Below are positions 1 to 64,000 of a stretch of DNA of 64,000 bases, in pieces. This DNA comes from Rhododendron vialii (Eukaryota; Streptophyta; Magnoliopsida; Ericales; Ericaceae). The position numbers and the translations under genes were made by a program. Within the stretch, counting starts at the first letter, position 1; every line of letters starts with the position of its first letter. A model generated the notes under the pieces. That model ran no database searches and had not been told where the DNA came from. It saw nothing but the letters and a program-made list of their open reading frames with translations. Where the stretch lies: contig NC_080563.1 in NCBI RefSeq assembly GCF_030253575.1, forward strand, positions 35,139,001-35,203,000. The letters run 5' to 3'.

Positions 1-1133
1 TAAGCCAATCTCTACGCACAAACCAAAATATGTATCAGAAATTCAATCGCTGCAGAAAGGGAAAAAAGTACGAAGAACACAAATAAAGGAAGAACTTGGT
101 GACCCAATAGCGAAAACAAAACAAAAAATTGGGAAAAAAAAGTCTGTACGAAGAGGGAGAGAGGGAATGAAGAGATATGATACAGGGAATAATGAATCAG
201 GAGACTGACCTAATCATTTGATTAGGAAACCAAAAAGCTGCAATCCGTTTAGTACTCCATTAGCAATCAGAAAAATCTTCAACACTGTACCATTGATTTG
301 AGACCCATAACAGTATATCAGTCCAGAAGAGATTCCAAACCATAAGAATCCCTTTAAAGAGGAGAATAGAAAACCAATGGAGGGAAGCAAAAACAGGAAG
401 GAACAAGAATGATTGGTTCTATAAATAAGGGAGCAGAGGTCTCTGCTTTTGGGAAAGCTAAAGTCAACAGTTCAGCTTTGATGTTGTTTTTCTATACCAA
501 AAAATATACTACTATACTTATATATTTAACTTTTTTGATCGGCAATAATATGATTATGATAAAGATAACTATCTTCATTATGGGAGTATTTAACTCTGTA
601 AATGCGCAACAGCTCATACGACGTCCCTTTACCTAGTTACCTACACGGCATTTAAACTGCACCACCCGATGCCGCGGCGGCGGCTGCCGTGAATGGTCGC
701 CGGAGACGTGGGGTTAAGCACTCTAAAGCTAGAACCAAGGAGGAGCGACCGAGCGGGCATAATTGTTGTCAATACATGCGTAGTAGTAGGAAGGTTTGCT
801 CCCTCTCGGCTATATTTGATCAGCGAGATAATGGTAGAAGGTGAAAAAAGGTGAAAATTATATTTGTTTGTGTTCACCGGTAAGATTGTCCTAGAAAATG
901 GTAGAAAGCAAATTTTCCGTACAATATTCTAAAGCTGAAGAGCTTGCTTTATTTTTTTACTCACAAAAAGTGTAGACAATTTATTTTGTTGTGAGTAAAA
1001 AATATTTACTTTGACTTTCTTATTTTCTTGCAAAAATTTTCATATCCTAATCAAACGGATGCAAGTCTTTTCTTTTACTTCATTTTCTCTCATTTTTATT
1101 TTTCATTATAATCTTCTTGCTAATCAAACAGAC

Positions 1134-1275
1134 CATAAAGTCTGAAACCTCTAGATGCTATCAATTTCTTAGGGGTCAGTTTATACAGAGTTTTGCTTTA
1201 GCTTTTATTGAGCTCATCGCAAGTGGACAGTGAAATTGTACCTAGGATAGTCGAGGTGCACAGCTGGCCCAAACA
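1134..1275 (+). mobile_element. 5'-truncated SINE copy
   Basis: This stretch matches the 3' two thirds of the SINE-like element at 22708-22932. Shared blocks in order are AAGTCTGAAACCTC, GTGCTATCAA/ATGCTATCAA, GAGCTTTGC/GAGTTTTGC, TAGACAGTG/TGGACAGTG and the GTCGAG stretch near the 3' end. The copy here is more diverged and lacks the 5' half with the pol III A-box-like part. Finding two dispersed copies in 22 kb supports a repeat family rather than chance. Confidence 0.6.
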
Positions 1276-4200
1276 TGTGAATTATTAAAAGAAGGAGAGG
1301 AGAAGGAGCGTTGATAAGGTGGTTAGAACATCTCCAGCCTTCCTAACCAAAATGCCACTGAAAATGTCAAATTCTATTTTACCTCGCCACAAAATACATT
1401 AAAGTTCCAATAGCCTAACGAAAGTGACTTTCAAATCCCCACCCCCGCCAACGATCTTATAGTTCAATAACACTTCTTCACATCTTTTACATGGAAGGTG
1501 AGAGATCAATTCTCGTCACGAGCGCGGATTGCTTAGTGGTACCCCTTCCTCCTCTCCTTAGGAGTAAACTAGATATCTATTGAGTGACAAAAAAAAAACC
1601 CAACCCCGCAAAGAAATTACAGTAAAATCTAACACTCCTGTGAGTGCCACAGTGTCGAGATGGTCGTGGCGAGTCACTGTGGCAAAGCGGAATAACAAGG
1701 GTGTCGGTGAGGCTGCTGGTTCCCCTCTTGAGCCTGCCAGCTCAACAAAACCTCTGAACCTGAGGAGAAGAGAGGCTTCTGAAGATGCTCTTAATAATGG
1801 TGTCAATTAAGATTGTCCAGTGGATGAACCGAACTGTCAAATTCGGATCAAATCGAACCAAACCAAGGCATGATTTAATCTACTGTTTAAGCTGATCAAG
1901 ACAACTTTTTTTTTTTCGGTTATACAGAATGTCCCGAACTAACTTGCGACTGAAGACAAGTTATTCCATTTCTTAAGCTCTCACTCCAGAGTTGCAGTCA
2001 AAGCTGGAAGATACCCTATTGCACTAAAAAGATTCGAAAGGGAATAATTCCTAGAACGGCTACCACACGGAATGCGAAATATTGCACTGCGAAACTGTTA
2101 CGGAATGATCATATGGTACTACTTGTATGTTGTACTACTCCTACTAATCATTATTTCACGTGTTCCTCCACTTCAACTGTACAAGTGTACAACCCCAATT
2201 TGTTGAGCTACGAGACATCATTCTGCCATTGTTGGGGAGTAACGTGCAGGACTATATTTTCTTAATATTTCCTCTAACGTGCAGTTGCATTTGTGGTCTC
2301 TTTTTAGTTTTATCATCGAGCAGACTTTTTTTCTTGTCTGTTATCGTAGAATGTGAATTGTAAAATCTTAAAATGTGGGATAGAATGCCCCTGCTTTGAT
2401 ACTATGTGAAAACTGTATATCCAATTCAAAATCAATTGGGGCAATGGGTGAAGAGATCCCAATATCATATTAGATGATCTCATTTCACTCCCAAACAATA
2501 CGGGACTCTATTTCTCATTTCACTTCTAAGGAATGTGAGACTATATTTCCTTAACCACCTGGCTCTCCAAGGCCCTTTACCATGCACCATACATTCACAC
2601 GGAGCTCAGGTTTAAGTATATGAATCCCACGTACCTGTACGATGGTAAAAACCCTTGGAGCACCAAATAATCACTTTTGTCGTTCAATGGGCTACATACA
2701 CTCCGCAAAACACCACTTCCACATGCAGTTTGGGTTTTTTGTTGGTGTCAAAATGTCTTTGATCGTAGAAAAATGGTGTTGTTATAACAATGTTAAAAAG
2801 CTAAAAAAAAAGTAATGTTATTGCACTTATCTGTCTCATTTGGTCACAATCTCAAATCATTAGGCATTTCATTTTCTGATACAAATGGCGAGGGGTGGAT
2901 AATGGGGGACTAGGATTACCACCCATTGGTATTTACAGTGCCAGAGCCATATTTTGGCGAAATCCAAGTCTAACCATTTGTATTTGTTGATTTCAAAAAA
3001 GGACAATATGCTGTCGTTCTCTCAGATCATCCAAGCCATCTGATTTGCATTGAAAAATGGGAAGAGTTTGATCCAACCGTCTTGATTTGAATTTGTCAAA
3101 ATGACACCAAACTAGTGCATCAATACGTACACTGTTGTTTTTTTTTTTTTGGCCCTTTTGACACATTAACAAGCCAAAAACTGATTTTGTTTAAGTCATT
3201 TTGGCACCAACAAATATACTTGCTCTAAAATTTTACCCAAAAAAAGGTTGCCAAATTATAACTTTGACACCCAAAATGGCAATGTATGGAGTTGCTGCTC
3301 TAATTAGTCAAAACTCAGAAGGATGAAATTTGTGACAACTATAAATCTCTGTCCTTTCCATTTCCCTTACTAAATTTAAAATGAGTAGGTTTTGTCAAAA
3401 AGTCATTTCCCACCATATTTTCTCAGTTTCCCTATCCTTTTTCCCTCACTAAATATGTGGTGCACATATTTACAATATTCTTGTGCTGCTTTCTAGTTGC
3501 TTTTTCTCTATTTTAATGTATGGAAATAATGATCTAGAATAGTTTCAGGATCACATTCACACCAATCCGACAAAAAAGAAGGCCCTGTTTGTTTTCCGGC
3601 CATCCTCTTCTAGGGATGGAGACAGACATTATTGTGTACGAAAGAAATCCCTGGGTTGCTCCATCACTTTTGAAACCCAATTACTTATCCATCCAAAGCT
3701 TTTGGAAAAGAAATGGACACTATATATATATGCTTTTCTATCATGACTCAAAAGAAGCTGGGGGTGGCCATGGGGTGATCTTACTTAGTTTCTGCCTCAT
3801 AAAGGTTTGCCAAATTGCTATGTTTACAAGGATCAGGTACTTTAGTGTCGGATTGGCAACAAGTTAGTAGATAAATATGTGTTACCCAATAAATACACCA
3901 CGCGTGAGAAGAAAGATTAAGAAAAGAAACAGAGAACGCAATGTACGTAGGTTTTACGTGATTCCCAATTGTGCAGGTGAGTATACTACATTCATGGCTC
4001 ACATAAATTTTCGCTATTATCAATTGAGTGAAGGATGTAGTATGGTTACATCGGTTGCTTATAGTAAATATCTATAACCTAGGGTTTACTTCGTGAACTA
4101 TACCGTAATACCTCTGTCTACGTCAAATCCCCGATAATCACAGAAAAGCAAATTTAACCGACTCATGCTTCACAAACCCGAGGAGAGCCCTGTTATATAC

Positions 4201-4906
4201 AATTATAATTTTCTAAATATCGTACCAGTCATGAAACTATTCTTTTTCTTCATACGGTATGTATGGTATCAATGTGTTGTCAGGTATCGTTTTGATCACT
4301 ATAAATATTTATCTGTCAAAAAAAAAATTGATTATTTCTAAACTTTGTAAGAGATTTTCCAAATACATGAGCCTTGGATTGGGGAAAAGCCAAAGCTCAT
4401 GAAACAAAAGACTAGTCGGACAAGAGATAGTACAGAGCTAGAGTCGGTAAGGATGACGTATCTCTTATTACAAGAAGTCTGAGAGTACAATGGTGGAGAC
4501 TTCTTCCTTTTATAGAGAAAGGAGAAACATAGAATTTAGGGAAGTAAAAATGTGCAAACATAAAGATGCCACATGGCTACATCCACCCATTCCCTATATG
4601 TATTTCCTTGGATATATTCATATCTTACTCTCGCCGTCTCCATTCTTTTGTTCCTCGTTCTATCCCAACTGGATAAAAAATTAATTATATTTCATAACTT
4701 TTAATTGATTATACTATTTATATACAAGATGGATCTTGTTTGATAGATCTCAATAAGCTCTTTTAAACAATATTTTTAAAATCATCTAAAAGATTACAGA
4801 TTGCCAAATATAATTAATTGAAAAGTGACACTGACTCCCAAAATGGACTAAATAGTTGGGACAGAGGGAGTACATTATTACAACGGACAAACAACTTTAA
4901 CACCGA

Positions 4907-5114
4907 TAGGGCTGCAAGCAAGATTAGCTCGAGCTTTGGCTCGCTTACTAAACGATCCAAAAATTTGAGCTTGAGCCATAACGATCGAGCCGAGCTTAGT
5001 CATTTACTAAACGAGCATTTTTAATCGAGTTGAGTCTCCCTTAACAAACCAAGCTCCACGCGACTCGTTTACTAAACAAACCGAAAACTCGAGCTCAGTT
5101 CATTTGCAGCCCTA
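4907..5114. mobile_element. hAT-like MITE
   Basis: A 208-bp element bounded by a perfect 11-bp terminal inverted repeat, TAGGGCTGCAA at the left and its complement at the right. The interior is a degenerate palindrome of repeated CTCGAGC, GAGCC and TTTACTAAACGA motifs. The ends resemble those of hAT-type MITEs. Flanking 8-mers (AACACCGA and GCCACCGT) match at 5 of 8 positions, so a target duplication is only suggestive. Confidence 0.6.
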
Positions 5115-6407
5115 GCCACCGTATAAGCGAGTACTGAACGTAGAAAAACTAGTTCGTTTTGGTGTTAGTTATGCAATCTCATTTCTGTTACTAAATTTTG
5201 TGCTAGACTTCTCATTTGTTAGAACAGAGCTCCTATCCAGTTTTTTCCGTCAACCCGGTCTAGTTTTGGGTCTTTGTGGGCCCGGAACAAAACTGGAATG
5301 CTCATTTTGTAAAACTCGTCGAGTAGGAAAAAAAATGAAAAATTTAATTTTTCCAATTATTTTCTATCATCCATTTTTTCTTGCACAAATTTGTTTTGTT
5401 CATATGCCTATCAATGTTTCATCAGGCTAATTTTTCACACAGATGACGTACTCGGCGAATTTTACAAAATGAACGATTTCGATCATCATTGCAAACTGTC
5501 TACAAAAGCTCAAAACTGAACGGGACTGGACCAAGACAGGAGCTAGCTTTGTCCCATTTTTTTTTCCCCTAATATTGTATACGTCAGGGAGGGTTAATAA
5601 AGTGTTAATAGGTTAGTCCACAGGAAATTTCAGAAACTATCCATAATCCTGAATTCCATATACCTACAACCGAGTTCGAACCCTGAGGACATGAGTTACA
5701 AACTAGGACAGGAGCCCATAATTCCTACAGTCCATTTGTTAATTACTACTAGCTAGTTTGTTTTTTTCAGTTTTGTGGCAAAGTGTAATCAGGGTTGCAC
5801 TCATGACATGCCCAACTCAGATAAAAAGCAGTATAGCGTCAGATTAGCAACACAGTCGCAAACAAACAAATAAACTAAAGTAAGGGAGAAACATTATTAA
5901 TGGCACAAAAACAAGATTGCCAAATGGCAATAGAAGTGGCAGTGGCAGTGGCAGTGGCACATGCCCCATCAATTGATAATTGCATCCTTTTCTTTTCTTT
6001 TCGTTTCTTTAATTTTTCTATACATGATCAGCATAAAAAGTTTTTTTTTTTTTTTTTGAGAGGGCAAGTGGGATAGGAAATTAGCCCCGTTCCGTTAAGG
6101 TTGTTATTTTTCACTTAACGAGACAAGTCTTTCTCTTATAATACATTACCTTTAATTCAAAAAATAAGTACTTATTTTAGTTCGTGGAACACACCCTAAA
6201 CTCTAAGCAATTAGACTAGTATCTTGGCTTGAAATTTAGGTATGTACTTCCCTCTAAATTTCAAGTTTGATTCTCCTTGCTAGTAACTCTTGGACCACCT
6301 CACCTCAGGTGTAAGCGTGAAAATGACTGTGGGGATTCATTCGAGGTGCGCAAGCGGGCTCGGGACACCCTACATCACCTTTAAAAAAAAGTGGGACAGG
6401 ACATTTA

Positions 6408-7331
6408 GGCTCCGTTCAGTTGCCAGGAATATTGTACCGGAAAGTTATTATCAGGAAAAGTTAAGTAAAGTGAAATAAAAGAAAAAGAAATCTATTTTTC
6501 TGTGAGTGTTCATCTGACAATTTTTTTTTACAGGAAAATTAAAGTTTAGTGGTTCATTTGCCGGGAAAAGACACTTATGAGAAACTTCTTTATTTTTATT
6601 CTCATGGCTAATTTTAAATAAAAGTAACTTTGAGAGCTAAATAATAGGCTATCATATTTCAAAAATTAACACATACGGGAAATGTATTTTATCTAATGCA
6701 AAGCCTTAACATGAAATAAAAAAATCGACTTGCAATTCCATATTCAATTTGCTATATTCTGAATAGTCATGCAAATCCCCCATTTAAATTGACATTCTCT
6801 AATAATCAACCGTACAAATGAAGTTTAAAAAATAAGTAGATGATAACTAAATAAATAAATATTAAACAACCGTGCTTGATTACTGGTCGATGCAAAAACT
6901 CACTGAAAATTAGTTAGTGCAAAACAAAATTGAAGACCAATGACAAGATAAATAAATACTTTCAAAAAAAATAAACTACCAATCTTTTTCCAAAACAATT
7001 ATCTCAGAAAGCACCGTAGTAGTCGAAATTGTTGTTGCTCGTGTAAATCTCAAAGTGTCTTTCTAAGAACCTAATTCGTATTTTTTGGTCTTGGCGTCAT
7101 TCACTTTTATTTTTACCCGCCAATTATTTTGGCCCCCACAATGGAGAAATTTTTTCCCGTGACACAAAATCTTATGCTTTTGGCCGGATCACTTTTGCAA
7201 GAAAGTAAATCTTGCAGGAAAACTTAAAAACAAGTTTCCCACAACTTTCCTGCCAATTGAACACTACAAAAGTTATGGAAAAATTGATTTTTCCATCCTT
7301 TCTTATACTTTCCTGACAACTGAACGAGGCC
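6408..7331. mobile_element. TIR element (Harbinger- or hAT-like)
   Basis: Left end GGCTCCGTTCAGTTGCCAGG and right end (reverse complement) GGCCTCGTTCAGTTGTCAGG form about 22 bp of inverted repeat bounding 924 bp. The interior is AT-rich with no transposase frame, so the element is non-autonomous. The flanking trinucleotides are TTA and TTG, close to the TWA target of PIF/Harbinger elements but not identical, so class is uncertain. Confidence 0.5.
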
Positions 7332-8821
7332 TTGAAGAACTTATCTTGATTAAAAATGATAAACTATCATTAATGCTCTCTACTATCTTTCCGTTCTATA
7401 ATTCTACCTCATTACAAAATAATTCGTACTACAATTTTTCATATAAAAAAGTAATAAAATTTTCAAGAAAGAATTTACCCATTTAAATATAGCAATTAGT
7501 CTTAAATTTGTGCAAAACCTAAAAGTTTATGCACAGGTAATCAAGGATTCAATGTTCTTGGCGAGCTCTAAAAAGTTTTCGATTATTGTTGTTGAGTAGT
7601 TTTGCTTATGTGCTTTTTTAAGGTGGGGCATTCGGGTAACTCTCTCTTCGTCCATAAGTTAATGCCCATCCCTTTTCTAACCCCGGTAATTTAAATACTA
7701 ATGTAAGCAAATCATAAATCATTAACCGAACAAATAAAAATGTAAATAAGATCATACTTAGCTTTGAAAATTGTTGAATGAATCTTCTTTTGACACCAAA
7801 GGGGAGATTCTTTCTTAGCTTCATAAAAGGTAGTAGTATTTTGTTAGAACAATACAAACTTACTTTGCCAAAAGATTACATAAAGTACACGCAAGTTAAT
7901 AATATCATGAAAAGGTGTTCCAACAGCTTGGGGGTCTCCCTCAGTACGTAACTTGCAAATTGCAATACATGAAGCTCGAGATAGACTTATTCACGGAGCA
8001 GTTGTAAATAGGCTGTTTATGGAGTCACGCGATCTCAGACGTTCTTCGGCTTCGGAGGGTCCGGATTTAAATGAAAAGTTTGACTCTTTCCGGAAAAAAT
8101 TTCATTAACATCTGGAACATCCAAATACATTTGAACGATCACAATTGACTTCGTAAACAACTAATCACGGCAGAATGGAAAAAGATTTTCTCATGCATGT
8201 AATAATTAACAAGTTAAGCAAGTAAGTTTGCGCCACGTAGTGCAAGCTAAATGGTCGAACCAAGATTTGGTTTAGAGAAGATATTACTTTTAAGTTTTTT
8301 TTTTAGTTACAAGTATAAGAAGAACACAAGTATCAGAATTACGTCAAAATTGAAAATAAGTTCGCCAATTACTATTACCTCAACCCAACTAATAGCCCTT
8401 AGGGAGTGTGTTAGCATAATATTAAAAAATATTATGTTACAATGTTTCCTAAGTTTCAATATTATGTTTCCCGTTTAAGCTAGGTTAATATATATATATA
8501 TATAAACTGCTCGGATGAAGTACTTTCCGGTCATTTTTTTTGCTGATTTCTCGCGAGGACCCTTAAAATCACGTTCTACACACATTGAACGGTTCAGATT
8601 TTCAAAATTTGATCGGAAAATGAAAGTCCCGCATTTTAACAAAGTGAGGAATCCCTCACTTGATCCGTGGTATATATATATAATAGAATATATCCTACCA
8701 ATTGATTATTAGTGGGATGAATAGTTAAATATTTCCGTATTTCCTAGTTGGTTTAGGTTTCGTTATTATACATGTTTTTTAATTTGTTACTGTAATTTCT
8801 TAGTCACAAAATTTTATGGCT

Positions 8822-8829
8822 TATATAAA
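8822..8829 (+). promoter_or_regulatory. TATA box for the SKP1-like gene
   Basis: TATATAAA lies 139 bp upstream of the SKP1-like ATG at 8968, a normal distance for a short plant leader. A telo-box-like TTAGGGTTT at 8927-8935 lies between it and the start codon, as is common in plant genes expressed in dividing cells. The surrounding sequence also resembles a copia LTR end near 10300-10410. Confidence 0.45.
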
Positions 8830-8967
8830 AACATGTTAAAGTTATGATTTATCCGCTTTTCTTAACTTGGTAGAAAGGTTGTTAGGCTCTTGCTTTCTAT
8901 TGTTTCCCCTCTGCTAAAACCTAGGGTTAGGGTTTCCTCTCAATCCTTCACAACCAACACCGGTACA

Positions 8968-9462
8968 ATGTCGTCCTCTGCTTCTTCAGCGACCGAGAAG
9001 AAGATTGTCCTGAAGAGCTCCGACGGAGAGACCTTTGAGGTCGAGGAGGCCGTCGCTCTGCAGTCGCAGACGATCAAGCACATGATCGAGGACGACTGCG
9101 CGGGCACTGCCATACCGCTGCCCAACGTCACTAGCCGTGTCCTGTCGAAGGCGATCGAGTACTGCAAGAAGCATGCCGAGTCGCCGGCGGCTCCCGAAGA
9201 CGACGATCGCGCGGCCGACAACACGCTCAAGACCTTCGATGCTGAGTTCGTCGACGTCGATCAGGGCCTCCTGTTCGACTTGATTCTGGCGGCAAACTAC
9301 CTGGATATCAAGAGCTTGTTGAACCTGACCTGCCAGACCGTCGCGAACATGATGAAGGGAAAAACTCCCGATGAAATCCGGAAAAAATTCCACATTGTGA
9401 ACGACTATACTCCGGAGGAGGAGGAGGAGGTCCGCAGGGAGAATGCGTGGGCCTTTGACTGA
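8968..9462 (+). CDS. SKP1: SKP1-like protein (SCF ubiquitin ligase adaptor)
   Basis: Encodes a 164-residue SKP1/ASK protein, the adaptor that links F-box proteins to cullin 1 in SCF ubiquitin ligases in nucleus and cytosol. The N-terminal POZ fold begins at [20 protein letters not shown] (residues 11-30), with the DDC motif at 42-44 and LPNV at 51-54. A variable acidic linker (about 70-90) is followed by the C-terminal Skp1 domain, with [11 protein letters not shown] (105-115), LTCQTVA (120-126), GKTPDEIR (131-138) and the F-box-contacting C-terminus [12 protein letters not shown] (153-164). An upstream in-frame ATG at 8890 would add 26 unconserved residues. The 8968 ATG gives the family's usual start and length. 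The gene has no intron. Its codons are strikingly GC-rich at third positions compared with the AT-rich surroundings. Confidence 0.95.
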
Positions 9463-12400
9463 CAGATCCAAAGATGATCCGTCACTTTCAGTCAATTTAT
9501 ATTTTTTAGGCTTAAGTACTACATAGGAATGGTTGTCTATTCCTACTTCTTTCTTTCTTTCTTTTTTTGTGACGGGTGGTATATGATTACCTCCGACTTA
9601 TGTGCTAACATAGTTGGGATGTAGGTTGTGGGTTATGAATGTCGTTTTTTTCATTTCTTGTTAATCTTTGTAACTTCGGTTATTTGATTAATAAAATTTC
9701 AAAAATTGTCCATTCTATGATCACCCAATTCAGTTAGCAATAGGTAGTATGTTTTGTGAGGAGCACATGGAACAAATTTACCTCATTTTTTTATTTTTTT
9801 TAAAACTCGACAATGAGTACATCGAGTAAAGGAACCAAGTCAAATATAAGCTACATGACATGCCATGAACAAATATATGACAAGGAAGAGAAACATCCAG
9901 CGAAGTACTACAGTACAAATCCGCTTCCTATCATCCAAAAGACATGAAAAATCTAGCAAAACATTGACGGCATCTTGAAAGAGCTTCAGAACTCGTCCAG
10001 CATTGCGAAACAGCATTAATCCTTCTTCAATCCAAGCCATAATTAATAAGAAACAAATTAACTGCAGTCATACCATCTTCACACATCATCTGGAGAAATT
10101 CAGTATGGACCAAAACTAGTGTTGAGGCATAATTTTGATCATATAGCAGCAAAGTCCAGAACCAGCATCACGTCATAGCATACCAGCAGCAGCAACAAAA
10201 AACTTATGAGCTAGTTGCAAAGTTCAGATAGAAACCAGCAGCTTTAACTAGCAGAAAGATTAGATTTCCAGAATCCACATTTTTCTTTCTTTTATTATAA
10301 ATATATAAAGTCCTCTAACCTATATGAAGGCATATTAGGGTTATGATTTAAATATAGTTATAGTTAATAATACACCATTCCGTTTTTCTTAACATAGTAT
10401 CAAAGCTATGAGGTTTAGGTCCTAAAAAATTTTTGCGCTTGGCGGACAGCCAAAACTTCGTTGCTGGGCACTTGTAGTAACATTTAACTGTGCAGAGACC
10501 CGTGTTTTATTTCCTTTTCTTTAATTATTTTATGTGCGACATAATTGGTTTGAGCCGAATTTTTTATGCTTCGGTGTATGCGTACGGATGTTCGGCGAAT
10601 AGTAAAATTATGCGTTTCGATGTTGTGGTAGTGTTTGAGAATATGGTGAATGTGTTAGTGTTGATCGGGATTTAAATCGGTTGTTTGTCTCTAAAAAATC
10701 TAGCTAAGTATAAGAAAAATTACTTTTCGAAAAAATATCGATTTATGAAATTAAAAATAGCAGTAATTGTTCCTTGATTTATTCTAAGAGAAATTGTAAA
10801 TTTTCATAGTCGTACATGAGGGGCAAGGTGGTGTTTCGTCTCTTTTTCTTCAAAGAAAAATGTGCAATTTTATATTTTGTACTTAAAACTGAAAATCTAG
10901 ATTTTTCTACATTTGGAATTTGAAGTTTTTGATATTGCCATTAGTTTCAAATGGGGGGCATTCTTAACTTTGGAGGATGAAAATAAGTGTACGGGTTGAA
11001 TCTGTGAAGGAAAGAAGAAGTTTGGAAAAATTCCCTTGAGGTACCGGTACCACATTTTCTTCGATACGGGTACCACTCGAGCAGAACCAGAACTTTTGTG
11101 TTCGAACAGTTGTTTATTAACAACAGTCCAGCAGTAAAATGATCAAGTGAGAACTGTACCATCATGTATAAACACCATACACCAGGGTATCCAACTACTA
11201 TTACTACTATTCTATTCACCTAAGTGATTAATTGTTGCCCCTACAAATTTCAAACATGGAAAGTGGATGTTGTTGATGATGTTTGGTTGGTTCTTCTTTC
11301 TTGGAAATGCTCTCTCTTTATCCAAGTGCTTGGGCAAAGCAAGATCTTTGCTTACCGTCATCAAGTACTTTTCCAATACTGGTAGGGGGTGTGAAGATGA
11401 GGCCTTTTTGAGCCCACTAGAATTGCTTTCCTCAGATGTGGGTGGTGTCCAAAAAAAGTGCAATCCAAAGTGGTAAAGCCAATTCTTTAGGGTTCCATAA
11501 AATTTATTTGAGGGGATCACATACACATTATGCAAGAAAGAGGAAATGGAAAGATTCTCGTAGGCCAGCCATTTTGGGAATACTATTTTGGTAGTGTCAT
11601 CCAAAGAAAATCAATGAGCGACACAGTAGTACTGTTAGTGAACTTTTCTAGAATTGCCTAGCTACTAGCTTGCTTGACGTGACATGATCAGATTTTTCGC
11701 ATTATTCAGCCTACATTAATCAACATAGAGAATGTCGACATCGACTTCTTGCGCGAGTGACTTGAGAGTTTAAGTCACCGGAATCAGCCTTTTGATCAAT
11801 AACAATCAGCAGAGAAGGCAACGTATAACCGTAGGCTACAGATCGACGAGTTGAGTACTAGTTGTCCAAGACCTTATTGCTTTTAACGGGACCGTTGCGC
11901 AGCAAGTGCATGCAACCCAACACAAAGACAACTAATTAAGCAATGATCGATCACGATAGAAGAAGCTGTAAGAAATTGATTCTTCAATGGAGAAGGCTAC
12001 CTAGTGCTAACCGCTTTCGAATTCAGTTATTGTAGTAAGTAGGAGCGTTGTGCACCAAGTACGTCTCTCACCGTAGAGACAAGCAAGCAGAATCCAAGAA
12101 ACTGCAGTAGCAGTAAAACCGCTACTTACTGACCATCTCTCTTTTAAGTATCGATCTGCTAGGGAGCCTTGTGCACTGGCTACAACTCAACACAGTCACA
12201 CAGAAACAGAGAAGTTTGCCTACCGACTCTCGCTCCTAGGAGTGATTATTTAGTGCTCTTAGAGCACCGCCACACATTTGTGTGCATGGAAGCTACACAA
12301 TTGGCCGGTGGTTGAGCATCACGTGGCAAAACTCCAAGAGCAAAGAATAATTTTTCCTCTTCTAGACCCTAGTCTTGTATGTCGTATGCAGAAGCAGGGC

Positions 12401-12920
12401 TGAGCACAAAGAAAATTGGATTTGATGAAATTAGCGCACACTAAGGTCCCCCCATGGCCTAATTTTTTGTGGGCTTTGGGTTGTTTTTTCTCATTAGGAA
12501 AGACTAACTTTTTAGGTCTTTTTCGTCGTCTTATGTGAATTTTTTAAATTTTGGTCTATATTTTATACTTTTCTGATTCTTTTCATCGAGACAAACAATT
12601 TGATTTAAAATTTGAGCCAAATCTAGTAAGAATTTAAAAAATAACCAAAAATATCGTGCCAATGATATGAATGTGTTTCATTCGAATAACAAAAAATATC
12701 GCGCCAAAAATTAGCGATGACTCGCGATAATGCACACTAATGATATGAATGTGTTTCATTCGAATAACAATAAAAATTCTTCATGATATAACAGTAATGT
12801 GCGGGTCACATAATTGACAAAATACAAGAAAAGAGAAAAGTTAGGCAGAACCCATGCCACTACATGATCTGTGTGATGCTAGAAACTCAATTTTAAGAAA
12901 AACCATTTTCTCGTCAACCA
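9463..12920. other. intergenic region, SKP1 3' flank to MADS-box gene
   Basis: The SKP1 3' flank includes an AATAAA signal near 9690. Around 10290-10410 an AT-rich stretch ends in CTTAACATAGTATCAAAGC, which resembles a copia-type LTR end followed by a tRNA-iMet primer site, but no second LTR or coding region is seen. An unrecognised minus-strand open frame of 130 codons lies at 11212-11604. At 12655-12780 a 30-bp sequence (GATATGAATGTGTTTCATTC and following bases) occurs twice in direct orientation. Nothing else is supported. Confidence 0.5.
11212..11604 (-). CDS. unrecognised 130-codon open frame
   Basis: The longest open frame in this intergenic region, reading 130 residues from an ATG at 11604. 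I do not recognise it. It has no signal peptide, membrane segment or repeated motif, and the C-terminal half is basic and Pro/Ser-rich. Neighbouring sequence shows no clear promoter or splice sites joining it to further exons. It could be a decayed gene fragment or chance; homologues would decide. Confidence 0.15.
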   Translation of the reverse strand: MDDTTKIVFPKWLAYENLSISSFLHNVYVIPSNKFYGTLKNWLYHFGLHFFWTPPTSEESNSSGLKKASSSHPLPVLEKYLMTVSKDLALPKHLDKERAFPRKKNQPNIINNIHFPCLKFVGATINHLGE

Positions 12921-13403
12921 TTAATTGTGTTGCCTTTGGAAAAAATCCATCCTCCGGTCGATCTCTCTTAAGTTTTGGCTAACCAAGACACTCAAGTTGT
13001 TCAGATCATCAACGGCCAAATGCTCGAATCCTCCACCAGACAAGCACTGGTACATGACCTGAGTCAGCTGCTTATGCTGGTTCTCCTTCCCCAGCTTCGA
13101 CACTTTCTCGTTCATTGCTTCGAGCCTCTGCCGGGCGAAACTTTCTTGGTCCACCATCTTCCTGTTCTGTTCCAGCGGCGACAAATTCCTAAACCTCGAA
13201 ATGACACGTTGAGCTTCCAACTGGGAAGGCCAAACATTCGGCTCGAGATCGTTAGGTCTAAATATGATGGCGCACGCGTCGATCCCGCACAACGTTGTGA
13301 TCTCCTCTGCCTTCTTCATTAAGCCACTCTCCCTTTTTCTTAAGGTGACCCTTCTTGCAGAGTCTTTTGAAATGTAAGTAAGGTTCACTTTGCTTCTTGT
13401 CAT
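12921..13403 (-). CDS. AGL80-like: type I (M-gamma) MADS-box transcription factor, AGL80-like
   Basis: A single-exon gene for a 160-residue MADS-box protein. The MADS domain fills residues 1-60: MTRSKVNLTYISKDSARRVT, then RKRESGLMKKAEEITTLCG (22-40), DACAIIF (42-48) and EPNVWPS (54-60). The VWPS ending and the following QRVISRFRNL and KMVDQESF motifs are typical of M-gamma proteins such as AGL80, which act in the central cell and endosperm. A helical region (about 85-125) and a short tail follow. It is about half the length of AGL80 because the long C-terminal region is missing. The start is fixed by the conserved MTR. A TATA box lies at 13476-13484. Three decayed relatives at 18.1-19.8 kb show a former local cluster. 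Confidence 0.92.
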   Translation of the reverse strand: MTRSKVNLTYISKDSARRVTLRKRESGLMKKAEEITTLCGIDACAIIFRPNDLEPNVWPSQLEAQRVISRFRNLSPLEQNRKMVDQESFARQRLEAMNEKVSKLGKENQHKQLTQVMYQCLSGGGFEHLAVDDLNNLSVLVSQNLREIDRRMDFFQRQHN

Positions 13404-13475
13404 GTTTTAAGGTATGGTTTGGGGAACGAAAGATATATAGGTTTTGATAGTATTCTTTCTTGTCCCAAGAGGCTT

Positions 13476-13484
13476 TATTTATAG
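13476..13484 (-). promoter_or_regulatory. TATA box of the MADS-box gene
   Basis: On the minus strand the sequence reads CTATAAATA, 73-81 bp upstream of the ATG at 13403. Closely similar promoter sequence (AAATAAAGGC and a TATATATA stretch with CCTATC) precedes the decayed MADS copies at 18205 and 18642, which supports its assignment. Confidence 0.6.
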
Positions 13485-14633
13485 AGGTAACAAGATGTGT
13501 ACAACTTGTGCAAAATCCAACTTGGATTGGTATTTATGGGGACAAATTAATTGCATCTTCTGATATTTGTAGGGCACATTTATGGCGAAATCCAATCATT
13601 TATTTGTCATTATGTATGAACATAAAATGGTGGATTTGATTTGTTTTGAATTCAAACCCTAAAATTGTATATGACAAACGCATTCCTGCATTAATACCAT
13701 TATTAATAATACTGCCGGTAAAAGCAATATTTGGCGTTGTGTCTATTTGTACTCGTCATTTTTTTCTTTTTTAATTTCGGTAAGTGAAATACACTCCATT
13801 CTAAAATGAAAAGAAAAAAAATCGTATTGGTAGTGTCATTTGGTCTGTAAATATACCAATTAGTAGTAACATTTACCGCCTACAGTTAGAAATTTGTGTT
13901 CAGTAGGCATTTTATCGAGTGCCATTTTGGTCCCCAATTTATTGAAAGAGTGCCATTTTGGTCCCTAGAGTACCAATAGCAAACATTCAGTCCCCGAGAT
14001 TTGGAATTTGTGTTTATTAACTCTCAATTACTCAACACTGGCTTGTCTATCAAATGCCGTTTATTAATAATGGAGGACCAAGAGCACACACGTTTTAAAA
14101 ATTAAAACCCAACCTATGGTGTGCTCTGGTGAAGCCGGGTTGTTGGTAGAAAGCGAGAGCAGGCAACTAGCAACATTCTTGACACATGCAAGTTGGACGA
14201 GATCGAACGGAGTGTGTGAAGTCGGACGAGAATGGATGGGTGACGAAGGCGTAAGAACTTGTCCTAATACATAGGGGACCGAAATAGTAAATAAGCCAAT
14301 GAACTAGATAGTAACGTGAAATTTATTGTAATATTAATGTGATGATTAAATAAATGACAGACAACATAATGAAGAGAAAAGTACATCAACAGATGGAAAT
14401 ATATATATATAGACACAAATATATATATATAGACAGACACAAATGCACTTTAACAATTTAGTAGGCTGTTTTTAGCATTTTTCTTAGTTCAAAAAGCAAC
14501 TACGCTCAAATACTCAAATCCTTCGCCATTCAAGCACTAGCACACCAAAACCATGACTCTCCTTGCATTTTTCTTAGATGGCTCTCCTTGCATCGATTCT
14601 CCATCTCTTGTTCTTGTTTCATCAGTTACTCCT
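13485..14633. other. intergenic, no gene seen
   Basis: AT-rich spacer. A GAGTGCCATTTTGGTCCC motif occurs twice near 13916-13965, and short ATATATA tracts with AGACACAAA lie at 14400-14440. No supported coding region, RNA gene or complete transposon. Confidence 0.5.
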
Positions 14634-14814
14634 TAGGGGCTATTTGATAAAACTGAAAACTGAAACTGAAAGCTAAAAAATTAAGTACTGAAAACTGAAT
14701 GCTGAAATTTTTAAGCTGAAAAGCTGTTTGATAAATATATTAAGTACTGAATTAAAAAAATGATGAATTAATTTTGTTCCAATTCTATCTTAATTTACTA
14801 ACGGTCACAATATA

Positions 14815-15425
14815 CTTTTGGTAATGGTGGTGGAGTGGTGGTGGGGGAGTGGTGGAGGTAGTAGGAGTGCTGGTAGTGGTGGTGGTGGTGTCGTGGTGGT
14901 GGAGTGGCGGTGGTGGTGATGGTGGTGGAGTGGTGGAGGTGGTGGTAGGAGCGGTGGTGTGTGGTGGTGTAATGATGGTAGTGGTGGAGTGGTGGTGGTG
15001 GTGGTGGTGGTGATGTGGTGGTGGAGTGGTGGAGCTGGTGGTGGTGGTGGTGTAGTGATGGTAGTGGTGGGGGAGTGGCGGTGGTGGTGATGGTGGTGGA
15101 GTGGTGGAGTGGTGGAGCGGTGTTGGTGGTGGTAGGAGAGGTGGTGGTGGTGGTGGTGGGGGTGGTGGTGGTGTAGTGATGGTAGTGGTGGTGGTTGTGG
15201 TGGAGTGGTGGTGGTGATGTGGTGGTGGTGGTGGTGGTGGAGCTGGTGGTGGTGGTAGTAGTGGAGGAAGTGGTGGTGGTGGTAGTGGTGGTGGTGGTGA
15301 TGTGGTGGAGGAGGAATGGTGGTAGTGGAGGTGGTGGTGGTGGAGTGGTGGAGGTGGTGGTAGTGGTGGTGGTGGTGGAGTGGTGGAGGTGTTGGTGGAA
15401 GTGGTTGTGGTGGTGGTATGACGGT
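14815..15425. repeat. GGT/GTG-rich minisatellite
   Basis: About 600 bp made almost entirely of TGG, GTGG, GGAGT and GATGG units, such as repeated TGGTGGTGGAGTGGTGGAGG. Long open frames on both strands encode poly-Thr/His/Pro or poly-Val/Trp/Gly and are products of the repeat, not genes. The G-rich strand is plus, so the tract has G-quadruplex potential. Confidence 0.9.
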
Positions 15426-15471
15426 TGAATGTAAGTACACAAAAATTCAGCCAGAATTAAGTAGCTCAAAG

Positions 15472-16546
15472 TAAGGGCAGCAAACGGGCGGATTTGGGTT
15501 AAATTGGGTAAGTTGTTAGTGGGTTGGGTCTTTAATGGGTCAATGACCCATTTAGACCCATTAACTATGAGTCTAATTACCCATACCCAACCCGACCCAT
15601 TTATTTTAAAGCAAACCCGACCCGCCCATTAACCCATTTACATATATACTAAAAATTATGATCAAAAAATTAGAAAAGTAAAAAAAAATTATGATCGAAA
15701 CTCATAAATTTTTTCAAAAAGATGAGAATAAGTAATTTTTTTTGTCTTATTGATTTTTTTTTTGCTTTTATTCAAAAAATTATAAATTTCGATCAAATTT
15801 TTTTACTTTTCCGATTCCTCTCATCAAAACAAATTAATAAGTCACAAAAGTTTGGCACAAAACAAAAAAAATACAAAAAAAATTTGAATAAGGACAAAAA
15901 AATAAGTCAATTTTTTAATCCAAACCCTTTGCGGGACTACTATGAGAGAAATTTATTCATGGCGGAGCACAATTTCACAGGTCCATTCGCACAATTAATG
16001 GATGAAATGTGTTTTCAATTTTGACTGGTCAAAATAATTGTTACCGATCACAATTGATTTTTAATTCGGATCATTCAAAATATTTTTGAACGCGTGCGAT
16101 TTAGCACAAAACAATAAAAAAAAAAAGAGAGAAGGCCATGCTCCTGGGTGGGGTGGGGTGGGGTGGGGTGGGGGGAGAGAAAGAGAGGAGAGAGAGAGAG
16201 AGGGAGAGAGAGGGAGGGGGCCGTACTCCTCAGGAAATACTTTCATTGCCCAATTGCAAGGGTGGGGTGGGGTGGGGTGGGGTGGGGTGGGAGGGAGGGG
16301 GCCGTACTCCTCGGGAAATACTTTCATTGCCCAATTGCAAAAGAGACAGAATTTGGTGGGTTACTTTCATTACTTATTGGGTCATTTAAGTTGACCCAAT
16401 TGATGCCCAATTATGACCCAACTAATAATGGATTAGCTGGGTTTGAACTCATTCTTACCAAACTAATAAATGGGTTGGGTTGGGTCAATTTTTTAGTTGA
16501 TGGGTCTGGGTTTGTTAATGGGTCTGGGTTCAATTTGCCACCCCTA
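15472..16546. mobile_element. hAT-like non-autonomous element
   Basis: A 1075-bp element flanked by a perfect 8-bp target duplication, GCTCAAAG, at 15464-15471 and 16547-16554. Its ends are TAAGGGCAGCAAA and (reverse complement) TAGGGGTGGCAAA. The subterminal regions are rich in GGGTTGGGT and ACCCAACCC palindromic motifs. The interior carries two copies of a GGGGT tract followed by CCGTACTCCTCAGGAAATAC (see 16130-16345). No transposase remains. Confidence 0.85.
16130..16345 (+). repeat. tandem G4T tract duplication
   Basis: Two copies of a block consisting of (GGGGT)n, then GGAGGGGGCCGTACTCCTC and AAATACTTTCATTGCCCAATTG. The first copy carries an extra AGAGAGAG stretch. The G4T runs give strong G-quadruplex potential. 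The open frames here are repeat artefacts. Confidence 0.8.
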
Positions 16547-16764
16547 GCTCAAAGCTACTTAATTTTTTTCAACTTTTTAGCCTATATTTTAAGTGGTACT
16601 TAATTTGTTAAGTAATATGAAATGTGGTTATCAAACCTACTGAATCACTTATTACTTAATTGATTCAGTATTAAGTGCTGAATTTAGGTTATCAAACAAG
16701 CCCTAGTCTTTAATTTTCAGCATTTCCCCTGTGAAACTCTTTATAATTTGTTTGGCCTGCTGCT

Positions 16765-17032
16765 ACAGAGAGGTTCCACTCACACCCATTTTGACACCCA
16801 ATCTCAGCCATTCATTTCAATGGCTGAGATCAAAACACACTCTCTCCTCCCTCTCCCCTCCTCACCCTATCACATCCCTTTCTCTGTAAACATATCGACG
16901 TCCCTGACGTTATCCCTTCCTCCCTGTAAACACCCGATGCCCTCTCCCTTCGCCCCTCCATCTCAGCCACCTCCATCTCTTGCGAGTCTCCTCTCCGACG
17001 CACCTATCTCCGGCAAGGATCCACTTCTCCGA

Positions 17033-17074
<42 letters not shown>

Positions 17075-17968
17075 TCCACTCCTTCATCCCTCTCTCTTCC
17101 ACACGCGAAGCCACAAAAGCAATGGTAAAAATTCATCCAGCACTGTTGGACATTGAATTAGGTGCTCTGAACTTGGGTATTCTTCTTCCTTAAAACTGGT
17201 GCTACTCTATTTCTCACTTTGTGTCTCTTAGATAAATTAGGGCTTTTTTTCAAATTTTCTTGAACTTGCCGATTGTCATATGGTGTAATTTAATGGAATA
17301 TGGTATACTTTATTGGGATTATATATATGTAGTTTATTGCCATATGGAGTATTTTATTGAGTTTATATTAAAAGTTGGGTTGCTAGAATTTAGTGGTCCA
17401 ATAACTTGCCGAAAATTGTGTTACCTTCTTCTTCTTCCTTCTTTTTTTTTCCCATTCAATGTCATTTACAATACAAAAATTGGTTATAATTTTCTTTGCC
17501 CTGGATGCTTGTATATTGAGTAATTTGATTTGGGCTAATATTCACCATAATAAGTGTTCACGACTTGTGAAGGGTGAACAATGGAAGTAACTTTTGGAGT
17601 GATGATGTCGAAGTAGATGGTTTTTAGATTTCAAATAACGATGTGCAAGGGTTGAAATCACTGTCAAGTGAGATGTATTTTGAGACAATTGAACAAGCAT
17701 GAAAATATTATGAGGACTCTGGTCGACAAAATAGTTTTTGGATTCGCCGGAAAATGGGTTGCCGGCCGGTAATTGGGTTGCCGGGCAGAATGGGTTCTGG
17801 GAAGGTGGGGATGTGTTGGGGGAAAGAGGGAGGGAGAAGAGATAGGGTGAGGAGGGGAGAGGGAGAGGGAGGAGAGTGTATGTTTTGATCTATGTCATTG
17901 AAATGAATGGCTAGGATTGGAGTGTCAAAATAGGTGTTAAAATGGGTGTGAGTGGAACCCTTCCCTGC
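16765..17968. mobile_element. long-TIR element, MULE-like, with FAR1 remnant
   Basis: The ends share GGTTCCACTCACACCCATTTT in inverted orientation, and the inverted repeats continue about 110 bp, through a GGATTGG/CCAATC region, the GATCAAAACA block and a pyrimidine tract to CACCCTATC. The left arm contains a (CT)n tract at 17038-17070. The interior carries a decayed FAR1-like DNA-binding segment (17575-17755). Long TIRs plus FAR1-type sequence point to a Mutator-like lineage. I could not identify a target duplication. Confidence 0.6.
17575..17755 (+). pseudogene. FAR1/FHY3-like DNA-binding domain remnant
   Basis: One frame reads NNGSNFWSDDVEVDGF, stop, SNNDVQGLKSLSSEMYFETI, EQA, stop, KYYEDSGRQNSFWIRRK. 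The pattern EMYFETIEQA.KYYEDSGRQNSFWIRR matches the FAR1-type zinc-finger consensus (G-M-x-F-x-S-x-E-x-A-x-x-Y-Y ... G-F-x-V-R). Two in-frame stops and the absence of the rest of the protein show it is dead. It lies inside the long-TIR element and probably derives from its parental transposase or a captured FAR1 gene. Confidence 0.6.
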
Positions 17969-18139
17969 AAGGGAATTTAATAAGCCATTCTATAATTCAA
18001 AGGTCTATGAAATTAAAACCATGGAAGACAATTTGTGACACATCCACACCTGCAATAACTTGTCATCTTATCTTATTTAATAAAACGGTCATTTTAATAA
18101 TATATCGATTAAAACCCAAATGATAAGATTGAATGATAT

Positions 18140-18700
18140 TTGCCCTGCGACTGTCCTTGCAGAATCATTTGCGATATTGACGATGTTAACTTTTCTTCTT
18201 TTCATGTTTGAGGAATGATTTGAGGAAAGGAAAGATAGGTTATATATATGGTACTATTATTTTTGGTCTCAAAGCCTTTATTTGAGAACAAAACTTCTCG
18301 GCAATTTTATTGAGAACCGCACGAGCTACAGTTTGTCATTTGTTGGCCCTTTGCCAACCTAATTTAGTAATCTGTTTCGTTCATGTTGTAACTCTTGTCG
18401 AAACACATTGACAGATGTTCAATCCACATGACATTAGATCCAAATTATGCATTTCGACGAGTTCTACAATATGTGCGGAATCGGTTATTGAATTAGGTCT
18501 AATAAGGGACCGGAAAATGGCCAAGTGCAGCCGCGGTTCCCAACGGATTTGCTGAGAAGCTCTATCGACAAATAAAGGCTATTGGGATAGGAAATAGTAC
18601 CGTGTAAACCTATCTTCTCTTCCCCAATTCATCCCTCAAACATGACAAATAGCTAACTTAACCTTACTAATATTGCGAATGATTCTGCAAGAAGAGTCAC
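18140..18700. repeat. inverted repeat of MADS promoter and N-terminus
   Basis: Arms at about 18140-18290 and 18555-18700 are inverted copies. Both hold the start of a MADS-box frame (fragments 1 and 2) and its 5' flank, with shared CCTCAAACATGA, AGGAAAGATAGGTT-like, ATAGTACC and AAATAAAGGC blocks. The spacer (18290-18555) shows no gene. Confidence 0.65.
18155..18205 (-). pseudogene. MADS-box N-terminal fragment 1
   Basis: From an ATG at 18205 the minus strand reads MKRRKVNIVNIANDSAR, the first 17 residues of an M-gamma MADS domain, then diverges. It forms the left arm of an inverted repeat with fragment 2 (18642-18850), including the promoter region. Confidence 0.75.
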
Positions 18701-18850
18701 GTTCAGAAAAACGAAAGGAAGGCCTAATGAAAAAGGCAGATGAGATTACCACGTTGTGCATGACTTACTAGGCGTGTTGATGTGTGCGCCATCATTTTCA
18801 ATCCTTACAATCCCAAGTTGAATGTTTTTGAATTAGAGATAGGGTGTTGG
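18642..18850 (+). pseudogene. MADS-box fragment 2, frameshifted
   Basis: From the ATG at 18642 the frame reads MTNS then a stop, then LNLTNIANDSARRVTFRK. A frameshift leads to RKEGLMKKADEITTLC, and another to VDVCAIIFNPYNPKLNVF. Together these are residues 1 to about 57 of a MADS domain. At least two frameshifts and two stops make it a pseudogene. The upstream promoter-like sequence is the mirror image of that of fragment 1. Confidence 0.85.
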
Positions 18851-18879
18851 CAATCCCTTGACATTGTGAATCCGGCTTT

Positions 18880-19373
18880 TATAAGCCCACATCATCACCC
18901 ATGCACGAATCCCATCATTTTTAGTGGGGTCATTAACGGGGGATTATGGATATGTGTATATTTGTTTTCATAAGATATTTCTTTTAAGTACAAAAGATTA
19001 AAGATTTACTTCATAAACAAATGCTCTAAAAATAGATAGAAATACTATAAGCCCATCACCCATGCACAAATCCCATCATTTTCAGTAGGGTCATTAATGG
19101 GGCATTTATGGATATGTGTGTATTTGCTCTCCTATGGTATTTCTTTTAGGAAAAATCTAAAATCAGCCCACTGGGTTGACAATAAAAAGTGTGAATGTAT
19201 ATTAAAAAGTGTAAAAATATATATATAAAAATATGTGTTTTCCTTATTCTCTTGTGTGCTTATTGTCAACCCACTGAGCTGACAATAGAAAGACTGTTTC
19301 TTTTAAGTACAAAAGATTAAAGATTTACTTCCTAAATAGACGCTCTAGAAATAGATATAGAAAATAAATTACA
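18880..19373 (+). repeat. tandem direct duplication split by a MITE
   Basis: A unit of about 170 bp starting TATAAGCCCA(CAT)CATCACCC occurs at 18880-19049 and again from 19050. The second copy is interrupted by the 148-bp element at 19149-19296 and resumes with TTTCTTTTAAGTACAAAAG. The direct copies date the MITE as younger than the duplication. Confidence 0.8.
19149..19296. mobile_element. MITE with 9-bp target duplication
   Basis: A 148-bp insertion flanked by TTTCTTTTA at 19140-19148 and 19297-19305. The ends carry inverted GGGTTGACAATAA / TTATTGTCAACCC sequence. The 9-bp duplication points to a Mutator-like family. The neighbouring repeat copy at 18880-19049 is the empty site, which makes the boundaries precise. 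Confidence 0.8.
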
Positions 19374-19439
19374 ACTCGATAATTAGGGATGTAATTAATT
19401 GTGTGTTTTGTCGTGAAATTTGTCAATACAGAGAGACCG

Positions 19440-19787
19440 TGACCGGTGGTCCTGTGTCATCTCCTTGAGCCGATTCTCCATCTCTTGTTTGATCATCAGT
19501 TGCTCTTGTGTCTTCGTGATGCCTCGTGAAATTCTCCTGGTTCAGCATTATTTTATTTTGTGCTCCAACTCAGACATATTTCTAAATCTCGCGATAACAT
19601 GTTGAGTTCCTGATTGAGGCCAAACTTCCGGCTCAGGATTGTAAAGGCCGAAAAATTACAATAGCGCACACGTCAACTGCACGCATAGTGTCATACGTTT
19701 TCTTCGCGAAGCCGAAATTTCTTGGGGGCGGCTTTCGTTGTAGAATCATTTCCCATGTAGGCAAGGGTCCTTTTTTCTTCTTGTCAT
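19440..19787 (-). pseudogene. MADS-box pseudogene 3, nearly full length
   Basis: From an ATG at 19787 the minus strand reads MTRRKKDPCLHGK, a stop, then relics of ESRPQEI, SRRKRMTLC, PEPEVWPQ and QHVIARFRNMSELEHKI, followed by a coiled stretch EQLMIKQEMENRLKE. The order and spacing match the intact gene at 12921-13403, but several frameshifts and stops break it. Confidence 0.8.
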
Positions 19788-19805
19788 GCTTTGAGGGATA
19801 ATCTA

Positions 19806-21432
19806 ACGAATGTTAGATTATGATGTTGGTTTTTCTTTTGCGGCAGTAGTCTTTTTTTTCTTTTTCTTTTTTTAAGAGGCAATCAATTCATTTCACAATA
19901 TCCGAAGGTAAAAGTCTGAAGGCTACAACGATTTCATCAGAAAATACAAGAAAGAACCAAAACTACTAAAATCTAGACACCGGAGCAGGTGAACGTAAAT
20001 AAACACTCGCAAGTCCTTTGTACTAGTTGGTTTATTAATACTCTATGTTTCTAATTCCTTAAAAAAAATAATAATAATAATCCAATTCTTGATCATAGTG
20101 ATAATTCCAAAATAACTATGAACCAGCACGACAACTATAAATCTACATATACTTCAATATACACGCTAGTATTACCTCTATTCACAATGTCTAATGGGTG
20201 ACAATCAATCAACTCACAAGGGTTTTTCGTTTTTTACTTTATACTTTCTTTTTTATGTTTTTTTTTTTTTTTTGGAACATTTTTGTTTTCTGAATAAGTC
20301 AGCCATCTTACAAGATTTACATGTTGCTCCATCCTGTTGTCCAGTTTTCGAATAGTCATCATCTTCCCCAAACCTATGAATGAAAAAAAGAAGTCACCAT
20401 CATTAGTCGGCACAAAATATTGGTGCGATCCCATTTCTTGGAAATACAATACTAACGATAACAAAAGCTTTCCCCGAATGAATATACAGTTGACCATATC
20501 CAAAATGAGAGAAAACCTTAATTGTATCTATCTGTGAGTTATTATCATACACTGTAGATCTCAAGGTTCAATATGCATTACAGCCAAGGAAATGGATGAG
20601 TTAAAAAGTAGAAACTGGAGTAAAAGATTTGGAGATTCGCCGCCTCTCAGCAGCAACAAACACGATGGACAATACTTCGATCAACCAGAAAATATATTCC
20701 AACATCTATATAGCATCACGAATTCGAGTTCTAAAAATCAGCAACTATTCAGAAATTAAGCACATCCAAAGGTGATTCCTGCGTTCAAAATTTTCTGTAG
20801 TTTGGTTTGAGATTTTGGATTCAGGTTGATTGATGCCATATTGTGTGGCCCTGATTGAGATGAATAAGATTCAGAAACTCCCGGTCTAGTTTTGTATTTA
20901 GATCAGATAACAGATTTGGAACTGCCCCCAGTTAACAGGATGGCAAAACTCGACATACAGCAGCAAGGACAAGCAAAAAAGCTGTGCCAGTGTAAGCAGC
21001 ACGTCACATAGATAGTTTTCTAAACCCACAAATAAAACATGAGGACGATAGAATGTTTAGGGGCACTGATTCAGTGGCTAAAACTCGGGCAATTAACGCT
21101 GAAGTTATCGGTTCGAATTGGGGGTTGACACTTGGTGCATAACTAGGACTAAACAATGTACCTTAGAATCCCATTAATAGGGACTAAACTGGGCGTGGAT
21201 TTGATTCACAAGCTGCCATTTAATGTCAAAATACACAAACCGGAAGCAACACAAATAGCAGAAGCACAAAGAAACTTGAGGGGCCATCCACACATGGCGC
21301 AAAGCGGGTCAAAGTGAAGTTTGCCTTAACAAAAACTCCCTCATCCCATCCAGGTTTGCTGAGAAAAATAGACTTTAGAGCTTTTGAATCGTACCTATGC
21401 ATCTCAATGTTTGTCTGTCCGATAACCACCAC
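19806..21432. other. intergenic, no gene seen
   Basis: Contains poly-T tracts (19848-19873, 20254-20273), a weak tRNA B-box-like GGTTCGAATTG near 21111, and otherwise unremarkable AT-rich sequence. Open frames of 60-90 codons show no recognisable motifs. Confidence 0.4.
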
Positions 21433-21879
21433 ATCTCCGTTTGTTTCTAAGTAAAATATTTTCCGATGTAAAAGTTTTCCCATGTAAAATGACAAAAAAA
21501 ACTGAAGTTTTGTTTCTATTTTCCGATGTTTGGTTGATAATTGTAAAATAATGTAGGTATGTAGGTATGTATATACATGTATGTACGTAAGTATTACATA
21601 CAAAATTTCGTCGTATTTGATGAGAAAGCACATGATTAGGTCATAGGTGGATAAGATTGGGGCTGTGGGGGGCCGAGTAAAGTAACGTAATTATTTGTTG
21701 AGCAGTGAAGCCAAGTTCGGAAAATGACTTGCCACCTTTTCAAGAAAAAAACATTTTCATCCATATGAAGTAAAATGTTTTACGTGGTAAAATATTTTCC
21801 TGTTTTTTGCACAACCAAACCCCAAAAAATAAGTAAAACATTTTCCAGGAAAATATTTTACGTCCAAACAAACGGAGCC
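21433..21879. mobile_element. TIR element, CTCCGTTTGTTT ends
   Basis: The left end reads TCTCCGTTTGTTTCTAAGTA then AAATATTTTCC. The right end is the inverted counterpart, GGAAAATATTTTACGTCC then AAACAAACGGAG. The 447-bp interior contains further GTAAAATATTTTCC-type palindromic blocks and no transposase. It lies just downstream of the ATG14 stop codon. Ends of this type are common in Harbinger or hAT MITEs; no target duplication was identified. Confidence 0.6.
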
Positions 21880-22121
21880 GTAGTTCCACTTTATATTTGT
21901 TCGAGCAGACAAAGGCATAATTTTATGTACCCAAACTGGTGTTGGGAACAATGCCCAGTTCAGTATGCGGTTGCATTCCTTGCAATGAAAAAGTTGGAGC
22001 ATTAAGTTTGTACAAGAACATGTCAGTACTGAATTGCTTTAAAAACTCAAACTGTAATAAAAACGATTCCCCAAGAAGGAAAAAACAACTTACAAAAGTA
22101 GCAGGGTGTTCAAGCACCAGC

Positions 22122-23812
22122 TCATTTCTTCGTTGCATCAATAATCATGGCTCGTACCCAATGCTCAACATCCTCAGTTTGTGATGGAGGAGGAGGAAAA
22201 GTGGGATGTTCCACAAGGTCCCATTCTTCTATAAGGTTTTCATTCTTTCCAATATCAGACGGTTCAAGAAAACTGGCAGCAGAACTTGGAAGGTTACTGT
22301 CTCTCTGCATGGATAAAATAAATTTGCCAAAAACAACAAAATTGAAAACTTGTCAAAGAGCAGGCAGATAAAAAAAACTGCATCAAAAACCAATCTCAGA
22401 TTATGCAAAGGTCAAGTTTTTATACCAAACAATGGGTCAACATATAGTACGTCCCTAGAAAGCAGTATACTTCCAACACAGAACACAACATACGTAGAGC
22501 GCACTTTGTATGACACCATGAACTACTTTCTAATAGTTTTTCTATAAAATTTGGAACATCTATTTCTTTCTTCTGGTAATGAATCCTTCAAAAGCCACCA
22601 GCATGTACTCTTAAGCTACTGAGGTAAACTTTTCCACATAGAAATTTCCTTTATGTACCAAAAACGTTTAGAGCACAAATGTGTCATGGACTTGAGAGGT
22701 CATAACCCCAAGGGGTTGGCTTGGTGGTCAAGGCTTGGGACTTAGGGATTTTCTCCCTCCTAAGGTCTCAAGTCTGAAACCTCCCACGTGCTATCAACTC
22801 TTATGGTGTCCATACGGAGCTTTGCCCCGGCTTAATTGGACCCCCTGCTAGTAGACAGTGGGATTGGGTCCCTAGGGATTCGTCGAGTTGCGTCGAAGCT
22901 AGCCCCACCACCATAAGATACCAAAAAAAAGACTCATGAACTCATAATCCAGTTCATTACCACCACCTCTGCAAGTTAAGAAATAAATAAGTGGGGAACA
23001 AAGAACAAATCAAACGCAAAATCCCCCTTGTAAGTGAAGCTGAAAAGAAAATCCCCCTTCTTGTGACTTGTGAGGTAGGAAAGACAGTGTTTTTAATTTT
23101 TTTTTTGATCAGCAAAAAAAGTTTCCCCATCATTAGAAATAATGATACAAAAAGAAACCATGCAGTAAGGAACCAACACAACCCTAAAACAGCCCAAACC
23201 CTAAGCCTAACCTAAGCCTAAACCCAAACCCTAGAGGCCAGACCGACAAACACCAACCCATGTCACCGCTGCCGAGCCACCTGCCAACAAAGCAACAGCC
23301 ACCCAAACCAAGAGGCTTCAAATCAACCCAAAAACACAGCTGCCCAAACACACCTCCTACCACCAACCACCGCCATCAGCCGCCACCGTCGCCGACTAGA
23401 GAAGAGCCCAGCCGGTTTTGCACGCACGCTCCGAACCACCAAACGGACCAAGGCATAGGGCGGACCACAGAGATCAGATCTGAAGCAAGAGGAGAGGAAG
23501 CTCGCAAAATCAGCTGTGCGAGAACCCCAGGCTGTTTGGCATAGACCGATCAACCCAAGAGATATTGACAGGCGGGATTCAGAAGTTCAAATACCCATCC
23601 GCCTGCAAGCCGCACTCCACCTCACCGTTAGGCCCCAAGACTGGATCCACCCAACAGAGGATCCGACAAGAGAAACGACGATACAACTGGAGAAGGGGCT
23701 AGGAAGGAAAACACAGCGCTGGCAAAGAAAACAGAGGAAGAAAGTAGATCAGACGAAAAGGGAGAGGGTAGAGGGAAATGGGAGGAGAGAGCCCAGGGGG
23801 AGGGAGGAAACG

Positions 23813-23844
<32 letters not shown>

Positions 23845-26800
23845 ATGAGAAACCCTAGAGGCTGAGACGGTAGAGAGAAAAGGGTAGGGGTTTTAGAGAG
23901 AGAGAGAGAGAGAGAGAGGAGAGCTAGCAATTTTCAATTTTTGCGGCTCTTCAGAAAACACAATGTTTAATGGGTTCTCAACTATAATAGAACCAAATAA
24001 AGCAGATTCATTAGTCACAACACAAAATAGTTCTTTAAATGCAAAGTCAAAGGCTGGCATACATACCGTCACAGGAAGGGTATGTGCACTCTCCAGTAAA
24101 GTGCTTGACGAAATGGCTGAATTCATGTTCCATGCAGATTTGTTCAAGTGCGGAACTTGCTTCGATGTCCTGCACAACAAGATCAACCAATGCCAACTAC
24201 AATGAGAAGAAAGCGCCAAACAAAGCAAGCATAACCACAATTTACATGACATTCGGAAAAAGTTATTACACGCAGAAAATCAATTTTATGCCAATATTGA
24301 AATGTTCTGCAATGATAATAGAAAATGAACAATTTAACCTTCCTAGATTTCCTTCAGAGTCTATATGGAGGTACTTGATACAAAAGCAGCCAGAAAAAAC
24401 ACTCATGCTTTTCTATTGTTTGATAGACAACCTACTAAGAATAGATATATTTATGTTGCACTTTATGCTTCATATAATTATTCTAATTATACCGCAGCTG
24501 AAATGTTGGGAGACAGCAAAGACTGGAACAAAAAGAAGATTTTATCAATATCATAAGGCAAAGTTTCAAAACATGCCATATAAAGGAGACATCACGCGTA
24601 CATAAAATAGATTAGGAAAGCAAAAGGTTTATACAGCTACTTGTCCATCAAACAACTCAACAAAATCAAAAATTCTGTCAAACAGAAGCTTGTTAAAGTA
24701 CTCGAAACTCACAAGGAAGGAACCACTGCACCATCAAAAAATCAACTATTCTGCTCCCACAAATAATTAACAGAAAGCGGAAAGAATCTAACGCTATCTT
24801 TTCTTTTTCATCCACCCTGTATCCCCACCTAGGAAGAAGGTCAACAGCTCCATGGGGAAAATCAGCTCCACCCCAAATCAAGGTTAGGTTGAAGCCCACT
24901 CCCCAACTGACAATTGTTAAGGAGATGATCCATCAATTCACCATTGTCTTTGCACATCAACATCCATAAACAATCACTCAATTCCTTCTTATCAAAGTGT
25001 CGAGTTCGTGAGAAAAAAACTGTGGAGTTGGATGTATCGTAAGGTGTGCACCATAGGAAGAAAGCAACAATGGAATGAGCCTTAGCACCCCAAATTGCTT
25101 TCCAAGGGAAAAAGGCATGTGCCAACCAATCAAAGCCTCAGGTCAAGTATAAGTATTTCGAATCCCTTAAAATTAAATGTGAGAACTAGGTTATTCAAGG
25201 TCAAAGACTGAGAGTCACCAAAGAGGCTTAACTTGAGGTTAGAAAAGAGAAAATGGAGATTCCTCTCAATGCGATCCAAATTAGTGAAACCGAATAACTT
25301 AAGATGAGAAATCTAATGTTAAAGATCAGTAATCCAACTTGACAATCTCAATGGCCCTTTAGCATTTCTAAATCTTCAAAAACCTTAGTAGCTTTCTATT
25401 GAAACACTTCCTTGGCCTATCTCCAAGTGTCTTCCAGCCCCTAGCTTATTGAAGGTCACCTGTTTAAAGATCCCTAAGTGTCCAAGTTCCAAAGCAATTA
25501 TAGAGTACCACTTACGGCAGTATGGCCAGATCAAAACAGTGGTTTTCTAGAGAAGTTGATAGATAGAGGATGGATTTGTATGTTTTGAGACTCAATCCCT
25601 CTATTGTTGTTTTGAATGTAACCATGTTTTGCAATGATGTTGGATAGGCTTCTGGATGACATTTATCCTCTTGTATTTTGAGATAGGCTAGTAAGCTATA
25701 GTCAGCCATCTTAAGTTATGTTACAATTCCTGGAAGCACAGGGAGCTACTCACCACATGATATATGTATCAGTGTAACTGTTGGACATAGAGAGCTAACA
25801 CGAACAAATGCAGTGTGACTGTGATTTCACTAGTCACAGGTTCCACATAGAAAATTACGTGTAACCAAGTTTTGCAATGATGTTGGATAGGCTTCTGGAT
25901 GACATTTATCCTTTTGTACTTTGAGATAGGCTAGTAAGCTAGAGTCAACCATCTTAAGTTGTGTTACAATTCCTGGAAGCACAGGGAGCTACTCGGCACG
26001 TTATATATGTATCAGCGTAATCTGTTGGACATAGAGAGATAACACGAACAAATGCAGCATGATCTGAGATTTCACTACTCACAGGTTCTGCATAAAAAAA
26101 TTTATAAACTGATCATGACAAGAGAAATATTCAAATTAGGGAAGAGAGAGTGCACTCTGAACATCACCACTCTCATCGAAGTCCCTTGTGACACTACACT
26201 CTTCCCATGTGTATTTGTCTTCCAATTGTGCCCTATTGTATGGCTCAATCTGTAGCCCACCTACCAAGAATTTAGGAAGTTTGAATTTATCTTTTGGCAA
26301 TATTACTTTTTCAACTTAACATTTAGTTCATGAGACCATATTCATTCAGGGGTTATAAAAATTTCTGTTTTTCTCAAACGCTGAGGAAATAGTGAGCCCA
26401 ATGAAGATGCCCAGTTCAAGTATCGCATGAGGGAAAATGCAATAAATACCTTGAACAAGCCACTTTCAAGGAAAAAACAGATCGAACTTCCTTGGAAGAA
26501 GAAAGCGTGGCCAGCAGCTTTGCAAATGCTTCAAAAGTAGATACCTCAGAAGGAACATCTAAGCATAATGAGTTATAACAGTAAGCTGTCACGCATGCCA
26601 CACTTTTCTTGACAAGTGAAATCCCTTTCTGCAAATCCTGGTGAGTTTGAACAGAATGCGGCGATGCCGAAGAATAATTGAAGCTGCTACTACGAGAAGA
26701 ATCTAGACGGGCTTTCCTCTCAGATTCCATTGAAGCGACGCCAAAATTACTTGAGCTTCTATCAGACCATGAAGTATCCCCGCCACTGGAGCAACTATTT

Positions 26801-29800
26801 TGGCGTGGTATAAATAGTGGATATTCATTGCTGCATGAAATAAATTATGTATCAATGCAATAGTTGATAACTGTAAGTAACCACTATTTCAGGTAACAAA
26901 TACCTTCTTGAAGATGGACGGGCATCCCAATAGGAGTCTCGTTGCCATATTCGGGAGCACGAACCCTGATGAGAAAAACTACGCATGAATATGAAGGATT
27001 TATTACATCAAGATAAGCACATGAAAGCACCAAGCATTGGTTTCTTGTCATAGCTTTAAATCTTGTTTTGTCCACAGCAAACACAATTTCAAGATGGTAT
27101 ATTTATAAGGAAATTTAACTAGAAATAACCAACGATAAATTATCAAACAATAGAAAAACAATTAGAAATCTAAATCTAGATTCTTAGAAAAGAAAATCCT
27201 GTCCAGGCCACATTAGAGTCCATATCATATGACAAGGAGAAAATTCAGCATAGCGGAAAAGAATTGTTGAAACATATATGCAATGGTTTCCACAAGTTGA
27301 TTATCCCTAACACTAGAGAAAAAGTACCAAGAAATATAACCTTATCTCTGCAAAAGCAACATAACTTACACTACACTGGAGGGTACCATACATCTACATA
27401 AAGAGACGTATACAACAATCCCAACCAAAACCCGAAACTTTACCAATTCAAATCAATTAACTTGTAGGCTACATCTTTGCTCAATACTTGTGATATTTCT
27501 TTTGCTATCTGGCTTTTAAGATTTTATACCTACTAACATATTTTCCACTCAAGGATATTTTATTATACCAGAGTGAACCTGGAACACCTAGGAAGAACTC
27601 AACACAGTCAAAAACAATTAAGATAAGATGCACAAGTAACGTTTTGGCATATATACATTAAGGTACACGAAAGCTTACCGCAAAGCCCGAGTTATGAAGT
27701 GCAGGAGCAGCAACATTGTGCACAACAAGATTTAAAAGTTGCACCATGTACCTGAGTCCCAACAATGATAACCAGTGGTCACCGAAGAACGCAATAAAAG
27801 CTAAGTTGAACCAAGATAACAGAAGAAAGCTTCTATAAAAATGATATTGCGCAAGAATATAAAGGATATGATGAAACTCTGCAAAAAAAATTCCAGAATG
27901 CATCACCATAAGATGTCACATGAAACTCGTGTTTGAATATCTACAGTGGAACTTCTTCTTAGGAGCGAGTGTTCAAATCTGTCCAAAAACAGTGGAAGAG
28001 CACAAAAATAACAAAATCCTTCTGGTAACAATGAGATCAACAAGCTCTAGAATACGATGAATGCACAAACGCTCGCCACATGGCCGCAAGGCTAAAAAAA
28101 GCAGGCTAGCTCTTTTGAAAAAGTAAACACCAGAAGATTACACATCCATGCTCTGCAATACTAAGACTTCATTACCCTACATCATCGAGTTATAGTGAAC
28201 CATCTTCAAATAGGTGACTCCAGCATATGCGAAGTTTTCAATACATGCCGCTCAAAGAAGCCAGACATGAAAATGCCAGATCGTTTTCCTTCTTTGATGA
28301 TTCTGCAACGGTTGTGTCCCCCTTGCGCTATGTACAATACCTTTTCCCTTTGTTTCCGGGGAGAAAAAGGGAATCAAATGGGGGGAGTGACTAGATGCTG
28401 GAGTTGGTTCTCAAAGGGAGGAAGAATACCAACTTCATCATCATAAATTGGCCAGTAACAACAATAGAAATGTATAAGGTGGAATTAGATTGAGAAAAAA
28501 ATACCCCAATGAGGCAGCAAGTTCTTCTGAGGAAACTGAATGGGGGTCAAGTCCTCTTGGTAACCGTGCATTGCAAATCTGATCATATTGACCGCTGGAC
28601 CCATCTTTCCTCTCCCCATCTAAATTCAACTGTAGCACGATTGCGATATAGCTCATTCAAATCCAAAGAACAATTATCCAAAAGACTTATCTCCTAGGTT
28701 AATGTACATGCTCACAAATTGATCTATGCATTGAATCAGAACACTGAAGTTGTAAACTTCGAATCTTAGATGAATATAACACGAGGCCAAATTGAATTCC
28801 AACCAATAAAATTATATTGAACCTTTTTTCGACATTTTCCCGCAATTTCTAGATGGATATTTTGTACAGACAATGTGCCATTTTAAGTCCGTACTGAACA
28901 TCCATCTCATACGATGCAAATAATAAATGTAGAAACCTATTATAACTATGGGTGGCCATTGTGTCGTGTTGTGTTCAAGGTTGTGCCAAAAAGCAGTCAC
29001 CCTTTAACTTCAAGTTGGGTTTGAGTCCATGTCCAAAGCTTTCTTGAACATGTTGATATTTAGTTGAAAGAAGTTACACTTCGTAGTCTTCAATACAACA
29101 TTGAAGGGTCAAAAAACAAAAATAGGGAAGGACATCCATATAGTAAATAATACAGCTCTTCACAGAGTGGAGATTAGGAGTCGTAAAACAATTTGAGCAG
29201 CTAAGCCCAAATAGTTGAGAAAATGCACCGACACTAAGCATCAGCCCTGCGGTACACATGGGTAGGGTCCCAAATGAGGCCACAAAGGGCCAGGTTCCAA
29301 GTCATCTCCTCCTGGAGCAACTCAAAGAAATATCCAGGTATTAACAGTGCAACTGGAATAGGAATCTACACATGTTCTAAAGGTCAATCATGTTCTCTTC
29401 GAAGCCAAATCACCTTGTTGCCATGAAAATAGTATAAACAAATAAAGATAAGAGGAAGTCCTTGAGTTCACATCTTCACAAGTACAATAAAGTTGAGTAT
29501 TGAAACCAGGCAGGCAAACAATAACGGACGCAGAGGAACGATAAGTTCTAAAAGGAAACCTGAGTATTTGTGGTTGTTTTCAAAATCAGTTTTCAAGACA
29601 ATTCCAAAACAAAAACACTCAACCATTTTTATATCTTATTCATTTCTGCAACGAAAATGGCTTTTGAGAATTTTGAATCCTTTTGACGTTTTCCATACAA
29701 TGAGCTCTTTTCAAAGTAATATTTCCCTTAAAACAAGTTCCGATAGCAGTCAGGTAAGCAAGTATTCCGGGGTTTTTTTTTTTTTCAGAAAACAAAAACA

Positions 29801-31630
29801 GGGAAAAAAAAAAATCAACTAAGCAGCTCCCCAATTTCATATCCAATTAGGGGTCCATCTTCCCCCCAAACCCCCACCCCCCAGAAACACATATACATAT
29901 GTATATATATGAACAAAACCAGCGGTAGGAATAAGTAAATAGCCCATTTGTTTACCTACAAAGGACACCATGTGTCATAGAGAAATACACAACAAACAAA
30001 ATCTTTGCAGGAGTACCAGTAGAACATTCTATAAGGTGGGCTTACCCGACGTTGTGGGAACAACTTGCATATCTGTTTGATAACAACAGACTGTTTGTGA
30101 AGACGTTCAGAGGTAATTGCCATCTGCAGTTTAAAATATCCCAAGTATAACAAAACTTCAAAAAGCGAACGACCAGGTTATGTACCTTCCTATTTAACAT
30201 ATTTTGATCTGGTGAAAAATGCAATATCTTTATTAATAGCTATCTCCAAAGAACTTTTACTACAAAAGTCAAAGGTTGAAAGAAGGAACAAAAAAATGGT
30301 ACATAATGAACTAACACTCACATGCCCCAAACTCTGCGTACAGATAAGATTAGGGTACAACTTCTCCAGTTTTTCCACACGATTTCTTTCCAACTGCAAT
30401 GAGAAGTACAAATCCAAAAAACATATCTTCATCTATGCAAACAAAGAAAATCCACTTATGACTTCGAGAACAGTACTTGTACAGAAGTTGAGAAAAAAAT
30501 ATATTGAAAATGAATCGCACTGTCGTCATGGCTGATTCAAGCAACTCGTATTTGACTTTTAAGTCGTGTGACAACTTCTCAATCTTGGCCTTTCCTACAG
30601 AAAACAAGCTCATAAAGTAAAATACACATACTTTACAAAAAAATTGCACACAACAATGTAGGCCCTTGTAGGGAAACCAACCTTGTGAATACTGTTCTCT
30701 TCTAAGACGAAGCTTTTCCCTGAATCTTGCAAGCTTCTCGTTCTGAAGTACTCTCCAACTGAGTTGATCATCAGCCTTACCCTGATGATGGTTGAGAAAA
30801 AACTCTCATCAAGTAAGATAATTTTGCCAGAAATGCATCAAACAAAAGCAAGAAAGAACATAAACTATTTACGCATTGCGACTATCAAGATGGCAATTGG
30901 AAAAGGCAGCAGCAATAGAGTTAACAAGGATTAAAAAAAAAAAGGGATACTCTAAGGTATCATGTAGAAAAGAAAACTCCAAATAACTACAGAGGCGCTA
31001 TGATCCCATTTGGTTTAATACTAGTGTCATGATGACCAAAACATGCTCGCATTCACCCAACACCCTCATTGTCCACATTGAAGGTACTTTATGAAGTGGA
31101 ATAGCAGAAAATATCGAGCAGCCACCAAAATATAGTTGGGGTAATGCTTTTTAGAGTTTTATTCACTACCAAATCCCACTTTCCATATGGTGCAATCCCT
31201 TTTTACTACGTCGAAAAAGAGCTTAATGTAGCATTCTACAATGAGTCAACAATCTCAATTCAGTGAGCCTTTATCTCAGGCTTTGAAGCACGGGTACTCC
31301 GGAAATGTCGCCATACGCGTACCGGGTACGGCAAAATTGTATCGGGTACTTTTGGTAATTTTGGGTACGTCAAGGGTACGTTTTAGCCCAAAATGAAATT
31401 TTTTCAAAATTTCTGGTATTTTTTGTAAATAATTATAAAATGTGGGCTTATTGTGTAATTTATTTGTCATTTATAAACACAATTACACGACAGAGATCTT
31501 GGAGATCGATCTAGCCATCTAGGGCTCCAAATTGGAAAAAAAATGTAAGTTATCTCTCTCTCTTCGTCTCTCTCTCCTTGTCTCTCCTCTCTCTCTTTCT
31601 CTCTCTGTATAACTTTTTTTATCGATAGAA

Positions 31631-31693
<63 letters not shown>

Positions 31694-34600
31694 ATATGTA
31701 CGAATATATGCATGTGTAATGTATATGTATATATGTATCTGAAATTCTGAATACTAATAGATATGCAGTAGATATGTATATTTGTACTGATTTTACTTTT
31801 TGTTGGTAAAATGGATTTATATTTCATTTTATGAAATAAAAAATAGGAAAAAATTATATATATATTCGCCGTACCCATACCATACCTTTCTGGGGTTTGC
31901 CGTTTCCCGTACCCGTACCGTGTACCGGTACCCGTGCTCCATAGATCTCAGGTCATTAAAGCAGCAGCAAATTCAGATTGAAGAATCAGTGAGAACCAAT
32001 GTCTCTTCTTTTTTCTTTTTTTTTAGAAGTGCACAACCAATGTCTTGCATAAACCTTCAAAGGACTTGGAATGTGGAAGATAATCTCAAATTCCCATATT
32101 TTTCCTAGAGGTCACTACACATGTTCGTTTCACTTGCTGGACAAAAGGAAGTTAGTCACAACAAATACGAGAGCTAGAGGATGGTACCAAGAATAAGCAT
32201 TCCCAGAGGGAGAACCAAAATGACACCACCACTATGGATCAATGAAGGAAATATGTCTGAAGGGCAAAGAAGTTTAATTAAATTTTATAGCTATATAAGG
32301 GACAGAATTGCACTGGATTCTGACTTGGCAAGGAAAACGTGGGAATCAATTTCCCAAGGAAAAAACAAATGAATTTGAAAATAGCAGAACCACTTGTTTC
32401 AACTGACAACAAAGTTACCTAACTCTCCAAGGCAATCAAAAGATGGTACAAATATCATCCTCTGGGAATAGTAAGTTCTGTGAAGCGAAGTCTCACATCG
32501 CTTGGGTACCAAAGTAATGTGCAAAATATAAGCGTGAGGGCACCCTCACTTCAATAGCTAGCTTTTAGGGTTAAGTACTACCAAGACCGTGTAACATGGT
32601 ATCAAAGCTGGGTAGGGTGCGTGCCCCTGGCCTGCACGCGGCAGGTGCTGCCGCGTGAGCACGCTGGGCGTGAGGGAGGGTGTGAAGCGATGTCCCACAT
32701 CGCTTGGGTACCAAAGTAATATGCAAAATATAAGCGTGAGGGCAACGCCACCATCACTTCAATAGCTAGCTTTTGGGGTTGAGTACCACCCAATACTGTG
32801 TAAAAGTAGAATCAAGAACTTCAATATTTAAGCTCAGAAAACCAATAAACTAGGCCACAAGTTGAATTTCCCCCTCAAGGAGAGTGGTCAATACATGTTG
32901 AGGATGTTAAAAGAAATAGAAGATGACCAAAGGGGACATGGTTGTTGCAGTCAGAAAACACATGGATGCAATAGCTTACAGACTTAACTCAAAACATTGC
33001 TACGAAAAATGGAGGAGAAATGATCCAGTAGTCAACCACAAAGTAACTAGGACAAAACCTTGATGAGTTGACAGTTGATGGAAGCTGTCCCTTGATTCCC
33101 AAGAAACCAAACTATCACTAGTAACTTTTCCACCTTAGAACATGATTGCACTCACATGTATCTTCCAGTATGGAAACGCGGTTTATCATCTCCATAAGCA
33201 ATTTTTTTTGCTAATGACCTCAGTTTTACATTCTGTACATGCTCTATATTCCAAATCATACCTAGAAAACCGATACGTACAAGTATGGCATATGAAACAG
33301 AACGATAAAACAGAAGCAATTTTTTTTGCTAATGACCTCAGTTTTAAATCCTTTACGTGCTCTATATTCCAAACCATACCCAGAAAACTGATATGTACAC
33401 GTATGGCATATGAAACAGAACGATAAAAGTTTTACAAAAATGACAGTTTAATGACTCACTGTCTGTACAAAAGCCTCAAAGGCAAGCCTACCCAAGGTGT
33501 TGTACTCATATTATTTAGTAAGATTCATAATCAAATGTCTATTTATGCTGGAGACCTCACAGTTGTTGTATTTAGACAAAATTACCAAGATAGAAAGAAG
33601 GCTACAAGTTCACAAGGGACAAAATCTGACCTTTGCCACGAGCACTTCACTCAATTTTGAATAAAGTAAATCCCGGCGAGTCTTCAAGGACTTCAAAGTA
33701 GTGTTATACTCATTCAACCTGCATTTAATTGAAATACTATATAAGATACCTCATAATAACGTAAGCATTTGCAAATGATGTGTGAATCTGTGATTACTAA
33801 CATTAGAAACTAACATTATAGAACGGAGCTGTTCAAAAAAAAAAACATAATAGGACAGCACCATTGTGCGTTAACAGATTTGTACACGCGCTTACTGAAA
33901 ACCGAAGAGGTCAGTTTTTAATTTCAGATTTCTATATACACATTTGGGTCTCCCTTATGTATATGTGTATTCCATCTGGGGAATTGTTTTTCAATTTGGA
34001 TGGTTTTGGTTTTGGTTTTGGTTTTGGTTTATGTAATCTGCACTTGTCATGTGTCCTATTTCGCTTGTTCGTTTATTCTTTCAACTAGATGTCCGGGCAC
34101 ACGCGATGTGTGTGCAAATCGTGTTATGCAAAAGAATGAAGAAATCTTGAATTCAGATTAATCTGAATTCTGGGCTGTGAAAGTAGGAAAAAGGGAGAAG
34201 GAAATTGAGTGGCAGGTTTTTTTTTTTTTTTTTCCAGCTTAGCCTACACTAGGATGGCAACGGTGTGGTTCGGTTATTGACAAAACCAAAACCGGAACAT
34301 ATCTCTAAAACCACAACCACAACCAAAACCAACAGTTTTCATTTTGTCCAAACCATAACCACCACCACGGTTATCAGTTCGGTTCAGTTTTTCACCCAAA
34401 CCAATGGTCAACATTTTTAATAAAGTTAAAGACGCTAAATATTCTACAACAAGATGTGCAAGACTTTGACAAACCCTAACTGAGTACTCCTGATGCTATA
34501 GGTACATATGCATATAATATATATAAGGATATTTGTGTAATTATCTTGCAATTTGGTTACGGTTCAGTTTTTGGTGCGGTAATCACATGAAACCAAAACC

Positions 34601-34837
34601 GGAACCAAATGGGCCAGTTTTACCAAAACCACGGTCAAAAAATCGGTTCAAATCCGCACCAATGCACGGTCAGGTAACCAACGGTTCGGGCAAGATTGCC
34701 ATCTCTGCTACTGAAATTATAAATTCGTGATACTAGAACGGAGAGTAAATTCACCTGTAATTGACACAAACTGTGCAAATGGATGCAAGATTTGAGTTCT
34801 CGCATATAGCACAGCAGCTAGGTTTTCTCGTCATCAT
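22122..34837 (-). CDS. ATG14: ATG14-like autophagy PI3-kinase complex subunit, 12 exons
   Basis: A 473-residue protein of the ATG14/UVRAG family, which targets the VPS34-VPS15-ATG6 lipid kinase to autophagosome formation sites. Coding exons in transcript order: 34837-34755, 33718-33631, 30781-30682, 30594-30521, 30393-30322, 30123-30046, 28629-28505, 27751-27679, 26965-26904, 26830-26450, 24169-24067, 22304-22122. All introns are GT-AG, all phases agree and the total is 1422 bp with stop. Residues 1-27 hold two CxxC pairs (C9/C12, C21/C24), as in ATG14 N-termini. Residues about 28-150 are a coiled coil (LNEYNTTLKSLKTRRDLLYS, then WRVLQNEKLARFREKLRLRR). Next come KLYPNLICTQSLGH, ICNARLPRGLDPHSVSSEEL, MVQLLNLVVHNVAAPALHNS and the C-terminal WDLVEHPTFPPPPSQ. 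The CxxC pairs favour ATG14 over the related VPS38/UVRAG. Boundaries come from reading alone; no transcript was available. Confidence 0.9.
22708..22932 (+). mobile_element. tRNA-derived SINE in ATG14 intron 11
   Basis: Begins with a tRNA-like part, GGGGTTGGCTTGGTGGTCAA (A-box-like) and CAAGTCTGAAACC (degenerate B box), and ends in an A-run (ACCAAAAAAAAG). Flanks (GACTTGAGAGGTCATAACC left, GACTCATGAACTCATAATCC right) look like an aged target duplication. A diverged, truncated relative lies at 1134-1275. Confidence 0.65.
23094..23910 (-). mobile_element. possible retro-inserted GC-rich segment in ATG14 intron 11
   Basis: An abrupt change to GC-rich sequence between a T-run at about 23095-23106 (a poly-A tail if read on the minus strand) and a (GA)n tract at 23897-23919. 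It includes a run of about 30 C at 23814-23843. On the minus strand it encodes low-complexity frames. It resembles the 5' region and tail arrangement of a non-LTR element, but no reverse transcriptase domain is visible, so origin is uncertain. Confidence 0.3.
25618..26096 (+). repeat. tandem duplication, 243-bp unit, in ATG14 intron 10
   Basis: Two adjacent copies start GTAACCA(T/A)GTTTTGCAATG and run through GATAGGCTTCTGGATGACAT, CAATTCCTGGAAGCACAGGG and the AACAAATGCAG block to TCACAGGTTC. They are over 90 percent identical by eye. The duplication is wholly intronic. Confidence 0.85.
31281..31944. mobile_element. hAT-like element in ATG14 intron 2
   Basis: 664 bp flanked by a perfect 8-bp target duplication, ATCTCAGG, at 31273-31280 and 31945-31952. 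Ends are CTTTGAAGCACGGGTAC and (reverse complement) CTATGGAGCACGGGTAC. Subterminal parts are rich in GGGTACG/CGTACCC motifs. The middle contains a (CT)n microsatellite of over 50 bp at 31634-31689. Non-autonomous. Confidence 0.85.
32479..32805 (+). mobile_element. TRIM retrotransposon in ATG14 intron 2
   Basis: Two direct repeats of about 118-125 bp (32479-32596 and 32681-32805) both start TGTGAAGCGA and share CACATCGCTTGGGTACC, AATATAAGCGTGAGGGCA and TTCAATAGCTAGCTTTT. The first ends in CA and is followed directly by TGGTATCAAAGC (32597-32608), a primer binding site for initiator Met tRNA with one mismatch to the usual TGGTATCAGAGC. A purine-rich GTGAGGGAGGG precedes the second repeat. The internal region is only about 84 bp with no coding capacity, which is the definition of a TRIM. 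Confidence 0.85.
33199..33430 (+). repeat. tandem duplication, 117-bp unit, in ATG14 intron 2
   Basis: Two copies starting GCAATTTTTTTTGCTAATGA and ending GAAACAGAACGATAAAA, the second beginning at 33316. About 10 differences are visible. Intronic, close to the acceptor side of exon 2's downstream intron. Confidence 0.85.
34249..34705. mobile_element. hAT-like MITE in ATG14 intron 1
   Basis: Left end TAGGATGGCAACGG and right end (reverse complement) AGAGATGGCAATCTTG bound about 457 bp rich in inverted AACCAAAACC / GGTTTTGGTT and GGTTCGGTT motifs. These ends and the palindromic interior are typical of hAT MITEs. No clear target duplication. Confidence 0.6.
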
Positions 34838-34976
34838 CTGTCTACCTCTTCACCAGTCACAAACCCTAGCCGACAGCAAATCCAAACTGAGCAGTGCCAA
34901 CCCTGGGCAGAAGGCACCGCTTAAAAACTGCTAAAAAGAAGGAGCCCTAAATTTGAGAAATATAAAGTACTTCTGT

Positions 34977-35192
34977 TTAAGCATCTAAATTATCAATAAG
35001 AAACAACAGATAGACGATCAGAGAGAGAGAGAGAGAGAGAGAGTAACTGTTCTTATCGTCGCCGGAGCTGCTCTTTGGAACTTCTGATTCTGATATTTGG
35101 AGAAGTAATTTACAGGTCCGACATAACATATTCTTGGAGGCGGGGCACACGCAAAAGTTTCGCTTATGTCTTTTTGTCCCAATAAAATACAC
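34977..35192 (-). other. possible upstream open frame in the ATG14 leader
   Basis: A 71-codon frame ends 139 bp before the ATG14 start codon. It runs through a (CT)n tract (35020-35042 region), typical of plant leaders. The encoded peptide contains CVCP and CRTC but does not resemble a known family. If the ATG14 transcript starts upstream of 35192 it would be an upstream ORF. The start of transcription is unknown. Confidence 0.25.
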
Positions 35193-36162
35193 AGGCTCTG
35201 TTTGGAATTTAAGAGAAAAAAAATTCCCTTTCTATTGTAGGTTGAAATGAAAAAATAATAATAATAAAATCTTCAAATTTAGTGAATAGTAATTTTTTTT
35301 TCTCCTATTTTCTTTTCTTTTCTTTTCTTTTCCTTTCCTAACGATTTTTTTGGAATTTTTGGGATTTTTCTTATTTTTATTCTAATTTTTTGAGTTTTAT
35401 TTTTAATATTATAAAAAATATTTGGGTAAACATCATAATTTTATACTTTTCTGATTCGTGTCGTCATTCGTCTTGACGACACGAATCAATAATCCACAAA
35501 AATTATGCGCAAAATTAACAAACATGAAAAATTTTGAATAACCACAAAAATCTTAGCGAAACTTAGCCTAAAAAGGTAAATGGTATTAACATTCTTTTTT
35601 TTTCATTGACACTCTTTTTATATCTTTATTCAAGTGAAATAAGGCTAGTTTAACCTTACTCATCATGTCGTTTTCGCTCACATGACATGTTCCGCCCAAA
35701 ATCCTTACGTTTTGCTGACGGAAGGGATTTTTTTCGGTTAAAAAGGTATTTTGCATTAAAAAGAGGTATCATTTGTGTTCTAGGGTATAGCATCCTTATT
35801 GAGTTTGAATACAAACGCTGCCCAAGACACTAGGCTTGATTGAAATGAAAAACAACGCTGAGGTAGAAGAAAGACCAGCAAGCGCCTCAACACAAAAATT
35901 TGTTTTCCGAAACATATGTTTCACTTCACTCCTAAACGACCGAAGCATTGACCTGCAATCAAAAATAATGTTGTTAAGTTCATGATTCCCAAGTTTATAA
36001 TCATCTTGGAGAAGCTGGACGGTTGCCAGAGAAGCATCTCCACAAGGATTCCCTTCAAATCAGTCTCCATAACCACAGGGGAAGTGTTGATTTTTAAACA
36101 AGAAGAAAGTAAAAGTGATTCGGATAAAATAAAAAAAAAAGTGAAGTGAACATCATTCATAG
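35193..36162. other. intergenic spacer between ATG14 and TRM9
   Basis: AT-rich, with a possible Tourist-like element (AGGCTCTGTTTGG at 35192 to AGCCTAAA at 35574). It contains a perfect 13-bp hairpin, GATTCGTGTCGTC / GACGACACGAATC, near 35452-35488. The motif TTTTATACTTTTCTGATTC in it recurs near 12567 and, diverged, near 15805, so it belongs to a dispersed repeat. No gene. Confidence 0.45.
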
Positions 36163-37301
36163 TTGAGGGGGTCTAATGTAATTTATTTCAGCCCTAAATT
36201 ACTACGGAGTAATCACAATCAGAACCACGCCAAAGTCCAAACCATCAGCATTTCCGGCGACGACGACGCTTTTAGGCGGCTCCGGTACGATAACAACCGT
36301 TACCTCTCTCTCTCTCTCTCTCCTTTCTTCTTGTTGTTTCTTATGGTAATTCAGATGATTATACCTAATACTCTTTAGGGTTTCCAGTAAATGAAAGTGT
36401 TAATCTTGATTTTAGCCTTTTTTCTTTTTTTCTTTTTTCTTTTTTTTTTTTTTTTTGGGGGGGGGGGGGCGTCTGAAGCAGTGTCTTTGTGGGTTTCTGT
36501 CCGGTGCCGGCTCTGAAAAAATTTACCCATTTTCCATTGTTTGGTTGGACAAAAAAATCAGAAACAAATTGATTGAAGTAGATTATGTTATCTTCACAAG
36601 GCATTGATTTAGTTTCGCGAACCCATAAGCCATTTGAAGAAACTTAAAGCACTCTATAATTCATACCTCGTGCAGAAAGGTGTGAGAGTGAAGGACAAGG
36701 TGGCTCGAATTGGTTGCTAAGATTTTGTTGTTTGCGGGTGAGGTGCAACTGCAGCAACTTGGTCTCAGATTTGCGTCAGTCGCGATATAACCTCATTTGA
36801 GCGACATGTCGGTTTCTTCTGCGTGTGTGTTTGTATACTGTCATATTTGATTGGGATGTGGAAATGGTTAGTGACTTAAGAACTTGATTGATTGGGAGCT
36901 GGAAAATGCATTAGCCTTGCAGAACTTTATTTTGTTAGATTAAGTGTCAAGTGTGCACTAGATGGAGGAAAACAAGGCAAGTTAGTTTTTTTCTGAACAA
37001 TTTTTAGATTACATCTTGAGCCAATTAGCCAAACATGAAGTACTTTGTTTGGTTATTGTGTTTGAGGAAGTAAGTACTTCTGTTTCGCTTTAAGAAGTAA
37101 TTACTAGACTTTACATGTTATGATGTCAATGACCTGGAAATGACCATTTGCGGTGAAAAGGAAGTTATTCGTTACTAGTTTTCAGAATGAACCCTGACTT
37201 GCATTTACCCATTTTCTGTTTCAGCAGACTCGTGTCCGATTACATTCTAGGTCTTGACTGGATGGCAGCAATTTTCCTAGAGCAAGGAGGTGGGTCACTA
37301 G
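36163..37301 (+). other. probable TRM9 5' leader and leader intron
   Basis: The (CT)n tract at 36305-36322 after GCGACGACGACG-type sequence looks like a plant 5' leader. A candidate donor GTAATT lies at 36346 and a candidate acceptor TTTCTGTTTCAG ends near 37225. Between them lie poly-T and poly-G runs (36420-36468). The exact leader structure is inferred only. Confidence 0.35.
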
Positions 37302-39091
37302 ATGTGGCTTCGTAACTCCATCGTCATAACCAACAGTGTCTGTCGTCTTAGATATTTTAGTGCCATGAATGAACTCAAAGTAGATGGTACTTCTAGTCTT
37401 TGTACTCTCGTATGTAATGGAGAATCTCGCCTTAAGGAATCTGAATCATTGAGTCCAGACCAGGGATGTTCATCTTCAAATGTTCAGACCACCCCCGAAA
37501 TTGAAAAGAAGTATGTTCATCGTGTTTATGATGCAATTGCTCCACATTTTAGTTCCACCCGGTTTGCTAAATGGCCAAAAGTCGCCAGCTTTTTGAATTC
37601 TTTGCCTTCAGGGTCTTTGGTATTAGATGCAGGATGTGGGAATGGGAAGTACTTGGGATTGAATTCCCGTTGTTACTTTATAGGGTGTGATATAAGTGCT
37701 CCTCTGATCAATATTTGTGCCGAGAGAGGGAATGAAGTTATAGTCGCTGATGCTGTGAATCTTCCTTACCGAAGCTGTTACGGTGATGCTGCAATTTCTA
37801 TTGCCGTGTTACATCACCTAAGTACGGAGAGTAGAAGGAAAAAAGCAATAGATGAATTAATTCGAGTTGTTAAGAAGGGCGGTCTTGTTCTGATTACTGT
37901 TTGGGCTGTGGAACAAGAGGATAGGTTGTTGGTTAACAAATGGACCCCACTGACGGATAAGTATGTAGAGGAATGGATAGGACCAAGTGACCCTTGTATG
38001 CGCAACTCTCCGTCTTTGACCTTGGAAAGCATTCCTGAAGCTGAGGAAAATAGTCTGGGAAAAAATATCAAGGATACTTCTTTGATTACGAAGTTGCCAG
38101 AAACTATGCATGCAACTTCTCAAAGCGAAGGTAACTTATCGGCAGCTAAAAATGGAACAAATGTTGAAAACCAGCAAGAGTTTTTCGTCCCTTGGCATTT
38201 ACCTTATCACCGTGCTGAAATTGGTGGAGCTTCTACTTCCGCTCTTGCAAATGGATTGGCGAAAAAAGATGATAAAAAGGGTGCAGTAGTGTACAACAGA
38301 TATTACCATGTGTTCAGTGAAGGTGAGCTTGAAAGGTAAGTGCGTCGTTTGATACATAATTGTTGTCCTTGTAGAACAACCATTTTTTACTACTTTGGTT
38401 TGCTATTTTTTTGCTTGCAAATAGTTGAAACTGATGTCTCCTCATGCTTTTACTGTGAGATGCATAGGAACTTCGTGTTACGTTTCACTACATATAGTGG
38501 CCAGTAACTTGCAGTAGAATCTCCTGCTTGCTTCTTCTTTCTTTGGTTTAGACTCAGCTGACCAATAAAGAGACTCAATTTGAATCTCCTCAACTTAGTG
38601 TTAAATTATTTTTAGAAAGGGCTGAATGGCTTGACTTATAGACGGGCTAAGTTTTTCATTGTGTTAAACACTCCTCACAATGATTGCCCTGCTTCATGAG
38701 CTAAATATGATTACCAGAGACTTCTCGATGAGTAAACAGTCATCAGGGCAAAGTTTGTCAGGTGACTTCATCACTTTAAGTGTAATGTTTCTTTTGACAC
38801 TATATTACTAGTAAGGGAAAAGGGAAAATTGCCATCCTGTGTAATGCTCCATTTGCCTTTATCTTATTATTTGCCGGTGTACACGAGCGTCATTGTGTGC
38901 TATTTTATTCTACCATTTTATTGGCATGGGGGCAGATTTTTAGACCCACATGTTTCCGCTCATGGTATATGCTCAACCTTGTTTGCGTTTGTCACTCTTG
39001 CAGGCTGGTATCTGACATGAGTAATGCAGTTGTTGTTGATCGATTTTATGACAAATCAAACTGGTGCATTGTTCTTGAGAAGACAATATGA
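37302..39091 (+). CDS. TRM9: TRM9/ALKBH8-type tRNA (cm5U34) methyltransferase, 2 exons
   Basis: A 373-residue SAM-dependent methyltransferase that, with TRM112, converts 5-carboxymethyluridine at tRNA position 34 to the methyl ester (mcm5U). Exons 37302-38335 and 39004-39091 are joined by a GT-AG intron that splits an AG|G arginine codon. SAM motif I is VLDAGCGNGKYLG (107-119), then GCD (128-130), VADAVNLPY (148-156) and SIAVLHHLSTESRRKKAIDE (166-185), where the HH-ST-RR pattern is characteristic of TRM9. Next come GGLVLITVWAVEQ (193-205), VPWHLPYH after a variable acidic insert, and the C-terminal YYHVFSEGELER, then DRFYDKSNWCIVLEK from exon 2. The ATG at residue 22 is an alternative start; the first 21 residues are not conserved in the family as far as I know. 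Head to head with ATG14. Confidence 0.93.
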
Positions 39092-39567
39092 AGTAATGGA
39101 CCTGCTGAATCGGCCAATACAAGTGAAATCTTTGTGCGAGATGGTTCATTGTTTCAAGACTAGGCCTCTTGCACTGTTAACATTTTCAACAGAAGAAATG
39201 ATCATGTGCAGACTTCTGATCCCAGAAAGGCACATGCTAGGATGTTTTGTCACGGAAGGCATCCAAGTACACTGATATCAAGGGGCTCTTTGGGTGATAA
39301 ATTAGGTACACTTCATCCCCGTCTAGATATAGGAAAGGAAGCTTCGACTTTCTTGCTCTGTACCATGCACTTTTTGTAATGTGAATGTAGAGCACATCAC
39401 AAGGAAAGATTGCTAAATTCCTGGACAAATGGTACTCAAATCATTTATAGGTAGACAATGAGGAAATTCTATCAAATTGATATTGGAAGTTTGGAACCAA
39501 TAATTTTGAATTTGCTAATCTGCCCTTTGTGTGTGCCTGTGGCCAACAGAAGACCAAGACCCCAAAT

Positions 39568-39783
39568 GAAAAAGGAAACAAAAGGAGTTTCTAAACATGA
39601 AAACTCTAGAAATTATGGAGCCAGTAATAACATATGCTCTTGCAGTTGCAAAAGATTGCAAAATCAAATGAGGAGAAAAAAGGAAACAAAAGGAGTTTCT
39701 AAACATGAAAACTCTAGAAATTATGGAGCCAGTAATAATATATGCTCCTGCAGTTGTAGAAGATTGCAAAATCAAATGAGGAG
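39568..39783 (+). repeat. exact 108-bp tandem duplication downstream of TRM9
   Basis: Two copies of a 108-bp unit, junction at 39675/39676, differing at about four positions. The unit length is a multiple of three, and one frame is open across both, giving a repeated 36-residue block with ICSCSC(K/R)RLQNQMRR. No start or splice context shows that it is coding. Confidence 0.85.
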
Positions 39784-40667
39784 GTAATCTGCATATGAAT
39801 TCTCTATATTGCTGGGTATTATTTTCTTTTCCTTTAAGTAGTAGAGTCCCTAATTCTCTCTTTTTCTCCATAACCTCTTCTTGTATTTTGTTGCTTTGTT
39901 CCTTTTTCTTCTTTTGTGTCTTTGAATTATCCCGCTGCAAGTTTCGGTAAAGATTTTTTTGCTGATTTTTCTATCCTCATGAACAGTGGAAGCACTAATA
40001 TATAGTCTTAAAAATGTACGAAGAATCAATGACTACGAATTTCTCTAATGGAGATAAATAGCTGAAGGGTAATCCTTTATAGATGTTCGAAACTTGGGAA
40101 ACTTGGTGCTGATTATGCGTTGAAGCAAGTTCAGAAGTTAGCTCTGTTTCTTATCTTTGTGATATTTATCTAATGATTCATCGTTGTGTATGTGTTAAAT
40201 ATTTCATATCTCATGCCCCTTGAGGCTATTCCATCTACTCGGGCATTAGTCGGGGCGGTGCCATTAACACTTTTCTTTTAGCAAAAAGCTAACAGATCCT
40301 GTTGTTGCCATTCTAATACTTGTGTGATGGTGTAGACAATTATTTTGAACAGCCCAGGACGGGAAACCTTCATGGGTGCTGTGGGATACTAGTATTTCTC
40401 CATTTTATGTATTTTATTCCCATGAATTATTTAGCATTTTGACCTCTTCAAATGCTTAATTATTCTACTTTAGTCCCTTTAAAATCAATATCGTATTACC
40501 ACTGTCTCTTCACTATCAATATTTGTATAATTTTGTCTTGAGGCTGTTTAAAGTTATTGTATTCCAGTATAGGAGTGTACTTACTAAAAGCCATTCATTA
40601 TTTGGAAAAGTCAACGGAAATTATTTTTATTGAAATTAACACGCAACCCACTACGCAAAATGTCCTA

Positions 40668-41053
40668 ACCCTCCAAGGGGTTGGGATTGGATTGGTAGAA
40701 TGGGGGTATTATCAATACCTTGTTTGGTTTTCCAAAAAAGGTCCGGACTATCAATCTGGTGGGATTGCTAATATCCCAAAATTGGGGTATTGCTAATACC
40801 ATCTTGGAGATGGTATTGATAATCCCATCCCATCCTCTTTTCATTATCAATTCCTTTTCATTACCAATCTCTTTTATTAATCCAATCACATCATCTAATC
40901 TCATTTCAAACAAACATAATATTACTAATCATATTATCGAATCTCATCCCAAACAAACATACTTATTATCAATTCCTTTTCATTACTAATTTCAATCTTA
41001 ATCTCATCTTCTTACGAATCTCATCCATCTATCATCGTTATCAAACAGAGCCT
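40668..41053. mobile_element. insertion in unit A, possible Harbinger-like
   Basis: Absent from the matching positions of units B and C. Flanked by TAA on both sides (CCTAA at left, CCTAA at right), the target size of PIF/Harbinger elements. The right end reads TATCAAACAGAGCC, a common MITE terminus, but the left end does not match it well. Confidence 0.5.
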
Positions 41054-41325
41054 AAATGCTTACTTTTCCTTCCCTAAAACAATGCTCAAGTGGAATGCAA
41101 TCCAAGTTGAGTTTGAGCTCAAATTGGCTACTTGTATGTATGGCCACCCAACTTTGTTTGTTTTCACATAACTCAAAACGGTACCGGATGAACTCCTCTC
41201 CATACCCCTCTGTGCTTCTCTTGTGATCATTCTGGAGTCAACATGATTAAAATCTTTCACCATGTAGAACCCGTATGGAAATTTATCTCTGCAAAAAATT
41301 TATCTGGGCAAACCATGCCTTATCT

Positions 41326-41740
41326 GGGAGGAAGGGGGGTTGTTGTCTCCTTGAGGAGCAGCCAGGCTGCTGTGCCAGTCAAAACAACATCGTACCGAGC
41401 CCGAAAACTTGATCCAAAACGTTCACTTGAAAATTTTCATCGCGTACGATGGCCTTGCAAAAAATTAAGTCAATCGAAAATCGATAACCTAGTGACCAAA
41501 TCACCTGTTTACAGTGTTATTATCAATGTCCAAAATAATGAGCCAAAAATTTAGTAAAAAGAGTGATTGGTTCACTAGGTTATCGATGCTCGATCACCTT
41601 GAATTTTTGCAAGGTCATAGTAAGCGATGAGAAGTGAACGTTTCGGATCAAGTTTTCAGGTTCGGACGATGTTGTTTTGGCCGGCACAGTAGCCTACTGG
41701 CCCTCAAGGGCCAGCAAGGGATAGCAGACCCCCTTCCCCT
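41326..41740. mobile_element. foldback MITE in unit A
   Basis: Inverted arms GGAAGGGGGGTTG and AGGGGAAGGGGGTC lead into CAAAACAACATCGT (left) and its complement (right). The centre pairs GGTTATCGAT and ATCGATAACC. It is absent from units B and C at the corresponding ACCATGCCTTA site. Confidence 0.75.
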
Positions 41741-41745
41741 TAGCT

Positions 41746-42055
41746 AAGGGTGTGCACAGATCGAACGGATCGGGTTTGACCCTGAACCCGATCATGTCGG
41801 GTAACAATATTTTAGGCCCAAAGCCAAACCGAACAAGTGGTAAGAACCGTTCGTGAGCCCGATTCTTTACGTTGGGTCGGGTTTACCCTTCGGGTTGGTC
41901 GGGTCGGGGTCATCCCCACGGGTAAGGGATGCACCAACCCGAACCGAGAATTGATTTTTAACAAAAAGTGAACCCGTTTTTGTCCGAACCACATGTTTGA
42001 CTCTGCCTGAGACCCTTCGAGTCAAGTCGGGTTGCGGATTTTTTTGCACACCTCT
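41746..42055. mobile_element. hAT-like MITE in unit A
   Basis: Ends AAGGGTGTGCA and (reverse complement) AGAGGTGTGCA bound 310 bp rich in GGGTCGGGTT and AACCCGA palindromic motifs. Absent from units B and C. Inserted directly beside the foldback MITE at 41326-41740. No clear 8-bp duplication. Confidence 0.65.
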
Positions 42056-42243
42056 ACTGGCTAAGGCTGATGCGATGTCATATCACCATCATAATTTCTT
42101 TTCTTTGTCTGCAAGGAAGAGTGTCCTGATGCCTGATGCCATATCACCATCATAATTTCTTTTCTTTGTCTACAAGGAAGAGTGTCCGAGAGTGATGGAC
42201 AATAAAGAACAAGTGGACAAGTCATAGTTTACTTCTTATATTG

Positions 42244-43151
42244 GGATCCGGGGGCTCTGCTGCCCAGAGGCGGCAGCAGCAGCCCCAACCCACGCCCTCA
42301 AAACGACGTCGTTTTAAGGGTAAATTGCTGAAAAGGGACAGAACGGCAACGTTTCGGTGGCAAAAAAATTTATTACCTCCCGCTTGCAATCCTATGAAGC
42401 AGAAACGTGATTATGAGAGCTTTAAAGACAAAATTTGATTATGTCTCTTTAGAATAATATGGTCAAAATAATAAGATCTTCACACCCGTTCAAACAGATT
42501 AAAAATTGGAGTGCTTAATTTTTTTAACCATATTTTTTAATATATAAACGGTCTATAAAAAAAGTAAGTGCTCAAATTTTCATTCCGTTTAAATCGGTGT
42601 AAAGACCTTGTTATTCTGATCATATAATTCTAAAGGATCGTAATTTAATTTTTTATTTTTATGACTCATATTAAGTATATGCCCTTTATTTAGGATACTG
42701 TGGAGTAGAAATGTGATTATGAGAGCACTATAAACAAAAATTAATTATGACCCTTTAGAATAATATTATCAGAATTATAAGATCTTTGCACCGATTTAAA
42801 CGGAGTAAAAATTTGAGCACTTAATTTTTTTTAGACCATTTAAATATTAAAAAATATGGTTAAAAAATTAAGTACTCCAATTTTTAATCCGTTTGAACGG
42901 GTGTGAAGATCTTATTATTTTGATCATATTATTCTAAAGAGACATAATCAAATTTTGTCTTTAAAGCTCTCATAATCACGTTTCTGCTTCATAGGATTGC
43001 AAGCAGGAGGTAAGGAATTTTTTTCCCACCAAAACGTTGCCGTTCTATCCCTGTTCTGTCCATCTTCAGCAGTTTACCCTCAAAACGACGTCGTTTCGAG
43101 GGTGTGGGTTGGGGCTGCTGCCCCCCTCTGGGCAGCAGAGCCCCCGGATCC
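42244..43151. mobile_element. 908-bp double-hairpin MULE-like MITE
   Basis: Flanked by a perfect 9-bp target duplication, CTTATATTG, at 42235-42243 and 43152-43160. Unit B (about 49740) and unit C (about 56155) show the empty site. Outer inverted repeats of about 300 bp begin GGATCCGGGGGCTCTGCTGC. Inside them a second, diverged inverted pair (about 42548-42660 and 42715-42840) repeats the inner half of the outer arms in opposite orientation, so each half folds on itself as well as with the other half. Contains ACGACGTCGTTTT palindromes. No transposase. Confidence 0.9.
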
Positions 43152-43869
43152 CTTATATTGGATTGTGTTTGGTTGTTGAATTGAATGGGATGAAATAGTA
43201 CAAATACAAATCCTCAAACCTCACCAACCACAATTAGTAGATTGTATTTCTTAACTTGTACGCAAATGTACAACATAAGATGTGTTTCTTACGGCCTAAC
43301 ATCGAGGTACTTCAAAACCTTTCCCATATTTCATGAATTTGGGTTAGGCTCGAATTTGAAAAAAAAAAATATCAATTTTTGAATTGGAAAATTGATGGTT
43401 TAATGGAAAAATCAAAGTCTGTTTGTGAAATTTATTTTCATGTTATTGCTCTAGTGTGCAAGGCACCTGCGCGGAATTTGAACTTAGCGGCAGCAAAAAT
43501 GTGTTAATTAAAAGAAAATTTGTATACAGAACACTATATAAAATAAAAATATTTATTCAGATTGAGAACTTATTGTGCCTAGTTTGTTTTATTTTGATGA
43601 GCTATATGATCTACTCACTCACAAGTTTAATGTATTTTCATCTACTCTTTTACCTTTTATGAATGGTCCAGTGCAACTATAAAAAAACAAACAAACAAAT
43701 AAACAAAAACATGTAAAAGATATACTAAAATTTTAATGCATTTTTTAACTCGAAGAATTCGCTTGATTTTTACACTCAACCTAACAGAGCCGCCTCTACG
43801 GCTGCTAGTGTGCTTGCCCAAATCCCTGAGGCTGACAGCATGAATGATGGTTACAAAACGATACTCTTG

Positions 43870-44095
43870 AGAAATTTTTCGCCGTGGATATATCTCACGT
43901 GGTATCTGCTCAGCACATTCGGATAGTTTAATACAGTTTTGGACGGTCCAGATTGAAACTCTCTCTCTCTCCTCTCACCCCGCCACTCCCTCTCTTTTTT
44001 CTCCCTCCAAAACTGAGCTGTCCAAAATTGCATTAGACTGCTCGAATGTGCCGAGCGGGCACCACGTGATACCCACCCGGCACTGAAAAAAAATT
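43870..44095. mobile_element. foldback MITE upstream of gene A
   Basis: Left arm TTTTTCGCCGTGG...CACGTGGTATCTGCTC, AGCACATTCG, CAGTTTTGGAC pairs with the right arm GTCCAAAATTGC, CGAATGTGCCGAGC, CACCACGTGATACC, CACTGAAAAAAA. A CT-rich loop separates them. Absent from unit C, whose sequence runs from ACAATATC straight to TTACGTAAGG. It sits about 180 bp upstream of the gene A TATA box. Confidence 0.75.
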
Positions 44096-44274
44096 CTACG
44101 TAAGGAGTGATGCTACAAACAGTGCATCTTTACTTTCCTTTCTCCACCTTTTGCAAGCTTTAACTAAATTCTCGTAGACTTTTTGTAAGTACCAAGGCTC
44201 CCCCCTATTAAACAGCCAAAAACTAGCCACCTTCTTCCACTAGTGCATTTCTTATTCCCCAAGCCTACAATCTC

Positions 44275-44283
44275 CTATAAATA
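44275..44283 (+). promoter_or_regulatory. TATA box of small-protein gene A
   Basis: CTATAAATA, 163 bp upstream of the ATG. The same box at the same place occurs in copies B and C, in a conserved stretch with AGCCAAAAACTA, CCCCAAGCCTA and CTCTCCCCATCCAT. Confidence 0.75.
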
Positions 44284-44445
44284 ACCCCACCACAAAAGCC
44301 TCTCCCCATCCATATATCACCACAAAATCCAACCGTAACCCTTCATTTCTAGCAACAAAATTTCTCTAAAACTCAGGGTGTTCAAGCTAATTTTCACGCA
44401 TTACTATTTCTGCCGGCAAATTTGCATCCAGTTAATTGTTAGGCC

Positions 44446-44697
44446 ATGGCATCAGCTAGTGCTTGTCTTGCCGAAGCTTACGTGATGGGGAAACTCCACA
44501 AGGAGAAATTGCAGAAGGACATAGCAGCTCAGAAGATTACAGCAACTGGTGATGGCCAGAGAGAAGCGATGAATAATCCTCGTGATCATGATCAAATGAG
44601 AACTACCAATTCGGATCATAATCATGGCTGCTTCTTTGGAATTTTCAAGAAGATCCACCCGAACTCCAACGCTTCGTCGCCAGATTTTATCAGATGA
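44446..44697 (+). CDS. small protein family, copy A (83 aa), unrecognised
   Basis: An 83-residue protein I cannot assign. The N-terminal half is a predicted amphipathic helix with LAEAYVMGKLHKEKLQKD (8-25). A polar middle with Asn, Asp, Arg and His follows. The C-terminus holds NHGCFFGIFKKIHPN, the most conserved part across copies. There is no signal peptide or membrane span, so a soluble cytosolic or nuclear protein is likely. Intronless, with TATA at 44275, about 160 bp of leader region and a GCCATGGC start context. Conservation of frame, length and promoter in copies B and C supports a real gene. Confidence 0.75.
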   Translation: MASASACLAEAYVMGKLHKEKLQKDIAAQKITATGDGQREAMNNPRDHDQMRTTNSDHNHGCFFGIFKKIHPNSNASSPDFIR

Positions 44698-45954
44698 GAA
44701 GATGTGCAATCACAATGGGGTGAACCAGCTAGGAGCTTGTGATCTGTTTTGATTAGTCAAAAAAAATGAGAAGCCCCTATCATTAGTTGAAATCAGAACT
44801 AATTTCTCTTGATGGGTAGTGATTTTCACGCTCTCTTTATTTATACTTCATATATTCTGAAGTTTGTTACTGTTTGGAGCCCTCCATGTATAATAATGGT
44901 ATATTTGATTTGAGGTAGTCTTTTTGTATTTTAGTTCTGAGCTACGGCACAGATAATGAATCTTGTCCATAAATAATTTTCTCCTATGTACCAATGCATT
45001 TATCATACCAATAGTCGGCAGCAGAGCCATAGATTTCCATCAAAACTATGCACTCAAAACTTGCAGTAATGCTTTTCCAATTAGTCCTTCGGCTTCTGTT
45101 TATAGGAATCGTTATAACCATGTTTGTTTTGATGTTGGAGTGAGAGGGAATTATAATGTGATAACGCATCACATATGCATTGATTCGTACCAATCCGGAC
45201 AGATGGAACTATGAAACTCAACTCCATTCCCTTTGCTAACCCCCATTCCCGACCTCTCCCGGGGAGATTCATACTCTGGACTACGGGTCCTGCCTTCCAA
45301 AAGTACAATCAAACGCCAGATTAATGGGTCCACGGGATTCGTTGTCCAATCCCCCACCTGGACTTGTCATCAAACATGGCCAAGCTCGAGGTCTATAAGT
45401 AGCCAAATCCAAATTTATTTTTAGTGCACTCATGTTCAGCTCGGAGTCCCTGAAAAATTAAGATGGATTTCATTATTTGTAACTCATTCCGGTACAACTG
45501 CTTCTAGAGCACTATAAAGAGCTTACAAAAGCCATCAAATTAAGAAGACAAACAACTTGTGGATTCAAATAGATTAGTAACAAAATGAAACGAACACTTC
45601 GAATTAGCCCTAAAAAGTCGCGACATTTACAATACTGCCCACAAATTTTGTTGCATACAAAACCCTATAACCACTCAGCTCCTAGTACAAGTTTTAATCA
45701 AATTGTCTGCAACATGAACTCATCACAAGGAGAAATCTAGCGGGTATTTTTCCTCAAGCAAAACCTTGAAGCGGGAACCATAGAAAGGGAGTTCGCACAT
45801 TGTAACCACCGCTCACCTGGATCATATATTGGTGTTTTCATAATGCGTCATGTCAATAGACTGCCAAGACAATGGCATATGATGCATAGTGCAAAATTCA
45901 ATAGTCTGCCAATATAGGGATGAAATTTGATAAAATTCAATTTGTGATTTTTTC

Positions 45955-46194
45955 CTAGTCTTTTTGTACATTGAGGGAGGCAAAACACTTTTTCCACTTA
46001 GTTATACATGTTGGCTCTACGTCACCTCCACATAAGCAAACTTCATCCACGTTAGCATATTCCATCAGTTGCCTGTAAGGGTGACATTGAACAGTGACAC
46101 ATAGTATACAGAGGAGATTGATATCTACAAAAAAAAATGCGAAACTGACTATACTTTGCAAGGAACAAAAAGTAGATAAATCATGTAGTTTCAA
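45955..46194 (-). CDS. possible duplicated exon or small protein in unit A
   Basis: A minus-strand frame of 79 codons with a hydrophobic N-terminal half and QCHPYRQLMEYANVDEVCLC, then GGDVEPTCIT. The same peptide is kept in unit B (53240-53602). The two differ by one replacement (E to Q) but by several silent changes, including AGG versus CGT for the same arginine. After CIT the frames diverge through a small indel. It may be a decayed exon of an unrecognised gene. Confidence 0.35.
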   Translation of the reverse strand: MKLHDLSTFCSLQSIVSFAFFFVDINLLCILCVTVQCHPYRQLMEYANVDEVCLCGGDVEPTCITKWKKCFASLNVQKD

Positions 46195-46493
46195 TATTGT
46201 GTAAAAATTACCTTAATGTAAGACTGTATAGAAAGTCTGAAAATGTAACTTTAAGGTGCACCGAAGGAGACCACTAGCGAAACAAACGGGAAAATTTTCA
46301 TGGGATCACTTTGGATCACAAATTTTCCGTTTTGAAAAGACAAGGTAACACTGTGCACAAGACAATCACCAATCCAAGAACAGTATAAACAAATATAACA
46401 GTATATAAACCCATACAACGGAGAAACAATAGTGTACCTACCTTGGGAGTACACAGGATTATGGTTCAGGTGCGCTAAACAGGACGGTTGCCT

Positions 46494-48178
46494 AACCCTT
46501 GAAAGTTTTCACAATAGCCTAGAAGTTGAGAGTGGGAGAACCAGAACGAGCCATGTCCTTGACTTGAAAGGTAATATTGTAGTGCCGACTATGGATGTTC
46601 GCCTTGAGGACCTTCACAAACTGGTAGTTTGTACTCTACAATTCCAGAGAGAAGTCAATTCAAATACAAAGAACGAGGAGTTGATCAAATCGGCGAGGAA
46701 GGAAGAATTAAACGAACTCGCACACACATACGTGCTTTTCGTTGTGCTCGTCAAGGGGTAACTTTGAGTATCCTCCCATCAACTCCAATCTCCGGGGGAT
46801 GTCCAGCAGAATTGGTCTAACAGAGACCATGTAACATTTGTCATGGGGAATATCCCCGACATCAAACCCCTGAAGGTATACAAAGCAAAGCTATGCTATG
46901 AGTATTAAAGGGGAGAGGGAAATAGTATTAAAGAGGGGAAGGGAGAGCAAATGAAGAAAAAGAATAATAGCTCGGTCAGATAGAGGGCCAAGCTGACTCC
47001 CTTTGGGTAAAATGGGTGCAAGTTCCTATCATTCGAGGGCAAAGCCTGTAGGTGGTGTCTCCCACCTTGTGAATCTTCTTGGGTTATGACAAAATTATTG
47101 AAGATTAGAAGTATCTGCCAGACATATATCAGGTATATCATTGGTGATGGTGGCGATACTCATCTTTAGATTGATATAACTGGCATCCCTCGCATAAAAC
47201 TGTAAAAGGATTGGTGAGAAGGTGGTATTTAAATTTAATCTTTGTAGATCACTGCACGCTGAAGTATCATCCATAATATCCCTTGGGAGTTGGAAATGGC
47301 CGAGCAGCGCGAATAGAACTACTTTGGAAAAATCATTGGCAACACCCCTAATTATCTTATTCCTAATCCAGTGTAGGCTGATAGAGTGGAATGGCTACCT
47401 TCAAAGCATGGCATTTGCTTCTTTGGTTGGGTAGTAATGTGCCTAGGTGGGCTATCTGAGACACTCCCCTCCTGTTGGCATTTGTGGTGGTGTTGGTTTT
47501 ACAACGAAATTATTTGTTGACTGTTGGATCAGGTGCTAACCAACTCACTTAAAAGCAATTGTTGTTAAGAGAAGATGCAACTTAAACTTTGAAGGGCATG
47601 AGAGTCTTCGCAATGCTGCTTATACAGCACGGACGGATAAAGACGGTTAGCCATTCCAATACGTTTGCCCCGTACCGCGCCAGCAGGAGGCGTCTCGAGG
47701 ACAGGGTAGATGCTGCCCCGTAAAGCCAACACTGACAAAAATAATAATTATCGATCAAAGAGAATCCTTCACCATAAGTTTTTACTCACGTACCCTGCTC
47801 TCGGAGACCGTCTTTCGGTACTCCAACAGCTCTGTTTCCGTGAGTTTACTCCTCTGTTGACCTTTTCGGCGGCGCAATCTTAAGCAGCCGCCTCGTCATC
47901 TTCCTTTCGGCGGCGCAATCTTGTTCGTCATATTCCTTCAGTTTCTTGTTCGTCATCTTCCTTCAGTTTCGTCCTCTTGTTCGTCATCTTCCATTAGCTT
48001 AATCAGGCTTTCCTCTGTTTCCGACGTCTTTTTTGTTGCTCCTCCCTCGACAAAAATCTCGCATAGGGATGCTGACCCGGTTCGCGAAAAATCACCATTC
48101 TAATCAAAACGGAACGAGGTTATAACAGAAGCAGTAATATGAAAACGGGTACGTAACAACTACGAAACAGCAACCAAT

Positions 48179-48221
<43 letters not shown>

Positions 48222-48617
48222 ACATTCGTGCGTATCGTCGCCGGAGCAGCCGAGATTTGTTCGATAAATTTGTAATTTAGGGCTTCAGAACACACGCACT
48301 AAGATATGTACTCCTATGTATGCTTTTTTAGTACTTTGTCGACAGAATATTACAATCACAGCAATCTATTCACGTAATTAATAGTTGACTATTCACGTAA
48401 TTAATAGTTGAAATTTATTTTTAATTTTGATCGGTTATAATTAATTATTATCGATCGCAATTAATTTTCAATTCAGATCATCCAAAATACTTTGAACGCA
48501 CGCGCAATTGAGTTCCATAATACTTTCTTTACAGAGAGCTAAAGTTTTTCTGTTTTTTAAAACATCAATGTAAATTTATGTAGACTCGGTTCAACAATTT
48601 TGCACCACATAACTTTT
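46494..48617. other. spacer between units A and B
   Basis: No gene recognised. It includes an open frame at 46432-46761 without motifs, a CTTGTTCGTCATCTTCCTTC-type repeat (47920-48000) and a (GA)n tract at 48181-48217. The flank of that tract, ATCGTCGCCGGAGC, resembles the ATG14 leader at 35057-35070. At 48470-48500 GATCATCCAAAATA with GAACGCACGCG recurs from about 16067-16098. Confidence 0.4.
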
Positions 48618-49009
48618 GAGACCTGCTACAGGTACAGATTTTTGTGCACAGATTGTGTACAGATTTTATTGTGGAGCCCACCACGGGTCCCACACAAATC
48701 ATCCAAGCCGTTCATTAAATGTAAAACATTTTTTCAAGGGTCCCCGTAAAAAATAAGCTCAATCCAATATCTATAGGTGCTTCATCCAACCATCTAACTT
48801 TTCATTTAGATTTTCGGATAATGAAAAGTTATACGATTGGATCGAGCATCTATAGGTATCGGATTGAGATTATTTTTTACGGGGACCCTTAAAAAAATAT
48901 TTTACATTTAATGAACGGCTCGGATGATTTGTGTGAGACCCGTGGTGGGCCCCACAACAAAATCTGTGCACAATCTGTGCACAGATTGTATGTGTGTGTA
49001 GCATTTCTG
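48618..49009. mobile_element. foldback MITE with 9-bp target duplication
   Basis: 392 bp flanked by ATAACTTTT at 48609-48617 and 49010-49018. Inverted arms include TGTGCACAGATTGTGTACAG, CCACGGGTCCC, GGGTCCCCGTAAAAAATA and AACTTTTCAT. The right terminus, CAGAAATGCTAC in reverse complement, is the same as the left end of the element at 56840-57245. A diverged half-copy follows at about 49026-49240. Confidence 0.85.
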
Positions 49010-51763
49010 ATAACTTTTAGATATTATAGCTTCACCCCTGAAAAAATCCAAAAAGTCAGTCCCCACAGATTTCTCACGCACAGGTCGTGATGTGGGGCTC
49101 ATACAAACGATTCAAATCGTTCATTAAATATAAAACATGTTGTCAAGGGCTTAAAGAGAAATCAGCTCAATCTGTTACCTATAAGTACTCAATCTAATCA
49201 TCTAATTTTTCAGTCAATTTCTGATTGGATGAAAAGTACTAAAATTACCTTAATATATGTCCAACGAATATTATAGTAACTATAAAAGCCATTCATTATT
49301 TGGAAAAGTCTACGGAAATTATTTGTTTATTGAAACTAGCACACAACCCACTACCTAAAATGTCCTAAATCCCATCCTTTTCCTTCCCTAAAACAATGCT
49401 GAAGCGCACTCCACGTTGAGTTTGAACTCAAATTGGCTACTTGTATGTATGTACGGCCACCCATCTTTGTTTATTTTTCCATAACTCAAACGCCACGGGA
49501 TGAATTCCTCTCTATGCTTCTCTTGTGGTATTCATTCTGAAGTCCAACACTTATGGTTTGAATCTTTCATTTCGTAGAACCCGTATGAAAACTTATCTCA
49601 GCCAAAATTTTATCTGTGCAAACCATGCCTTACTGATGCCTGATGTCTTATCACCATCATAATTTCATTTTCTTGCTCTTCAAGGAAGAGTGTCGAGAGT
49701 GATGGACTAAAAGGCACAGTGGACAAGTCAAAGTTTACTTCTATATTGGATTGTGTTTGGTTGTTGAATGTGATGAAATACAAATACAAATCCTCAACAG
49801 CAATGTTACTTACATTGGAAAGTTATCCTGAAAATATCTCAAAAAAAGAAATTAGTTGTTCGGAATCACTTGAATGTAAATCTGAACCATTGAGTTCTTT
49901 TTTCGAGGTACTTTTTCGGATTACTTAGAATTATTGAATTCTTAAACTTCACCAACCACAATAAAAAGTAGATTGTATTTCTTGCCTACATAAGATGTGT
50001 TTCTTACACCCTAACATTGAGGTACTTCAAAACCTAGCCCATATTTCATGAATTTGGATTAGGCTCGAATGCAAAATAATCAATTTTCGAATTGGAAAAT
50101 TGATGGTTTAATGGGAAAATTAAAGCCTATTTTATTTTCATGTTATTGCTCTAGTGTACAGGGCACCTTTGGAATTTGAACTTAGCGGCGACAAAAACAT
50201 GTCAATTAAAAGGAATTTCTATACAGCATATAAAATACAAATATTTATTGGGCCTACCTTATTTTATTTTGATGAGCTATATAATCTACTCACTCACAAA
50301 TTTAATTGAATTTTCATCTACTTTGACTTTTTATGAATGAACTAGTGCAAATATTAAAGAAAAATTAAAACAGGTTAAAAAAGATAGAACTTTAGTGCAT
50401 TTTTTAACCCAAAAAGTTGGCTTGAACCACTCAAAACCTAACAAAGCCGCCCCTACGGCCAAAGGCGGCTCTACAGCCTTCCATGGTCAACTGAACACCC
50501 AAACAAATTTTTTTTGCTTAGAATATATGTAATGAGCTAGCCTTTTCTTGAACACCCAATTTAATTAAATATCAATGAACACCTAGTTTTGAACACTTGA
50601 CTCAAAAAGAATTGAACACTTAACCCAAAACTAGTTGAACAATCAATCATAACCCAATTACGGCCTATCAATCCACGTAATTCATATTTGAACATTAAAC
50701 ACATTAATTACTTCAAATAAATCTCATAATCATAATAAAGAAATTGAAAAAGAAAGAGAAAAAAGAAGAATCTATTGGTGTAAGTATCATGCTCTGTGTT
50801 ACCTCTTCACTTTATTGTCGATGGTCTAAATGTGTTAATTCCACATTCATGATAATTATAACTACTTTATTTGTTTTTGTCTTATTAGCTAATAGAATTT
50901 ACAGACAAAGCTTTAAAAAAATTCAACTCCATTGCAAACCCCGTTAACTTGAATAATATTCCTTCAAATTTCAGACTATGACAGAAAATTAAATCTCATC
51001 ATGTTATCCTAAAGAACACCATATTTTCGAGAAGGTTTGTCTCAACATACTCGCTACAGTTTCTTTCAAAAGTGTTTCAGTAGATTAATACGCTGATTAA
51101 ACGTTAGCACAAAATATGAGATCTCATCTAGGACAACTGTAAATAATAATAATAATAATCCTCCTCCATTCTCAAAACAATATCTACTACTCAACTTTCA
51201 AAAAAAAAAATATTTTTTTGTGGAAAAAACAAGTATATATTTTTAAGTTATCAATTTGCCTTGTAGTTAATTTTTTTTAGAATAAAAGTTACTTTTTTGA
51301 CCGCACTATTTATACTAGTATATGACATTTTGTACTTATATTATTGGTTAAGAGATTAGCTAGTAAAGTTAAAGATAATTTCTGAACACTCTATTACAAA
51401 TTTCTGGAGCCGCCACTGCCTACGGCTACTAGTGCATGTGCTTGTCTGAGGCTGACAGCATAAATGAGTATGAGGGTTACAAAAAGCTGTTGATTTTGCC
51501 ACTCCTTTTTTTGTTAACGCCACTTTCCTGCAAGCGTATTTTTGGTACAAAAATAAACTTACAGGGGAATAACTTTAACAATGAGTGCCAAAATCATTTC
51601 TCTTAAAAAAATATCTTATCTTTACTTTTTCTCCACCTTTTGCAAGTTTTAAATAAATTCTCGTAGACTTTTTGTACCAAGTTCCTTCCCCCTATTAAAC
51701 AGCCAAAAACTAGCCACTTTCTTCCACTAGTACATTTCCTGTTCCCCAAGCCTATACAATCTT

Positions 51764-51772
51764 CTATAAATA
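51764..51772 (+). promoter_or_regulatory. TATA box of small-protein gene B
   Basis: CTATAAATA, 160 bp upstream of the ATG, embedded in the promoter block shared with copies A and C. Confidence 0.75.
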
Positions 51773-51931
51773 ACCCTCTAAAGGCCTCTCCCCATCCATA
51801 TATCACCACAAAATCCAACCATGACCCTTCATTTCTAGCAACAAAATTTCTCTGCAACTCAGGGTGTTCAAGCTAATTTACGTGCATCACTATTTTTGCC
51901 GGTAAAGTTGCATCCAGTTAATTGTTAGGCC

Positions 51932-52180
51932 ATGGCATCAGGTAGTGCTAGTCTTGCTGAAGCTTATATGATGGGAAAACTCTACAAGGAGAAATTACAG
52001 AAGGACATAGCAGCTGATCAGAAGATTACGACAACTGATGAGGGTCAGAGGGAAGTGATGAATAATCGTCGTGATCAAATGAGAACTACCGATTCGGATC
52101 ATAATCATGGCTGCTACTTCGGAATGTTCAAGAAGATCCACCCGAAATCCAAAGCTTCGTCGCCAGATTCTATCAGATGA
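51932..52180 (+). CDS. small protein family, copy B (82 aa), unrecognised
   Basis: Paralogue of copies A and C with the same layout: MASGSASLAEAYMMGKLYKE at the start, a polar linker, and NHGCYFGMFKKIHPKSKASS near the end. Relative to A it has one extra residue after DIAA (Asp) and lacks the HD of RDHDQ, both in-frame changes that keep the reading frame. Frame-preserving indels fit protein-level constraint. Intronless; TATA at 51764. Function unknown. Confidence 0.75.
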   Translation: MASGSASLAEAYMMGKLYKEKLQKDIAADQKITTTDEGQREVMNNRRDQMRTTDSDHNHGCYFGMFKKIHPKSKASSPDSIR

Positions 52181-53239
52181 AGATGTGCAATCACAATGGG
52201 GTGAACCAGCTAGGGACGAAAAATAAAATAAGAAGCCCCTATCATTAGTTGAAATCAGAATTAATTTCTTCTGATGGGTACGCTCTCTTGGAGCCCTATA
52301 TATATAAATTACTTTGTGTATTCTAAAGTTTGTCGGAATTTACTTTGTGTACCCTTTTTGTATTTTTACATCTGAGCACAGATAATGAATCTTGTCTCCA
52401 TAATAAATAATTTTCTCCTATGTACCAATGCATTGATCATACCATTATTCAGCGGCAGAGCCATAGATTTCCGTCAAAAATTTGCACTAAAAAACTTGCA
52501 CTAATGCTTTTCCAATGTCCTTCACCCTCTCTGTTTATAGGAATCGTTGTAACCATGTTTGTTTTGGCGTTGGAGTGAGAGGGACTTATAATGTGATAAC
52601 ACGCGCATATGCATTGATTCGTACCAATCCGGACAGACTGAACTATGAAACTCAACTCCATTCCCTTTGCTAACCCCCATTCCCGACCTCCCCGGGGAGA
52701 TTCATAGTCCGGACTACGAGTCCGGCCTTCCAAAAATACAAACAAACGTCTGATTAATGGGTCCACGGGATTCGTAGTCCAATCCCCCATGCACCTAGAC
52801 TTGTTATCAAACATGGCCAAGGCCAACCTCGAGCTCGAGGTCTATAAGTAGCCAAATCCAAATTTATTTTTAGTGCACTCATGTTAGGCTCGGATTCCTT
52901 GAAAAATTAAGATGGAACTCATTACTTGTAACTCATTTCGGTACAATTGCTTCTGGAGCACTATGAAGAGCTCACAAAAGCCATAAAATTAAGAAGACAA
53001 ACAACTTGTGGATTATTGATTTTGGGATGTCTTCATAAGCACTTGATGTGAATTCATAACCACTTTTTTCAACTCAACTTGCCACATCAGATTAGTGCAA
53101 GATTTGTACTCATAGCATTTTTGGAAATTTAGCGGGTATTTTTCCACAAGCAAAACCTGGAAGTGGAAACCATTGAAAAGGAGTTGGCGCGTTTTAACCA
53201 CCGCTCACTTGGATCACATATTGGCGTTTTCATAAAGCG

Positions 53240-53602
53240 TCATGTCAATAGTCCGCCAAGACAATGGCATATGATGCATAGTGCAAAATTCAATAGTCTG
53301 CCAATATTGGGACGAAATTGATAAAATTCAATTTGTGATTTTTCCTTGGTCTTTTTGCACATTGAGGGAGGCAAAACACTTTTTCCACCTAATGTTATAC
53401 ATGTTGGCTGTACGTCACCTCCACATAAGCAAACTTCATCAACGTTAGCATATTCCATCAGTTGACGGTAAGGGTGACATTGAACAATGACACATAGTAT
53501 ACGGAGGAGATCGATACGGAAAAGAAAAAAAAATGCAAGTACGATTTTGAAACCGACTATACTTTGCAAGGAATAAAAAGTAGATAAATCATGTAGTTTC
53601 AA
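53240..53602 (-). CDS. possible duplicated exon or small protein in unit B
   Basis: Counterpart of 45955-46194. It keeps QCHPYRQLMEYANVDEVCLC and GGDVQPTCIT but then reads a different frame because of a small indel, giving 120 codons overall. The N-terminal part is hydrophobic. The conserved block may be one exon; the extended tail is probably chance. Confidence 0.3.
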   Translation of the reverse strand: MKLHDLSTFYSLQSIVGFKIVLAFFFLFRIDLLRILCVIVQCHPYRQLMEYANVDEVCLCGGDVQPTCITLGGKSVLPPSMCKKTKEKSQIEFYQFRPNIGRLLNFALCIICHCLGGLLT

Positions 53603-53914
53603 TATTGTGTAAAAATTAGATGTAAGACTGTATAGAAAGTGAAAAAAAGTAATGAAAATGTAACTTTAAGGTGCTTTTTACGCCGAAGGAGACCACTAGC
53701 GAAACAAACGGGAAAATTCTCACGGGATCACTTTGGATCACAAAATTACTGTTCTGAAAAGAGAAGGTAACATTGTGCACAAGACAATCAGCAATCCAAG
53801 AACAGTATAAACAAATATAACAGTATAGGCCCGTACAACGGAGAAATAATAGTGTACCTACCTTGCATTACACAGGATTGCGGCTCAGGCGCGCTAAACA
53901 AGACAGTTGCCTGA

Positions 53915-55138
53915 CGAAATCCCTATTACTTATCAAGCGAAGTTACATCCTATCGAAGAGTTGCATTTATTTCTAAACTGTGTTTCCGAGTGTCTATGAA
54001 CAGTTGTTACAATCCACGATACAATCCAACAGTTGCCAAAACCCGGACATACAGTAGGATGTGGAGCATTTTTTTATAAATTCCTTAATACTCAATTCTG
54101 TTATGGGATTTGGACTCATTTGTGGATTTATGACCACATCCACTGTAGGTCTCGGATATTTCTTCGCTGTATCCAGCTTCTTCAAAAAAGACATCCAAAA
54201 ACGGGTAGCAACAATGACTGGTGCCCTATAGCTTCAATTTTTTCTAGGGAAAGAAAAGAAAAAGAAACGAGCTTTAATTCTTAATTTGAATGGTTCTCCA
54301 CTCTAATTATAGGTTAAAAATAGATTAGTGTCGGTTGCAGGAAAGGCTTTTCCCATGCTTTAGTTCCCATCGGTATATATGATACAAGTCGAATCCTAGA
54401 TGTAGAAATATAAGAAGGTGGACCTTCTTCCCATCAAAAGAAATGCAATTATTCTGTGTATTATAACCACGTTATGTACGACACTAAATAAAAATTAACC
54501 ATTTTTTATTGAATATTGTATTCAATTTCATGAAAAAATAGAAAATTCTTTCTTTTTCGAACAAATAAAAAGAAATAGAAAAATATTCGAAGCAGCTCTG
54601 GCACCCATTGATTTTGCACCTTCTAACCTCTCCAGTGTTGAATAATTGTCACGCTTTTCCATTCACTCTTTTTTGTTATATACTCCTCGTCAATTCTTTC
54701 CCTCCTCCCGGACTTAGCTTATCGATACGAGAACAAAGGTTGTCGAGTCAGAAATGAGCTCTTATTCAACGTGGACCTGCTAGAGCACCTGGAGTTGCTT
54801 TGATGATGGGTCCATGTTCGTTTTGGATTTTAAGGGAGTTTTTTTGGAGTAATGGGTAGAAAGAGATAGATATAGAAATGAGAGTAATAAATAAAGATAA
54901 TTCACTGGAGACCATGCATAGAAAAAAAAAAAGGGGGTCTAGAAACCCAGAACGAACATGATTTTGGCCCTTATGTGGGTCTCCCATCCAGGAAAGTGGG
55001 CTTTACTGGCCCAAGTCTTCATTTGTAGGACTCTCTTTCATGGTTCATGTAAGCTTTGGTCTTTTATTCGGGCCCTCTTGGGACACCCCGTATGGGTATG
55101 GCTATGGATGCTGCAAACAGGCCTTTTTCAATTGATGC
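53915..55138. other. spacer between units B and C
   Basis: No gene recognised. The sequence is AT-rich to about 54700 and mixed after that. It is not shared with units A or C. The composition at 54100-54600 could suggest organelle-derived DNA, but I could not recognise a source gene. Confidence 0.35.
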
Positions 55139-55370
55139 CGAAATGGGGCAACTTCAAAATGAAATTCAAGGAGCACAGTCGAGTGCTAAACTTCCTTTTG
55201 AGAACTACTGTTAGAACTATAGATCCTGCAAGGAAAGAAGCGCGCATTCGCATCACCAGAGAGCACATGCGCACTTCTTTCCTTGCAGGATCCATTGTTC
55301 CAACACTTTTCAAAAGGAATTTAGCACTCTACGGTGCTCCTTGAATTTCATTTTGCAATTGCCCCGAAAT
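55139..55370. repeat. 232-bp near-complementary hairpin
   Basis: Two arms of about 110 bp pair around a short loop near 55254. Matching blocks include AAAATGAAATTCAAGGAGCA, GAGTGCTAAA, CCTTTTGA and GATCCTGCAAGGAAAGAAG. A few mismatches and small bulges occur. Flanks show no clear target duplication. The right end abuts the start of unit C. A transcript would fold into a long stem, as in young MIRNA or siRNA hairpins. Open frames through it are artefacts. Confidence 0.85.
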
Positions 55371-56839
55371 TAGGTACACTTCATCCCCGTATAAATATAG
55401 GAAATGATGCTTCGGCTTTTCTTGCTCTGTAGTCTGTACCATGCACTTCTTGTAACGTGAATGTAGAGCACATCACAAGGAAAGATTGTTTGGAAAAGTC
55501 AACGGAAATTATTTGTTTATTGAAATTAACACACAACCCACCACCTAAAATGTTCTAAATCCCATATTTTTCCTTCGCTTGAAAGAACAGTGCTCAAGTG
55601 GAGTGCACTCCACGTTGAGTTTGAGCTCAAATTGACTACTTGTATGTATTGTATGCCCACCCAACTTTGCTTTTTTTCTCATAACTCAAAACGGTACGGG
55701 ATGAACTCCTCTACATACCCCTCTGTGCTTCTCTTGTGGTCTTTATTTTGGAGTCAACATTCATGATTCGAATCTTTCATCTCATAGAACCCGCATAAAA
55801 ATGTATGTGTGCAAAAATTGTGTCTTGGACATGTAGGAATGAAGAAATTAATTGCATTTTATTTCCAAAAAATAAAGGGCATAATATATCATTGAAACTT
55901 TAAACTGTTTGTTTTCGAAACAAAATGCGATTCATTTATGCGTTTTACCGGTACATGTTCACAACCAAAATTATATTCCCCCCATGTAAAAGTCAACAGG
56001 CTAAAACGAAAGACTTCAAAACCATGCCTGCCTTAGCTGATGCCTGATGTCATATGATCACCATCATAATTTCATTTTCTTGCTCGTGATCAAGGAAGAG
56101 TGTCGAGAGTGATTGGACTAATTAAGGCACAAGTGGACAAGTCAAAGTTTACTTCTATATTGGATTGTGTTTGGTTGTTGAATGTGATGAAATTACAAAT
56201 ACAAATCCTCAACAGCAATGTTACATACACCGAAAAGGTATCACAAAAATACCTCGAAAAGAGAAATCAGTGGTTCAGAATCACTTGAATGTGAGTCTAA
56301 ACCATTAATTTCTAGTTTCGAGATATTTTTTGGGTAATTAGAATTATTGAACCCTCAAACCTTATCAACCACAATAAAAATAGATTGTATTTCTTGCCTT
56401 GTACACAAATATACAACATAAGATGTGTTTGTTACTGAGAATACTAAAGTATTGTGTCCAGGCCTAACATCGAAAACCTAGCCCATATTTCATGAATAAA
56501 AAAAAAATCAATTTTCGAATTGGAAAATTGATGGTTTAATGGGAAAATCAAAGCCTATTTGTGAAATTTATTTTCATGTTATTGCTCTAGTGTGCAGCGC
56601 AACTACAAAATTTGAACTTAGCGGCGACAAAAACGTGTTAGTTAAAAGAAATTTTCATAGGATCTCTATGTAAAATAAAAATATTTATTCTGATGAGAAC
56701 TTATTGTGCCTAGTTTATTTTATTTTGATGAGCTATATGATCTACTCACTCACAAGTTTAATTGAATTTTCATCTACGCTGACTTTTTATGAATGGTCCG
56801 GTGCAAATATTAAAGAACATGTAAAAGATATAAAATTTT

Positions 56840-57245
56840 CAGAAATGCTACTGGTATAGCAGCTATTGTACAGCAGCAGACCACTTTTGCGGCCCGTCTT
56901 GGGTCCCGTAAAGATGATTAGAGCCGCTCATTTGTTCAAAATACTTCGTTTAGGATCCCTGTAAAAAATCAACTCAATCCGTTATCGGGAAGGGTGTTTA
57001 CGAATCATCAAACTTTGCTTCAAAATTTAGAGAAAGTTTGATGATTCGTAAACACCCTTTCCCAAATTTTGAAGCAAAGTTTGATGATTCGTAAATACCC
57101 TTCCCGATATTGGATTGAGTTGATTTTTTACAGGGACCCTAAACGAAGTATTTTGAACAAAATGAGCGGCTCCGATCATCTTTGCTGGACCCGAGACAGG
57201 CGCAAAAGTGGTCTGTGCGGGGCTGCTGTACCTGTAGCAGCATTC
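56840..57245. mobile_element. foldback MITE with 9-bp target duplication in unit C
   Basis: 406 bp flanked by TAAAATTTT at 56831-56839 and 57246-57254, absent from units A and B. Arms pair over most of their length; GTTTGATGATTCGTAAACAC occurs in both orientations at the centre, giving three related copies. Ends resemble CAGAAATGCTAC, shared with 48618-49009. Confidence 0.85.
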
Positions 57246-57474
57246 TAAAATTTTAGTGCATTTTTTAACCCAAAAAATTTGCTTGAACCTCTCAAAACCT
57301 AACAAAGCCGCCCCTCCGGCTGCTAGTGTACTTGCCTATATGTACACATCACATGTTTGCGTATGTATATGTTACATTGAAGACAGAGACAAGCCTACAA
57401 AAAATTGAATTTCACTTGTATCACTTTGTCATTATAATAGATAATTTAACAAAATATTTCTAAATGCGGATCCT

Positions 57475-57625
57475 ATATCCCGGATCAGGGGACCCTGTAG
57501 CACTCCAGACGGGTTGCACGGTGCAGCGCTTCATCCGAACATTCCAAAATACCTTTAAATGGTGAGATTAAACACTGCACGATGCAGCTCTTTTGAAGCG
57601 CTGCACCATCCTGCCTTCCCCTATC
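57475..57625. repeat. small inverted-repeat insertion in unit C
   Basis: GTTGCACGGTGCAGCGCTTC near the left and GAAGCGCTGCACCATCCTGC near the right pair across about 100 bp, framed by GGGGACC/TTCCCC. Not present at the matching place in units A and B. Too short and too poorly bounded to classify. Confidence 0.45.
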
Positions 57626-57842
57626 CTTGAGGCTGACAGCATGAATGATGATTACAAAACAATATCTTACGTAAGGGGTGATGCTACAAACAATGTCTTT
57701 ACTTTCCTTTCTGCACCTTTTCAAGCTTAATTAGATTCTCGTAGACTTTTTGCAAGTTCCAAGCCTCCCCCTGTTGACCAGCCAAAAACTAACCGTGTTT
57801 TTCTACTAGTACATTTCTTGTTCCCCAAGCCTACACAATCTC

Positions 57843-57851
57843 CTATAAATA
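57843..57851 (+). promoter_or_regulatory. TATA box of small-protein gene C
   Basis: CTATAAATA, 182 bp upstream of the ATG. Just downstream, AAAGGCCTTTCCCCATCCAT occurs twice in tandem, which accounts for the longer leader than in copies A and B. Confidence 0.75.
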
Positions 57852-58032
57852 AACCCCTCCAAAGGCCTTTCCCCATCCATTCAAAGGCCTTTCCCCATCC
57901 ATTTACAAAATCCAACCACAACCCTTCATTTCTAGCAACAACAAAAAATTCTCTATAACTCCGGGTGCTCGGGTTGATTTACGTGTACCACTATTTCTAT
58001 CTATAAAGTCGCATCCAGTTAGTTTTTAGGCC

Positions 58033-58278
58033 ATGGCTTCAGGTAGTGCTAGTCTTGCTGAAGCTTACGTGATGGGGAAACTCTACAAGGAGAAATTGCA
58101 GAAGGACATAACAGCTCAGAAGATTACGGCCACTGGTGATGGTCAGAGGGAAGTGATGAAAAATCCTCTTGATCAAACGAGAACTACCAATTCGGATCAT
58201 AGTCATGGCTGCTTCTTTGGAATGTTCAAGAAGATCCACCCGAATTCCGACACTTCGTCGCCGGATTCTGTTAGATGA
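58033..58278 (+). CDS. small protein family, copy C (81 aa), unrecognised
   Basis: Paralogue with MASGSASLAEAYVMGKLYKE at the start and SHGCFFGMFKKIHPNSDTSS near the end. It lacks two residues in the RDHDQ region relative to A, again in frame. Intronless; TATA at 57843; stop followed by the same GATGTGCAATCACAATGGGG 3' flank as copies A and B. Function unknown. Confidence 0.75.
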   Translation: MASGSASLAEAYVMGKLYKEKLQKDITAQKITATGDGQREVMKNPLDQTRTTNSDHSHGCFFGMFKKIHPNSDTSSPDSVR

Positions 58279-59041
58279 AGATGTGCAATCACAATGGGGT
58301 GAACCAGCTGGAAGCTTGTGATCTGTTTTGTGATTAGCCAAAAAAAATGAGAAGCCCCTATAACTTTGTATATTCTTAAGTTTGTAGGAATTTACTGTTT
58401 GGAGCCCTCTATAATAAGGGTGTATTTGATTTGAGGTAGTCTTTTTGTATTTTTACTTCTGAGCTACGGCACAGAGAATGAATCTTGTCTCCATAATAAA
58501 TAATTTTCTCCTATGTTCCAATGCATTTATCATACCAATATTCAGCGGCAGAGCCATAGATTTCTATCAATTGAAACAGAAATTTGCACTCTAAACTTGC
58601 ACTAATGCTTTTCCAATTAGTCCGGTCTTCGGCCTCTGTTTATGGAAATCGCTATAACCATGTTTGTTTTGGTGTTGGAGTCAGAGGGAATTATAATGTG
58701 ATAACCCCCATTCCCGACCTCTCCCGGGCCGGGGAGGTTCATAGTCCAGACTACAAGTTCAGCCTTCCAAAAATACAATCGGCGTTTAATGGGTCCATGG
58801 GATTCCTAGTCCAATTACCCCACCTGGACTGGTTATCAAACATGGCCAAGGCCAACCTCAAGCTCGAGGTCTATAAATCCAAATTTTCTCCTATGTACCA
58901 ATGCGTTTTCAATTATTCTTTTTCTTTTCATTTTTGGAAAAATTGGACTCGTTTGATCAGTTTTTCTAAAAGCCTCCTTCCCCGAAAACAGCCAAAACCA
59001 AAAAAGTCTCCGATCCCTGCTCCCCAAGCCTACGTAAAAGC

Positions 59042-59050
59042 CTATAAATA
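59042..59050 (+). promoter_or_regulatory. TATA box of small-protein copy D
   Basis: CTATAAATA, 79 bp upstream of the copy D ATG, within a shortened version of the shared promoter (CCCCAAGCCTACG, CCCTCCCCAGCCATAT). A run of about 17 C lies between it and the ATG. Confidence 0.6.
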
Positions 59051-59128
59051 TCCCTCCCCAGCCATATTATCATTACAAAACCAAACAAACCCCCCCCCCC
59101 CCCCCCCAGTTCTATCAATAATTTCGCA

Positions 59129-59359
59129 ATGGCATCACCTAGTTCTAGTCTTGTGGAATTCTACAAGTTTAGAAAAATCCAAGAGGAGAAAATCAAGAAG
59201 ATTGAGGCAACTAATGATCAGACGGAAGCGATGAGTAATCCTCGTGATTGAACGGGATTGACCCATTCAGATCATCATCAGGGGGGCTGCTTCTTCGGAC
59301 TGTTCAAGAAGATCCATCCGACGACGTCCGACGCTTCACCCCAGGATTCTGGCAGATGA
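59129..59359 (+). pseudogene. small protein family, copy D, one in-frame stop
   Basis: The fourth and most diverged copy. It reads MASPSSSLVEFYKFRKIQEE, KIKKIEATNDQTEAMSNPRD, then TGA (59249-59251), and continues in the same frame through HHQGGCFFGLFKKIHPTTSD to a stop at 59357-59359. The stop falls where the other copies have a Gln codon. All other differences keep the frame, including the C-terminal motif. Either a recent pseudogene, a 40-residue truncated protein, or a sequencing error at one codon. Confidence 0.75.
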
Positions 59360-60043
59360 AGAGGTCCGTCGCAACGGTCGGTGATTAGCTGGTTCCTTTT
59401 GATCAGTTTTGATTTTTGTTAAACGGAGTCGGAAGACTAAGCTGAAGCATTAAAAACTTCAACAACGTACCTATACATGTGCGTATGCAGAATTTGTATT
59501 TTCCATAGGAATTGGATCCTCTCCGGTTTTTAATTTTGACTGGCGGGGACAGTTCAAATATGTACCGTCTGGATCGTCAATTGGTGTAATAGATGGTTCG
59601 AATAGACTAATACTATGTTGTTCGGTCCTCTTTCTCATGACGTAGTTGTAATGGGTTGCTGGTATTATTCATGTGAGTATATGTTTGGTTGAATTGCAAT
59701 TGTTTATTGAGCTAATAATAATATATGGTGAGATTTCCAAATTTTCCTTTCTCCTTAACAAATTTTGCCATCTTTCTCATGAATTGCGGGTTTCCCCTGC
59801 TATTCACTACTCACAAGCATGCCTGCCACATTGGGCACAGCCGCTATTGACACCCTCAGGCCATGTAACTTAGGGATGACTGACTAACAATAGGATGGGT
59901 TATGTTCCAGAGTTCAGGTGCATACCTTAATTGGGAACTTTTGAAACTTTGTGGAGCAGCAGAAAGAAGCACGAGAGCTCGCGCATATGGTGCAGGATTT
60001 TGCCCCACATTCCTGCACCAGATCGGGTAACAGTTATTGATTG
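59360..60043. other. intergenic, no gene seen
   Basis: 3' flank of copy D and AT-rich spacer. No coding region or transposon ends recognised. Confidence 0.5.
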
Positions 60044-60690
60044 CTATTCAGAGTCTTCATAGACTTCTCCATCAGAAAGGTCGTCGAAAGCTCGAACATC
60101 GAGCTGGTAACGAAGGATTCCTCCGATCCCACCAAAACCTCTGCAGAACTGAGACCCCTCTTGTGATTTATTGGTGACAAACTCCAAGGTGCAACCAATT
60201 TCATGTACTCATTGGCAAACCACTACAAAAGTGACATCTTTTCCTGAACTTCCGACTCAACAGAGGTCTCTGGATCTCGGAAGTTACTTTGGATGGAGTC
60301 TTGTTCCTTGTTCATGTGCTTTATAACTATTTCACCCGAAGTGGTATTTTTCAGCACACGCCTATTAATGTCCAGATTTTCCCACACAATAAGCGTCTCA
60401 ACCGCACCCATCTCCAAAGTTTTCAGCATGTCCTCTACGCCAAATACATATTTCCCAGTATCCTGACTGATCTCCTCAAAGTACTTCCCCATCAAGCGCT
60501 TCTCCTGAATAAACTTCACATTTGAAAGGATTTCAGAGGACAACTCAATTGCCTGATTGAAACCGTTTTCCCCTCCATAAGAAACATCGACTACATTCAG
60601 AATTTTCGCCTGAAGTCTGGGGTCAAACATATCAGCCTGACTCTGCTCTGTCTTGAAATCTGCTGATGATTTAGCATCGTATGGGGCAAA
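60044..60690 (-). pseudogene. eRF1: truncated eRF1 (peptide chain release factor 1) pseudogene
   Basis: The C-terminal half of plant eRF1. It begins at [19 protein letters not shown] and runs through [47 protein letters not shown] and KHMNKEQ to EVQEKMSLL. There an in-frame TAG replaces the Glu of LLEWFANEY. A one-base deletion follows, after which [32 protein letters not shown] and EVYEDSE complete the domain that binds eRF3. The N-terminal stop-codon recognition and GGQ domains are missing. A 5'-truncated processed copy fits, although plant eRF1 coding regions are themselves intronless. Confidence 0.9.
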
Positions 60691-61113
60691 CATTAGAGAT
60701 ATCCACACAAGCAATGACTAAAAACAACTAGATGAATGAAACAGCAGATCAGATAAAAGGTTGAACTATTGAATGCAAAAACAACATAAAATTTGCACAA
60801 ACGAGGATATCATGTATGAGACAACTGTTGCAACAACTTTGAAGGACTGAGATAACATAAAGATAAAGTATAAGTAAGGCATCATGTGGATTGGAGAAAA
60901 TAAAACACCTTAGACGTTGGGGTCACAAATTTAAAGTTATCATACAGAAGACAATAAATCAAAAAAACCTCTGTCTTCATAATGCAATGAACGATAAATT
61001 AATTCTAACACTCACAGGAAATCCATTATGAAACAAGGAGTCTTTTGCAAGTCGCACCAAAACACTAATTTGAAATCCATCAGCCCAAAAAAAAAAACAT
61101 AACTGCACGGTAC

Positions 61114-61564
61114 CTCCAGAGAGATAGAAATCGGGGACATGGGCATCTTGGTACAGTGTAACTCTACAGCCCTTCCTCTGCATAAAGAAGGTGCGAGGGA
61201 CTTCTCCGAACAGATTCTTGATTCCTTGAGACCAATTACTGTCTCGAGTGACATTAAGAAATTGGAGCCTCACATGGATTCTAGAACCTCCGTGGACTGG
61301 AACATGGTCTTCATCCAGTATCTGAATCCATCTGATCACCACATATCCGCTGATGATGTCCGTCACAGGCAAATAAGCTCCTCCGATCAGTGTTGCACCG
61401 ATAGGATTATCGTCCTTGACCATGAATACAACTTCAGAGACCGTATGAGCACAGTATATTAGAAAGGATTCGTTCCAACAAGGGTTCGAGGGCTTGTTTT
61501 CTATCAGTCTAGTCCTTCCAACCCTGGCCTTGTCTAGATCAACAGTTGCATAGAGCTTGGTGGC
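61114..61564 (-). pseudogene. PLD: phospholipase D C2-region exon fragment
   Basis: A single exon-like block of an alpha-type phospholipase D. Motifs in order are ATKLYATVDLDKARVGRTRL, PCWNESFLIYCAH, VKDDNPIGATLIGGAYLPV, HVRLQFLNVTRDSNWSQG and GCRVTLYQDAHVPD. It opens after an AG acceptor (GAACAG|GCC) and may end at a GT donor (GGAG|GTACC). The N-terminal part of the C2 domain and both HKD catalytic motifs were not found on this strand within the window. The eRF1 pseudogene occupies the downstream side. It is therefore a gene fragment, though the block itself has no stops. Confidence 0.8.
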
Positions 61565-61639
61565 CTGTTCAATTTGTATAACATTAAGAGAGGTGTTACA
61601 AAGACTCTTCTGAACGAATAGAGTAACTGGATCAAACAC

Positions 61640-63720
<2,081 letters not shown>

Positions 63721-63853
63721 TCTCTTCTTTCTCTCAATCGCTTTTTTTTTTTTTTTTTTTGGTAAAAATCTCTCAATCGCTTTCTTCTCCTCTCTCTCTC
63801 TATCTCTCTCTCTCTCTCTCTGTACAGTTGAATGAATTGGATGAAACAAAACC

Positions 63854-64000
63854 ATGCTGCTGCTCTCCCCATCCCCAATATCCCTCCTCGGTGCTCTTCT
63901 CCTCTGCTTACCCCTCGCCCTGATCTTCACCATCACCACTACACCCACCACCACCACCACAAACGGCGGCGCCACCTCCTCCCCCTGTATTATCACTACC
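63854..64000 (+). CDS. N-terminus of a secreted or membrane-anchored protein, cut by window end
   Basis: From the ATG at 63854 the frame stays open to the window end. It starts MLLLSPSPISLLGALLLCLP then LALIF, a strong signal peptide or signal anchor, followed by a Thr-rich segment and NGGATSSPC. The (CT)n tract and pyrimidine-rich leader upstream (63720-63820) and the rise in GC content fit the start of a plant gene. A second open frame from an ATG at 63833 reads a His-rich peptide and is less plausible. Too little is present to name the family. Confidence 0.55.
   Translation, partial: MLLLSPSPISLLGALLLCLPLALIFTITTTPTTTTTNGGATSSPCIITT

Follow-up and report, generated by a model that had tools for sequence, protein, structure and literature searches.

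The stretch of DNA analysed here (the window; 64,000 nt, positions 35,139,001-35,203,000 of Rhododendron vialii contig NC_080563.1) carries four similar short open reading frames (ORFs) in a common orientation, which raises the question of whether they are genes or the remains of genes, and how they came to lie together. A previous reading based on the letters alone, referred to below as the sequence-only reading, had described them as a family built by duplication, and all the coordinates and the strand that it had given for the four copies turned out to be right:

44446..44697, plus strand: copy A, intact ORF of 83 aa
51932..52180, plus strand: copy B, intact ORF of 82 aa
58033..58278, plus strand: copy C, intact ORF of 81 aa
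59129..59359, plus strand: copy D, taken as an older copy, its frame kept apart from an in-frame TGA at codon 41 (59249-59251)

The proposed lengths of 81-83 residues and the keeping of the frame thus hold for A-C, the coding region of each being a single open frame. The three proteins share a pairwise identity of 80-83% in the genome protein search, with E-values between 9.6e-35 and 5.5e-38, and copy D is matched by the A, B or C queries at 51-56% identity over the aligned part, with E-values from 9.5e-11 to 2.2e-13. Judged by these values, the likeness among the four copies is far beyond chance. The motif that had been called nearly invariant was found, as GC(F/Y)FG(I/M/L)FKKIHP, in 4/4 copies, D included; the C-terminal block is GCFFGIFKKIHP (A), GCYFGMFKKIHP (B), GCFFGMFKKIHP (C) or GCFFGLFKKIHP (D).

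The likeness of A-C extends well beyond the genes, into duplicated units of about 3.4-5.9 kb, insertions included, the boundaries of which are approximate:

40585..46496, plus strand: duplicated unit around A, interrupted by insertions; the final part, 45732 onwards, is common to B only
39299-39412: block beyond unit A, shared with C only
49283..53915, plus strand: duplicated unit around B
55485..58884, plus strand: duplicated unit around C, stopping just short of D's own upstream region
55367-55488: block beside unit C, shared with A only

Copy D is matched to these units by blastn from the middle of the coding sequence (CDS) to just past the stop only (59196-59414), and for this reason we take it as an older copy and not as a fourth unit. 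Neighbouring homologous genes with homologous flanks are therefore present in the case of A-C, D having a short homologous flank only. Self-complementary foldbacks occur in and between the units, at 42243-43152, 41349-41709, 48643-48983, 55145-55365 and 56831-57255, the largest of them (42243-43152; 910 bp at 86%) in unit A only, and a direct repeat of 108 bp, in two copies 96% alike, lies at 39569-39783.

The TATA box, the leader and the 3' flank are common to A-C, in agreement with the sequence-only reading. A TATA box was located before each of the four copies:

44276..44283, plus strand: TATA box of copy A (TATAAATA), 170 nt upstream of the start codon
51765..51772, plus strand: TATA box of copy B, 167 nt upstream of the start codon
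57844..57851, plus strand: TATA box of copy C, 189 nt upstream of the start codon
59043..59050, plus strand: TATA box of copy D, 86 nt upstream of the start codon

The distance from the TATA box to the start codon is thus 86 nt in D versus 167-189 nt in A-C. In a multiple alignment, D nevertheless resembles A-C upstream of the gene, in the TATA region and in two further blocks, these stretches being CAGCCAAAA, TCCCCAAGCCTA and CTATAAATA. The homologous units around A-C together with the common promoter blocks bear out the view that gene and promoter were copied together by segmental (tandem/proximal) duplication. It should be noted that an upstream ATG occurs in copy B only, at 51821, opening a 5-codon ORF between the TATA box and the start, with a difference in translation among the copies as a possible consequence, and that the leader of D contains a run of 18 C (59090-59107).

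Concerning the extent of the family in its own genome (532,647,506 bases, 13 contigs, all covered), protein searches with A, B, C and each half of D, which score the best candidates only and could miss very distant relatives, returned these four places plus two matches with E-values near 5. The latter two (L005, E 4.96; L008, E 4.79) are without a family-like ATG-started ORF of at least 40 aa and were rejected as chance matches. The first half of D as a query matched itself and, at E 0.7, copy A, with B and C not listed. At the DNA level, the C unit compared with the whole genome gave seven matches, all at the places of A, B, C and D, in a search that skips very common words and could miss repetitive relatives. 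By both the protein and the DNA searches, with the best candidates scored, the copies are confined to one locus and not dispersed.

The family had been called unrecognised, and so it stayed, no usable match being obtained in Pfam, NCBIfam or PDB. Pfam gave no family at E 1 for A-C; the sole match in NCBIfam, of copy C at E 0.062, scored 12.5 bits versus a cut-off of 477 and is no family fit; and in PDB, copy A found one chain at E 3.2, the profile of A-C finding none. Similar uncharacterised short proteins are presumably present in other dicots. As expected for a plant gene, no relative was seen among the 3 pattern stretches in viral contigs and the 59 in prokaryote contigs. Rfam gave no match at gathering scores and ARAGORN no tRNA. 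Among the publications found on Rhododendron, on tandem duplicates and on short or lineage-specific proteins, none describes the family as far as title or start of the abstract shows, and those retrieved by a text search for the motif have unrelated titles.

As for the surroundings, the window contains 36 stop-to-stop ORFs of at least 110 aa, of which 20 were scanned against Pfam, together with the ATG-started parts of two more. Five of the 20 matched at E 0.01 (methyltransferase, C2, SKP1, SRF-type (MADS-box) and ATG14). With regard to the two ATG-started parts, that of the ORF 58605-59231 (plus strand) had no Pfam match, and that of the ORF 60223-60693 (minus strand), adjoining the array, matches domains 2 and 3 of eRF1, which we take to be as in a pelota-type protein. 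A TGG trinucleotide array of about 203 units with 72% matches occupies 14825-15417. Because of it, three overlapping frames of the minus strand stay open, and it is the probable reason for the GC skew of 0.42 seen between 14 and 16 kb.

The strongest argument for the ORFs being genes, or having been genes through most of their history, is the conservation of the frame. In the three-way alignment of A-C, the flanks contain 20 indel events, 16 of them not multiples of three; within the CDS there is one indel of 3 nt and one of 6 nt, both multiples of three, as had been claimed, and none that breaks the frame. If indels were evenly spread, the probability that none of the 16 frame-breaking ones falls in the CDS is 0.008, a value from a single alignment, obtained with a 2-nt event at the stop codon left out and changing to 0.006 when that event is added to the flank. 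This indel was counted as flank, since all three copies have AGA TGA at this point and the 2 nt can thus be aligned immediately behind the stop. When three copies were simulated neutrally, with indels at the flank rate and the observed substitutions, all of them stayed open in 0.16% of 20,000 trials (P 0.0016); with substitutions as the only changes, the probability that no stop arises is 0.36-0.38. In the comparison of D with A-C, the frame is also kept, the single TGA apart. The frame has thus been kept better than neutral drift predicts.

The substitutions speak less clearly. By NG86, dN and dS are 0.081 and 0.186 for A-B, 0.076 and 0.206 for A-C, and 0.093 and 0.183 for B-C, so that the pairwise dN/dS is 0.37-0.51, exceeding 1 in 0/3 pairs. 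A codon model fitted by maximum likelihood (ML) gave an omega of 0.57 for A-C, with a likelihood ratio of 2.22 versus 1 (P 0.14), and the inclusion of D brought it to 0.68 (P 0.16); the test was run with our own script, the log-likelihoods of the free model being equal to those of IQ-TREE. Of a dN/dS well below 1, which the sequence-only reading had named as a sign of function, there is accordingly only a weak indication, the value from ML not being distinguishable from 1. The synonymous, nonsynonymous and stop changes observed number 13, 23 and 0, versus 9.3, 25.7 and 1.0 expected from a neutral simulation; the synonymous excess has a P of 0.108, and synonymous excess and lack of stops jointly a P of 0.046.

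As regards divergence from D, measured on 38 and 31 codons only, dN is 0.35-0.43 and dS 0.31-0.42 before its stop, and dN is 0.20-0.25 and dS 0.44-0.53 after it. Since dN is lower and dS higher after the stop, the existing constraint seems to be located in the C-terminal part. The K2P distances of the CDS of A-C are about 0.10-0.11 (0.107-0.111), those of the close upstream region 0.16-0.27, those of the close downstream region 0.06-0.21 and those of the flank 0.10-0.13, the last taking in blastn-alignable stretches only. The CDS distance is thus below that of the close upstream region and not always below that of the close downstream one, some 3' windows being as alike between the copies as the CDS. 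The CDS is therefore not clearly slower than its surroundings and, because an omega of 0.57 cannot be told from 1 (P 0.14), the data demonstrate neither strong purifying selection nor positive selection.

Concerning age, a study of R. simsii places a peak of duplications at a Ks of about 0.65 and dates it to around 78 My (PMC7572368), from which a rate of 4.2e-9 per site per year was computed. With this rate, and on few sites, the split of A-C falls at about 22-25 My ago and that of D at about 37-64 My ago. Which two copies agree varies along the unit: in the proximal promoter it is A and B, and in a portion of the 3' flank it is A and C. The runs of like sites number 299 versus 390 in shuffles (2435 columns), 171 versus 218 with the poorly aligned stretches dropped (1835 columns) and 93 versus 120 from 44097 on, with 0/5000 shuffles as low as observed in each of the three tests; these tests show clustering and not its cause. 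The mosaic of shared sites could reflect gene conversion or layered duplications, either of which would be adequate.

The predicted protein is of about 9 kDa, with a pI of 8.7-9.1 and a GRAVY of -0.76 to -1.02, i.e. polar and without a hydrophobic stretch, the highest 19-residue hydropathy being 0.49. In a hydropathy scan, no hydrophobic N-terminal signal peptide was seen, the top 19-residue value in the first 30 residues being 0.18-0.49, and a scan of the hydrophobic moment did not single out the N-terminus. The composition of the C-terminal motif, with an invariant Cys beside aromatics and two lysines, suggests that it may bind a membrane or a partner.

The above results have to be weighed against other explanations of the same array. 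The copies could be decaying duplicates, i.e. former genes that are now drifting, three of them having remained open by chance and through conversion among themselves, which would agree with an ML dN/dS indistinguishable from 1, a copy D already broken, a CDS divergence near that of the alignable flank and the chance of more than one third that substitutions alone leave no stop. The lack of any frame-breaking indel in the CDS, both by itself and jointly with the substitutions, the frame kept with respect to D too, and the C-terminal motif kept in all four copies nevertheless argue against pure drift and make this explanation improbable. The possibility that a mobile element spreads the duplicated unit, with the ORF as its passenger, could draw on the foldback elements in and beside the units; the DNA of the C unit, however, matches this window only in the whole genome, very common words being skipped, and the largest foldback belongs to unit A alone, so that a mobile origin must be regarded as very improbable.

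Alternatively, the array might be adaptive, its copies being kept for dosage or diversifying fast under positive selection in stress, defence or reproduction. A study of R. simsii reports a higher Ka/Ks for tandem and proximal duplicates, and an enrichment of tandem copies in expanded families for terms of self-defence, development and adaptation (PMC7572368). Short promoter motifs also vary between the copies, a variation seen without a chance control, and the 5-codon upstream ORF is peculiar to B. Against it stand the absence of a single pair with dN/dS above 1 and the loss of the frame in D. The dosage or rapid diversification suggested by the sequence-only reading thus left no sign, dN/dS being neither above 1 nor distinguishable from it, and such an adaptive role appears unlikely.

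Based on all the above, it is highly likely that the array consists of real protein-coding duplicates, and the copies are probably real genes under weak constraint. As a whole, a plant nuclear tandem/proximal duplicate array of one small protein-coding gene is the best explanation, held with moderate confidence. According to it, unequal crossing over would have copied the unit about 22-25 My ago, D would be a remnant of an earlier copy of the family, and A-C would have been mixed by gene conversion after the duplication of the unit. The product would be a roughly 9 kDa basic, polar and cytosolic protein lacking both a signal peptide and a transmembrane segment. It would have a stretch of charged residues in the N-terminal part and the conserved Cys-aromatic-Lys motif at the C-terminus. 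This motif might dock the protein either to a partner or to a membrane, in the latter case possibly through an S-acylated form of the invariant Cys, the docked protein acting as a small peripheral adaptor or regulator; the docking step is a tentative and rather doubtful part of the explanation.

The array is an ordinary one of its kind, tandem/proximal duplication being a common mode of plant gene multiplication. In R. simsii, 4746 tandem (14.4%) and 3732 proximal (11.3%) duplicates were counted (PMC7572368); the present copies resemble them in being neighbours on the same strand with a relaxed dN/dS, and differ in that the product has no Pfam family match. Camellia-specific genes have a mean length of 92 aa, fewer exons and a higher isoelectric point, 57% of them having originated from duplication (PMC8631334). 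The family is like these lineage-specific small plant genes in being short, basic and duplicated, with one open coding frame and no family match. A bolder version, quite unlikely to be right, would have a small intracellular protein family restricted to Rhododendron or Ericaceae and to one locus, with the Cys-aromatic-Lys motif as a new docking module kept for more than 35 My and the rest of the protein drifting. If real and expressed, the family would add to the plant proteins a group of small, so far unnamed members that escapes the domain libraries, and its four copies of different ages at one locus would offer a natural series for the duplication, conversion and decay of short genes.
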